A DNA stretch of 64,000 nucleotides from Kalaharituber pfeilii (lineage: Eukaryota > Ascomycota > Pezizomycetes > Pezizales > Pezizaceae). Positions 1-64,000 of this stretch are shown here, in pieces. Positions within the stretch are counted from its first letter, which is position 1. Every line of letters starts with the position of its first letter. Position numbers and translations under genes: made by a program. Where the stretch lies: the NCBI GenBank assembly GCA_015179045.1, contig WHUZ01000007.1:372001-436000 (forward strand), written 5' to 3'. The notes under the pieces were generated by a model. The model did no database searches, had not been told where the DNA came from, and saw only the letters and a program-made list of their open reading frames with translations.

Positions 1-208
1 CCCATAAGGCGTGTATGCGGAGGTAAAGCCTTAGACCCACCCACCTAGGGAAGTTCGCGTGGTCTATCGATATCCCCAGTCTTGAGTGTGTCCCGGCATA
101 GATGGGGTCAAAAACCTTCGAAGATCCGGAGTGTAAAGCCGGATCAGCGTACTTGATAGTCTCATTGTGTAAAGCCTTGGAACAGGGAACAGTCAAAAGT
201 GGTAGTAC

Positions 209-301
209 TTTTTTTTTTTTTTTTTTTTTTTTTTAATACCTTTTTTTTTTTTTTTTTTAAATATCACTACTCGCTTGCCGCCCTAGGGGCTATGGCGAGG
301 T
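209..301 (-). mobile_element. Short retroposon, tail family 2, with 12-bp TSD
   Basis: The minus strand carries the family-2 core CTCGCCATAGCCCCTAGGG followed by GCGGCAAGCGAG and a long interrupted poly(A) (poly-T in the window, 209-258). The 12-bp direct repeat AAGTGGTAGTAC lies at 197-208 and again at 302-313. The core can fold as CTCGC/GCGAG closing a GCCC/GGGC hairpin. There is no room for an ORF. It is a retroposed copy made in trans, probably by a LINE (inference). Confidence 0.85.
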
Positions 302-412
302 AAGTGGTAGTACGCAAGACCTGCGATAGACACATAGACACTTAATCGTATACAATTTCTAGATTACATACACTTTACGTTAGTCTAGTTCCATAACCTT
401 CGCAGAAGATGT

Positions 413-1052
413 GTTCTCGGGGGTAGGGGTAAGTCTTCAGAAGCGCGAAAAGTTGCATACAACGTGACAGCGATAGTTGCTAGGATATATAGAGCTCATC
501 TGTTGGTTACGTAACACTTGTTACCCTACAGGCATTCCTACACGCTTCGCATCGCTACACACTTTAACCTTTGTTTTCAACCAACTCGCGCAACTCCATT
601 TCCCAGCCACAGCCTCGAATCACCCGCTGAAGCTCATACAATAGTGAAGTGAGAATTCGAGCTCAGCACGCAAAGATTTCGGTCATGAAATTCACAATTG
701 AGAAACTTCTTGAGTTGAGCATGTCTGAACTATTACTTCACGTGATGAATGCATCAATGAAGTGAAAAGGTTCAGGAGTGGGATAAAATGATAAAAGAAG
801 ACTCCTGTCATTAGTTAGAAGTATGACAGATTGGCTTTGCTGTTATGGTAGTCAGATAGAATTATGCAATACTTTATTGATTTGTATGCAGTTAAAAAAT
901 ACATGCGTTGTATTTTTGTGTGTAAAACCCATACAAAAGTTCTGAAGACTTTTCAATAAAAAGTCATACCTACTTCACCTTGGCCCCCTGTCGAGTGGCG
1001 TACATTAATGCATGCATAGGTGCTTCTGAGTATTTTCCCCTACTCCCGAGTA
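413..1052. mobile_element. TIR element C, copy 1 (about 640 bp)
   Basis: The ends are inverted relative to each other: CTCGGGGGTAGGGG on the left and CCCCTACTCCCGAG on the right, with TA beside the right end. A second, oppositely oriented copy lies at about 60386-61017, near the other end of the window. No transposase frame is visible, so this is a non-autonomous MITE-like element. The boundaries are good to a few bases on the left. Confidence 0.7.
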
Positions 1053-2098
1053 CATAATTCTTTTGCAAGGCATATATCCGGAAAGACTGAGTAGCCAACC
1101 CGACTAACAAACTAGAATTTCAGTTAATTATTCATAGGTGGTTAAGCCTTGCTTAATGTCTGAACTAATGGTCCTCGGCTACTTCGATTCGAACAAACAT
1201 GATCATTGCTATGCAGAATACATGAGAGAATGACGGAAAAGATAAGGAAACAAATGAGGAAGTGTCTATCCATGCTTTGTAGGTTGCGGAAATCGGCTCA
1301 GGGGTTTGTAGCCCCTAATGCCCATGCTTAGTCCATCGTGCTCTTGCTGACTAAGTAGGGGCAAACCGAAGGGCCCCCCCAGTCTCTCCCTCGCGGAGGT
1401 CCGAGTCGCTGAGGTAACGGGGTCGGTGGGTGGGTGATTTCGCAACTCACGCGGCTTGGAGAGGGAGTACCAGTGTCTCCTCTATTTACTGAGCCTCCCT
1501 GACCTGCCTGCCTATGACTACCAGAAAGGAATCACCCGAATGGGAAACCAACTAGAGAGGGATCACCCAAACAGGAAATCAACTAGAGAGGGGCTCTCAC
1601 GTGGCTTGGTGGCGCCCACTAGTGGCTTGCCCTCTCTTCTGTGGCGAGCCCATCTTGTGGTCTCGGTGACTGCTCCCATTAGCTTGCGGCTGAACCGCTA
1701 AATGTTATGGACAGGGCAAGGATGGTCGATCAACTTAACCTTAACCTCACGTAATATCGACCTCACGTAATATCGACCAGGAGAAACTACTGCTCTGAGG
1801 CATGGTCATTCCACTTGAATACAAATTGACTCTCAAGCTTTCAAGACAAGTTTAATGAAACCTCTCAGAAACTAGGCTTGACCTGCTAGTACGTGGGCCT
1901 GTGAGCAACTCGAAGGAATATAGCTAGCGTCCGTATAGAATGCATTTGCACTATATAACCCGCTGAGAACGAGGGTACGGCAGATCTTCACGTCGCTTAT
2001 CCTCTCCCCTCCCTCATGTGTGCATGTGGCACAAGTTAACCGGGCAATTAACCCAAGAATGCAACTCGACGAGGCTATGCCTACGGCAGCCGGGAGTG
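1053..2098. other. No recognised gene
   Basis: Only short unsupported open frames occur here. A 27-bp sequence near 1531-1600 is imperfectly repeated (GGAAACCAACTAGAGAGGGA-like), and there is a CCCCCCC run near 1376. I see no promoter, RNA gene or conserved domain. Confidence 0.5.
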
Positions 2099-2345
2099 CC
2101 AAAAGTCGAAAGTCGAAAATCGGAAAGTCGAAAGTCCGTTGCAACGCCGCACGCCAACAACATACTGGGTACCGTACACCCGCCAGAGATAAATGCCCTG
2201 ATTAATATTTCATTAAAATAAATAAATAAAATTGAAATTGAATTTCAAAAAAAAGAAAAAACTGAAGTTAACAGATGACAAAATATATTTCAGTCTATAG
2301 TATGAACATCTTGTAAGATCAACCACCTATCCTTCCATTCATTCT
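2099..2345. repeat. Left arm of a 250-bp inverted repeat
   Basis: This arm begins with a short-period AAGTCGAAAGTCGAAAATCG stretch and runs through an AT-rich AAATAAATAAA block to the CCACCTATCC motif. Its reverse complement recurs, diverged, at about 5812-6086. The pair encloses about 3.5 kb holding a minisatellite and the nested LINEs, so they may be the ends of one large element. Confidence 0.6.
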
Positions 2346-2844
2346 CATCCAATACCCATCAGCAAAAATAATATTTCCGCTGGGCAAGAACCCTGTGTCT
2401 ACAGCACCCGGTGTATTTATAAACCTCTATTGCATGCTCAACATAGAATGCAACCATGTATGGCCCCCTATTGCGCCCAGTGGAACCAAAATTACTTCTC
2501 CCGCCCAGGGCGTAATTGATAATACTTCTCAAAACCTAGGCATGCCTACTCTTCTCGTCGGCATAGGGACCTATATACAGGTAATGCCATTCACCCTGCA
2601 GATGCCATGCCACATTGAACAACTGATTATTTATTTCTAGCTATTGTGATCTATATACAGATGGTATTTCATTATTTCACCATGCCATGCCATCACCTAT
2701 TGCCCTACGGCTTTAGCTTTTTCATGTAAATATCGCCCATGTTGCCACAGCTCGTTGTAATGCATCTCAAGCCATCGAGAAGAGCTGCCATGGCTGTCAT
2801 ATTCCGCCTTATCTCTTGCTAGCAGAGAGCCCTGCTATACCTGT

Positions 2845-3066
2845 CACTAGAGCTCATTCTGCAGTATAGCGCGTCGCCGAGAGGGGCCTGCCATACTTGT
2901 AATATTCAACTCATTGTGCCATATCTCACAGTATCGAGGTGTACCTGTCATACCTGTAAAGTTGAGCTCATATTGCCATATATCATGCCGTTGAGAGAGA
3001 CCTGTTACATGTATTAAGTTGAGCTTATGTTGCCATATCTCATGCTGTCGAGAGCGGTCTGCCATG
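2845..3066. repeat. Degenerate 60-bp minisatellite, about 3.5 units
   Basis: Units of about 60 bp are built around GTTGAGCT(T/C)AT.TTGCCATAT, followed by CATGCCGT(T/C)GAGAG and CCTG. Read on the minus strand the repeat stays open as a 20-residue periodic peptide (for example around HEIWQHKLNL), but that follows from the 60-bp period and I do not call a gene. Confidence 0.7.
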
Positions 3067-3235
3067 CCTACAAATTTGTATTACAATAGTCGCGTCAACA
3101 AATACATTCTCAGTGCATCGGCACCTTTTTCATGTTGCAGTTGAACTTGACGTCAGAATGAAAGGCAATTCCGGCAATGTCAACTAGCAACTTGCTGGAA
3201 GTATACTGATCAACAGCCCATCATGCCTATATTAT

Positions 3236-3295
3236 GGCCCTGCCATGGCGAACAGCTACAAGCGGGGTCACGTGAAATAAATAAAAAAAAAAAAA
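3236..3295 (+). mobile_element. Short retroposon, tail family 1, with 11-bp TSD
   Basis: The family-1 core (GCCCTGCCATGGCGAACAGC, then TACAAGCGGGGTCACGTGA) is followed by an A-rich tail. The direct repeat GCCTATATTAT flanks it at 3225-3235 and 3296-3306. The element begins exactly at the core, with no extra LINE sequence. Confidence 0.9.
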
Positions 3296-3901
3296 GCCTA
3301 TATTATTCTACTATGGTCTGCCAGCTGACCCAATGGTAGCTTGATGAGTAGCCCAGTGAGTGGCCCATATGCTGAACCTTCCTTTGCAACAGGGTGAGCT
3401 TCATCTCAATTGAGCAATGTCCTAAGAGGATATCTTAGGTAAGCTGTGATATTGAATAATGGACCACTCTGACGATATTAGGCATATTTGGCATATTAAG
3501 TATATTGAATGCGCATATAAAATACTGGTCATCCTCAGCATGTTGAGCACACATATGAGCATGTATGAGATATTCTGCATATTTATACAGTTGTCGGCAT
3601 CCAAACTTCACTTATTATATTCAATATACTAGTAAGAAGTACATGCTCAACATATTCAACAGAGTCAATATACCCAATATGCCCAAGCTTTCATGTATGC
3701 ACTCTATATACTCTATATGCCCAATATGCCTAAAATCCTATGTGCACGTTCAATATGCTTAATACGCCTTTTTTTATATATATATATTTCACGTAACCCC
3801 GCTTGCAGCTGTTCGCCATGGCAGGGTCCCTGGACCGAAGTCCTTATGGCCCGGAGACAGGCACCTGTGCAATTACCTACATAAACGTCCCCTATATACC
3901 G

Positions 3902-5361
3902 GGGGAGAGGCACAGGGGTAGAGGGGGTGAACGCAGTGTGCGGAGTGGAGGGGGCGGAGGTGATCCTGGACGCAGCACAGGCAAGGGCGATAGTTCGGGA
4001 AGTGGAGGTACCATCGGAGCTTGCAGAACTATGCACAGGAGATTTCAGGAGAGGGAATGAGGAGAAGGAGGAGGGGACGAGGAACTGGAAGGACTGGGGG
4101 GTGCAGTGGGCCCTGGAAGAGGGGGATGGATATGAAAGTGTTTTGGACCGCTGGCAGGGGCAGTGGTCAAGGTTCTCGGAGGAGGGCGAGGAGATCTCAT
4201 GGGGAGGAGAGTGTGAGAAGGTGAAAGTGGAGTGCGCAGAGAGGCTAGGTAGAAAGGGGGGAGGGAGAGAAGAGTGGGAGACCTCGGTTGAGGAAGCCGG
4301 AAGAGGGAGAGCGGTTCTCTTCTCGGATGGTAGTAAGGTCGAGGACAGCAAGGTGGGGGCGGGGGTGTGGGGGAGATCAGCGGTGGTGGCGGAGGTAGTA
4401 GGGAGAACGGCGACGGTTTTTGACGGGGAGGTGAGGGGGGTGAGAAGTGCGCTGGAGAGTGTACCGGAGGAGGTACCGGTCCTGGTTTGCTTAGATTCTG
4501 AAGCTGCTGTCATGGCGATTCAGAAGGCAGGCAGGGAGGGAAAGGGAAAGACGGAGGATGTGAGAAGGGTGGTGAATGCAGTGGCGAGGAGAAAGAAGAA
4601 GGGGTGGGATGCGAAACTGTTGTGGGTAAAAGCTCATATCGGAATCGCAGGCAACGAGAAGGCGGATGAGTGGGAAAGAAGGGGACGGGGATGCAGGGTA
4701 AGGAGGTGGCCACTGGAAGTGGAGTGCGCCAGAGGGTGAAAGCGTGGAGGAAGGAGAGGAGAGAAGTGGAGGGCTTTGGAAAGGGGAAGGTTATGGAGTG
4801 GAATAGGACAGCGGTGTCCAACTTCACTGCCATGCGCCTGGAGAGAGGAAGATGTGGAGTGTGGTTGAGGAGGATGGGAGCGGCGGAATCGGAGAAGTGC
4901 GGCTGCGGGGAGGCACAGACGGGGGCGCACCTAGCCTTCCAGTGCAGTCAGCAGAGGTTTCGCCCAGAAGGCTTCAGAGAATGGGGGGATGTGGAAAAGA
5001 ACTGGAAAAGGACGGCAGAGAATGGGGAGGAGTGGGATGAGTTGGAAAGGTTCTTTTCCGGGATCAAGTTTTAGGAGCGCGCCGTGCGATAATTTTCGGG
5101 CCGGTTTGCGAAGGTGTGGAGGGTTTTTAGTGCGCCGCGCGATTTACCGACCCGGGTCGGGGAAAAATTAATTTGCCGTCGGGGAAGTTTGCTTGCCGGG
5201 ATGCGAAAGTGTGGAGAAGAGGGAGGGGGGAGAGGGGGAGATATAGTGGAGCCTCAGGTTCTAGAAGTAGATAGAAATTTCTTTGTTTGTTAAGCCTGTC
5301 TCCGGGCTTCGAGGGCTTGCCCAGGGACCCTGCCATGGCCACGTGCTACAAGCGGGGTTAT

Positions 5362-5401
<40 letters not shown>
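3902..5401 (+). mobile_element. 5'-truncated LINE (RNase H end) with 14-bp TSD
   Basis: This is a 1.5-kb 3' fragment of a non-LTR retrotransposon. It ends in a family-1 tail (5328-5367) and about 32 A. The repeat TCCCCTATATACCG lies at 3888-3901 and 5402-5415. It carries the RNase H and zinc-knuckle coding part annotated separately. Reverse transcriptase and endonuclease are missing, as expected for 5' truncation during target-primed reverse transcription. Confidence 0.92.
3927..5074 (+). pseudogene. LINE ORF2 C-terminus: RNase H plus CCHC knuckle, frameshifted
   Basis: The first frame (3927-4739) shows RNase H signatures in order: FSDGS near residue 133, DGEVRGV, LVCLDSEAAV, then WVKAHIGIAGNEKAD near residue 225. 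These supply the acidic and histidine residues of the catalytic site. Just after NEKADEW the sense passes to the frame ending at 5074, which contains a Cys-rich CGCGE...GAHLAFQC motif typical of LINE ORF2 C-termini, then ends. A frameshift near 4665-4690 therefore breaks the copy. In the family RNase H removes template RNA during integration. The order RNase H then CCHC resembles Tad1/I-like fungal LINEs (family knowledge). The copy is truncated and presumably dead. Confidence 0.88.
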
Positions 5402-5405
<4 letters not shown>

Positions 5406-5811
5406 CTATATACCGCTGAATACGCCTGATATACCTATAGCGAACACTCCAGTAGCAGCAGCAGAGAGACAGACAGAGCAAGTAGAAAGAACAGAAATGG
5501 AATGGATCTATGGGTTAACAATGCTAAAGATGAAGAGAAGAACTATTTATAAGAGTGGACTCTGGGCCTTTACATACTTGCAAGTGGATAGACTTTGCAC
5601 AGTATTTATAGTAAGAGCTTAATAAATCAGCCAGAGAGTGCTAATGAGCCAGACCATGCAGAATTAATCAACTGGACTTGTATAGCTCATCGGGCCTTTC
5701 CCATTCAGTTGTGTTGTAGCCTCCCAATGGCCTATTTGCAAAACAATATTCATTAATGAGCTATGATGACTGTTAGCAAGTTTTTAATTATTTTTTTTCT
5801 GAGAATGAGTA

Positions 5812-6086
5812 GGAGGATAGGTGGTTAACGTTGCAAGATGTTCAAGCTATGGACTGAAATATATATATATTTATTTATTATCAGTTAACTTCCTTTTATG
5901 ATTTTCATTTTCATCTTATTTTTATTTTTATTTTTATTTTTATTTATTTATTTAATTTTATGAAATATTAATCGTACAAGGCCTTTATCTCTGGCGGGGG
6001 TATGTTGTATGTGAGATACGTAATTTTTGTGGTGCAGGTGTTGCAACGGACTTTCGACTTTTCGATTTTCGACTTTCGACTTTTGG
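5812..6086. repeat. Right arm of the 250-bp inverted repeat
   Basis: This is the reverse complement of about 2099-2345: GGATAGGTGGTTA, an AT-rich (TTTTTA)n block at about 5918-5955, then GGCGGGGGTATG and the GACTTTCGACTTTTCGATTT stretch. Divergence is moderate and indels lie in the AT tract. Confidence 0.6.
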
Positions 6087-7129
6087 TACTTTGTCGCCGT
6101 ACAAGGAGAGGAGGGTCATGTACTTGCATGTGGCGGAAGCCGTCGTCTAAATTTTGTACTTTACAACTTGATATTGTTGATTGCTAGATTCGCACTAGGA
6201 GTGTAATTATACAAAGAACTGAATACAATGCAGGGCATGGGATTTGTAGCGAGCACTCCGTACCCTACAGTGTTATGCTCGGTAGTTCTTTGTGTATGAT
6301 TACGATGAGATGATCAGATGTTCTGTCCGATACGGCAGTGTTAGCGATTCACAAAACGTTCGCCGATATATCGCAATTTGGCCCACGGCCGAGTAGTTCA
6401 GCAATGCCTTGACAGAACAATACAACAATGTGACGAATTGTAGGCCGTCTTCCTCAACGATGCAGCAACACTGATGGATAGTTCGAATGATTGGTGAATC
6501 GCTCGCATTGGACGATAGAACGAAACAATCTTGTTGAATGTTGTCAACGCCTTAGAGCTGAGAATCTGCAAAGGCCGGTGGTGGGCGTGTGTCACATGTC
6601 GCTTAATCCAGTAGTTACTATATGTGGTAGTACCTCTCCGTTACTTAGCTGCGTTGGTCATTGCATGAGACTTCCGCCCTAGATGGTTCGCCTGCTCCAT
6701 GACGAATCCACCTTCCAGCCTGTGACTCGCCACGCAGTCGGCCTACATTCATGCAAAATTTCCAGATTCTGCCTCTTCAGCTTGGTTACTAAAGACGCAG
6801 TCCGTTATCAGTTTACCATGAGGCTCTACCTGCAAGTATCACAATCTGTAGCACCTGGAGGATGGAGCTATATATCACAGGCCCTGCAGCAGAATTCTGA
6901 TGTTGAGGTTCTCGGGATGACCGCTACCGAGCTTCTTAGCTGGAGCTTTGCTTCGAATCTCAATCCAGGCATCACTTCGGCTGGTTAGAGTAATCGATTG
7001 CAATTGATCGCTTAGATTACAGTAGTGAATTCGGTACTGTAAACCTATCTTGGGTAGCCGCATTTAAATGATACGCAGGCGAGAGTGTTTGATCTCCTCC
7101 GCTTGCATTTGACGGCAATTCTTTCAACC
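6087..7129. other. No recognised gene
   Basis: Short open frames only. None shows a domain, paired splice signals or a repeat copy elsewhere in the window. Confidence 0.5.
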
Positions 7130-7187
7130 GCCCTGCCATGGCAAACAGCCACAAGCGGGGTGTGTGAGATCACCAAAGAAAAAAAAA
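7130..7187 (+). mobile_element. Short retroposon, tail family 1
   Basis: The core GCCCTGCCATGGCAAACAGCC is followed by ACAAGCGGGG, a diverged end and about nine A. Here the inner hairpin is fully Watson-Crick (TGGC/GCCA), where most copies have a G-T pair. No target-site duplication is obvious. Confidence 0.75.
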
Positions 7188-7703
7188 CAAGTACGTCAAT
7201 TATGAGGAAGTAAACAGAAACGTATGTAGCGCTTGTGCAGTAAAGATTCGGCATTCCTTAAACTGCGTTTCTTGTTCAGTGTCACATTAATTAAGAATGC
7301 CATTCCCTGCAAATCTGAAGAAGCTGGTGACACCTACTCATAAGGTCAACATACACGAATGACCACCTCAATTGTAGTCACTTCAAGCTATTTAATGATC
7401 AATTAGACTAACGGCATACAATTATCAAACTTTACTAGACGCTGACATATGCTAATCCTTAATTAGGTGAAGACCGTCTCGCAGAGAATGGAACAGCCCC
7501 TGGTTTGCTGGAGCACTGCAACCTAAAGTTGCAGCATATGCGTATGCTAAGCGGCCTTGACAAGCCACTTCAACTACATATTCTCCTAGATGCGAGCGCT
7601 TTCATGGTTATATCAGAGGTACCTGGATTTCAGGCTTAAGTGAATTCAAAAAGCATGCGGGCGTCAGTGCACTATTACATAATTAATAATATACGTCGTC
7701 GTT

Positions 7704-7740
7704 GCCCTGCCATAGCGAATAGCAATAAGCGGTGTAATGA
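7704..7740 (+). mobile_element. Degenerate family-1 tail without poly(A)
   Basis: The core GCCCTGCCATAGCGAATAGC followed by AATAAGCGG is recognisable, but the A-tail and flanking repeats are lost. It is probably an old copy. Confidence 0.5.
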
Positions 7741-8456
7741 AGGCTCAACAGCATCCACTGTCTTGCAACAGGATACCGGTATCCAGAGCTGGCGGAACCA
7801 GGTCTCAAGGGCGGCCTCAAAGGTCAAATGCCAAGGAAAGGATCATAAAAGAAGAGCAGTCAATTGTCTTGTCTGTGCGTGTCTGGTCTGTCTGTCTATC
7901 CGTACAGGCCTGTCTCTGCTGTCTGGTGTCCCCGTACAGTCCTATCTACATCAATTTATAGACCACCTTCGCCTTCTAACCAAACCTATACATCCACATC
8001 TCGCTTCTTGAAAACTCGCTTCCTCAATATATATGTGCATCATCATATGAACTTACCGACAATTAGTGTTTCGAGTCGCGTTTGGCCTTATTCTTTCCAT
8101 TGGTACCATGGTTACCACCACAGCGGTGTTACTTGATATTAAGGGGGAAAAAAAAAATACGGCGTCGTTAGGGGGCGAAGGAATCACGGCCCAATAAGTT
8201 TCAGAGTCGGTGGAACACACTCCAGCACGAAATTCCGTGAGATCTGTAGTGACGTTGGTCAACCTCACTAAACGTTTTTCAGTCACTAAACCTCGTCCGG
8301 ATCCTTCCATAAAGTTTCACCAACACACTTGCGTAAATTTTAGCGGCCCGGGCTTGTTGTTATGTTCGAATTAACTCTTCAACTTCTATGCACCTTTTGG
8401 GTATACAGTGCACTCAGTTTCCCACCGAGCCCTTTGTCCTGCACTAAGATTACCTA
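7741..8456. other. No recognised gene
   Basis: Open frames here are short and lack recognisable domains. TCTG-rich sequence at about 7870-7925 makes low-complexity peptides. Confidence 0.45.
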
Positions 8457-8494
8457 CCCTGCCATGGCGAACAGCTGCAAGCGGGATGAAGTAA

Positions 8495-8526
<32 letters not shown>
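8457..8526 (+). mobile_element. Short retroposon, tail family 1
   Basis: The core CCCTGCCATGGCGAACAGC is followed by TGCAAGCGGG, a diverged GATGAAGTAATATATATT and about 24 A. Flanking duplication is not clear. Confidence 0.75.
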
Positions 8527-8680
8527 CAAACCTCAAGCTCCAACCCGATCTTAATGGCACAATACCTACACGTTGGACCTAACCAGCGCCAGAAACTCTT
8601 AATCCGTGAGCTTTTGGATCCTCAATATGAATACTCAACTTCTTTCACTAGACAACACTGTTCGGGATACCAAAGCGGTA

Positions 8681-9988
8681 CAGTCAAACCTGTCATATTG
8701 GATAACGTCTGAACCGGAGGGTTGTATCCAATAAGACAGGTTATCTGCTTAGACAGGTTTGAGTGAAAAGGTTAATTTTGTACTATATACATGCCGGCAG
8801 AGGTATAGCAGGTAAGTACATGAATAATAAACTATACAGTTGCAAAATAAGAGGTAATAGATGCCTGTTTCAAAAGGCACCTGAAGCTTTGGATGCTGTT
8901 GAGGATAACAGAATGGTACCATTCAGCCTCAGTAGGATCTTTGTTCGCACTACATTGCCATAGTGTCTGCCATGCTATGCACTGGCAGCAGTCTAGGTAC
9001 GAGGTCTGTACTTGCCAGTAACATCATATACAAGTCACTAGTAGAACAATCCCACAAAAGTGGTCTACCGGTAACAGCTGGTTAAAGTTCATGATACTTG
9101 CTAGTATTCGCGCGATCCAAATTGGCAGATCCAATTACTACAGTCTAACCCTATACCGGACGAGTGAAAATCTGGCACTTTTCATCCGGTATGTCAAGGT
9201 TCCGGTATAGAATAAAATGCTTGGCGGCTGTAAAAGGGGGATTTGTATAAAAATTACTAGAGCAGGAAATAAACAAGTGTAGCAAACATTAACTCACTCC
9301 AAGTCTATTCAAAATCCATTGCTCTCACCATCTAGAGAAGCATCAAGCCTTAAAATCTCTTGGGGAGCATCAAATACACAAGCATCGACTATAGCCAAAA
9401 CATACAACTCTGACTGTTTCTCTAAAAGCCTATCAATTTACATAAAAAAAAGCTTCAAACTCTACAAGTATGGTTCCAGTTTTTCCAGCAGCAGCAGCGA
9501 CAGCAATGGTAGCAGCAATGGCGACAGCGATGACAGCAGCAGGGGTGGTAGCAGTGGTGGCAGTATCATAGCGGTGACAGAGTGGTAAACAACCAGACTA
9601 AGTAGTAAAGTGGGGTAGTCTAAGATGTATTAGTATTAGTGTGTCCGGTAAAATATTATTTGTATGGAGAGGGGGGTACTTGTCCGGAGGTTTCTGTCCG
9701 GTCCGATATTGTTGGGGCGTTGAAGGGCAATTTGTATGGGAAAAGGTTGTCCGAATCAGAGGCCATCCGGTATAGCAAGGTTTCCGGTATAGCAAGGTCC
9801 GGCGTAACAAGGTTAGGCTATATGTAAATTCGGGAAGTGGGCCAGCAAATATGCTATCCATCCAATAATGAAAATATCCTATAATCTACACCGGCCCAAG
9901 CCCGGGCCGGCGATGCTAATCCAATATGGCAGGTTATCCAATATGACAGCATCCAATATGACAGCATCCAATATGACAGGTTTGACTG
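8681..9988. mobile_element. TIR element A, copy 1, carrying nested element B
   Basis: The terminal inverted repeat CAGTCAAACCTGTCATATTGG opens at 8681 and its complement closes at 9988, with TA on both sides (8679-8680, 9989-9990). TA duplication and TIR fit the Tc1/mariner-pogo superfamily, but no transposase is left. Element B sits at 9141-9820. The second copy of A lacks B, giving an empty-site comparison. Extra partial TIR repeats (GACAGCATCCAATAT) are tandemly repeated near 9940-9975. Confidence 0.85.
9141..9820. mobile_element. TIR element B, copy 1, nested in A
   Basis: It starts CAGTCTAACCCTATACCGG at 9141 after TA and ends GTAACAAGGTTAGGCTA before TATG, a diverged complement. Inside is a frame reading MLSPSREASSLKIS..., then an AGC-type microsatellite encoding poly-Ser. 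Copy 2 at 57529-58259 shares the same head (MLSPSRKVSSLKSS) but its triplet tract reads as poly-Ala. I do not recognise the peptide. Non-autonomous (inference). Confidence 0.8.
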
Positions 9989-10588
9989 TACGCATAACAA
10001 CGATAATTTCAGAATCTGGCTGCAGTCGCCGCTTCAGTTAACGGACTGGCCTCAGGCACGTGCACAGTTACACTCTAAATTTGCATCGTTGCTGCACATA
10101 TTACCGGTGGATGGGACAGTAGCAAGATTCTTGTTGGTTCATAAGTACTGCGTAATGTGTATGTCAAGTAAAAAATGAATCTCAGAATATCAGAAGAGGA
10201 TCGGGTTTCAATCTCAACTTCAATATCAGTGTACGTGTTCATTTCCTCAATACACCTCCCACGTCATGAACCCTTCTCAAGCTTAAAAAAAAAAAGGTCG
10301 ATTCATCATTAAAAACTTGGTCAATCATGACGTGACCAAATTAATCATAAATAGCGTACAACAGAAACCCGAAAGGACGCAACAAAGAATAGAATGTAAA
10401 AATATAAAAAGACAATATGTTGATCAGTACAGAAAATTCGCATCATCCCTCCTAGCCAGTATCCGGTAAACTCCAATTAATATCTTCAGTTATACTTCAC
10501 AGAGTACATCCCAATTACAACCTGAATTACCTTCACCCCATGTTCCTTTCCCCACGCATATTACCTCTTAGATAATCCCAAATACCCC
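9989..10588. other. No recognised gene
   Basis: This stretch between element A and the PLAC8-like gene holds only short frames. Its last part is presumably the 3' flank of that minus-strand gene. Confidence 0.45.
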
Positions 10589-11555
10589 CTACTGCATCTT
10601 TTGTTGACTCGGATACATCATTTGCGGCCCACTTTGATAATTTCCAGTCTTCATTAAAGTCTCCAGCTCCTCTTCACGATAGAGTAACTCCTTCTCTTCC
10701 TGGCACAGCGTACATGGGCCACAACACATGTGTCGCCAGTAGTCGCCACAGCAGGAGCCGTTCAAGCGGTATCGGTGGCGAAGTTCGTCACGTTGACGGG
10801 CATGCACGGCCCAGCCGAGGCAAAATGAAGCCCAACACTATTTGAGAGGTATGTCAGTTGTGAACTTCAATTGTGACTAAGGATTGCAGCAAGCTCAAGG
10901 ACAGAGAAAGCGAGTAAAGAAGCAACGACCAACCTGACCATTACAGGATGAGAAGCCATTTATGTCGCGAGGATTCCTCGCACGAAGACGGTGGTGTATA
11001 CGGGAGTAAAGGACACATGTGCACCATGTTCCGCAGCAACCTTAACGCACAACTATGTCAGCAGTCTCCATGGATATCAAAAACTGCAACCCTTATAGTA
11101 TTCTATTGCGAGCAATCCAGGTATACCCCTAAATTATTCCTTCCCAACAAAGAAGTTACAAGGACACTCACAGGTGTTCATATTTTTGCACGAAAAAAAA
11201 TCCGAACAACATCCACACATTCCGTGATGAAAGTCATCTTGCGAGGACAATCTTGGAACCATTGCCATTGTTGCTCCCGCATAGATATTCCCTACTTGTG
11301 CCGCTGTGACGGTAGGCGGCTGCAATGCTTTTGGGGGGGGTCAGGCTGAATGTGCATTGTTGGTGCAGGAGTAATGGCATGCTGATGCGCAGGTGGTTGA
11401 TATGACAGCTGAGGTGGTGGGCTGTTAGGCGGAGGATCATTGTAGACTACACCAGTATATTGCACAGTCGGTTGCTGGTCATATGTGCCAACATATTGCT
11501 GGGCTTGCTGCTGGTGATCGAGCCTATACTGATCCTTGGGGTCCGCGTATGACAT
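10589..11555 (-). CDS. PLAC8-like Cys-rich protein, one apparent homopolymer frameshift
   Basis: Proposed exons are 11172-11555, 10934-11040 and 10589-10837, with introns of 131 and 96 bp. Read with one added C in the C8 run at 11333-11340, the frames join exactly and give 246 residues. The N-terminal half is Gln/Pro/Tyr-rich (MSYADPKDQYRLDHQQQAQQ), common in fungal PLAC8 proteins. The C-terminal half has the PLAC8 signature: GMCGCCSDFF, then CCGTWCTCVLYSRIHHRLR, then RYRLNGSCCGDYWRHMCCGP and CTLCQEEKEL. PLAC8/FCR-like proteins are membrane-associated and have been linked to metal tolerance and cell size (family knowledge). The second intron's donor GTTGGT is unusual, so that junction is tentative. 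The missing base could be a sequencing error or a real inactivation. Confidence 0.72.
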
Positions 11556-14035
11556 GTTTGTGACTATCAACAACTGAAATCCCCAATCCTCAAGTTCAAC
11601 CGCTATCTGATGTTCTGGTAGGACGTAGCGAACTCAGCCTAAAGATTCCTTGAAGCGGCAGTCGAAGCTGGTGTGTAATTCTGGCTTTGAGAGACATCAG
11701 CGTTAGCATCATATATCATGTGGGGACTGGAGTAGACAATAGAGGAAAAAACAAAAAAAACACGGGGTATTAACAATATCCAGAAGCTGAAGTTCAGACC
11801 TGAAGACACCACTTTAGCAGAGTTGCCTCACAAAAAGAAAAAAGCTTCCTGAAAAATGGAAAACACAAACAAGAAGACAAAGAATGACTTTCTGGTACCT
11901 GATTTCTTTCTTTTTGAAGCTTTCACGCGCGCGCAGATGAAGGCGGAAAAACAAAAAACCAATTGATGCAGGAAAAAATTAATTCGCGGCTGTGAATGAG
12001 CAGGGTTAAAAATAAATTGACACAACCACTCACCCGATATCCTCTGGTGATGTGTAATAACTCCCCACAAATTCTGAATCAAATCTGCGGGCGACTGGCT
12101 GAATTAAGTCAACTGCAGCTGCTCTGACGAGGCCTTAGTTCGTCTTCCGGTAAGAAGGCGAAGAATTCATTGGCCATTTGGAAGACAAAAGTTTCCTCGA
12201 TGTGTGTACCGTAAGCCTTTGGATGATGAGGAGTGTGAGGCTGAGCTCGATCCTACAATGAATCATTCAACCATTTTGATCGAAACCCATCCGTGATGGT
12301 AATACAATTCTAAGTATGGAACCACAACAAGCAAAGCAAGCTAGGACACACCATCGTCGCTGACGGGTTTTCTTCGCCAGGCAGGCAGGCCGAGCCAAAT
12401 AGCAAGACGCCTCTCAGCCGTACAGCTAGAGGACATTTCGTCCTGCAAAATGGAACCAATGCCAGTATCGAGTGAAGATATGCGCCTGATTTTTGCTTTT
12501 TCCTCTTACCATCAACAAGGCTGTGTTATCCGGCCCGCTTTCACTATCTATTGACGCACCGTTGGTGTGCCATGACATACCCCATACCCCATATGCACAT
12601 GTAGAGTACCATACCACCTCTCTGGTTCCGCAACCGGCAACCTGGCTTGACTTAACTGTGGAGTGCATGTATCAGGTGGTGATCGAAGAGTGGGTGCGCA
12701 GTTTGGCGGAGTCCGCGATGGTTGGATCGGCGCTGTCCCGCGCCTTAGGAAGCTTTTTAGTGGCGTTCTGGTGCCTCAAGTGGGGGAAGTGGAGAAGATT
12801 TGTAGTGTGGAGGGCATCTACGTATCAGTCGACCGAGTTCAGCTTCGAGATCTGCGTGCATACACGTGCGGGGGAGCTATTGGAACAAAAGTCGTGAAGA
12901 AAAAAAATTTCATTTTTCTTACTAGCCTTCTGTGGAAAATAGAAAAATTAAAAATTACTAGGAATAAAAACATGAATTCTCTGAGTTCATATCCAGACAA
13001 ACGATTACTTGAGACAATTGCTTACTATTCCACGCCTGACTATTTTTCGTTTTCTGTAGAGGCCTAGGTAAACTTGTTCCTGGGGGGGGGGGGGGGGGGG
13101 TAAGATAGCTGGCACATCTAGGTATTTAGAGTTCAACTCTTCTCCATTTCCAGACTAGTTGGTTGTAGGATTGTGGAACGTTGTTGCCAATCTCCATCGT
13201 AAATGCACTGAGTACACATGCACGAATTGCTTACAGGTCTTATCGCCAGTCAGAACATTATCTGATTCTTCCAATTACTGTCCCATTGACGGGAACCATC
13301 GGAATTGTGTAGCTTCAGTCCATATTCGTTGCACGTGCACATGGGTAAAGAATTGTCAACACCACGTGACGTCTGGTAGGTATGCGTGGGGTGCACCCGA
13401 GTGGTGTGGGAGCAATCGATTACTGTACTCAGTACAGTACTAGTACCGCGTAAATACAGGTCTAGATATACAAGTACCAAGTACTTCTGGGCACGAGAAC
13501 ACAGTACTTGTATTTCCAACTCTTCCTCAGAAGCCGACAGCTAATGGTATGCCTCTGACAGCAAACTTGCTAGTCGGCATAGTCCATCCGGACTAATACA
13601 TAGGCCAGCAGATCTCCTTAATGCTCCCTTTGCCGTTAATGCTATACTGAGGTTCATTACTGCATTACCGGAGAAATACAAAAAAAAGGTAATGTTTCTG
13701 CCTTGTGTATTTTATGCAATACCCGATATTCTAGTTATCTAAATGCTAACACTGCCAATTCCGTTGCGCATAAAGGAAAACCACGCAATTCACAATTACC
13801 CCCAGCCGCACTTTTGTAAGGCTTCAAGCAGAAAACATAGCAAAGACGCGACATAAAAGAAATTTGAGGAAAAATTAGAACAGTGTAGTATACAATTTCA
13901 GTCTATATAGTACTTGCTAACAATGCCCGAATATCCGCCATGAAATCTACCATCTAATTTCTAACCTTTGGTTGATATATTCACCCCAAATATAAGGATT
14001 CCTTGGTTACTTCACTAAACATCAGCCTTACCAAA
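11556..14035. other. 2.5 kb without a supported gene
   Basis: AT-rich tracts and purine runs, including 20 consecutive G at 13081-13100. The longer open frames (12426-12668, 12493-13067) have no recognisable domain and overlap on both strands. The first few hundred bases probably hold the promoter of the PLAC8-like gene. Confidence 0.45.
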
Positions 14036-15626
14036 CTAGCAGTCATTCTTCACTGAGACTTCGCCGCAAAGAACGCCATCTTTGCCACCGGTGGCCCAGT
14101 CTTGACAAAGCTCGTTACAGATGATTCCGGGCTACAGAGGCTACTTGTAAGAATCATAGTTCAAAAGTAGCAGTGCTCTAGGCTGAACTCACCTTGACAA
14201 ATACCCTAGTCTCTAGACCCGCCATTGGCAATCTCCACTGGGCCAGATCCGCTGAGTCGTACCCTGGGTTGGCTTTGTATCCGGCGCGGCACGCGCACAT
14301 AGTTGGCCCACCGGGGTGCGTAGAAATACAGCTTGTAGTAATATCACATCTGTTTTTCATTGGGTTCGGATCACATTGTTCGCACTTGTTACCAGGATCG
14401 ATGTCCTCAATGGTGCGCTTCGAGCTGCATCCATCATCATCAACAGTATTGCCGTCATCGCACTCTTCGGAACCCTCCCGCTTGCCGTCACCGCAGACTT
14501 GTCGTGGTACGAGATCTGTTGAACCGTTCTTGCATTCCTCGTTGTAGATTTCGCAGATACGTGTCTTGTCGCCGTCTGAAGGAATCTCTTGTTCCCAAGC
14601 CGGTACTTCGTGTCCATTGATACCAGAAAGCGTTGGGTAATATCCTGCAGAGAAGCTATACTCTTGGTAAATCATAACAGACTTGAGATCGAGTGGGCCG
14701 TGGTAGTCAAGATAGTTGATGTGGGCGAATGAGCAAGCCCAACCGTAGCAGGTCGCATCTGCACAGCACTTTTCGGGCTCCCCCGGGCAAGAACTGGAAT
14801 CAGTACCATAAGTGTGGTAGTCGGCCAAAGCAGAGCAATTGAAGTTCATGAACTCATCTCTGTCTGGGCGTTGGTGTTCGTGGTACAAACCGATAGCATG
14901 GCCAAACTCGTGCACATAGGTTGCAATGTTGCAATTCAATGTATCCAGCTGCATCGTAAGGTAGCAGTCCTTACACCAACCAACAGGTGCTGCAGTAAAT
15001 GGATGAAAATGTTAGAATTAGGTGAAAAACATGAATGATGGAGATGGATGAATGGGATACTGACCCCAACACGCTCCTGCGCCGCTAGTCATTTGAACCA
15101 TCATCGTACCAGGCTTGTGCGGCTCATTTGTGGGCAATTGAGTGAACCTAAGGAATGGTGAAGCCGTCTTCCAGTATCCAATTGCTTTATCGACCCACTC
15201 CTTCAATTCATTCTCTGCGTCTGCGTTCTGGTATTTGTAAATAATATTGGCATTCGGCCATTTTCTGTCCGTCGAGTCGGCAAAAATTGAGAGACCTCGT
15301 GCCTGATGACGGTTTGATCCCTTCGCCCTCTTGTGTGATTTGTTTTTGCTAAGTTTGAGAACCTCTTCTTCGGGACCTAAGTTGATATCACCCATGATGG
15401 CATTACCTTTGTCGACATAGTAGACCAGTCGCTCGACCTTTTCTGCTCCGTGTGTCTTGGAACCGAAGGCACGCATCTCTCCGACTCCGGCTCCGGCTCC
15501 ATTTGGTAGAATATGGATGACTTTGTGTTTTCTGTCCTTGGGAACATCGTCTTTGTCTGTATTGTATGCAGAAATCAACGCCGGTAGCGCCAATAGCAGA
15601 AGGCTGCTAAACTTGGAGAACAACAT
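14036..15626 (-). CDS. Secreted astacin-like (M12A) metalloprotease with Cys-rich C-terminus
   Basis: Three exons, 15065-15626, 14193-14989 and 14036-14131, splice to 484 residues. Introns are 75 and 61 bp (GTCAGT...CTGCAG and GTGAGT...CTGTAG), and frames join exactly. I chose the Met at 15626 over an upstream one because it begins a signal peptide (MLFSKFSSLLLLALPALISA). Next come a prodomain-like stretch, then a catalytic domain starting near RKWPNANIIYKYQN. The zinc site is HEFGHAIGLYHEHQRPDRD, matching HExxHxxGxxHExxRxDR, with a Met-turn at KSVMIY. After it lies CGDGKREGSEECDDGNTVDD, a DUF4215-type Cys-rich repeat, and an EGF-like Cys cluster ending CNELCQDW. It probably cleaves extracellular protein (inference). 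All zinc ligands are present. Confidence 0.9.
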
Positions 15627-16175
15627 CGTGAAATATATGAAAGAACAAAGCGGAGCAAAAGATCGACGACGAGTAAACTCCCACAATCGAGAAGTTCAAG
15701 TTGAACCTTCACTATTGGAGCTTGATAATGGACTTTGATGGTATAGATACATCCAGACAAATGAGTGATTACCCATCCATATTATATATTTTCGTAAACA
15801 GCATGGACCAAGCTGAAATAGCTTGATCCACTGTACCCATTGAACAGAGACATTAGTCCTAAAATTGCGTGCTAGCTGGAAGCAAGTAGTCTTCTTGTCA
15901 ACGTCAAGTGGACAATGCGAGCTTGTAGTGGATCCGATATCCAGCTTAAGCTTACTTGCCAGCTGCAGCAGGCCAGTGGAGGAGGAAGTGTGCAGCTGCG
16001 AATATTGGTATAACCTCACAGAGCTGGAAAGAATCCTAAACCACCGATTTGGATTGTTGTATGTTTGCAGGCCTCCAATCTGGGCCACTGCATATCCTCA
16101 CACGCTGGTGCTCTGGCCTGCCGCCACTAGCTAGGCATCGTTCAAAATTAATGTCAATTGCAATATCAATCAGGC
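15627..16175. other. Intergenic, likely protease 5' flank
   Basis: No supported gene. The first part, upstream of the minus-strand protease start, presumably contains its promoter. I cannot single out a core element. Confidence 0.4.
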
Positions 16176-16210
16176 GCGGCACGCGAGTAATGATATATAT
16201 AAAAAAAAAA
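16176..16210 (+). mobile_element. 5'-truncated family-2 retroposon, 35 bp, 13-bp TSD
   Basis: Only the 3' half of the family-2 core (GCGGCACGCGAGTAATGATAT) and a short A-tail are present. The exact repeat ATATCAATCAGGC lies at 16163-16175 and 16211-16223. It is a very short retroposition product and shows that the core itself can be 5' truncated. Confidence 0.9.
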
Positions 16211-18267
16211 ATATCAATCAGGCTGTAAGAGTACCGTACTAGTACTCTGTACCTGAATCTGTCCAGGGCCTTTGACCTTCCCAAATACCTACCCCAACTC
16301 CGGAACCCCCTCAATTGGTTCATACCATCGTTTGTGTGACCATCGCTTCGCATTATTGTGTGCATGTGTGCAGAAAACAGTGGACCCTGTGCAATGTAGT
16401 TTATGCCAAGTCCTGGATGAGAATTAAGTACCAACTGTGGTTGATGTATTTTTAGGCTTCGTATACATGTGGCTTGCTTGGGGCCTGTACCTTCCACGGG
16501 TCTCAACCCCGCCAACAATGCAGCATGATCGGAGCGGCATGATACTGTCCACTGAAACCCTTCCTCTCCAACTCTTCCCCTTCCAACTAGAGAATTGCCA
16601 TGAGGCTCTAGAAAAAAGCGGAAAACTTATTGTCAGCATTCTTCGTTCGTTTTCGGATCGGCAGTTCTCAGGGATATCCCGTTTCAAACCAGGCGAAAAG
16701 CTAGCGGGTCGAATCCGGGTAATGCCGTCAATTTCGGATTTTGCTAGGGAGGGAACTGATATCCCGTTTCTTCCATCTTAGATTCTTTTCGCAGTTTTGC
16801 CTTCCATTTTCGTTAATACTTTGCGCCTTTATGGCCATGTATATATTTTGAAAGTCCTTCATGTAAAGCATGTAGTCCGTTGGCACAGGTAGGAATGGGT
16901 ATGTCGCAAACATTGTGGAGTTGCTTGATTTTGAGCTGGCATACAGCAATTCTGCTGGTTATAACCGATCGAAAGTCGGAGGGATGGGCTCCCGCCTGAA
17001 CTGGCTCCCGGGTGGGTCGGTCATTCTATGGTCTTGATGTCTGGCTCATCGTTATGAATATTAATTACCAGCCGTATGGTAACAACATGGCCTGCAGCTT
17101 GTCCTAGAAACGCTCCTTGGTCGTACAGATTATACTGATCCTTCTTGAATCATGCAGGGTGCACGTAATGTAATACAAGTTCACCTGTTGTCGATCACAT
17201 GCTTAGAAGCGCCCAGTCCGAACGTGAGTTTGTCGGTGCCTAGTAGGCAAGCCCCGTGACCAACCCACACAGAGCGCGATGACACTGGATGAAGTCCCGC
17301 ATGAGTTTTGCGGCGATACTAGCTTCGCTGGGTGTTGCGTTTTTGGGGCCAGGGTGCCGTTTCGCCAGAAGCGATTGCGAGCATACAGACTGATACCATA
17401 GTACCTGGAAGTACAGTGCATACTTACAGCGCTCCCGCGACGTATTTCCTGGTTACCGTTTCGCTTCCTAATAAGCTACAGGGAGCGTGAACCGTGCACT
17501 ACCTTCCGTATTTCATAGTATGATATCGAAATCCGCAGATCGCTGCACATTTAGCTCCGCACATAGCAGTTAAGAGCTGACGTTCTAATAGCCCAAAGTA
17601 TGGTAATTTGAATTGCAATGAGAGAAAATTATAATCATACGGCACCTGAAGAAGTCTAAATTTCCATTTGGTAGCCAGAAGCTCAAGTTCCGTTCCCATT
17701 GTATCATACATATCTTCCTCTTTCTTAACCCCCTCGCCCCTCCAGTACAGTGTGTTCCTACGTGAGTTCCTCTGACCTAGATGGCGTGATGTTTCCATCT
17801 TGGTCGTCGCTCATCCTGGTATGTGGGTTAACAGTTTCCCCAGTTGGCCACGTAGGGCTTATCTATGTTATCGCAAGCGAGAAATGGTCCCAAACAAAAC
17901 ACTTTTGAGTGCACCGAACACATCATACTGCATACATCAGATCCGCCAGTGAGACGTTTTTTTTTTTTCGTGCAGCTCAACAAGACACACTTTATGCCTT
18001 GCAAAAGAGCTATGGATTCGCTCTCTATTGTTTCCTCATTTTACTTTTCTGTAGATATTCTGAAGATTTGAAGCTCTTATGTGTTAATGAGGGCATGTAC
18101 CGATATTCCATTGCTTCATTCAACTCGTGAGAGCCAGATTAGCTAGTCAACTTTCCAGCCTAATATAATCGACAAAATCAATATCTATTCCAAAGTGGGA
18201 ACTCTGGAATAGCGGGGATCAGACTTCGGAGCACCGGCCTCAACACCTACAAAGACCATTTGCCGTC
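16211..18267. other. 2 kb without a supported gene
   Basis: A frame at 16437-16781 stays open for 114 residues but shows no domain and is opposed by minus-strand frames. The 17865-18130 frames are short. The last 200 bp precede the gene at 18268. Confidence 0.4.
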
Positions 18268-21200
18268 ATGAACTCCAACTCAACTAACCAGTTTTATGGG
18301 CTGGGTGAGTTTTATAAAGTTCAATATCGTATTGTCAGCTTACTTACCGAAATATTTCCCGCTCCTTTGCTGGCTCCCACACTTCTGCTTGGATTGAGGG
18401 CCACCCTATCGGAGCTATCAGACCTAATAAACCGTCTGATATCCGAGAATGCTTCTCCTGTTTCCGAGGTTTTTCGAATTGACAATAGGGCCCAGGCAAA
18501 CATTCTATTGAAGGTTTCCGGAAGCGGTCTAATAGAAGCACTTATGGAGTTGGAAAGCTTGGTCAAGATACAGACAAACACGGAAGACAAGAGTGAGTTG
18601 AGGTGGTGGAGTTGGATCGCCTCATTGCAAATGGCAGGGTTGTTTGAGGACTCAGAGGGTCTCAGCCTGATGGAGGTTCGCAAACAATTGGAGGAGGTCG
18701 CATGGAGAGTCAAATTTCTTTTTAAGGTTCTGAGCAAGTGCGTGATACCTATCATGATGAATCAACACCTGTTGTCCTAGAAGCCCTCCCGCGTATTTGG
18801 GGGTACTAACGGCTGACAGTCTGAGGGTATTTGACCGCTGCTGATCTGATTTCTTAGGTCGAACGTGGAGCGAATTCTTACCCGTTCATCTTACATCCTC
18901 GATACCCTGAACACTGTTGTTCTAAATCACCAGTGGCTATACTTCCCTGCATCCAGAGATGACCTCAAGAATGACAATATAAACGTAAGGACTGCTACTC
19001 AAACTCTCTACTCCGACCTGCGAGCCCGGTTTGTGGATCCCAGAACCAGTGATGCCATCTCCGAATATTCCGTGACGACAACGACCACCACCCGGGAGCG
19101 AATAAATCGCAATCAGAGCGCGTTGGAGATTGATGCAATGATCCGGAAATTTCAAGAAACAGCTGCTGGTGGAAAATCAATTGGGTATACTGCGGCGGTT
19201 CCGGATCCTGCTGAACTTTCATGGCGCTCCAAGCCAGAGAGTGCGGTTCTGGTTCTGATGCATTGGGTCTACGAAGCAAGAGCAGGCCTGGAGCCCTTCT
19301 TGCAATTTCAATATCACTCTCCACAGCAAGAAACATGTAATAGGCTTCCTGTGCCGGGATACGTCAATTTGATCAAGTCCGCCTGGCTTTTGCAAACGTT
19401 GGACCCAAATGGAGCATTGGGTACGCCCCTTGGTCACGAGGGAAAGGCTTTATTTGCTCTCCTAGCTTGCGTATGTTGTTGCCCATCTTGTCATGCAGCA
19501 TTGAGCTATGAGTCGATAGGTCAAGCCTTGAGAAAAACTGCGTCAGCAGTCGTAAGCTAACATCTGTAATGTTTTCTTCAATGACAGGAGATTATAGATC
19601 TATTCCAAGCTATTCACGAGAGAGAATTCGACCTTCCCTCGGAAGAAGCCACCCTGGAACAGGGTGACTTCAGCATTACAGTTGAAACATTTCCTAAGGG
19701 CGACGGCCAACGAACCCCAACCAGATCATATGCCACCCAAGGATTGAGCGGGGAATTCGAACACTCCGGGCCCGTCCCTGTAAATAACCATTTGGTATTC
19801 GGAGTTGACAATAATGCTAGTAGCGGTAGCAGTAGTAGCACTTCTGGAACGTGCCAAGGGACAATCAATAACAACAACACTACGGCAATTTTTGAGAATG
19901 CATCCCGGCGGGGGAGGTCTGCAGGACCGAAACCTACGAATTCCTCTGAGCAGAACACCATATCCCGAGCAAGAAGCAGTTCCGCTAGAGGAACATCTAC
20001 CGGAAGGGCAACAGAAGGCCGCGGGCGCTCCAGGCATTGGCGGGCACTCTCTTCAACCTTCACGGGCTCCGGAGATAGAGAACGACGGCCTTCAAATGCC
20101 CATTTGGCGGATAGTCCCCAGTTGCCGGAGCAGCATTCGGGAATTGCTTTAAGGCGCCCCTCAACAGCAGCATCAACCTCAAGTGCCCGAACGACAGGAA
20201 GTTTTCAAACCTTTTCAAAGGTTTGGGCACAGTTTTCTTCACCAGCTCCTGGGAGGGGTTCGCTGAGTTCACGTCCCCGTTCACGATCGTCCTCCCCAGG
20301 CCGTAGTAACCCGACACAAACAACACAGGCACCTTCTAGTCCCAGCCGCAATCCAGTGGTATCACCACCACAGCAGAATCACAGTAATTCCAATACTGCA
20401 GGGAATATTAGCGTTGGTGATGCACCCAGCCCTACATCCCCTGTCTCCTTCCGGAGCCACAGATTTCCAAAGCTCCAATTTCCAGCGTCAAGAGATCGTG
20501 ATAGAACTCGCTCTGGATTAATGTCATCAAGCCTGGTGTCATTGGGTTCAGCAGTTGCCGAGGCGTTTGTGGATAAAACCAAGGGGGTATACCCAACAAA
20601 GCCTGTACCGCCGGCGCATCCGAGCCCTGTGCAGGCGCCCACAGGGGGTGATGTGGCTGAAGGAGACAATCAGGGAGGATGCGGAGACTTGGGGAGAGCT
20701 GCTGAAGGCAGGGCGGAAAGTGCTGCCTGTGCCTGGACTGAGTCATGGAGAATGGAGGCGGGTTCCGGTTCGACTCCGTGCAAGTCACGGGAAGGGGAGG
20801 TAGAAATCATGGTGAAGGATATGAACTCAATGTAAGTAGTTGCTTGGTCCTTGTGGGAGGGCACTTGAGCTCGTCCGCACGCTCATTCCATGTGAACTGC
20901 AGAGGGCTGACTCTGGGGGGTGGGGCCGCCGTGCGGCTTCTGCGGCGGGACAGGGTGGTGATGGTCTCTCGCAGCGGCGACCTTGCGGAGCCCACCGCGA
21001 GATGGGACGACTGCCGCATACGGATCTTTGCCAAGCCGGAGCCGGGGCAGAACGGCAGCCTGGGCACGGGCATACGCCTGGTGACGGTGGGCATGGACGG
21101 CAGCGTGGACCAGCGCAGCTGTGGGCCTCTTCCCCTCCCCTCTCTCCTGCCCTCCCCCCTTGCCCTCCCCTCTTGCCCTCCCCCCTTGCCCTCCCCTCTT

Positions 21201-22498
21201 GCCCTCTCCTCTTCTCCTCCCCCAACTCCCTCCCCTCCCCCTCCCCTCCCCCTCCCCTCATACTGCCCAGCACCGGCACTGACTCCAACATGCGTCCCCG
21301 CAGTCTTTTTCGAGCACTGTGAGCTCGTCCCAGAGTACATTCTCCACGAATGCCTGCCCGTTATCTATCTCCGCAAGATCGCAAGCTCCCGTGCCAGCTC
21401 TGTCCGCACAGCAAGACAGCAAGCGCAGCAGCACCCGCAGCAGCCAGCTACAGCAGTGCAAACGCACAGCGGCGGGAGCGCGGCTTGCAGGCCTGCTGAT
21501 ACAGAATGGCATGACTGCAGTCTGCTGTACAGGTTCAAGACCCTACAGGACATGTTCACCTTCCAGCTGGCATTTTTAGGGGAGAGAGTGACGACAGACA
21601 TGTAGGTTCTCGTAAATATGATCGCTCTCAGGTGGCTCGAGACTGGCGTCCAGCCAGGCTCATATAAGTGAAGCCCATTGTTGACGAACCTTTTCTCATT
21701 CTCCTGCACAGCTGCTCCATTCCCACCATCCGCTACAAGCGCACCCTCCTAGATGGTGAACACACCCGCTATCGCGCTCGCGTCCAAATCTGGTGGGAAA
21801 ACTCCGAGCCCGCCATCAACACCATTCCCGAAGTGCACGCCTACAACCTTACTCTTCCGTCTCCCGGGAGCCCACGCACGCCACCTAGTCCCTCTCACAG
21901 TGATGGCAACAACACTGCAACTCCACCAACCAAAGCCAACGCCGCCCGTATCGTCATTTTCTGGGAAAATGGCGGCGTCGTACTCTTCCTCACAGATTCA
22001 ATTGAACTTGAGAATCGCCCCTGTCGGCCCAGTAATGTCGCAAATAGCATCCACAGTGAGCAAGTTTCGCCAAATCCTTCTCGCAGAGACACAATTAGCT
22101 CCCATCTCACCTACTCCACCACAGTTACAGAGCCACCGGTTACAAACTATGTCCTGAGGCTAAAACCCTCTATGCACTTTTCGAAGCCATTCATGAACGC
22201 CGGGTGCATCAAGGCACGGTTGCTTTCTCCACTCACAGCACCTGTTTCAAGTTTCCGGCTTGATAAGCAAGGTTTGCGGCTCGAAGATTGCGAAAATAAT
22301 GCTGATGGTTGGGAAGAGTACCGATGGTTTGAAATTGAGTTTAGGACTGAGAGTGAAATGGAAGACTTCAGCCAGGGTTTCCGCAGGTGGTTGAATGGTC
22401 GGCGGAAAGAGAGAAGGAAAAGAGGGGATACGCACAGAAGCTCTTCCAAGAAAGGGGCTCCTTTGGGTAATAAGGCGAGTTCGAGTTCAAGATCTTGA
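18268..22498 (+). CDS. Large unrecognised fungal protein, five exons, 1270 residues
   Basis: Exons 18268-18737, 18858-19470, 19588-20831, 20903-21601 and 21712-22498 total 3813 nt and join in one frame. Donors are GTGCGT, GTATGT, GTAAGT and GTAGGT; acceptors are TTAG, ACAG, GCAG and ACAG. The N-terminal 360 residues are helix-rich (LLLGLRATLSELSDLINRLI, ELESLVKIQ) and may resemble fungal N-terminal domains of signalling proteins, but I cannot name it. Residues about 380-770 are Ser/Pro/Arg-rich and low complexity (SRPRSRSSSPGRSNP), probably disordered. A more ordered C-terminal half follows, with IRIFAKPEPGQNGSLGTGIR, YRFKTLQDMFTFQLAFL and YRWFEIEFRTESEMEDF, ending in a basic Arg/Ser/Lys tail. 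Exon 4 holds a CCCTCCCCTCTTG minisatellite read as Pro/Leu/Ser, which might instead be a further intron (about 21121-21302, also divisible by three). No function assigned. Confidence 0.75.
21121..21260. repeat. Polypyrimidine minisatellite inside exon 4
   Basis: About 15-bp units of GCCCTCCCC(T/C)CTT repeat on a C/T-only strand. It is in frame as Pro/Leu/Ser. An intron reading (donor GTGGGC, acceptor CCGCAG) would remove it without changing frame, so its coding status is open. Confidence 0.7.
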
Positions 22499-22974
22499 TT
22501 CTGTTCTCGTCCTGGGTTTGCGTTACTCAAAAAAAATTCACCATCCATGTTATCTCACACGTTTGTTTGCGTCTCATGATTTTGAATGAGGAGTCCTTGG
22601 AATATGGAATTTGGAATCTGATCTCTTTATGTGAAACGCCGTTGTAATACTTCTGAGTGAAGATGAACGTTATTATTACATACTTATCATCCCATACCGT
22701 ACATGTGCCTCAATAGTCATTTCAGTGTTTACCTAAACCGTTCATTGAAAGTCCCTATGCATTGCTCCGTGACCGTTCCTCACAATAGTTACGTGTATTG
22801 CCTATAGCAATCGAATGCAACCGGAAATGTTAAAGCAGTAACCCTTTATCGGATGTCCCAGTAGAAAAACCCAAATGCCCTAGCTGATCCCTTTAATCCA
22901 CTCCTCCCTGCTCCCTTAGTCACCTTCCGCATTCCATCCCTTTAATTCTCCTGTGCCTTATCCGACTTATTCCT
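22499..22974. other. Convergent intergenic spacer
   Basis: This separates the 3' ends of the plus-strand large gene and the minus-strand transporter. AT-rich, with no gene seen. Confidence 0.5.
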
Positions 22975-24927
22975 TCACCCCTCAATGTCAGCCTCAACCA
23001 CTGCAGCCTCCTCACTCCCCTTCTCCAACTCCGCATGTGCATCGCTCGCACTCCGCCTGCCCCTCCTACTGAACGCCTCCTCCATCGCCTCCAGCGTTCG
23101 CCCCTTCGTTTCCGGCACGCACCACGCAACCCACCCTACCATCACCGCAGTGCAGGCCGCAAAAACGAAAAACGCGCCTCCACGTATATTTGTCAGCATG
23201 TACGGACTACATTTACTAACGAGGAACTCGGCCGCAAACTGGGCTGTGGTTGTCAGGGAGACACCAATGGAGCGGAGGTGGGTGGGGAAGATTTCGGCGC
23301 AGTATATCCACGGGACTTGGGAGGACAGGCCGAAGAAGAACTGGGGAAGCGAGGGAGAGTTAGCGTTATTAGTGAAAGTTGTACTGCAAACAGGCTAGGT
23401 ACCCCGAAGAGGAATATGCAGGCCAAGGCTATGTAGCCTGGTATGCTGCTGCTATGTGAATCTTGACCAGGATTGGGCCTGTCAACTGTAACGAAGGCAC
23501 CAAGATACCTATTTCAAGGCCAACTTAAATATGGTAATCCCGCATACTTTCTCACAGGGGGAAAGGAAGGCATACCACATCACACCGGAAACCCCGATTG
23601 CGCTTACAATCAGCAACACTTTTCTCCCATATCTATCGACCAGAAATACTGACGACAACGTAACACTCAAACACCTCAGCGCCGCAAAAAGCCCATTCAA
23701 CATTAGGGCACGGCCCGTCCCATTGAATCCCAATGTGCGGAATATCGACGGCAAATACGAATTCAATGCCACCGCGCCAGTCAGGTTCAAAAAAAGCATC
23801 ATCAAACACCCGCTAGCAACTCGTGCCCGCATAGTAGGGGACAACAAGATGCCTCTTACGCCTGCAAACCGCGTATCCTGCGTTCGAGTTGTTATCTGAA
23901 TCATGTCGAAATGGGCCTTGATCTCGTGCATTTCGGACAAAATGTCTGGATGGTCAGGTGGCAACTCCCGTATACGTCCCAGCACGGCTTGCGCTCGCTC
24001 TATATGGTTTTTCCGAACAAGGTACCGAGGCGACTCAGGAAGGACGAGCAGAGAGATGATGAAGAGGATGATGCCTGGGACAAGCTGTATTCCGAGTGGG
24101 ATCATCCATTGCGCTGACGAACTGGGAGGTATGGTTCGATTGACACCATAGTTTATCCAGAAGCCGAAAACGGTCGTGATCTGAAAACTAATCTCGTGGA
24201 TGCCTACCAGGAAACCTCTAATAAGAGCAGGAGATATTTCTGAGATATACCTACGATACAAGGTTATCTACTTCCAATTCCCCATGAGCACACTCTGCCA
24301 TAGGAAGTTCAGTACTTACATTGGACCAACTGCAGTTGACCCGCCCATTCCAAGCCCAGCAACCACCCTCCCTGAGTACATCAAGTTTAGTTCACCGCCT
24401 GACCATGTTTGCATGGCACAGCCAGCCACAAATATCCCTGCACTCACAGCAAGACCTATTCTCGGCCCAAGTTTTTCAACCAGCGGAATCACAGCCAGAC
24501 TTCCAACAAGGGTTCCAATGTATGTAAACGAGACAATGTTCGACGCAATAGTGTTGAACTCCTTCGAATCTCGTGGGGGAAGCTTGAAAGATCTTTGGAA
24601 AGCTGGGAGCTCAATACATCCTCCAATGACACCTGAGCTATATCCGAAGTACGCGGCCCCAAAACATGATAATACTACAAGAAAGAGAAGACGCGTTCTT
24701 GGTGGCTGGGACGGGCTAGGGTCATTGAGCGTTGGTCTATAGCTATCTCGCTCAGTTACTGTACCATTCAGTGGCTGTGCAGGGCTGTTGGGCGAACTTG
24801 AAGGCTGGTCACAAGGTTTCGTATTTGTAGGCTCAAAGGTTGTTTCTGGCCAGTCTACTGCCGAGGGCATTGCAGTACAGGACCTTGTTGAAATGAGAAC
24901 TGGCAGTGGTTGTAAAATCGTCGACAT
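22975..24927 (-). CDS. MFS sugar porter family transporter
   Basis: Four exons, 24320-24927, 23556-24250, 23403-23485 and 22975-23340, splice to 583 residues with all frames joining. Introns are 61-70 bp with donors GTAAGT, GTGAGA and GTACCT. After a polar N-terminus of about 75 residues, twelve hydrophobic segments are plausible. Sugar-porter motifs appear in order: GRVVAGLGMGG, then EISPALIRG across the first splice, then PESPRYLVRK, DRYGRKVLLI in the second half, and PETKGRTLEAMEEAF after the last membrane segment. The family imports hexoses or related polyols by proton symport through the plasma membrane; the substrate cannot be read from the sequence. Start chosen at the first Met; the Met 19 residues on is also possible. 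Confidence 0.92.
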
Positions 24928-25708
24928 AGAAGGTCTCTGGATGGGTGTAGAAAACTACACGCATGTAACTCAGCACATCCACGCAAAGGGTGTTGTTCAC
25001 ACCTGGGGAAGTAGTCAGTCTTAAGCTTAAGCGTTCTTCGTGATCAACAAATCCCTTGCTTTCTGCCGCCATGCCATCCTGCTGCTTGCTGTGCAGGCAC
25101 GTTGCTGAATGGTCAGGTGTAGAACTGCACTCATGGTTAACAAAGCTTGAAGTCCAAGTTCTCGGGCCCGAATTCTGCTAATTTGAGTTAGCAGGGAAGA
25201 TCATGCAAGAGAACCTTCAGGTTTAGTCGTCACACGAGTTTGAGTACCAACGGTAATGGTGGAAGCTGCACAAGTATCTCATATGTCTACTTGCAAGTTA
25301 AGGCTATTACCGAATATATGCTTCTACTGGCCTGGACCTGTGGCCCTCATATTCTAGGCCCACTTCCACGCCTATTTTTTATTTTTTATTTTTATTATTT
25401 TTCTTTCAACAAGTAGTTGTGCAGTTATGTAGATCATGTGTCAATGGTGAGCTAAAGTTTTGTTGACGGAAGGGAGTAAGTTGACCAACTTTTACTCTGT
25501 GTGGTAATCATATCAACGTCAATAGTGGCAGCACAGCCATGACCAGTCTCGAAGGACTTCTTGCGTGCAAGGGGTAAATATTTCTCTCCAATTCATTCGT
25601 ACAATCTGAATTTCCTGCCTCAATATTTTCGCACCGCTCTGGCACTAAGTGTTGTTAGCTTCTTACCTTTGATGTATTTGACAAGAGTACATATGCTACA
25701 CAACTAAC
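24928..25708. other. Transporter 5' flank, no gene
   Basis: AT-rich, with a TTTTTATTTTTATTATTTTT tract near 25375-25405. No supported coding region. It probably contains the transporter promoter. Confidence 0.45.
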
Positions 25709-25779
25709 ACCTCGCCATAGCCCTCAGGGCGGCAAGCGAGTAATGATATAAAAAAAAAAAAAAAGAAAAAAAAAAAAAA
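25709..25779 (+). mobile_element. Short retroposon, tail family 2, with 12-bp TSD
   Basis: The core CTCGCCATAGCCCTCAGGGC with GGCAAGCGAGTAATGATAT is followed by an A-tail interrupted by one G. The repeat TACACAACTAAC lies at 25697-25708 and 25780-25791. Confidence 0.92.
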
Positions 25780-26120
25780 TACACAACTAACGCAGAAGCG
25801 AAGGCTAAGTTCCTGAGACGTCAACATTAATATCCATAGTTCATCAAAGAAGCTGCAGGTCGTTAGGACACTCGCGCCGCGGAATTCAGTCTTGGAACGG
25901 GGGCGGGATATCATTTGCTCAATTCAACCTCGAGATGAGGATATTACTTAAGCACCTAGCTACATATGCGCAATGCCGTAGTTGCAGATGCGCTTCCAAC
26001 AGCCGGATATAGGATCGCTGGTGTCTTTCCAACTCGGAATTAGGGAGCTCCTAGTTATTGCAGCTTTCACTGATTTGGCAACATTAGAGGTTGCGGTAAT
26101 CGAAAGCGCGCTCCGCTGCG

Positions 26121-26189
26121 TTTTTTTTTTTTTTTTTTTTTTTGCGATCACGTAACTCCGCATACAGGCTCTCAGTTTATAGCAGGACC
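26121..26189 (-). mobile_element. Short retroposon, tail family 3
   Basis: Poly-T at 26121-26143 is followed by the complement of the family-3 core (AGCCTGTATGCGGAGTTACG). The 5' half has diverged so the inner hairpin no longer pairs well. No clear flanking repeat. Confidence 0.7.
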
Positions 26190-27255
26190 CCTTTATTACC
26201 CGGAGGCAGGTCTGTGGCACCGAATTGTGGAACGGATCACCCATGCTGCCTAATCTCTATCTACACGACTTCACCGTGGCTGCAGGAAGCAAATGTAGGC
26301 AGTGGATCAAACGCAACAATACATACAATGGGTTCTTGATCTGTCTCCATTGCGTCCTCCCCAGCCTTACCCGCCTGCTTTCCTTTTTCCTTCCTTCCCC
26401 TATCCCACTCATACGCATCCCATCGGTGCCTCTTACCTCCGATGCGTAGAGTCTCTGGTATTTGACTGGTTCTCCCCCCCAAGGTAAACAACAACTGAAC
26501 CAGTCACCTTTCCCTCCCTCCCCTCTTGCTTCAACAGCCATCGAGCCCCAGCGGTCTTTCTGCCTAGTTCATTATCCACCCCAACCACTTCCGAACATTC
26601 CCCAGTCTCTTGGTCACGGCTATTCCATGAACTACTATTGCTGAAGTGGCAGGTTGTAGTTCTGGCCTATTTGGTAAAACCGGCTTGCTCTTTGCAGTGG
26701 AAGTGGCCCTGGAGGTAGTGGTCTTTCATTTGGGACAGACAGGTGGTCTCTCTTCTTAACGCTGGGTGGGGTGGGAGGGGCTCCGCTGCGGATTGAAAAT
26801 CCTCTTTTCTGGCATCTGTTGAATTAGAGCTCATTACTTCTTAATGACGATATGCATGAGTGGAGGAATATCTAGTGGCAAGATGTAGCGGTTCGTGCGC
26901 AATGAGCTTCCATCCCGGGCTGGGTACGAGACGGCCTCTTATAACTCAGGCGTTCTTATTTCCGGGCAAAGTATGTTGAGACTGGCAATATAACTAGTAC
27001 AACTTGTGGTGAATCAAATTTGCGAAGAGCTCCTCTTCCTGGATACCTAATGCACGTACCCTCTCAACGCCAGAGCATGGGTGTAGCTTTGTAGCAAGCT
27101 TATTATATTCAACGATGTTCCGAATCTCGTTCGCCGGATTTGAAGCGACATTGAGATTTTCCTTGTTGGTACAGCGCACAGCTAAGGACATCTCTTATTG
27201 GCCAGCAGCCGCCATTCGCTGCTTCCATGGGTTGCGTGGAACTACTAGCAACACC

Positions 27256-27258
<3 letters not shown>
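26190..27258. other. No recognised gene
   Basis: C/T-rich stretches near 26350-26600 generate long Pro/Ser frames on one strand and Gly/Glu frames on the other. No domain seen. Confidence 0.45.
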
Positions 27259-27287
<29 letters not shown>

Positions 27288-28126
27288 GGGGGGGGGTCAA
27301 GTAATCCCGCATACAGGCTACCAGCCTATGGCAGGGACCCATATACCCGGGCCAGATTGAAGCAACAACCTATCTATCCTACGTACACAGTTGGGTATCC
27401 AACGTACCCTCCGACCCTCAGCTAGCCCAGGTCGAGGCTGGCAAACCATACCTCGACCGGGTTGCCGTTTATGATACTCCCTCCTGCCTCCACCCTTTCT
27501 CCTCCAATTCTTCCCAGCACTGCCAGGTGACTGGCGCCCCATCTTTATCCTTCTTCTGTGGTAGCTCCAGCTCAGTGCACCTGAACACCACATGCTCAGC
27601 ACTCTACGCCTCTCCACAAGTGCATAGCGCCTCCTCACTGCTGATCTTCCTCCTCCACATAGTTCCAACCTTCCCAGTCCGCAGCCAGGTGTAATTGTGA
27701 GTGCCCTCCTGCACCACTTCAAAAACCTACCCTTCCCAAACCCAGCTTGCTGTCTGTCCTCCTTTCTCCTTCTAACTCCTGGTGCAGCCCGCCCTCTGTG
27801 GGCTGCCCATCATACCTCATGCACTTGGCCCCCTCTTTGGCCTTCTCATCTGCCTTCTCGTTGCCCTCTATCCCTACGTCGGCCTTGACCCATGCAACCT
27901 TCACCGCGCCAGCATCCCTCAGCCTACGCCGCCTTTCAGCCATGAGCTCTACCACCCTTGCCGGTCCGCAGTCCTCACCTTGCCGGTTTCTCCTGCTCTC
28001 TTGACTGCACTGATGGCTGCTTGAGAGTCTGCAAGCAGCAACCCCTTTCCCAGTCTCCAGGTGTCAGCCTGCGCCGCCCATACCCACCATGAGTGTCTTC
28101 CCACGTGGGTCAGGCACCTTGTCTGG
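27259..28126 (-). pseudogene. LINE ORF2 remnant: endonuclease end fused to RNase H and CCHC
   Basis: The element runs on the minus strand with its poly(A) at 27259-27287 and a family-3 tail at about 27297-27340. Upstream are a Cys-rich CTCGEA...SAEHVVFRC motif broken by a stop (about 27580-27640), an RNase H part WVKADVGIEGNEKADEKAKE at about 27830-27890 in which the usual His is Asp, and LLLADSQAAISAVKRAG at about 28010-28040. Further upstream the frame reads PDPRGKTLMVGMGGAG, an endonuclease motif. The whole reverse transcriptase between them is missing. A hAT-like element abuts the 5' side. Several stops and shifts make it dead. Confidence 0.85.
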
Positions 28127-29152
28127 CAGTGTTCCCAACGGGCCGGCCTGAATGTTTCAGGCCGTTCCAGGCCGCCCAGGCCGGTCCAGGCCATTCAGGC
28201 CATTCAGGCCATTCAGGCCGGTCCAGGCCATTGAGGCCATTCAGGCCATTCAGGCCGGTCCAGGCCATTCAGGCCGGTCCAGGCCATTCAGGCCGGTCCA
28301 GGCCATTGAGGCCATTCAGGCTGCAGTGTGAGTTAAGTTATACAGTAGCTATATACAGAACGTACTCTAATTCTACTCTAATGTTTAGGATTTTGCTTGC
28401 TGATTTTACACCGCCAGTACCGCTTTCCATTAGCCATGCACAGCTTCACCATACTGTCAAATCCAACTTTGTCGCACCAGATTTTTGTAACCCAAATTCC
28501 AGAAGACTCGGTATCCGCATCAGATTGGACTGCAGGGAATCGTCGATGCAAGATCAAAACTTGAGCGGCACTATGGAGAGTGAAGAATACTAAAGGAATC
28601 ATCATCGCCAGTACCGGTGGTTGGAATGTCTGTCTTCCTGCAATACTGATAAGAAATTAGTATATAGTCAAGCGATACAAAAAAAAATTACTTACCTGAA
28701 TACCTGCGAAAAGCGCTGCACAATAAAAAAAAGTCTAGATAGTTATCTGAAAATATTGAAAGGTTCATATTAAATCCGTGTCCAAGTAACCTGAAGGTGG
28801 CCCCTGAAATAGCCTCATAACCAGCCCTCCTGCCCCTAAAATTGCTTAAACGGCCTGAATGGCCTGGACCGGCCTGGACCAGCCTGGGCGGCCTGGGCGG
28901 CCTGGACCGGCCTGGACCAGCCTGGGCGGCCTGGACGGCCTGGACGGCCTGGACCGGCCTGGGCGGCCTGGGCGGTCTGGGCAGTCTGGACGGTCTGAAA
29001 CCGCCCAGGCCGGCCTGGACCGGCCTGGACCGGCCTGGGCCATCTGGAACCTTGGCCTGGCCGGCCTGGGCTGTTTCAGGCCTGCCAAGCCAGGCCGCCA
29101 AGCCGGCCGGCCCAGGCGGCCTGGTCGGCGGCCTGGCCGGTTGGGAACACTG
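28127..29152 (-). mobile_element. hAT-like non-autonomous element, copy 1
   Basis: Termini are CAGTGTTCCCAAC on the left and its complement GTTGGGAACACTG on the right. Inside each end lies a long tandem array of 9-10 bp GGCC units (AGGCCATTC, AGGCCGGTCC), left arm about 28140-28325 and right arm about 28850-29140, in opposite orientation so the arms can pair. The middle carries a spliced small gene (see 28378-28768). The immediate flanks TTGTCTGG and ATATTGGA do not match each other but match those of copy 3 when the segment between is inverted, giving an 8-bp duplication as for hAT elements. Confidence 0.85.
28378..28768 (-). CDS. Spliced small hAT-derived protein with BED-finger-like end
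   Basis: This is the same two-exon gene as in copy 3 (38624-39014). It starts at the Met at 28768 (MNLSIFSDNYLDFF), has an intron with donor GTAAGT and a TACTAAT branch-like site, and ends at 28378. The C-terminal part contains ESSGIWVTKIWCDKVGF and NGKRYWRCKISKQNPKH, which resembles the BED-type zinc finger at the N-terminus of hAT transposases. The last finger Cys is Ser here. It probably survives from the 5' end of an autonomous parent; whether it is expressed is unknown. Confidence 0.6.
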
Positions 29153-29728
29153 ATATTGGATAACGTCGGGACCGGAGGGTTCTAACCAATAAGAAAGGTT
29201 ACAGTATCTGCTTAGACAGGTTTGAGTGAAAAGGTCAATTTTTGTGCTATATACATGCCGTCAGAGCTATAGCAGGTAAGTACATGAATAATAAATTATA
29301 CAGTTGCAAAATAAGAGGTAATAGATGCCTGTTTTGAAAGGTACTTTGAAGCTTTGGATGCTGTTGAGGATAACAGAATGGCACCATTCAGCCTCAGTAG
29401 GATCTTTGTTCGCACTACATTGCCATAGTGTCCACCATGCTATGCACTGACAGCAGTCTAGGTACGAGATCTGTACTTGGCAGTAACATCACTATATACA
29501 AGTCACAAGTAGAGCAGTCCCACATAAGTGGTCTAACAGCTGGTTAAAGTTCTTGCTAGTATTCGCACTATCCGATATGACAGGTCCACTTACTACGGAA
29601 ACAGGCCAGCAAATACGCTATCCATCCAATAATGAAAATATCCAATAATCTACACCGGCCCAAGCTCGGGCCGGCGAAGTTCATCCAGTTATCCAATATG
29701 ACAGGAGCCAATATGACAGGTTTGACTG
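29153..29728. mobile_element. TIR element A, copy 2 (left TIR displaced)
   Basis: It matches element A from ATATTGGATAACGTC onward, lacks nested B, and closes with GACAGGTTTGACTG before TA. Its missing outer TIR bases (CAGTCTAGCCTGTC as a complement) lie at 39359-39381, beyond hAT copy 3. Inverting 29153-38470 brings the two parts together around that hAT copy. Confidence 0.82.
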
Positions 29729-31376
29729 TAGTAATACTGGAGCTGCGAGACATTTAGGAAAGGAGGGACGGCCTCTACATGAGCCCCTGCATCTAGAGAG
29801 TTCAATTCGGAGCTAGCTGGGTCAGAATAGAAGCTGCTGGAGTTGCAGTTTGGAGTTGACGAGGTTGAAGTAACTAATTCAGAATGAAAATAGTGCGGTC
29901 GAGACTGATGAAAAATAGAATTCAGGCTGTATATATGAAGTTACGTACAGTGCTATGGTTCAAACCCTGAGTTTCTGCTAATCACATTTTATACTATAGC
30001 ATTGGTGGCATCACTGCCAGCAAGTGGAGTGCCGCAGGATGAATATGAGCTCGTGAGTGCTGGAAGGGGTCATTTTGCAAGATACTAAGGTGCATAAAAC
30101 TGTAGATGCTGTAGACGCAGCTTTTTTGTCTTTTTGACTGCACTTTTAGAATTAGCGCACGTAATTTCGTCCATTCTCAATGCATCGCATATTTGTAATT
30201 ACTATTCTGTAAAATTTGAGTGCATTCGGTAGTTGGGGTAGGTATTATTCTGGTCACTTCGTGTAACTGGTAGTAGACCCATGCTGGATATCTCGGCATT
30301 TCTTTCGGGTGGAATAGTAGCATACAAACTTGAAAAATCATGTTCTCGGGTTGCTTAGCCATCTTCGCCGAGCTCTATCTCTACGAGTGGATAAATAAAT
30401 AAATAAATAAATAAAAAATAAAGGACAGGATGAAGCACCACTGACAAGGTTGAACGGTTAAGCCTTCATGCAATTGAATCTGATGGGTTGAGGGAGCTAG
30501 CGACCTGTGTACGAGGTGCAGAGGAGGATGTATGTCACGTACATACAAGCCTTTTATTATCCCTGCAAATAATCAAGTGAGATAGTAACATTCAAGGATT
30601 GAAATATCTATACCACAAATGTTATAGGATGTCACCTGAAGGATACATGTACGAGTACCGCGTCATCACTCTCCAGTTACTGTAGTTAATTATTGTCATG
30701 TGGTGCTCGTATTGCAGCTTAACGGAGCATGAGAGCGAACTCGTCAAAGACGCTGAAGATATGGTTCTGGGAGCTCGGGAGTCAAGCGCCAACTCTTGTC
30801 GCACTGCAATCTGGGGTTCGGAATGCTTAGCTAGAATTGATTATCCGTCTTGGAGGCGCCATTTATATTTAATCTAGAGACGAATTGACTAGGCCCATAT
30901 ACATAATCCTTTTGCGATGAAGCAACAAGAAGCCTCTTACCCTCATGATTTTATACGATTTGGCGTTAAGATATCCCGAGACACCGAGTCAAAATGCGTT
31001 CCAGGTATCTAGCCGTTCTGCCCGTTGGCTTGCAGAATGGTCCCGGCATTTAGCGTCCGAACCTGACCCCGTGCTTGAGGTGAATGTTGAACTAGCGGTT
31101 ACTACAATGGGTTAGTGGTTGAGTGTTGGTTGGTTAGTCAACATTGCGCATGCAACGCATACGGAATGCTCAATGACAAACAAGTATAAAAGTTTGCGCG
31201 CGTTTCTTGGTCACGGTTTGATCTATGATGCCAACATCCCGTTTGCAATTGTGGTACAATGCCACGCGCGCATCAATCTGAACTTCAATAGTCGCATATT
31301 GAAATTCAATACAATAATGTGCCTCCTGTAACAATCTACTCTCTTGGCACTCCTTGTCATACATTTCTTGCTCTAT
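29729..31376. other. 1.6 kb without a supported gene
   Basis: Short frames only. An AAAT microsatellite lies at about 30390-30420. Confidence 0.45.
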
Positions 31377-31436
31377 TTTTTTTTTTTTTTTTTTTTTTCA
31401 CGTGACCCCGCTTGCAGCTGTTCGCCATGGCAGGCC
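31377..31436 (-). mobile_element. Short retroposon, tail family 1, with 12-bp TSD
   Basis: The complement of the family-1 core is preceded by about 22 T. The repeat TTCTTGCTCTAT flanks it at 31365-31376 and 31437-31448. Confidence 0.9.
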
Positions 31437-31592
31437 TTCTTGCTCTATTACTTATGGATATATTGCAACTATAGAAATTATCTAACATTATACTAATTTT
31501 ACATTGCTAAATCAGAATTTTGCCATCATAATAAGGAAAAATCAAAATCCCAATATTGACAACCAAATTCATCATTATTATCTAAATTGAGC

Positions 31593-31651
31593 GCCCTGCC
31601 ATGGCGAACAGCTACAAGCAGGGTCACGTGAAAAAAAAAAAAAAAAAAAAA
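31593..31651 (+). mobile_element. Short retroposon, tail family 1
   Basis: It starts exactly at GCCCTGCCATGGCGAACAGC and ends in 21 A directly after CACGTG. No flanking duplication recognised. Confidence 0.8.
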
Positions 31652-31929
31652 TCTCTCTTTGTATATAATACACCAGCAATAACGAAAATGCGTCTTGGCG
31701 CGCGGGCGCAGCGTCATGACATACGTCCCATGTGTTAGTGCGTCCTGACGTCCTTCGCACCAGGCCTGGCACCCTGACACCACGCTAACTAGGCCCGGCG
31801 TCCGTACTTCACATAATTCCTTGCATGTCCAGATGCCTAACGAGTAACAGATAACGTTATTAACGAGGCAACTGACGTGCCGCATCGGCTGTTTAAATCA
31901 GATGCCAATTTTAGTTACATGTGCGGCCT

Positions 31930-32215
31930 CAATACCTACATAATCCAATGTACCCTACATCTCATTTGCGCAGTCAATATGCTCAATATACCCAATATCT
32001 AGTGCGTGCGGTCAATTTGCTTACTGTAATACTCCCAATACGCCCACATGGTGTATATCTTATGCGCGCGCTCAATGTGCTCACGCTCAATGTGCTCGTG
32101 CTCAATATGCTCACTATCTCATGCACGCAGTCAATATGCTTGATACACCCAATACGCCCACATGGTGTATATCTCATGCGCGCGCTCAGTATGCTAACGG
32201 CGGTCAATTATCTCA
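31930..32215. repeat. Imperfect tandem repeat, AATACGCCCACATGG units
   Basis: The block AATACGCCCACATGGTGTAT followed by ATCT(T/C)ATGCGCGCGCTCA occurs at about 32036-32080 and 32151-32195. Shorter TCAATATGCTCA(A/C) steps lie between and before them. Related steps occur at about 3650-3770. Confidence 0.65.
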
Positions 32216-33241
32216 ATCTGGCAACATTGCAGTATGTATGAGGTACCCTCTTAGGAGATTGCTGAATTGAGACGAAGTTTACGTTGTTGCAAATCTCGCC
32301 ATATGTAGCCCATAGGGCGCGAGCAACATTGTTGCAAAAAGGGGCTTCAGTTGTTAAACTCATCAGGTCGCTTGGGCCACTGCAGCCATCGGATGTTACG
32401 TTACACCAGTCTACCAGAAAACTACAATGGGATGATGCAACCAGACCGAGCATGATGAACTATTGATCAGTACGCTTCCAGCTTGCTGGTTGACACTGCC
32501 GGAATTACCCCTCATGGTCTGAGGCATGAGCTGAGACCTCAACATTGTACAGTCCAGTATTCCACTACAGATTCATCACGTGGCAGTCCTTTCTGGTGTC
32601 GGCCTTCGCGTCAATGGCAAGCAAAATGTCATCATCCGCAACCTGACGATCATTAAGGTGCTGGCGGGTGCGGGAGATGCTATCGGCATCCAAGCTGCAA
32701 AGAACGTCTGGGTCGACCACTGCGATCTCTCTTCTACTGTAATATGGACCATAACAAGGACTACTACGACGGCTTAATTGATATCACCCACGCCTGCGAC
32801 TACGTCACCATTTCGTACACATACCTCCACGATCACTGGAAGGGAACTCTTGCCGACAACAACGGTGCAGAGGATTCTGGCCATTTGACTATTACCTACA
32901 AGCACAACTACTTTAAGAACCTGTACTCTCGAACTCCGTCCTTCAGGTTTGGAACTGGCCACATCTACAGCAATTACGTGCGTTGTCCTGCACTAGAATG
33001 ACAAATGGAGCTAATAGGGTTCCCTATATTAGTTTCAAAGCATTCGCGACGGTATCAACACCAGACAGGGTGCTCAATTGCTCGTTCAAAACAACGTCTT
33101 CGAGGTTGTCGAGTAAGTCCACCTTCCTAAGAAACCTAGCTGCAGATTACAACCGGAATGGCTTACAAAGGCGCTCTTTGATTGCAAATAGCAATCCAAT
33201 CTTCTCTACCGATGCTGTCTATGCCTACGCCACTGGCAACG

Positions 33242-33701
33242 TGTTACGGTTTCCACGATGATATAGTAAATATGAGGGTGTAACTTAGGACAACGCTTGA
33301 TGCTTGACCTTCGAGAGGGTAGCTATTGCTGACCCTTCTTATAGCCAATCCTGCGTGCCCACTGTATATTGTGATTGCTATCTATGCTACCTTAACAGAC
33401 CTCCAGCAGCTTCAGCAGTTCACGTAACTCCGTCAACAGTTATCCCCATAGCTCCGGTGCAGCTATAGCTCCGGCCCTGACTGTTTCTCCGAGGTGTGGC
33501 TGTTCTTCCAGAATCTCCGGTCCGTGCCCGAGGCACTGTCTTACCGCTCTGACCATGCCGGCATTCCTTGTGATACACATCCGTGCCCAACCCATGTTTC
33601 ATCGCCAGACTGTAGCTATCAGTTGATCAGGCCGAATCGTCACTAGCAGCTTTACAGGTCAATGTGGGTGGATATCCCCTTCGTGGGTAGAGACCCTGAC
33701 A
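33242..33701 (-). mobile_element. Solo LTR inserted in the pectate lyase
   Basis: On the minus strand it begins TGTCAGGG and ends CCGTAACA. The 5-bp target repeat CAACG is at 33237-33241 and, beyond the later retroposon, at 33817-33821. It shares clear sequence with the solo LTR at 39781-40155 (for example GGGGATATCCACCCACATTG). Intervening retrotransposon sequence was lost by LTR recombination (inference). Confidence 0.88.
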
Positions 33702-33711
33702 CAACAGCTTT

Positions 33712-33812
33712 ACCTTTACTCCTATCTTATTCCTCATTTTCATATATCTCCTATGTAACTATATCGCCATAGCCCCTAGGGCGGCACGCGATTAATGATA
33801 AAAAAAAAAAAA
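33712..33812 (+). mobile_element. Family-2 retroposon with 5' extension, 14-bp TSD
   Basis: About 55 bp of upstream sequence (through TCTCCTATGTAACTATATC) precedes the core CGCCATAGCCCCTAGGGCGG and a 12-A tail. The repeat GACACAAC(A/G)GCTTT flanks it at 33698-33711 and 33813-33826 and overlaps the LTR/gene junction, so this element is younger than the LTR. The closing stem here is ATCGC/GCGAT where other copies have CTCGC/GCGAG, a compensating pair. Confidence 0.9.
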
Positions 33813-35026
33813 GACACAACGGCTTTGGCGGTGATGGAAACACTGCTTTGGTGGGCACAATCCGAACCGTCCCATACAACACCTCACGTAGTTGAGCCGC
33901 ATCACGGGCCAACTACACACACAAGAAAATTCACGCCGTTCTAGAAGAACAAGTCGACGCGTTCTAGAGAGCGAGGACAAAGGAAAGACTGCAGGACGGG
34001 TATTGACCAGTTGGAAAAGATGAAATTTGACCACATGGAAATTGGACTATATGGGAAGGTTAAGGATTGGGGCAAGAGATTCACAGTGATTTCGGGAGGG
34101 AAGCAGGTTACCTTGGAGGGGGATTCAGAGTAGAGCCAACTGCCAGGTTTCAATACTGCGAAGGTGGATGAGGTGCTCAATCAGGCAGGAAAAAATACAG
34201 AGAATTTCATAAAGAAAAAGGATGTTCTGGGACTCTACGAGGAGTGGAGCCGAGCTGAGGAGGAGACATTTGAGCTTGGTTTAGCATCAGCAGAAGAATG
34301 GATGAAGTGGGCAAGTTTCGTTAACCAGGGACTAGCAATTCAGGAGGGAGAGTTTCAAGCAGACCAAGGAGTAAGAACGGCAATTGGGGAGGATGAAATT
34401 GAGAATGTCATTGATGTAGGAGGCAGTACCCAAACCATCAAAACCCCATGTTGAAGAAAGGAGAAGCAATTGTCAAGGGTAGCAAAATATGGATCACCAT
34501 CACCAGCACCATCCTGGTTCGGAAAACAAAAGCAGATCAGTATCTAAGATGCGTTAGCGGTGACGGATAAAGCAAGTATGAGAGAAGAGCTCGAAGAGTC
34601 AGCACTTGAGGAAATGGAAGGTGACGTTTTCACGAATATAGTAAGCGAGGTAACGGAAGTCAATTCGCAGGCAAATGGCTCGCCACCAGCACTACCACAA
34701 GCAAACGACCCACCGCCTGCGCTGCCGCAGCGAAATGCACCAGCACCATTGCAGATGAATACAACTTCACAGGTACAAAAACGGAAGCGAGAAGCCGACA
34801 AGTTCAATGAGAGCGTACAGGAACAATTGGCGAGAGAAATGCTAGAACAAAAGGCTAGAAAGGCGGTAGAAGAGGAGAAAGATAAGGAACAAATGGCAGG
34901 TGCGAGTGCAGTTGAGATTCTAAGATTGCTGAGGGGGCTAAGAGTATTAAAGAGCTCATGGGAAACGAGTAAGGGCCCTAGATTAGGAAGAACTGCATCA
35001 GTGTAACGGATTTGGCAAACGCAGAG

Positions 35027-35226
35027 AGTTACTGTCCGCCAGGTCAAAAAGACACTTGACTGGCGATACTCGCTAGTCCTCTGCGTAGCTCATATAGCAC
35101 TCATTTATGCGACTGCGATGCCGTTCCGGCTGTCGCATATCGCCTGCGTCGCATATGCGCATTTCGTATGCGCGTGTGCATGGTTCCACCGACCGCCCGC
35201 CCTACGGTTGCGGTGAACCCGTAACA
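35027..35226. mobile_element. Probable solo LTR, about 200 bp
   Basis: Termini AGTTAC...GTAACA are inverted, and the sequence interrupts the ORF1 remnant between an LANAE and a YWRGWG coding segment. The TGTTACGGGTT end resembles the LTR at 41651. I could not find a clean 5-bp duplication. Confidence 0.45.
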
Positions 35227-35421
35227 GTCAGCTATTGGAGAGGATGGGGCAAAGCTAGGTGAAATTATTGAGCATTGCAAAGGAGCTGATGGTAGAGCCT
35301 AGAGAGAAATTGAAGATCTCTTGCGGTTGGAACCAGATAATGACGCCATGGTACGTGCTCTCTGTGAGCAGAAGGACTGGTGGGAAAAGAAGAGGGAGAT
35401 CCTACGTGGGTGAAAGGCGAG

Positions 35422-35642
35422 TCTTTTTTTTTTTATTTCACGTAACCCCGCTTGCAGCTGCTCGTCATGGCAGGGCCCCTGCTAAACCCTTGATGCTCGG
35501 AGTCAAGCATATCTAACTACCCTTCCACCGCCTACTCTACATACGAAAGTCCCGCCCCTCCCTGCCGCACCTCCCCGCGACAATAAAAATAGCTACTTCA
35601 CGCTTCCGCCGCCATCTCCACATAACGAAAAGTCACCCCCTC
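35422..35642 (-). mobile_element. 5'-truncated LINE with family-1 tail, 10-bp TSD
   Basis: This 221-bp insertion in the ORF1 remnant has the repeat GAAAGGCGAG at 35412-35421 and 35643-35652. On the minus strand it ends with GGGTTTAGCAGGGGCCCTGCC, the rest of the family-1 core and an A-tail. It ties the 38-bp core to the end of a longer transcript. Confidence 0.88.
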
Positions 35643-37247
35643 GAAAGGCGAGCTTGACAAGTCAGCGACTCAAGAAAATGGAGGAAAGCCTCGCCCCAGT
35701 AGTAGTTAGGCTTGGGACAGCTACAATTGAGGAATAGAATGCTGCTAGAAGAGAGGAGGAGATAAAGAGGAAGAATCTGGAGATTGAGGCAAAAAGAGAG
35801 ACTGAAAGAGCCTTAGCTCATGCAAAGGCACATGAGGCGAAGCAGAGAGAGGCAAGAGAGAGAAGTGAGTGTGAGGCTCAGGAAGCAGCTGAACAGGAGG
35901 AGCGAAGGATTGACCTCGAAAAGGCATCAAAAAGGGCAGTGCTAGAAGTAGAATTCGAAGCCTTGTAGAAAAGGTCTACTAGGGTGCAAATAAAGATGAA
36001 TAAGGAAGCTAGTGAGGAAGAGATGGAACAAGCATATGAGGAGGAACAGAAGGCAAAAAAGAAAGCTACTGAAGTAACTGAAGCTCAGGAGATAGCTGAG
36101 CATGTCGGACTGGGCAAGATAAGGGCAGATGGTGAGTTCTGAGAGGTTGTAGGCACAAAGAAGACTAGGAAATGAGTAGTAATTTCCCTTCACAAACAGG
36201 CAGCGATATGTGAGGAGGGGAGGTGGGAGGAGGAGGAAAAGAAGCACCTAGGGGAGGTTTCCAATGCACTGCTTGCACTAGAAAGTGGAAACAAATAGAA
36301 GGCCATTCGAGTAGTTGATCTGGTAGGAAATGCAGCTGTGTCAAGGTTCGAGTAGAAATGGCGAGTTGTTGATACGGCATGGCATATGGAGGAAGAAGGA
36401 AGTAGTAGACATACTGAGGAAGCAGCTAGAGGCAGTCTTTGGAGATGACATGCTCTATGTGTGGGGTGAACAGCGAGGTACAGTACTACTAATTGCAAAA
36501 GGTTGGGGACAGAGATTACATATCACTTTAATTGCGGGAAACATGTACGCATTTGGAGCAAGATGGCCAGAGAGGGTAGGCCCAAATGCATGGAATACGA
36601 TGAAGGCAAAAGCAGTCAAGTTCGAAGCTGAAAATGCACAGGTAGTAGAACTTCTTTGTCAAGGAAGGAGTTAGTATTGGAGGAGGCATAAGAGGGTCGA
36701 ATTGTATAAGCCCGTAGCAGGAAGGCTTCAGGAATTACTAGTGAGCACTCGAGCCACGACTTCAACAGTAGCATCAGCTACTACGGTATCAGCTACTGCA
36801 TCAGATAACAACATTACACCAGCACCCAACCTGCCACCTAACGCACCCTCTGCACCTGCAGCTATGAGAAATGGCGAGCCAGGAACTAGGTCTACTTTCA
36901 GTAGTCAGAAGAGGAAGCAGCCGGTTCCAGAGAAGAGTTAATTTCGCTGCCAAAGGATTGGGCACATTCAGAGAACTGCCCCTTACCAAAAGGCATTAAG
37001 AGGCGTACAGAAGGGGCCCCGTCGAGGCCTGAGGCGGCTAAGAGACCAATGACAATAGGAGTCGTAGTGCAGGCAGGGATGGGGCCAGAAGGCCAATAGT
37101 AATGTTAAAACAGAAGGTGAAGGTAGCATTTCAGAATATTGAAGGATCTCTCAGAAATAGTGATATCATTTTGGAATGGGCAAATAGAGAGAAGGTGGAA
37201 TTGATCTTTATAGGGAATGCATGAGTAGAAGGGAGGAGAGTGGGTAA

Positions 37248-38205
37248 CGGTGTTCCCAACCGGCCAGCCCAAGGTTCCAGATGGCCTGGGCCGGTCCAGG
37301 CCGGCCAGGCTGGTCCAGGCCGTTCAAGCAATTCAGGGGTAGGAGGGCTGGTTACAAGGCTATTCAGGGGCCACCTTCAGATTACTTGGACACGGATTCA
37401 ATACAAACCTTTCTACATCCTCGGATAGCTATCTAGACTTTTTTTTTTATTGAGCAGCGCTTTTTGCAGGTATTCAGGTAAGTAATTTGCCCTGCCATGG
37501 CGAACAGCTGCAAGCGGGGTCACGTGAGAAAAAAAAAAAAAAAAAAAAAAAGGTAAGTAATTTTTTTTTAGTATCGCTTGACTGTATACTAATTTCTTTT
37601 ATTACTACTGCATGGATGCAGACATTCCAAACACCGGTACTGGAGATGATGATTCCCTCAGTAATCTTTCTTCACTCTCCATAGTCCAGTTCAAGTTTTG
37701 ATCTTGTACTGACAATTCCCTGTAGTCAATCTGATGCTGAAATCGAGTCTTCTGGAATTTGGGTTACAAAACTCAGTTGTGACGAAGTTGGATCAAATAC
37801 TGCCGATCTCAACTAGGTAGTCGCTAGTAAATATAAGGCCAGCCAATAACCTGGTGGAGCAATGCGTGATAATGGAAAGTGACACTCGCGGTGCAAAATC
37901 TGCAAGCAAAATCCTAAACGTTAGACAATGAGGTATACGTAGAAGTAGGAGTACGTTCTGTATATAGCTATAGCTACTGTATAATTTAAATCACATTGCA
38001 ACCTGAATGGCCTGAACTGGCTTGGACTGGCCTGAACTGGCTTGGACTGGCCTGAACTGGCTTGGACTGGCCTGAACTGGCTTGCACTGGCCTGAACTGG
38101 CTTGGACTGGCCTGAATGTCCTGGACTGGCCTGAATGATTCAGGCCGGCCCAGGCCTAGATTTCTATAGCCCAGGCCGGCCAGGCCATACCCGTTGGGAA
38201 CACTG
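37248..38205 (+). mobile_element. hAT-like non-autonomous element, copy 2 (older)
   Basis: Termini are CGGTGTTCCCAAC and GTTGGGAACACTG. The internal small gene is diverged and interrupted by stops, and the right arm has 20-bp tandem GGCCTGAACTGGCTTGGACT units at about 38000-38110. It retains RCKICKQNPKR, the Cys-containing version of the finger end. No convincing 8-bp repeat remains. A short retroposon is nested at 37489-37550. Confidence 0.8.
37489..37550 (+). mobile_element. Short retroposon at the hAT splice donor, 13-bp TSD
   Basis: The family-1 core begins at GCCCTGCC and carries a long A-tail. The repeat AGGTAAGTAATTT lies at 37476-37488 and 37551-37563 and contains the 5' splice site. 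Copies 1 and 3 of the same hAT element have one uninterrupted AGGTAAGTAATTT, a direct empty site. Confidence 0.95.
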
Positions 38206-38470
38206 GCACTAGGTAATAACGGGGCATCTGGCCTATGAGGTTATCAGCCAGGTTGAGAGCGGCAAGAGGAGAGTGGCAAGAGGATAGTGGCTCATGCTAG
38301 AAGAGGGGCCCGAGATTAAAAGTGAATGTTCACTCAGATACAAATCTAGAGATCTTGGAGGGTTAGATGGAAAAGTGGGTAAGGCTGAGAGGCCCAGATG
38401 ATCCACGGCCTAGTGCAGTACTGCTAGGAGACTTTAACGCACACCACCCAGCTTGGTACAAACCAGACAA

Positions 38471-39358
38471 CAGTGTTCCCAACCGGCCAGGCCGCCCAGG
38501 CCGCCCAGGCTGGTCCAGGCCGGTCCAGGCCATTCAGGCCGTTTAAGCAATTTTAGGGGCAGGAGGGCTGGTTATGAGGCTATTTCAGGGGCCACCTTCA
38601 GGTTACTTGGACACGGATTTAATATGAACCTTTCAATATTTTCAGATAACTATCTAGACTTTTTTTTATTGTGCAGCGCTTTTCGCAGGTATTCAGGTAA
38701 GTAATTTTTTTTTGTATCGCTTGACTATATACTAATTTCTTATCAGTATTGCAGGAAGACAGACATTCCAACCACCGGTACTGGCGATGATGATTCCTTT
38801 AGTATTCTTCACTCTCCATAGTGCCGCTCAAGTTTTGATCTTGCATCGACGATTCCCTGCAGTCCAATCTGATGCGGATACCGAGTCTTCTGGAATTTGG
38901 GTTACAAAAATCTGGTGCGACAAAGTTGGATTTGACAGTATGGTGAAGCTGTGCATGGCTAATGGAAAGCGGTACTGGCGGTGTAAAATCAGCAAGCAAA
39001 ATCCTAAACATTAGAGTAGAATTAGAGTACGTTCTGTATATAGCTACTGTATAACTTAACTCACACTGCAGCCTGAATGGCCTCAATGGCCTGGACCGGC
39101 CTGAATGGCCTGGACCGGCCTGAATGGCCTGAATGGCCTCAATGGCCTGGACCGGCCTGAATGGCCTGAATGGCCTGAATGGCCTGGACCGGCCTGGGCG
39201 GCCTGGAACGGCCTGGAACATTCAGGCCGCCTGGGCCGGCGCGGGCGGACCTCACGGCCGGCCTGAATGTTTCAGGCCGGCCCAGGCCTAGATTTCTACG
39301 GCCCAGGCCGGCCAGGCCATACCCTTGGCCTGGCCTGGCCGGCCCGTTGGGAACACTG
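38471..39358 (+). mobile_element. hAT-like non-autonomous element, copy 3
   Basis: Termini CAGTGTTCCCAAC and GTTGGGAACACTG enclose GGCC arrays (left about 38485-38545, right about 39070-39345) and the spliced small gene. It is nearly identical to copy 1 in the middle but opposite in orientation. Left flank CCAGACAA and right flank TCCAATAT differ. Confidence 0.87.
38624..39014 (+). CDS. Spliced 110-residue hAT-derived protein, BED-finger-like
   Basis: Exons 38624-38696 and 38755-39014 join in frame across a 58-bp intron with donor GTAAGT, TACTAAT branch-like motif and TTGCAG acceptor. The protein starts MNLSIFSDNYLDFFLLC and ends NGKRYWRCKISKQNPKH. The C-terminal 45 residues resemble a hAT BED-type zinc finger with one zinc ligand replaced by Ser. 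Copy 1 encodes an identical second exon. The catalytic DDE/dimerisation regions are absent, so it cannot be a transposase. It could be a DNA-binding leftover or not expressed. Confidence 0.6.
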
Positions 39359-39381
39359 TCCAATATGACAGGCTAGACTGC
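39359..39381. mobile_element. Detached TIR of element A copy 2
   Basis: TCCAATATGACAGGCTAGACTG is the terminal repeat of element A with one or two changes. It stands alone next to hAT copy 3, with the rest of the element at 29153-29728. Confidence 0.8.
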
Positions 39382-39440
39382 AGATATCCTGTACCAAGCT
39401 TGTTCTACACCAGTTGTTTAACTGACCTAACTGACCTGGA

Positions 39441-39505
39441 ATCTCGCCATAGCCCTTAGGGCGGCCTGCGAGTAATGATATTAAAAAAAAAAAATAAAAA
39501 AAAAA
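39441..39505 (+). mobile_element. Short retroposon, tail family 2, with 13-bp TSD
   Basis: The core CTCGCCATAGCCCTTAGGGC with GGCCTGCGAGTAATGATAT and an A-tail is flanked by TAACTGACCTGGA at 39428-39440 and 39506-39518. Confidence 0.93.
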
Positions 39506-39658
39506 TAACTGACCTGGAGTTCCAGCTTTGTTTATCAAAACGCTCTCACCGACTACTGCTTTTCTCATGATCAGGCATATTGGTCTAGCCTTGTTACTCA
39601 TTCTGTGCCCTGCTTTCATCTTTCAGATAGAGTAGCTCTTTTTGTACCTAGATATACA

Positions 39659-39780
39659 GTTGAACTTGTTATATTGGATAAGGCTGGGACCAGTGGGTTT
39701 TATCCAATGAGATAAATATCCAATAATCCTCACCAGACCAATTGGCTAGGCCCGACAAAGTTGATCCAATCTGAGAGGTT
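39659..39780. mobile_element. Diverged short derivative of element A
   Basis: CAGTTGAACTTGTTATATTGG and GATCCAATCTGAGAGGTT resemble the two ends of element A, with only about 80 bp between. A solo LTR has inserted at its right end. Confidence 0.6.
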
Positions 39781-40155
39781 TGCCAGGGCTTACCCGAGAA
39801 GGGGATATCCACCCACATTGACCCGTAAAGCTGCTAGTGACAATTCGGCCTGATCAACTGATAGCTGCAGTTGGGCAATGAAACATGGGTCGGGCACGGA
39901 TATATATTGGAAGGATCTGGCGGCATGGTCATAGCAGTGTCAGCCACCGGATGGACCTCTAGATGAGGCGAGGCAGTGGCTGAGGGATATCTATATATAG
40001 AACATCATGATATCATAGCAAGTTAGACAATAGATGGAAGGCATGCAGGATTGAGTATAAGAAGGGCCAGCAAGAGCTGCTCTCTCAAAGGTGAAGCACC
40101 AAGCGTTGTCCTAAGTTACACCCTCTATTCACTACATCATCGTAAAACTGTAACA
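39781..40155 (+). mobile_element. Solo LTR with 5-bp TSD AGGTT
   Basis: It starts TGCCAGGG and ends CTGTAACA. AGGTT flanks it at 39776-39780 and 40156-40160. It is related to the minus-strand LTR at 33242-33701, sharing the first 120 bp and the last 70 bp best. Confidence 0.88.
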
Positions 40156-40163
40156 AGGTTCTA

Positions 40164-40693
40164 CAGTGGACTCTCGATATAAGAATATCATCAGGCGGGA
40201 GGTATATTCTTATATCAAATACTGTATATTCTTATATAAAACTCAGTACAGCAAAGGCTCTAAGAGATACAGGAAAGGTACGGGGTATAATGAGGTGTAG
40301 AACAGGCTCAAGGAAGTACAGGAAACAGAGGGGTTCAAAAGTAAAGAGAATAAGGTTTGAAAAAGTGCTAAGAGGATAACTTTGACGGGAGGAAATCAGT
40401 AATTTTGCTTTGTATATTTTTGCATTCTTTTCAACTATTTGAGCGCTTTCAATGCGACGCTTCCCTTTATATAGATATTTCCTATCAATAAGCTTATAGG
40501 ACTAGTGCAACAACTGAACTACTATATGGGCAGTTCCTTGCGTTGACAGTATAAGAATATATATGTGGTGACTAAGTCAAAAACTTAGGAATATTCCTTA
40601 TATCCAATATATTCTACATTGTATGAGGAGTTGGGGAAGAACATTCTTCAAATATAATCTTATGTCGAACATGCTAGTATTGAGAGTCCACTG
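40164..40693. mobile_element. TA-flanked MITE, 530 bp
   Basis: The ends CAGTGGACTCTCGATATAAG and TATTGAGAGTCCACTG are inverted repeats. TA precedes the left end; TG follows the right, a likely mutated TA. TTCTTATATC motifs recur inside. No coding capacity. Confidence 0.78.
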
Positions 40694-41092
40694 TGTTGTA
40701 GTCTCTGCTCAATTAATCTGTTAGTGGATAAGAGGCGCATGTTGGATAATTGTCCTTCTCCCATCTATATCCAATATGATGGGAGTTTCACCTGCAGATG
40801 AATACTTGCTCAACATCAATTAATGAGGATAAGACTATGAGAGCATAATAGTTGTTGAATGCATACGGCATCGATGCAATGTTTGGATATGACCTGCCGG
40901 ACACCGAATTATATATTCCGCTGCCCGGCTGATACAGCCTTCTAATGCCACTTCGAGAAAAAACGTCCTGTCACTATATTCTCCGACTCAGACAGCTCCG
41001 ATTCTAAGGCCGTTAAAGAAGAAGACAATGATAAAGATGATAAAAGAGTGATGAAAAAACTTTGAGATCTTTGTCAAACAAAAAAGAGGCAG

Positions 41093-41483
41093 ATGGAAAA
41101 AGGACCAGAGGGATCAAAGCGGATGAGAAGAGAAGCTGAGAAGGTGGGAAAGGAAATGTCTGACTCAGTCCAATATCCCGCAGACAAATTAAGTACCACT
41201 GCTGGTGGTACAGGTCTGACATCTACATCATCTACAGAGGAGCGAATCGAGAAAGTGGAACTTCAGATAGATGAGCAAAGGAAAGACATTCAAGCGATTT
41301 TGGGAATTCTCCAAAACAAACTTCTTACCTCAGTCTTCTCCAACTACTGCTGCAACTTCAGCAGCTGAGACAAGCTTTGCTTATCTCGCTACTGACTCTA
41401 CTCACTCAAATCTAGAATCTTCAATAGCTGTGGAGAGATGGGGGGCCACAATTGAATCTTTCTCGAACTTGATTGCCTCTTAA
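41093..41483 (+). other. Unrecognised open frames, probably transposon-derived
   Basis: A 91-residue frame (41093-41368) has a charged, coiled-coil-like stretch TEERIEKVELQIDEQRKDIQ. A second frame continues to 41483. No upstream exon or domain recognised; it lies between a MITE and a Harbinger remnant. Confidence 0.35.
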
Positions 41484-41520
41484 GCATTTATGTATATTGA
41501 TTAGAAGGATAACTACCATA

Positions 41521-42560
41521 TAGTAGCCTCAAACTGGCCGAAGTCCAATTTTTAAGCCCCTAGAGTAGTCCAAAAACTGCCACGATGAGTTGACTTTCCC
41601 AGAGCCATGGTCAGCACTGATTCGTAGAGAAGACATATGAGCATTGAAAGTGTTACGGGTTGCAACCGGCCGTTTCGCAAACCGTTTCACCGAAGGTAGA
41701 ACTACCAGTGACCGCTGGTAGTACGGTCGGTATATATAGGAGTATCCGTACGGGGTTTCCGTACCATGCCTTTTCTTTATGGCACGACTCACCCTCAGTC
41801 AGTCCAGTATGTTACTTCTTTGTAACAGAAAGCTTGTAGTACTGGTGGCAGCTCTTGACCTGGTAGCACTTTGTACCCCTCATTACACCATATCCTATTG
41901 CATAAGCAGGGTCTCCATAAAGGTACAGTTGCTTCCTCATTCCTCTATGTTGACCTAAGGAATGTAAATCATACAAAACTCTCACAGATACTAGAATCTT
42001 GCCATGCAGCATAACCTCCCAGTTTGCTCAAATGGGCCTGTAAGATGTGAGATAACCCAACAGGTGTCATAAAAGATTGAGATTTTAATGAATACCTTCT
42101 TTTATATCTTGAATACCAGAACTCCTGATTTACTACTGGTCGGCATATCACTTTAAGTGTGCCATCAATAAACCCCCATGCACCGTCAACTCCACTGTAT
42201 AATCAGCATAGGTTGAGAGTTGTTGGTATGTCAATCATCGATAGTCCAAAAGAGCGTACCGGCATATCGTCCAGCTAGGTATTCAATAATGCTGTTAAAG
42301 ATACTGCTTTGCCAACTCTTTCAAATAAATGTAAATTCTCTTTGTATCGATTAGGTGCAGATAATCGATAAAGAAGCAGACAAAATGTGGTCTCCAGAGA
42401 GGGCTTGCACCTGCTGGGATCTAATCCTATCCAACCAGCGTTATGGTAGAATCTCTCAAATTTCAGCCTTTGTGAATTGAAAGTACTGTATGCATTGCTC
42501 ATCAGTCCAAGTATCCAGTTCAAATTCAACTTGGGGCACGACAATGCCTCGAATTCCTAG
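41521..42560 (-). pseudogene. PIF/Harbinger-type transposase pseudogene
   Basis: Minus-strand pieces in order: CKPSLETTFCLLLYRLSAPN near 42380-42430, GAWGFIDGTLKVICRP near 42160, NQEFWYSRYKRRYSLKSQSF, LYLYGDPAYAIGYGV near 41900, and MSSLRISADHGSGKVNSSWQF then LKIGLRPV near 41530-41640. FIDGT and YGDPAY carry the first two acidic residues of the DDE_4 nuclease; the HGSGK region is where the last acidic residue (usually within EWGF) should be and appears changed. Frames shift between blocks, and a solo LTR splits the gene. Confidence 0.85.
41651..41827. mobile_element. Short solo LTR (177 bp) in the Harbinger transposase, TSD GAAAG
   Basis: The ends TGTTACGGG and CTTTGTAACA are inverted, and GAAAG lies at 41646-41650 and 41828-41832. 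A TATATATAGG box sits near 41732-41742. The transposase frame resumes on either side. Confidence 0.88.
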
Positions 42561-42569
42561 CTCGCCGAA

Positions 42570-42790
42570 ATCGGTTTCTCCGCCTAGTATAAGCCACTGT
42601 GGCTGTAGAAAGTACTTGGAAGAGAGTGCATGTGCATGATTAATGGCAGCTAGATTTGTTGCGGTGTTGGTACGGGGATATGAACGGGGGATATTAACGG
42701 GGAGTGCGTGCTAAACCTCTGTTATATTTTTGCAGAGTTTCCCGCTAAGATTACTAATACAACACGGGGAAAATCTATGGGGATGTTGCT
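42570..42790. repeat. Direct repeat shared with 45889-46150
   Basis: The two copies share GAAAGTACTTGGAAGA, GTGCATGTGCATG(A/G)TTAATGG, GGGGATATTAACGG and AAACCTCT blocks. No gene. It is part of an unidentified dispersed repeat. Confidence 0.6.
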
Positions 42791-44225
42791 AAACCTCTAG
42801 ACCTCTATTATTGTTTATTGCCGTTCTTCGTTGCAATTTTGTCCTGCACTAGAGCAGGGTAAATGCATGAGGCTGACTGCTATCTAAGACTTGCAAACTA
42901 CGAGACAAGGGCAACTTTCCATGGGCTTTTACCGAATTCTGAAAACCTTGTATCTGTAACTGTGTGGCCGGAGGAGGCAACAACTGAGATCCGAAACTAT
43001 GGTCTCGGCTCATGGGTTTAAGAGATATTGCCATTGCCGCGCATTCCGTCCTAGCATCACTATTTCTAGCGGGCTCGCATCTTACAGTAATAAACTCGTC
43101 GAAGTACCTACTGGTAAAGTAGTTATGACTATGCCAATTCCATAATTCACGTTTAGCGATACATGCAGGTTATGAATGCCAGAAAGTGGGCGACTTTGAA
43201 TCGTCCAATGTTCCCGACGTGCACGAAGTGGCATCAGATTTCCCCTAGGCCCCGTTGAATTTATTGTATGAGCATACATAGTGGGGATCAAACTGTAGAG
43301 CGATATCGATTCAAGCTTAGCCACGCTTTTTAGGCTTCATGTGAACGAGTTAATTATCGGTATGCCGAATTAAGTTCTGATATTTTGTCCAGTTCCAACC
43401 ACACTACAGCGATCCCCTTGTTGAGCCCTTCAAATTTCTCTAATTATGGTTTCTCTAATTATGCATGATTAGGGCAGGAATGTGTGCATGCCTGAACCAT
43501 GCTCGGATCAATCTTGAAGTTATTTTATTCTGGTTGCACTGACCTCCGATCGAACCAAACTATGTAAGGCTTTTTGAACCGAATTTTCCCCAATATAGAG
43601 TTACCGCTCAGGCGGAACTCTGCCCACGAGATCAGTCTCTGCCATGCGTCATACTGCATTTCTATACACCGATAAGACTATGGCATGGCTGTCGAAAGCC
43701 ACAAAGCTCCAAAGCCTCTATGTATCGCAGGCGTCCGTGTAACATCGCCGTTCACCAACAACGACATCAGCTTCCTTATCATCTTAGTAACTGCATCCTT
43801 CCGTTATCTTACTTTGTAGTGGCCGGTTTTCTATACCTACGAAAATTGCTGTGCATGCGTGTCCAAAGTTCATATATCAGCTGCAGTAAACGGCCTCTTA
43901 ATTCAGGCACTCACAATTGGTCAAATCTAGGAAAAACCATAGAACCATGTTATATTTACATAAAGTTTTTCGAAGTTCGAGAACCCATCACGATAGCTTC
44001 CGGAGTGTCAACCAGACTGGAGTCCGCACTACCAATCTTTGGCCATAGGTGGTAAAGCCTTCAAATCTTGAGCTGGACTTCAGGTTTCTGAGAAGCATAA
44101 GGCCTGTTTAGTATCATTGACCTGACTAGTAACGCACGATTCGAGCTCGCAATAGCCCGACCTTCATATCGCTCCCTTTAACACCTACAACCTTGTCGTT
44201 TATATCCTTTAAGGTTTTTGTTTGA
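42791..44225. other. 1.4 kb without a supported gene
   Basis: The longest frame (43720-44055, 111 residues) has no recognisable domain and no splice context. Confidence 0.45.
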
Positions 44226-44275
44226 CGCGTACCACCCTAGGGGCTACGGTGACAGTTTAGTTACATAAGAGATAG
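44226..44275 (-). mobile_element. Degenerate family-2 tail with 5' extension
   Basis: The complement reads CTTATGTAACTAAACTGTCAC then CGTAGCCCCTAGGGTGGTACG, matching the extended copy at 33712. There is no A-tail. Confidence 0.55.
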
Positions 44276-44659
44276 AAGGAAGGAAAATAAAGAGAATAAA
44301 GGATAAAACTATGACCCTAGCAGCGACATGGAAGTATGTAGATTCCCCTATCGTTCCACCCACTCCATCAGTTCAACGAGCGGGTCTCCTTCCCCTCTTT
44401 AAAGTTTAAGCGCACACGTAACCGTTCATGACCTCTACAATATAATCAAAGTCCACAGGAACTGTGCCCACACAGTTGCATCTGTATTTTTGCCCTTTTC
44501 TTGAAATACGTTGATAAAGTCTATAGAACGATCTGACCAGTGTCGGTTTTGGTTCAGTGAATTGTGCAGTTTTCGAGAATACTGTTACTTTACCCTTCGA
44601 TACCGGCTGTTCAACAGTCATTGTACATCTCAGGTCAGCCTATCAACAGTGTCAAAATC

Positions 44660-45133
44660 ATGTGCCTCAACAGTTCTTGCTCTAGTATTTCACGAAACCT
44701 TATCTCACTATTCTTGCTCTTGATTTTGTCCAGCACAATCTTTCCAAGCGCGACGCCTGCCAAAGTCAACGCGATGGCTGCTTCCCCCCGCCGTCCACCG
44801 CAAAACGCTCACCGAGACAAGAAAACTGATGGCCCAGGGCCCTCTTTCAACTTCCCAGGTTCCGTCACCGTTTGTCAACGGGACTACTACGAAAACTGCA
44901 CCACTCTGGTCGAAGCCCCTGGCTCAGTGAGCCGTCGATGTACGCGTGCACCAATAGAATATAACGATCGTATATCAAGTCTCGAAGTGAAAAATGGCTG
45001 TTGTCAGTTTTTCAAAGTGTTTGAATGCAGGGGCGCTACGGTCCTGGTTGCATGCAATGAGAAGAAAGGGACCCTGTTCGGGACAAAAAACAATCAGATC
45101 AGTAGCTGGAAGTGCTATTTTGGTGAACGTTAG
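44660..45133 (+). CDS. Small secreted Cys-rich protein, 157 residues
   Basis: I chose the Met at 44660 because it leads into a hydrophobic signal sequence (LISLFLLLILSSTIFPSATP), unlike the upstream Met. After a basic/Pro-rich linker the mature part has VTVCQRDYYENCTTLVEAPG, then RRCTRAPIEYND, NGCCQFFKVFECRG, LVACNEKKGTL and NNQISSWKCYF at the end. Eight Cys are spaced as in the protein at 55745-56086. The (D/N)(D/N)xxSS box before the last Cys recalls beta-gamma-crystallin calcium sites, found in some small secreted fungal proteins (weak analogy). Possible effector or antimicrobial protein; function unknown. Single exon. Confidence 0.78.
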   Translation: MCLNSSCSSISRNLISLFLLLILSSTIFPSATPAKVNAMAASPRRPPQNAHRDKKTDGPGPSFNFPGSVTVCQRDYYENCTTLVEAPGSVSRRCTRAPIEYNDRISSLEVKNGCCQFFKVFECRGATVLVACNEKKGTLFGTKNNQISSWKCYFGER

Positions 45134-45529
45134 GGTAAGCCCAAGCCGGCTATGTTCCGGGAAGTGGTAAACTTTGCTGGTATGTATCCTGATAGCCATG
45201 TTGATATATGGTTTGAGTGGTTGACAACTCGCTCACAGCCAGATCAACAGTAAAGAGCTGCATTTCATCAGAGGTTCTTATTTGAGAGTTTCGCTTGTTT
45301 TTCTATAACTATGGTTTCGCCAGCTACGGACTACTATGGGATCTTACCGAGTTCGGCAACGGTTTAAATGTAGCCAATGTAAAATGAATGTTCAACTCAC
45401 CTAATAATCGATCCATTTCTCTCCTTAACTTGAAATAGGAATTCATTGCAGGGTGTGAGGAAGGAAGTTTGTGAGGCGAAAGTTGAATATTGAGGGACAT
45501 CGATTGACTGGGGATGTGGTTATAATTAG

Positions 45530-45652
45530 GCGGATTTTGCAACGTCCGAATAAAGTAATTCGGGTAATTATTAATCACGGTTGGTGTAGCGACGAATTGT
45601 TGGTGGCTGGTGTATCATAGCAGGCAAAGTTCGATTAAATAACCGAACTTTG
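45530..45652. repeat. Left arm of a 120-bp inverted repeat (2.25-kb element)
   Basis: GGCGGATTTTGCAACGTCC...TAAATAACCGAACTTTGC is repeated as its complement at 47667-47782. The pair probably marks the ends of a 2.25-kb TIR element with a Tc1-like element nested inside. Confidence 0.7.
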
Positions 45653-45888
45653 CTGGTTAACTTCCCCATCCTAGAAAATTCTATTCTCAACACCAGGCTT
45701 GTTTCATCCACTTTCACAGACACCAGCAGTACCATTTTCCCTATAATCTTTATTCATACAATCGCCATGCCTCCAAGTTGTCTAGGAGCAACCCCTTCAG
45801 CATCTGCCACCTCTCAAATAGGTATACCAAGCTCAGAAAGACTAGAAGAAAGGGACTCTGCAAGCTAAACCCGCTTCAGCAAGTCGGA

Positions 45889-46150
45889 ATCATTTTCTCC
45901 ACCAATTTCTTATTGATAAGCCACTGTGAGTGTAGAAAGTACTGAAGAAAGTACTTGGAAGAAAGTACTACAGGCTGCAACTGCTGCCTGTGCAGCTACG
46001 AAATGCTGTAGGTGCATGTGCATGGTTAATGGGAGCTGGATTTGTTGCACGGGGATATTAACGGATATTAATGGGGACTACGTGCCAAAACCTCTCATTT
46101 GCAGAATTCCTGCTAAGGTGACTAATACATACAATATGGGGGAAAATTTA
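45889..46150. repeat. Direct repeat shared with 42570-42790
   Basis: Same blocks as the other copy, with an added GAAAGTACT triplication and a TGCAACTGCTGCCTGTGCAG insert. Confidence 0.6.
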
Positions 46151-46357
46151 CTTCCTAATGCTGTGACCCCCTCAACCCTCACGCCGCAACACCACACCTC
46201 CCCCAACATCAAGGGGTAGCCGAGTGGGGGTCCTCTCTCTAGGAAGCCTGCCGGTTTCCGCAAAACCCTCGTTATCATATCTCTGCCTACGGCCTCACTT
46301 CGCTGCAGTTCGCCTCACCGGGCGGGTTTGCTAGTATTAGAGTATGTACTCGAGTAT

Positions 46358-47165
46358 TTGCTCATTCAAAATGTATTGGAACGGCCGACTAATGCATAAA
46401 AAATTATGTAATGCATGCAGCTCATATTGCTGTAAAGTGTAACCCCCGATACAAGGTTACGTTAGGTAGAGGCTTGGTATGAGACTAGCTATAACCCGTG
46501 CCCGCATTACTTCTGGCATCATAATCTTCGCTGTCTGCTTCTGTTATTGAATTACTTGCTAGTTGCATCAAATGCAAGGTAAGTAAAATAATAAAGTAGC
46601 TCTGCAGTTACCAAAATATGTAGGTCCGGACCCCCAAAAAGAAGAGCTTCAATACGCTAATGTACCCTACAAGGCTATTTCTACCAATATACTAGACATG
46701 CTTTGATGCACCCGGTACAGCGTACGATTGCAGGAGCTGCCAATAAGAGTTCTGATTCTGTTCAAGCTTTGGTCTAAACTCTCCAGATTTTAATCCTATT
46801 GAAAAAAAAATCTTGTCTCATAAAGAAAAGAATCTTGAGGTGCTCAGAAATCATGACAACCAGTGACATGGAGCGGGTTGGTTGTGGAATAAGACTACTT
46901 TGGATGAGATCAATTGGCACACCTACATACTCGTTCTGGGATCATGGCTCACTTTATTAGAGCTAAGGAGGACAATAATTTATCATGTATAGATATAATT
47001 CTTCACATAATACTGCATCACTGAATCATTTGAGTACAGTGCTGTGTGGTGGTGCGTAAAGTATGACTGCGTGCAGGGTGTGGGGTGAACGAGATGTAAT
47101 CTTGATTATGCGATATGCAAGTTTTACATAGTTTATGCCGTTCCAATACCTTTTGAACGAGCATG
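46358..47165 (+). mobile_element. Tc1/mariner-like element with DDE remnant
   Basis: Inverted ends TGCTCATTCAAAATGTATTG and CAATACCTTTTGAACGAGCA bound about 0.8 kb. At 46780-46805 a frame reads SPDFNPIE, the conserved box containing the second catalytic Asp of Tc1-family transposases; KLSPDFNPIEKK is followed by stops. Most of the transposase is deleted. Confidence 0.75.
46540..46700. repeat. Direct repeat shared with 47800-47990
   Basis: Both contain ACTTGCTAG(T/C)TGCA(T/C), TATGTAGGTCCGGA and AAAAAGAAG(A/G)GCT, then ACCCTACAA(G)...ACTAGA. It indicates a second, partly duplicated Tc1-like copy. Confidence 0.55.
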
Positions 47166-47666
47166 TAATGATACTAACCAAGAAACATGCTTAGATTTTG
47201 CAGCGCTTTTGAGACTTCTTTTGCGGCTATTTTTCTGCATTCCACCGAATCTCTACTGAGAATCTTATCCTCTCCCAAAGCTTTCCTTTTTGCCCAGGCT
47301 GATGCTCTGCTTGATTCCTAACACATCAATGGGCCAATTGAATAATTTTCTTGCTCTTTTAATAAATTGAGTGTGTAAAGCTATAGAGGATGATGAAGAT
47401 TGGCTCAATGGAGTAACCATTCATGGTTGCCCATGTGGATGGTTCGTGGTTGGGAAGGGTCTCGAGAGGACATAAGAGAGAGTTTGCGAACTCAAGCTGA
47501 AGTCAATTCAGAGCGCTATGCGGGGGGTCTCCCCGGTTAATTTCTGGGGCACCCGGTCCAGTGGCGCACCCCCAGGTTTTGACTCCAGCTTGAATTCGCA
47601 AAGTTTCTTACAGTAGCTTTCCCAAGTGTGTGATGATAGAACAAGCCTCTCGGATAGGGAGCAAAA

Positions 47667-47782
47667 TTCGGTTATTTAATTGAACTTTGCCTGCTACACC
47701 AGCCACAAACAATTCGTTGCTACAGCAGCCATGATTAATAATTACCCGAATTGCTTTACCCGGATGTTACAAAATCCGCCTA
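47667..47782. repeat. Right arm of the 120-bp inverted repeat
   Basis: Complement of 45530-45652 at high identity, with about an 8-bp indel. Confidence 0.7.
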
Positions 47783-48812
47783 TTCACTATGGTATCTGCC
47801 TCTATTATGAATGCTTGCTAGCTGCACGAAATGCGAGGTAGGTATTATAAAATAATAGAGTCGCAATGCAGTTACTAAACTTATGTAGGTCCGGAGATGA
47901 TACTAAAAAGAAGGGCTGCAATACTTACCTTGCGATATGTTCATGTATCCTACAAGAATTTTCCTACTATACTAGAAGTATCTAAAACTACATGCTACAA
48001 TGTTCAGTCCAGGTCCTGCATTGTGATCACGTGAATGGAACGCAACATTCTTTTGTGAGTCAACGTCATACACTTCTCAGTTGATTTTGGTTTCACAACC
48101 TACGAAGGGGGAATCAATATAAGTACCAGACTTCAGCAACTTATATCAATTTCAAGATGCCTCACCCAAGGAACTAACGCTACCAAGGCGTTATCCTTGC
48201 TTTTTAAGTATTTCTCCACTATGGAACAAACCGAAATCACCATATAAATGATATTTCCTCCTTAGTTAGACTTTTAATATATATGGAAAATGAAGGAATG
48301 CTGTGGAAGGAAGCAGGTTTTAGTGAATGTGGACGTAAGGTAGTATTCAGCCATTGCTCTTGGCCAAGAAACCTTGGCAACTTGTCATTGCCCAATTTGG
48401 CATCTTGTTCGTCATAACCTCGCGTAGTCTGGTCACGACCCATACACTTGATGTCATATTCTGGACTATCGGTGTGACATGTTGCACTGAGCTTTGTTTC
48501 AATTTCATATGGAACACAGCTCCATCCATACAAGTATGCATAATATGGAAAGCACTGGCTCCTTAAGCAGGTTTTCGTTCTGCATGAGTTGTGAGAATTT
48601 CAACTGTTACCCAAAGTATTAATAGACTGCTCTCGCGAGGTTGATGCCCCGAAGCTCTTCTACTCTCGTAAATATTTCTCCTGCGCCGTGATAGAATCCC
48701 TGAGGTTCTCCCTAAACAATCGCACGTGCCCCCGGACATACCTGCATAAAGTATATACATCCCGGATTTTTTTCTCAGCAGCGCCCAGCCCCACGCGGTT
48801 TGTTGATCAACC
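47783..48812. other. No recognised gene
   Basis: Begins with the Tc1-like direct repeat (47800-47990). The rest has short frames only and leads into the gene at 48813. Confidence 0.45.
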
Positions 48813-49376
48813 ATGTTCAGCAAAATCTTATTTCCAATCATCAGAGCTTTGGAGCTGCTCACCCTCATCCCCATTTGGGGCATGCTTGCTTGGTTCGTTC
48901 ACCAATATGAAGAAAACAATTCATCGGTACCTGCAAGGATCCTCGTTCTCTTCATTGCATCTCTGGTAGCAACATTTTGGGCGATAGTATCCTTCTTTCA
49001 ATTCCACCACTCTATCGGCATCAGCATGCTGGTCTTCATCGTAGATATGCTTATTCTCGGTGGCCTCATCGCAGGGGTAGTCTTCCTTCGCGATATTCGG
49101 AACGAAGATTGCTCTACTCTTTCCGTTCCTGTGGGCATCCGCTATGGGGATGATGAATGGAGCTGGGATAACGGAGAAGGGTGGAGTGCTAATATTGAGA
49201 AGAGGTGTATGATGCTCAAGAGCGCTTGGGCTTTGGGAATTGTTGACTGCGTTCTGTTCTTCATCTCTGCATTTTTGGCTCTATTGATCTACAGAAGGAA
49301 TGAAAGGGTCGCTGTCCGCCGCAAGGGCTACGTTGTGGAAGATAGGCGACCAGTTAGAAGGAGAGGGTGGTTCTAG
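48813..49376 (+). CDS. Four-TM MARVEL-like membrane protein, 187 residues
   Basis: A single-exon frame begins MFSKILFPIIRALELLTLIP. Four hydrophobic segments lie at about residues 8-28, 42-64, 68-92 and 138-162, with a short acidic extracellular-type loop (YGDDEWSWDNGEGW) and a basic C-terminal tail (RRKGYVVEDRRPVRRRGWF). Layout and size match fungal MARVEL-domain proteins, which organise membrane subdomains; the domain call rests on layout alone. CAACC precedes ATG. No neighbouring gene suggests a pathway. Confidence 0.8.
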   Translation: MFSKILFPIIRALELLTLIPIWGMLAWFVHQYEENNSSVPARILVLFIASLVATFWAIVSFFQFHHSIGISMLVFIVDMLILGGLIAGVVFLRDIRNEDCSTLSVPVGIRYGDDEWSWDNGEGWSANIEKRCMMLKSAWALGIVDCVLFFISAFLALLIYRRNERVAVRRKGYVVEDRRPVRRRGWF

Positions 49377-50829
49377 AGCTGACAAGTTTTCTCACCTTCA
49401 GGGAGTTTGGGTAATGGGGAGAGCTTAAACGGGATGAGTAGAGATTTTCTGGATGTGAGAAGAGGCGGCTTTTTGAAGAGATTCGTGAAGTGGGTGCTTG
49501 ATCGATTGATTGGATATGAAACCTGAATAGGGTACAAAGCTTAGTTGCCCAATGACTTGCAGTATTTCCGCACTTTGTTGTTCCTTTTTGTTTATTGTAT
49601 ACTTTTCCTCTTGTTTTACATCTTTCAAATCTCAATATTCCATATCCTGATACTTAAGAAATCCGGATTTCATTTTCTATGGAGACAGTCTAAGCTGAAT
49701 ATGGCTATTATTTCTGATCGGATACTTGAATCTGAATACCTCTATAGTCTTATTCCAATCCTATATTCGATCAAATTCGTTATGCCCAGTGGCTTTATGA
49801 GCATAATCTCCCACATGAGTCAATTTGCAGCACCTGCACCAAGAAATCAGACCGAAAATGGCATGAGGTAACAGACAGACTGAATACATATTTGATCAGA
49901 TAATTTTAATCTGAATCCCTAGGCTGAAAATTTCGGCCGCATATTCTGTGTTGTGAATATATATGCAAACTAGCTGATGCCAAGGCCTTCTCAATAGACA
50001 TTTATTAATCAAACACAAGTAGATTACGAAATGCAAATATCTGGCCATATTCACGGATATTTGACCAGACATGTAGAGTACACTTGAAGTTGTCCCCACC
50101 ACGGGTACTTTTTTGTGGGTCCAATTTTCAAACAAGATTAAGCGGTTTACTTCCTCAAGCATGCGATTTTTCGTATCTGAATAACTTCCGAAAAGAGTTC
50201 CCTAGAATAGATTACAATTATTCAAGTTGTTGCTTTTTTAACCGGGAAGACTCTTTTTAGACTAGACTACTGTAGCTTGGCACCAGTTCTGAGAAGTGCG
50301 TCCAAGTTGGGCCGTTCCACCGTGTCTCAATTTTTTGATCCCCGGGTATCTCAACTCCAGAGTGAGAAAGAGAGCAATCGTTAACAGCCCTTTCTCTCCG
50401 TTATCCTCGAGCAGCAAAATATTCGTAATTAGGACTATACTACAGTGAGATTCATTACCTTTCTCAAAGTGTCAATATCCTCCTTATAACATTTGCCGAG
50501 TCCTGCCTGTCGCTAATAGCCCTCTCGTAAAAATTTTAGTTTTCCTAACCTTCGCAAAACCACATTTCCTTTCCCTCCTCCCTCCCTCCCTCTTCGCATT
50601 CCTCAATGGCGGTCTGAAGCTCCTCTCTCTCCAAGCGTATCAGCATCCTTCACCCAAACTAACGTTATAATAGGTCCACCCCAAGTAATCGTATTCCGTT
50701 TTTCTAGAGCCGCTCAAAAGGCATTGCTCATGAATGTTGACCGTCAAGCTGAACTCAAAGCTGTCCTCCGTTTCCTTTACCTTTGAGATTTACAGACCGA
50801 GAAACTTCCTATAGGTGCAGATTGCGGTC
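49377..50829. other. No recognised gene
   Basis: Short frames only, with a CCCTCCCTCCCTC run near 50576. Confidence 0.5.
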
Positions 50830-51485
50830 CTAATAGCAGGATCCATAGGCAGACTGGCACCAATTGGCTGATCCACAGACTATCATGCACAATTCAATGT
50901 GTTAGCATTTCTTCCCATTTCCCTGAACTGCGACCTTCATGTTAGGTTTCGTATACTTACAGTCCGGCCCAGTGCCACAGAAATTGCTGCCAGAACAGCA
51001 TTGTCCGCTAGGACATCTCTTATTTACAATTGGTCCACAGGTTGAGTCTGTGGAAATTGTTGGAGGAGTAGTGGGACGTGGTGGAGGAGGTCTCGCATCA
51101 CAAGCCCCATAACCTGGTTGACAACCTCCTCCGCAATAATCCGCCGGATTTTGGATGTCATTCTTGGGTCCGCAGTGGCCGTTCACAGACTACCAGAAAC
51201 GTATGTCCGAGATTAGCAAAAATTGGACAACCCCCATCAAGAATGAGAACTTACGCAACAACGGTAAAACCAGCCACCGGACCCGGCACCAGGGCAGCTA
51301 ATTCCATTTGATCCAGCACCGCAAACATCTATCTCAGGGATGGTTGTCATCCAAGTCATGGACGTCGTACTAGATGCAGCAGAGACAGTGGTGGTAACAG
51401 TCACTGTGACGGTAGTTGGGCAGCTTTGAGCGGATATGCCCAAAAAGCCCATGACGCTCAAAGCAAACAAAGTGCGGAAGTTCAT
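50830..51485 (-). CDS. Secreted protein with two CBM18-like chitin-binding modules
   Basis: Exons 51255-51485, 50961-51189 and 50830-50879 splice to 169 residues with exact phase. Introns are 65 and 81 bp, both with GTAAGT donors. A signal peptide (MNFRTLFALSVMGFLGISAQ) is followed by a Thr/Val/Ser-rich stretch. Two hevein-type modules follow: CGAGSNGISCPG...WFYRCCSVNGHCG...YCGGGCQPGYGAC, then a Pro/Thr linker, then CGPIVNKRCPSGQCCSGSN plus FCGTGPDFCGSANWCQSAYG. The third exon supplies the last three Cys of module 2, so the unspliced frame would be wrong. Such modules bind chitin oligomers or walls; secreted copies can shield hyphae or hide chitin from host receptors (family knowledge). No catalytic domain. 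Confidence 0.9.
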
Positions 51486-52700
51486 GTTGCTGACTTAGTG
51501 GATGTTAGGAGCGGAAGATGTATCGTGTTGCAAACCAGGGCACCGTTGAGATAACTAACGAGTGAAAGTCCGAGTGTTCAGAAAAACGGAATTTACTTGA
51601 GGCCAAAGCGGAGGAGGGAGGGCTTTATTTGACGACCGTGAAAAAGTTCCAGGAGAATGGCGGACCTTGTGAATGATATAACGATGAACCAACATCATAG
51701 TCACAATAATTAAGTGCAAATGGGTACTAGCATCATCTCACAGGATACAGCGTGCAAGCTTTTTTAGGGCCTGCTAGAGAAGCAAGTCTCAGCGTACTAG
51801 GGATAGGGAACAAGCCTTGACGGATTGAAATTTCGAACGAGCGTGCTAACAGTAGTGCTCGGAAGCAGATGAGCAGGTAGGGGATATCGATGTGACTGGT
51901 GAATGAAGACCATGTAGGTCTGGGATGAGCTCTCCGATCGCACATGGTGGGAGAAGTTTCCTCGATGTGGAAAACGCCAGCCAAGGGTAAGCTTCCGCTT
52001 GGCTGCGGGCCATCGCATAGTATCCCCTTTGTGGGTGGCATCACCACCAAAGTTAGGAGTTACTGCCAAATTTAGTGCAAATTAAATTTGGGACTCCTTG
52101 CAACCAGACTAGGGACTCCTAAGCAATACTTCTGTACCGGTCTCGTACTGCGCTCCATTACAGGACACAGCATCATGAACGTACATGATCGATATCGATA
52201 TATAATTCTAATCGTGAACGCCTTCAAATCCTCAATTTTTTTTTTTTTTTTAACTTCAGACCCTTCTGCATGAGTTGATTGCAATGGCACAAAAATACCT
52301 AGAAGTTGAGCACTTTTAGGTTTAGCGAATCAAAGACATATGTTGTACTTGGCTCTGCGAAATCCAGTCACGTTAGTGCATAAGATTACCTTCAAGTAGC
52401 TCAGAGTGCTCACCACCAACATAGCTGGTGAAGTACTTAAAATATAATCAAACGCAGGCCTCCAAAGAAGGATATGTACTCATCGGGGTGACTGGGCTCT
52501 TTTCTGGTCTAGCTCGCCTACACCTCATTGTGGGCGTAATCTCTTACCAGTGCCTCTAATCTGGGCTGTGTAACGTCGCTCAATTCGGCTGAGGTAGTCT
52601 ACCGGTAAAGGGTGCATGTACTGAGTTTGGTGTAAACACATTTTGTGGCTCCGACCGACATGGATTCAGTATCTTAGCATCCTAGTTCTTTTCCAAAATA
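51486..52700. other. 1.2 kb without a supported gene
   Basis: First part is probably the promoter of the chitin-binding protein. Frames at 51733-52069 overlap and lack domains. TCAATTTTTTTTTTTTTTTT near 52230. Confidence 0.45.
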
Positions 52701-52876
52701 CAGGTGAACCTGGCTATAATGAACCTCTTTTTAGTGAAAACCTGGCTATAGTAGTGAAGGGATGGGCGACTTCTTAGTCTACACAGGTAAAGAAAGTGCC
52801 CTCGCTGTAGTGAAAACTGGTTATAGTGAAGAAAATCGGTCAGATTCTTCGCCTTCATTATTGCCAGGTTCACCTG
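52701..52876. mobile_element. TA-flanked MITE, 176 bp, copy 1
   Basis: CAGGTGAACCTGGCTATAAT and ATTATTGCCAGGTTCACCTG are near-perfect inverted ends, with TA at 52699-52700 and 52877-52878. TATAGTGAA units repeat internally. No ORF of its own. Confidence 0.88.
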
Positions 52877-53461
52877 TACAAGACCATACATGCACGGCGT
52901 CCACACTACCAGAGGAAGAGTTGGTCTCGAGCCCAAGGAAGGTGTGATGATGTTCTGAGAACACAATGGCTGTGCAATATTACTGTGACACATAAGTACT
53001 TAACATTAGTCCCGTAACCAAACGCTGACCAACTTAACATGTCTCATTAACTGCTGTCGTCCTTGTACCTGCAGATGAAGGAAGCAAAATTTGCAGTCCC
53101 GTATTCCTGTACCGATTGGAAACTGGTGGTGTAGTGGCGCGCTTCAAGAAAAAAAAAAAGAAGTCGTCCTAATAAATTGCCTTGTTCAAGGCCGCTGCTT
53201 AGCAGCCTACTCTCTCTGGAAGTTCATGGTTCCCCGCCAACGGCGCTTGTGCCGAGTCAGACTACCAATGATTTTCATCACGCATCAATTAACTCCATTC
53301 GAAGGACCGGGAGTAAGGGCGCCAGTATGTATGTAGATCCTTTGAGTTTCTAACGTTGCATACTGGGCATTGATTAATTACAAGGGCAAGGACTAAAGAA
53401 CTGAATAATTTATCCCCGTGCTGCAGATCATCCAGTGTGTACTTTGGTGGAGCTGTAAGTA

Positions 53462-53643
53462 CAGCGTACCCTGGCTATAATGAACCTCTTTTTAGTGAAA
53501 ACTTGGCTATAATGAAGGGATGGGCGAGCTTCTTTGTCTACACGGGTAAAGAAAGTGCCCTCGCTTTACCTCCGTAGTGAAAACTGGTTATAGTGAAGAA
53601 ATTCGGTCAGATTCTTGGCCTTCATTATAGCCAAGTTCACCTA
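53462..53643. mobile_element. TA-flanked MITE, 182 bp, copy 2
   Basis: Same family as 52701-52876 in the same orientation, with a diverged left end (CAGCGTACCCTGGCTATAA). TA on both sides. Confidence 0.85.
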
Positions 53644-54742
53644 TACCCTGAAATGCGCATGTTATCACACACTGGCGCACGATTGTTCTTGTGTAAAATA
53701 ATATTAATAACCAGGGAAAATTAGTTCACACTCACCTGATCCGAGGAACAGTCCTCACATGTGTTCTCCTCACATGTTCCTGTCGGCACGAGTGAAAAAT
53801 CAATAGCTTAGCCTGTTGTAGTCTCGTAACCAAGTGCCGTAGTAGATACAAGAAAATTTAATTGCACTAATACTGTTCTAGCGTATGGAAATGACTACGG
53901 TCGGTAGTCTGACTAACGGTCGGAGGGTTGGTGCAACCAGATTAGGAAATGACTAGAAAGAGAGCTGTGCCAAGACAAGTTCTTAGCTTTTGAGTATATA
54001 ACGTTCTGGAGCACAAACACTTTCGAGCAGTAGTATAAGAACACATTTTTCACTGTATCAGCCACGCGACTGATTGCATTGGAACCTGAAGATGTCATAG
54101 TCTAAAAATAGAGCAACATATGTCTACACACATGGAGAGAATGTACGGAAACTAACCTAAGGTACTACTGCAACAAGCGTGGTATAATTGTCCTCTCACG
54201 GATCCCTAACTGGTCGACAACCACGTAATAGTGGAGGAACTCGCAACATTATGACTAGGAAGTACAACGGAGACTGTTGTTGTGACGTGTCTCTAGACCG
54301 GCAAGGTCGGTTTAATCAATTGAGATGGAACCCAAATTTCAAGTCAGGATATACCATGGCCCGCTGACCCGTAACCTCTCCAGGCCCGAAACCAAGATCA
54401 GGCACAGTTCGCTGCAGCCGGAAGCTGGATTGATATAACCACACGATGATGGGGTTTGTAAGACGTTCTTAGAATTTCGCACGAAGGCTCGTACGATTGG
54501 AATAACACAGAAAAGGTCTCTGCTAATTGTTATTGGCTATTGGGGCCTACATTTGCCTCTGTAGGATCTTGTTTTTTGCATCTCAATTGGGCGTGTAACA
54601 TTTAGGCAATACGAAGTTCGCTCAGTAGGTGGAAGATATCAGTTTCCAACAACCAGACTAGCATAAGTTTCCAAGGGAGAAAGGACATAGGAGAAAACGG
54701 GGTTGCTTCCACTACAGATGCCTGTACCAAGCTAGACTTGAG
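53644..54742. other. No recognised gene
   Basis: Short frames only. No repeat copy found elsewhere in the window. Confidence 0.45.
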
Positions 54743-54804
54743 GCCCTGCCATGGCGAACAGCTACAAGCGGGGTCACGTGAAATAAAAAAAAAAAAAAAA
54801 AAAA
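54743..54804 (+). mobile_element. Short retroposon, tail family 1, with 14-bp TSD
   Basis: GCCCTGCCATGGCGAACAGC begins immediately after the repeat AAGCTAGACTTGAG (54729-54742), and the A-tail ends at the second copy (54805-54818). It is a clean minimal example: 42 bp of core and a tail. Confidence 0.95.
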
Positions 54805-55361
54805 AAGCTAGACTTGAGCTTCTTTTTCTCTGGGGCTTCCTTTGATGTTGGCTCGCGCAGGTGTATCTGGTGCCTCCGCCCCATTCCGTTGCCATTACCG
54901 CACACACCTTGTAAGTTTTCTGCAAACCAGTCTCGTACCGCTGCAAACCAAGTATGGAATACAGTGCCAGTGCAGAGTTGAGAGTGATGACAACGGGCTG
55001 GAGAGGTCTCGGCTCCTTGAAATGTCTCACCACCCCGGGCTTTTCAGTTTCCCTGAATCAGCAATTTATTGATATCCAATGAGTATGAGTATTCAGGTGT
55101 TCATTAAAGGAATAAAGCATACAAGTGAGGAAGAGACGACCACAAGTTAAGATGGCCAACTCTCTCTATCCGAATGCAGAAAGTGTACAGCTCGTCATGG
55201 GAGCTCTGGTATTCTATCTACAAACGTCAGGATTTCTTCGAACTATTTATGCTCGTCAGGACCCAGCTAAATATTACATTAGATCTGATAGCTGCATATG
55301 CGTGCAATTCACCGTCGACTCGGCATCCACTTGACTGCTGTAGGAACTAGGTACCGGCCCC

Positions 55362-55414
55362 CTTTTTTTTTTTTTTTTTTTTGTGTCACGTGACCCCGCG
55401 TGCAGCTGTTCGCC
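55362..55414 (-). mobile_element. 5'-truncated family-1 retroposon, 13-bp TSD
   Basis: Poly-T then the complement of the core, stopping at GCAGCTGTTCGCC; the outer CCCTGCCAT is absent. AGGTACCGGCCCC flanks it at 55349-55361 and 55415-55427. Confidence 0.92.
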
Positions 55415-55744
55415 AGGTACCGGCCCCTAGCATCTGAGTCTCCTGACTTCATGCCCAAGCATATACTATCGTGTGTGGTATCGTGACGACCTGATGATCT
55501 GAGGCGCATTTACATCTTTTGTCTCACGGTTTATGCATCTCAGTCATCGATCGATTCATGGCCGCCACTTAGTCTCGTAATCCGGCCGCAACTGGTAATG
55601 CAACAGGGGCATTAGCTTTCCTCTATTCACTATTTGGAGACGAACAGGCTGATTATGAAATACCTTCTACCGAAATTCTGAAGAAGCCCCTCTTGCCCGG
55701 CCGAAGGTGCCATATCTCTAGAGAGGTAATTGGTAATAACCTAA

Positions 55745-56086
55745 CTAGTAATAGCATCTAAAGCTTGAAACCTTGCCTTCATCATCTCCGGGCACCTTTT
55801 CCCCCTCTGTGTTACAGCCAGCAAACAACTTGAAAGAACATCCATAGTCTCGGAAAAACTCGCAACATCCATCCCTTATGCTATAGCTCTTCAGGGCGTC
55901 ATTCCAAGGCAATGACGTGCATGTTCCGCTGCCGACGCGGCCATAGTCCCTACATTGCCGTTCATCCACGGGCTGGAGGCTTATCAGGGAGCATATTGAG
56001 AGCTGAAAGCCAGCGTAGCTATAGGCGCCTCGACACAGCAGGAGGAAAGGCAAAACGGAAAGAATCGGTGTGAGCTGCATTTGCAT
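55745..56086 (-). CDS. Small secreted Cys-rich protein, 113 residues
   Basis: A single-exon frame starts MQMQLTPILSVLPFLLLCRG, a signal peptide. The mature part has CRDYGRVGSGTCTSLPW, YSIRDGCCEFFRDYGC, LFAGCNTEGEKVPG and GKVSSFRCYY at the very end. The Cys order and the GCC(E/Q)FF, CN.E and (I/V)SS(F/W)(R/K)CY motifs match the protein at 44660-45133, so the two are diverged paralogues on opposite strands 11 kb apart. Function not known; small size, signal peptide and disulfide-rich fold suggest a secreted effector-like role (inference). Confidence 0.8.
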   Translation of the reverse strand: MQMQLTPILSVLPFLLLCRGAYSYAGFQLSICSLISLQPVDERQCRDYGRVGSGTCTSLPWNDALKSYSIRDGCCEFFRDYGCSFKLFAGCNTEGEKVPGDDEGKVSSFRCYY

Positions 56087-56960
56087 CTGAATGCCCTGGA
56101 CCTGAGATGAATATTGTGTGTTGTAAACTTATGCTGGCACAAGATAGATGTCTACCTGTTGATTCACTTCAGAATGTAGGAGTCTTCAAGTACGGGGAGT
56201 GGTTTTAAATATCGCCCTTTCTTGCCATATGTATGTGAATATCGACAGATGACTGCTGTACAGCTAGGCCGACTGATGGTGAAAAAAGCATAGATGAGCG
56301 GGTAAATGATAAGCATTTGAGAACAAAAACAGGGCCTCTCACGAAGCAAATCTTTCGTGCACCTATTAAGAAATTGGTATATATCGTCATAATGCAGCTT
56401 CCCTTCGCCGTGAAACTGCAGTGAGCTATTCCTCAAACCTTAAGTATAAGCTATTAATGCAATTGCAACAAAGATCCTCTTTCATGGAAATGATGGACTA
56501 CAAATCAGTTTCTTCGGCGTCATTGTAATTCGCTCCTGGGGCCATCACACCATACAGTTAATTTTAAATAGTTACTGATCAAGAGGCTAAGTCTGGTGCA
56601 CAGGCCACGTGTACCTTGTAACAATGCATGAGACTTGAATTGCTTGACGGAACCTTAAATACTAAGTACTGACAGTAAAGTAGCAGTTAGTATGATCATG
56701 CGAATGACCGCTTTGCATAGTTGTGTAAAGTTAAATGTATGCTAAATGCTGCACTACCGTTCGAGTTATTAATGCCGTGGTATTTGGAAAGGCTAACTTC
56801 AACGCATACGGGACTTACAATACAATTCCGAGACAGGTCACCGCATGTAGCTTAGGAAGCTAGCCATGCTCATTTGTGCAGAGCTCCCATTGATCAAATC
56901 TATATCAAGCGAGCGCATTCTTAGTCAGTCTCTGGCAGTTCAATGAGAGGAAGCAGAGTG
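56087..56960. other. No recognised gene
   Basis: First part is the upstream flank of the secreted protein. The remaining frames are short. Confidence 0.45.
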
Positions 56961-57016
56961 TCCCTGCCATAGGCTCGTAGCCTGTACGCGGGGTTACGTG
57001 GTCAAAAAAAAAAAAA
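56961..57016 (+). mobile_element. Short retroposon, tail family 3
   Basis: TCCCTGCCATAGGCTCGTAG then CCTGTACGCGGGGTTACGTGG and 14 A. The inner hairpin AGGCT/AGCCT and outer stem CCCTGC/GCGGGG are both perfect apart from one T-G pair. AGGAAGC on both sides may be an eroded duplication. Confidence 0.82.
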
Positions 57017-57270
57017 AGGAAGCTCAGTAACCCGTATTTGTGAGGCCTGCATCAGTTTGAAGGTTCTGTAGTGCCTTGGGCTTTAACGTTCCTTTTATGC
57101 CAGTATGAGTTGTGCAATGCAGAGCAAGACAAGGCGTCCATTCCCACCTCCCCTGGCTGGGAGCTGAAACGGACGTCACGCGGTGTTGAGAAGTCAAACT
57201 TATTTACTGCAAATTGGATGCACCAAGTACAATACTTATTCATTAGCTACCCCTCGTATTGCAATTAGAC

Positions 57271-58650
57271 TAGGGGTTGTCACTGACTTATGTACTGGGA
57301 ATGACTACCAGAAAGTACCACTACTAACTGAGGCACTTTTACAGTAGAGGTTGTCACTGACTTACTGGGAATGGCTACCAGAAAGTACCACTGCTAACTG
57401 AGGCGCTTTTAGTGCCTTGGCCCCTTCGTTCATTGGTCTGTTGGCTGGTAGCCTCCAGTACCAACGTAACGCCTGTTACCAGTCAAATTTGACTTGTAGT
57501 GGGCTCTTCTAGAAGTAGTGGTCAGTTACAGGCTATACCGGAAGAGTAAAAATCCGGCACTTTTCATCCAGTAAAGCAAGGTTCCGGTATAGAATAAAAT
57601 GCTTGGCAGCTGTAAAAGGGGGATGGCAAAAATTTGTATAGAAATTACTAGAGTAGGAAATAAACAAGCGTAGCAAACATTAACTAAATCCAAGTCTATT
57701 TAATATTCATTGCTCTCACCATCTAGAAAAGTGTCAAGCCTTAAAAGTTCTTGGGGAGCATCAAATACACAAGCATCGACTATAGCCAGAATATGCAACT
57801 CTGACTGTTTCTCTAAAAGCCTATCAATTCACAAAAAAAGCTTCAAACTCTACAAGCATGGCTCCAGTCTTCCACCAGCAGCAGCGACAGCAGTAGTAGC
57901 AACAATGGCGACATCGGTGGCGGCAGCAGAGGTAGCATCAGTGGTGGCAGCAGCAATAGCAGCAATAGCAGCAGTGGTGGCAGCAGCGATAACAAGTGAT
58001 AGCAGCAGCGGTGACCCAGTTTTATCAATGGCAGCAGTAATGGTGGTAGCAGTGACAGCAACAGAGTGGAACAACCTGACTATGATAAGTGGTACAGTGG
58101 GGTAGCCTAAGATGTATTAGTATTAGTGTGTCTGGTATAGCAAATATTATTTGTATGGAGACAGGGGTGTAGTTGTCGGGGGGTTTCTGTCCGGTCCGGT
58201 ATTGTTAGGGCGTCCGGTATAGTAAGGGCAATTTGTATGGGTATAGCAAGGTTAGACTGTAGTAGCCTACTTTGCTGCATACACCCGCATTATTTCGTAC
58301 CATATGCACCACCCGCGTATTCACATCCCGATCACGTCAACATTGAGATGCATTTACAAACACAAATAACGCATACATATCCTCTTTATGGGTTCATCAC
58401 GCGTCAATTAAGAATCATAAGCATGATAGCTTTTACATCGCTCCTAAGCTTTCGTTGTATTATAGCTCTTTGAATTAGATGAGACATGTTGCAAAAAGAT
58501 TAAAGTCGATACGCGTATGCAGTGATGTGGTAATTCGCATTACTTACTAAATTTCTCAAGGGTAAAAAATGGGGTTCTCCATGACACCTGCTTAGTGTCA
58601 CTAGAGTACTTTCTCTGGTAGTTATTCCCAGTAAGTCAGTGACAACCCTA
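57271..58650. mobile_element. TIR element D, copy 1, carrying nested element B
   Basis: Ends TAGGGGTTGTCACTGACTTA and TAAGTCAGTGACAACCCTA. The left end is partly duplicated at about 57343-57400. Element B occupies 57529-58259. Copy 2 (61401-62057) is unbroken at the matching TA, which dates B as younger. Confidence 0.82.
57529..58259. mobile_element. TIR element B, copy 2
   Basis: TA at 57527-57528 and 58260-58261. The right end GGTATAGCAAGGTTAGACTG is a clean TIR. The internal triplet repeat (AGCAGCAG/GTGGCAGCAGC) at about 57880-58070 reads as poly-Ala/Val. Confidence 0.82.
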
Positions 58651-59103
58651 CTACTTATTCAACTGGCATGAGACTATTACTTGGATATCGCGCTACACAA
58701 GATCTGGTTACTGGGGTAGCCTCGGCACCGTCAATTGGCACACGAGACTACTTAGCACATGCCCTACTAGGATACCAGTCCGGCTAGTATATTTACTTAA
58801 AGCTTTACATGGCCATAGGTTCAGAGCATACACGAACAAGTATTCTCCTTGCCTCGGGTTCGAAGCAATTCCATTGCCCATACACTTGTATTCTGGCGCA
58901 CAAAGGTGCATCTGTGCCCAGTGACGCCATAGCAGAGTATTCATTTATCTTGGTCAAATAGGCTGCTCCAGTAGATTGGTTCTCAGTTCAATCGTCAACA
59001 CCCCACTAGGAGCTCTGATTTACGCGTACGAGACTACCAGTAACCTGCCGCGATCAGCTGATGCGGGGTTGCACACATATATATATGTATAAACGTCCGA
59101 AAC

Positions 59104-60348
59104 TAACGTCACTGACCGGGATCCGGTGCATTTCCGGAATTAAAACAACAGCCTCCTGTAAGGCCAAATCTTCATAGAAGATAATAAAATTGCACATACA
59201 GCTTGGAGAGGCATAGGAAAGTAAATTCCAGACCAATCGTAAATTTTGAATGATACTCTATGGTAGCAGTTGCCTAATTAGGCATCTGAACCCTATGCAG
59301 GTGTAAAATGGTAAGATAGCTATTTAGGACCTTGATTTTCATACATAATGTATTAAGGAAAATACATTACCTAATTATCACGACCCGGCGCCTGCATCGC
59401 CGCGCTCAGGGTAATGCAACGGCTGCCGGCTACCGCCCGGTCGCTGAACTCCCAGGATAAGCCGGCTGCCGGCTGCCCGCCAAACCACCAAGGTAAAGGC
59501 CGGTTACTGATCGTCCGTTCGATGTGAAAAGTCTGCTCTCGCCGCGCGTTCTTGTTGTGAAAATTCTGCATTCGCCGCCTTGCCTCTGCTTCTTGGCCGA
59601 AGGGCCCATCATGTATATAAAGCCCTACCTGGCCGTCTAGTATATAACTTTTCCCTTCCTCATCTGTTGTTTTGTCAATCAACCGATCCGTCTCGCCTTG
59701 AACTATTGACACCTCTAAACTCTTAAATCATACGTGCTATCCGAACCGACCCGAACCTCCGAACCGACTTGAACCTCCTAACTCACTAGAACGTATCCCT
59801 TGGTAGTATAGCCCGCTCGTCTGTGATACTAATTAAGTATATATCCTTATTGATCTCTACTTTCTGTCAACCTCTATACCTACAAGCTACTTAGGATATA
59901 TTCTCCGATATATAGAGTTATATTTTAGAACATTCTAAACATGTCCCATATTTTTTAGAATTATAACAGACTGAATATCAAAATTTGCTTCTAGTAATGA
60001 GAATATATATATAAATATTAGCTCATCACTTGTTCTATATGTATCCAATTATCATAAAACATTCCAGATCTCTTGAATACATACTATAGAAGGTTTATAT
60101 ACTTGCTCAAGGTCCTAAATAGCTATCTTGCCATTTTACACCTGCATAGGGTTCAGATGCCTAATTAGGCAACTGCTACCATAGAGTATCATTCAAAATT
60201 TACGATTGGCTAACTGAGGTGTGGAAGTTACTTTCCTATGCCTCTCCAAGCTGTATGTGCAATTTTATTATCTTCTATGAAGATTTGGCTTTACAGGAGG
60301 CTGTCGTTTTAATTCCGGAAGTGCGCCGGATCCCGGTCAGTGACGTTA
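59104..60348. mobile_element. Element E with 235-bp terminal inverted repeats
   Basis: Arms 59104-59335 and 60107-60348 are complementary over nearly their whole length (for example TAACGTCACTGACCGGGATC at one end and CTAAATAGCTATCTT near the loop). It could fold into a very long hairpin. No transposase. A solo LTR sits in the loop at 59376-59828. Confidence 0.85.
59376..59828 (+). mobile_element. Solo LTR (453 bp) with TSD CTAAT
   Basis: It begins TATCACGACCCGG and ends TCTGTGATA (inverted TATCAC/GTGATA). CTAAT lies at 59371-59375 and 59829-59833. A TATATAAAG box at about 59616 is a plausible plus-strand promoter. GC-richer than its surroundings. A TGTCACGACC-type start is common in Ty3-like LTRs; the class is an inference. 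Confidence 0.85.
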
Positions 60349-60385
60349 CTGCAGTTCTACGTTATTTTGCATACATATACTTGTG

Positions 60386-61017
60386 TACTAGGGGGTAGGG
60401 GAAAGTACCCAGAAGCGCTATGCAAGCATAGGGTGCGCCACCTGACAGGGGGTCAAAAGTGAAGTGGTATGACTTTTTGTCGAAAAGTCTTCAGAACTTT
60501 TGTACGGGATTTACACACAAAAATACAACACACGTATTTTTTAATTGCATACAAGTTAATAAAATAATGCATAATTCCATCTGACTACCATAACAGCAAA
60601 GTCAAATGTAGCACACTTCTAACTAATGACAAGAGTCTTGCTATTATCATTTTATCCCACTCTTAAAACTTTTCCACTTCGTTTGCGCATTCATCACGTA
60701 AAGTAATAATCCAGACGCGCTCAACCCAAGTACTGTAGTTTCTCGATTGTGAATTTCATGATCGAAATATTTGTGTGCCGAGCTCGGATTTTCATTTCAC
60801 TATTGTATGAGGCTTCAGCGGGATTCGAGGCTGTGACTGGCAAATGGAGTTGTGCGAGTTGGTTGAAAACAAACGTTAAATCATGTAGCGATGGGAAGCG
60901 TGTAGGAAAAGACTGTAGGTTAACAAGTATTACATAACCAACAGGTGAACTGTATCCTAGCTTACTATCCCTGTCACATTGTATGCGCTTCTGAAGACTT
61001 ACCCCTACCCCCGAGTA
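60386..61017. mobile_element. TIR element C, copy 2 (inverted)
   Basis: Complement of 413-1052 at moderate identity. It starts TACTAGGGGGTAGGGG and ends CCCCTACCCCCGAG just before TA. Confidence 0.75.
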
Positions 61018-61392
61018 CAGCGGAAAGTTTGGAAAAACAGGGGGCCCTTGACGGTTGCATAGACAAGGGTTGCGAGCGGTCTGTACTCACAATGGTGACA
61101 GGAAAGAGTCTCGACACTTTAGCAGAGGTACGGGATGCAGTAATAGAGGAGTGGAATAGGTTGGGAGCAGAGACTTTGAATCGCTATGTGGAAAGCATGC
61201 CAGATAGGATAGCTGCTGTAATTGCTGCTTATGGAGGCCATACTCGGTATTGAAGGATCATGATTTTTTCGAGTACAGTATGATACATAGCTCTTTTCTC
61301 ACTTTTCGCTGATTTTGTTGTACTATACCTCCTTTGTTTGTACCCTGTCTATGCAACCGTCAAGGATCCCCTATTTTTCCAAACTTTCCGCT
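61018..61392 (+). mobile_element. Tc1-like MITE with 48-bp TIR and transposase C-terminus
   Basis: CAGCGGAAAGTTTGGAAAAA and GGGG.CCTTGACGGTTGCATAGACA recur inverted at 61345-61392. A frame ends with AVIEEWNRLGAETLNRYVES then MPDRIAAVIAAYGGHTRY, matching the C-terminal end of Tc1/mariner DDE transposases (EEW...MP.R..AVI.A.GG.T.Y). TA precedes it; CA follows, a likely mutated TA. The catalytic domain is deleted. Confidence 0.82.
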
Positions 61393-61400
61393 GCACACAG

Positions 61401-62057
61401 GTAGTAGGGGTTGTCGACGATTAATTGAGAATGGTTACCACACTTCACTATACTTTACAATACTTGACTGAGGCGCTTTTAGTACCCTGGCCCCCTCGTT
61501 CATTGGCCCATTTGATGGTGGCGCAACTTACCAAAATAAGTTCTTTTACCTGACAAAATCGACTGGTAAATGGCTCTTCTGGTAAGTAGAGCTCAGTTAG
61601 TAATCTCCTTTGCTGCATACATCCGCAATTTTCGCACCATATGCAGGAGTCGTTTATTCACATCCCGCTTCATGTCAAACTTACAGCGCGTATATCAAAC
61701 ACAAGTAACACATACGTATCCTATTCATATTTGTCATCACACATCAATTTTATTCAAATCTGAATTGGAGTCTGAATCTGAATTAAGAATCATAAGTGTC
61801 ATGATAGCTTTTATGTCGCTCCTAATCACCTGATGTATTACAGCTCGTTGACTTAGAGGGGGCATGTTGCACGTAAAGTTGATATGCGTATGTATGCAAC
61901 GATGTGTAGGGACATATTCGTAGTAATTCAGATTACTTACCAATAAATTTCGCCAGGGTAAAAGGGGTACCTCACGACACCTGCCTAGTTTGGCTGGCGT
62001 ATTTTCCCTGATAACTTCTGGTAACCATTTTCAATTAGGCAGTGACAACCACTACTA
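61401..62057. mobile_element. TIR element D, copy 2 (empty for B)
   Basis: TAGTAGGGGTTGTCGACGAT at the left, and CAGTGACAACCACTACTA at the right. Shares TTTGCTGCATACA(T/C)CCGCA and CCATATGCA blocks with copy 1. Confidence 0.8.
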
Positions 62058-62274
62058 GTGTAACGTACAGAATCTTTACTGCGTCACATGGTCATAAAGT
62101 TTTTAGTCAACGAGAAGGCTGTTAAACAATGATTGGAGGCGAAGCAAGTGAGTAAAACTAAAGCTTACTTCCCTTGACTTACGAAGTTAAGCGCGCTGTA
62201 GACAAGGAGAGTATCCTGTTGGCAGTGGTGGAGATAGTCTGATTGCATGGTGGAGACTATATGGTCATCACACG

Positions 62275-62325
62275 TATAGAATGTCTTGGTGCCTTGGTGT
62301 CTTGGATTCTTGGATTCTTGGATTC
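62275..62325. repeat. Short tandem CTTGG(A/T)TT(C) repeat
   Basis: CTTGGATT and related 9-bp units repeat about five times. No gene. Confidence 0.7.
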
Positions 62326-62749
62326 TTCTCTTCTTTTGCTCTTCTTCTCTCTTGCTACAAGTCATTTAGCAGACTAGGACGAAAACGGAGATTTTCATAT
62401 TCAAGTCTTGTGTTTCGACTTTCCAACTAGTAAAGTAGTTCCCGCATACTTCTATCATTCTAGGAAACGTAACTAGGTCATTAGTGAAAGGTCATGGAAT
62501 GGCAGGTTTATTGAGAACATGCATTATCCACGGTACTAGTAACAACAACTAGTTGCAGCTTTTGAGAAGGCAATTGTAAGTGCCATGATTTGAACTCCGT
62601 ATTCATAGTTACTGGGATAGTCAGACGGATTCCGGGTTGCTGTTTATTACAGCCACAGTAGAGGCATGAGTTGTAACATGCCGATATTGAGTATACTAGA
62701 ACGTATGAGTTTGGCATTAGACTACAGAATCGCAGGATCAATTTCAGCC

Positions 62750-62801
62750 GCGTCTCTGCCATAGCTGGTAGTCTGTATGCGCGGTTACCCGACCAGAAAA
62801 A
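62750..62801 (+). mobile_element. Short retroposon, tail family 3, with 10-bp TSD
   Basis: TCTCTGCCATAGCTGGTAGT then CTGTATGCGCGGTTACCCGAC and a short A-tail. AATTTCAGCC at 62740-62749 and 62802-62811. Confidence 0.88.
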
Positions 62802-62964
62802 AATTTCAGCCTCGATTTTGTCAGCTATTACCTTCAACTGACCAGAATGCTCTGTTTTACTAGTACATCGTTGCCTCCCATTCAATTAAACTGATCACAA
62901 CCATTAAACTCAACAGGTGCGATTATCGTTGGGATTCAAGAAGGTCCGAAGTTTGGTTGCACTA

Positions 62965-63248
62965 CTAGACAGAAAAATAAGTATTTGGACAGGGGATAGA
63001 TGCATATTATGCAATGTGTGGTATTCGGCATATTTTGGTATGCTTGGCGGTAAAACAGGCCCAAAGTCATTATGTCAGCTGTCCAAATACTTTCTTACAT
63101 AATGAATTTGGACACCCTATCAGGAAATTTGGACTGTCTTATGGCTATCACCAGCCATGTATACGAAAATATGCTAGTTTCTGCCGAATACTGCATGGGG
63201 AATAAATATGCATTTATCTCCTGTCCAAATACTTATTTTTCTGTCTAG
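62965..63248. mobile_element. TA-flanked MITE, 284 bp
   Basis: CTAGACAGAAAAATAAGTAT and ATACTTATTTTTCTGTCTAG are perfect inverted ends with TA at 62963-62964 and 63249-63250. The inverted match extends inward about 40 bp with small differences. A related but diverged block lies at about 63563-63710. Confidence 0.88.
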
Positions 63249-63391
63249 TACGAGGGGTAGTGCAACCAGGCCGAGTAAACTTGAGCCCCAGATCAATGCA
63301 AGCGGACTTGTCTCGGATGGACCATTACATCTAACTTCAGAGGCGGCCACGGCCGCAGTCAAATACAGCAGCTATGATACCTGCGCTGGGA

Positions 63392-63468
63392 TTCTTTTTT
63401 TTATCGGGGGGGGGGTCGGGGGGCGCAGGGTCACATAATCCCGCATACAGGCTAGTCTATGGCAGGGA
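63392..63468 (-). mobile_element. Short retroposon, tail family 3, with 10-bp TSD
   Basis: A T-rich then G-rich leader precedes TAATCCCGCATACAGGC and TATGGCAGGGA (complement of the core). TGC(G/A)CTGGGA at 63382-63391 and 63469-63478. The tail is C/A mixed rather than pure A on its sense strand. Confidence 0.75.
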
Positions 63469-63767
63469 TGCACTGGGAGTCGGAAGTAGTTACATCATAG
63501 GGCAATGCTTGGGACCACGGGCTCGGGCAAGGTCTGAGCGCAAGACTGGGCCCGGGTACTAGCCGAAAAATTAAGTATCCAGACAGGCGATCAATGAATA
63601 TTTTCGTATGCTTGGCTGTGAGACCAGTCCAAATTTCGTGATAGTATCTAAATTTTATTATGTCAGAAGTATCCGGACAGCTGACCTAATGAAATTCACC
63701 AGACAGCTGATGTAATGAATTTGAGTCTTTACATTATGAACATGATAGGTCTTAAGATTCCAAGACT

Positions 63768-63935
63768 ACTCTTAGGAACGGCTGGTCTGGAGCTTTTCCA
63801 AAGCTATCCCGAGGGCTGTTCTATAAGCTGTTCTGGAGCCTATTTCCGAGGCTATTCGGTAGGACTGTTCTGGGGGTTTTTTCGGAGGCCATTCCAGAGA
63901 TTGTCCTGGAGGTTGTTTCGAGGGCTACTCTTACT
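63768..63935. repeat. Minisatellite of about 18-20 bp units
   Basis: GAGGGCTGTTCT, GGAGCCTATTCC and GAGGCTATTC-like steps alternate. The open plus-strand frame here (Gly/Leu/Phe/Arg-rich) follows from the repeat. Confidence 0.65.
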
Positions 63936-64000
63936 ACTATTATATTAATCAATCTATATACATATGGGTATCATGCTACATAACTATTCCAACCATCAGC

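Follow-up and report, generated by a model that had tools for sequence, protein, structure and literature searches.

The window, a stretch of 64,000 nucleotides from contig WHUZ01000007.1 of the Kalaharituber pfeilii assembly, contains two non-autonomous hAT copies in opposite orientation, each spanning CAGTGTTCCCAAC to GTTGGGAACACTG, which enclose an interval of about 9.3 kb. A MARVEL-domain protein encoded in the window shows 74% identity to a protein of Tirmania nivea and likewise 74% to a partial protein of Terfezia claveryi, the only named close relatives in a set of 19 hits, which makes an origin in the Pezizaceae likely. The 1026 bp of copy 1 and the 888 bp of copy 3 were searched for a transposase, and none was found in either. 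The relevant features, in window positions, are the following, where TSD and TIR denote target-site duplication and terminal inverted repeat.

27700-28118, minus: downstream half of a LINE, consisting of the remaining endonuclease (EN) fragment to ~28047 and then the RNase-H region (domains read by eye)
28119-28126: outer flank of copy 1, TTGTCTGG, the reverse complement of 38463-38470
28127-29152, minus: hAT copy 1, 1026 bp, non-autonomous
28261-28905, minus: 645-bp tract in copy 1, identical to the tract in copy 3
29153-29160: inner flank of copy 1, ATATTGGA, the reverse complement of 39359-39366
29153-29719, minus: element A copy, cut off from its terminus
29153-38470: interval read as inverted, 9318 bp, from the exchanged flanks and the LINE and element-A paralogues
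32657-32998, plus: pectate lyase exon or remnant (PF00544, 2.3e-20), within the inverted interval
37248-38205, plus: hAT copy 2, with a mutated left TIR, no TSD and a U1 insertion at 37489-37552
38200-38470, plus: upstream half of the LINE endonuclease fragment (from ~38320 in the best-matching paralogues)
38463-38470: inner flank of copy 3, CCAGACAA
38471-39358, plus: hAT copy 3, 888 bp, non-autonomous
38487-39131, plus: 645-bp tract in copy 3, identical to the tract in copy 1
39359-39366: outer flank of copy 3, TCCAATAT
39367-39382: terminal 16 bp of element A, 13/16 as in the paralogues (GACAGGTTTGACTGTA), 10 kb from the rest of the element

The 8-bp flanks of copy 1 do not match each other, nor do those of copy 3; compared between the two copies and reverse-complemented, they match perfectly. 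The letters that the first-pass annotation had given for these flanks (TTGTCTGG / ATATTGGA for copy 1 and CCAGACAA / TCCAATAT for copy 3) proved exact on re-reading, and re-inversion of 29153-38470 restores both 8-bp TSDs, as had been proposed. No new TSD is present at either breakpoint; the old TSD pairs are exchanged instead.

The same operation had been said to rejoin a LINE endonuclease frame. For this junction 40 places were scored and 12 loci cut out, 11 of them besides the window's own, with both strands compared. All 11 fetched paralogues read through the predicted junction without a break: immediately after the EN side comes sequence related to that on the outer side of copy 1. The alignments contain 46-58 identical positions over 63-71 aligned, with scores of 54-90. 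Random segments (300) compared with the same junction gave a mean score of 15 and a maximum of 80, the latter above most of the paralogues, possibly because the LINE loci had been left in the pool from which the segments came. The join is upheld by the paralogues, but the LINE that it produces is still not whole. At ~28047 the EN fragment of the window is joined to RNase-H-region sequence (again a domain reading by eye), and the paralogues retrieved with the other-flank query match only from query base 76-110 onward. This second break is an internal deletion of the LINE itself, unrelated to the inversion.

At the opposite breakpoint, the terminal repeat of element A had been expected to be completed by re-inversion, and the paralogues bear this out. 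Of seven fetched besides the window's own copy, six have TCCAATAT, or a close variant of it, continued by a relative of GACAGGTTTGACTGTA, and one (L086) stops short of the end. The six include L083, which lies in the window itself at 8695-9141. The octamer TCCAATAT occurs twice in the window, at 29160-29153 (minus) and at 39359-39366, and only the latter is followed by GACAGGCTAGACTGCA (13/16). The terminus therefore lies beyond copy 3, and the body of element A adjoins copy 1 within the interval.

These observations support the inversion of 29153-38470, with a correction to its limits. Since a crossover would fall within the 645-bp identical tract, the strict limits of the inversion would lie inside the hAT elements rather than at 29153 and 38470. 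The first-pass annotation had counted four independent junctions. All are indeed repaired by one move, but they are more accurately described as two joins with a double check on each: the LINE join and one TSD mark a single place, and the element-A join shares another place with the second TSD.

Besides the pectate lyase exon or remnant and hAT copy 2, the inverted interval contains other repeats. The flanks of copy 2 found no partner among 381 hAT ends, either exactly in either sense or with one mismatch in the exchange sense. The U1 unit inserted in copy 2 is a body of ~40 nt able to form a hairpin, followed by poly(A) and often lying between direct repeats, which resembles a minimal SINE. 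It is present at window positions 3236-3295, 31376-31434, 31593-31651, 37489-37552 and 54744-54806, among others. Across 353,703 bases examined there are 50 matches, which do not amount to 50 separate places, since the loci overlap each other and the window; an A-rich tail follows 48 of them, and 30 have a direct repeat of at least 8. Nothing in Rfam matched U1 in the window at the gathering scores, and the 14 matches of a permissive Rfam scan of 37300-39700 all fell below gathering scores and were taken as chance. A second such unit, U2 (~41 nt plus poly(A)), is found at window 241-301, 25709-25774 and 39443-39505, and also inside one of the hAT copies on C311 (L089). In the same overlapping 353,703 bases it gives 46 matches, of which 41 have an A-rich tail and 11 a direct repeat of at least 8; a genome search with a U2-containing query returned 2751 first-look candidates, 40 of which were scored. 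The papers listed by a literature search included none plainly devoted to units like U1 or U2.

The assignment of copies 1 and 3 to the hAT superfamily, made at first from the window alone, is supported by another copy in the genome that has the same termini and carries a transposase. Their terminal inverted repeats, CAGTGTTCCCAAC...GTTGGGAACACTG, begin with CAG and end with CTG, as is usual for hAT elements, and the 8-bp TSD length is that of 62 exact duplications among 106 paired copies. A search of the genome for the hAT dimerisation domain PF05699 gave 29 matches, at least two of which lie between ends of this family as judged by eye (C235:419256-419492 and C290:388607-388843). The C290 copy (L091) is 4413 bp long, has the same TIRs as copies 1 and 3 and is flanked by the TSD CACCCCCA. 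It carries the C-terminal PF05699 domain (7e-21) together with an RNase-H-fold match below the curated cut-off, and its last 87 bases are 99% identical to the last 87 of copy 3.

The internal comparison of copies 1 and 3 is informative with respect to the mechanism. Outside the 645-bp identical tract the two copies diverge strongly in their GGCC-rich subterminal arrays: in copy 1 the array is long toward element A and shorter toward the LINE, and in copy 3 it is short toward the LINE and long toward element A. The core differs at 0/499 positions, which makes copies 1 and 3 the closest of 136 pairs among the 17 copies with a full core; the next-closest pair differs at 2/507 and the median of the 136 pairs is 2.6%. 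These 17 derive from 20 collected copies (L004, L033 and L090, without a full core, were left out), themselves a part of the ~200 in the genome, with 8 chosen as best matches to copy 1. A 351-bp core query reached 100% only at the two window copies, among 40 places scored. An identical core combined with differing ends is what would be predicted for a crossover anywhere in the 645-bp tract, with or without conversion. Copies on C113 and C18 had at first looked like the two parents of copies 1 and 3, but ranking the left and right subterminal repeat types of the 20 copies by eye gave a linkage that is suggestive at most, the ends being hypervariable and the C311 pair lying outside the repeat-type pattern.

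The flanks of the whole family were then considered. The hAT end pattern CAGTGTTCCCAACNGGCC occurs 418 times in the assembly (199 forward, 219 reverse), and 381 of these ends with 8-bp flanks form the census (380 listed, and a further one taken from the window). Ends that face each other at a distance of up to 4 kb were treated as one paired copy. Of the 106 copies so paired, 62 have an exact TSD (one of them being the very short span C201:542466-542527), 8 have a TSD with a single mismatch or shifted by one base, and 36 have neither. The figure of 36 is an upper bound, as exemplified by C2:678092, which has its TSD at a larger offset; the 36 also include the C79:708013 pair, formed by two left-type ends. 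When right flanks were shuffled among copies, exact TSDs averaged 0.61 with a maximum of 4, compared with the 62 observed. Letter-shuffling of the flanks of the 106 paired copies gave, over 500 sets, no reciprocal exchange and 0.37 one-sided matches per set.

Matches of flanks between different copies fall into four groups. Copies in a duplicated segment on C21 and C322, with a common TSD, account for six match lines that are formally reciprocal; a single long copy on C290, with ends more than 4 kb apart, accounts for one; and the window pair and a pair on C311 account for two each. The C311 pair is thus the one unexplained reciprocal exchange besides the window, and again consists of inverted neighbours. 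Its copies, at 370842-371921 and 387084-387808, are separated by a 15.2-kb interval and flanked by GACAGAGC / ATGGTGAG at one copy and GCTCTGTC / CTCACCAT at the other, in reciprocal inverted exchange. Their longest identical tract is 241 bp, with insertions and a few substitutions elsewhere. A joined-flank query for this pair matched only the two C311 places themselves, and no paralogous empty site was recovered.

Two further patterns were noted among the flanks. The ends with identical flanks on C21 and C322, and likewise on C257 and C302, point to duplicated segments or uncollapsed haplotypes. Furthermore, the flank ACTCGATG precedes a left-type end at nine places (C19, C42, C52, C79, C231, C241, C290, C292 and C326), where the hAT end is probably carried within another repeat.

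Taken with the exchanged TSDs, the LINE and element-A joins and the identical core with differing ends, the proposal of an inversion by recombination between inverted copies is supported, and the present order of the interval is probably the product of ectopic homologous recombination between inverted hAT copies, by which the interval was flipped. In the proposed sequence of events, a non-autonomous hAT element would first have inserted into a LINE copy, generating the TSD CCAGACAA. A sister copy would have inserted ~10 kb away in the opposite orientation, beside the terminus of element A, with the TSD TCCAATAT. Homologous recombination within the 645-bp identical tract (ectopic, that is, non-allelic) would finally have inverted the segment between the copies. 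The event appears to be recent, since no substitution separates the two copies of the 645-bp tract, although gene conversion in the course of the event would leave the same picture.

The main rival, though an unlikely one, is an assembly flip, in which the chromosome is uninverted and the assembler misjoined two inverted repeats of 0.9-1.0 kb. The 645 bases that copies 1 and 3 have in common are longer than short reads; however, the 360 contigs for 78.03 Mb and the absence of any N in 282,480 bases of the loci examined suggest an assembly from long reads, for which a flip at a 1-kb repeat is less likely. The 36 of 106 paired copies without a simple TSD are in a state that misjoins could leave, yet the 62 exact and 8 near TSDs indicate that the assembly crossed many copies rightly. 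Both unexplained exchanges, in the window and on C311, are local inverted pairs, where an assembler would flip as well; random misjoins among ~200 dispersed copies should nevertheless also give exchanges between contigs, and among the 381 ends these came only from the duplicated segment on C21 and C322. We infer that the crossover took place in the organism rather than in the assembler.

An inversion made by alternative transposition, such as the reversed-ends Ac/Ds transposition of maize, is very improbable. Ac elements do produce such events, according to the accessible text of PMC8225341, and transposase-bearing copies with these termini are present in the genome. According to the same source, however, alternative transposition makes a new TSD at the insertion point and its reversed-ends form needs directly oriented copies, whereas the window has two complete copies in inverted orientation, with both old TSD pairs exchanged. 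This alternative was rejected on the inverted orientation and on the lack of a new TSD at either breakpoint, the feature that sets recombination apart from it. A chance resemblance between two old copies with lost TSDs, a condition allowed by the 36 of 106 paired copies without a simple one, has a negligible probability and was rejected on the flank-shuffling control, with which the LINE and element-A joins agree.

Beyond the ectopic recombination proposed for the window, it is conceivable, if rather doubtful, that this hAT family is a recurrent and perhaps reversible maker of inversions. Breaks made by the transposase at one copy would be mended, with crossing-over, on an inverted sister copy close by, and segments of 9-15 kb would thereby flip both ways within the population; in the window, the stretch with the pectate lyase exon or remnant would be reoriented. 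More generally, a probable transposon-mediated inversion in a fungus can here be read cleanly, down to the base, from a single assembly. With ~200 copies of one family, a genome can be screened through exchanged TSDs for inversions, or for assembly flips, without recourse to a second genome; here the screen yields two candidates (the window and C311), the remaining cross-copy matches being the duplicated segment and one long copy.

Inversions associated with hobo elements are known in Drosophila. Among fungi, a limited literature search, with subscription journals mostly outside its reach, found no hAT inversion with exchanged TSDs in the accessible portions of the papers (including PMC4112212, PMC6367777 and PMC6737239). 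A comparable fungal case is ToxhAT of Bipolaris sorokiniana, a hAT-like unit inverted at its termini, for which intrachromosomal recombination was suggested (PMC6737239, accessible text). What is inverted in ToxhAT is the unit, between its own TIRs, and TSDs were not found; in the window, the inversion affects the DNA that separates two elements, and their TSDs are exchanged. The Ac/fAc inversions of maize resemble the window in having hAT copies at both breakpoints, but they are made by transposase and carry new matching 8-bp TSDs, which are not seen here; the accessible part of the same report distinguishes ectopic-recombination inversions, without a new TSD, from reversed-ends transposition, with one (PMC8225341). 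In Atlantic cod, hAT-derived MITEs at inversion breakpoints have been proposed as drivers through ectopic recombination (PMC12368964). The copies are non-autonomous hAT elements, as in the window, but the inversions are large and the MITEs form tandem arrays; the terms 'target site duplication' and 'TSD' are absent from the main text of that paper. A close parallel is the Galileo inversion 2z3 of Drosophila buzzatii, with opposite copies and exchanged TSDs, where the chimeric Galileo copies were put down to ectopic recombination; in the accessible text, opposite orientation, exchanged TSDs and chimeric copies together are regarded as the mark of this process (PMC2775673). The mechanism is hence already known from flies (PMC2775673), and hAT copies are already implicated in inversions elsewhere (PMC12368964). 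Galileo differs in belonging to the P superfamily, in its 7-bp TSDs and in forming a natural chromosomal inversion for which non-inverted chromosomes were sequenced (PMC2775673, accessible text), whereas the case described here concerns a hAT element and 9.3 kb of a fungal genome, and is known from the present order of one assembly alone.
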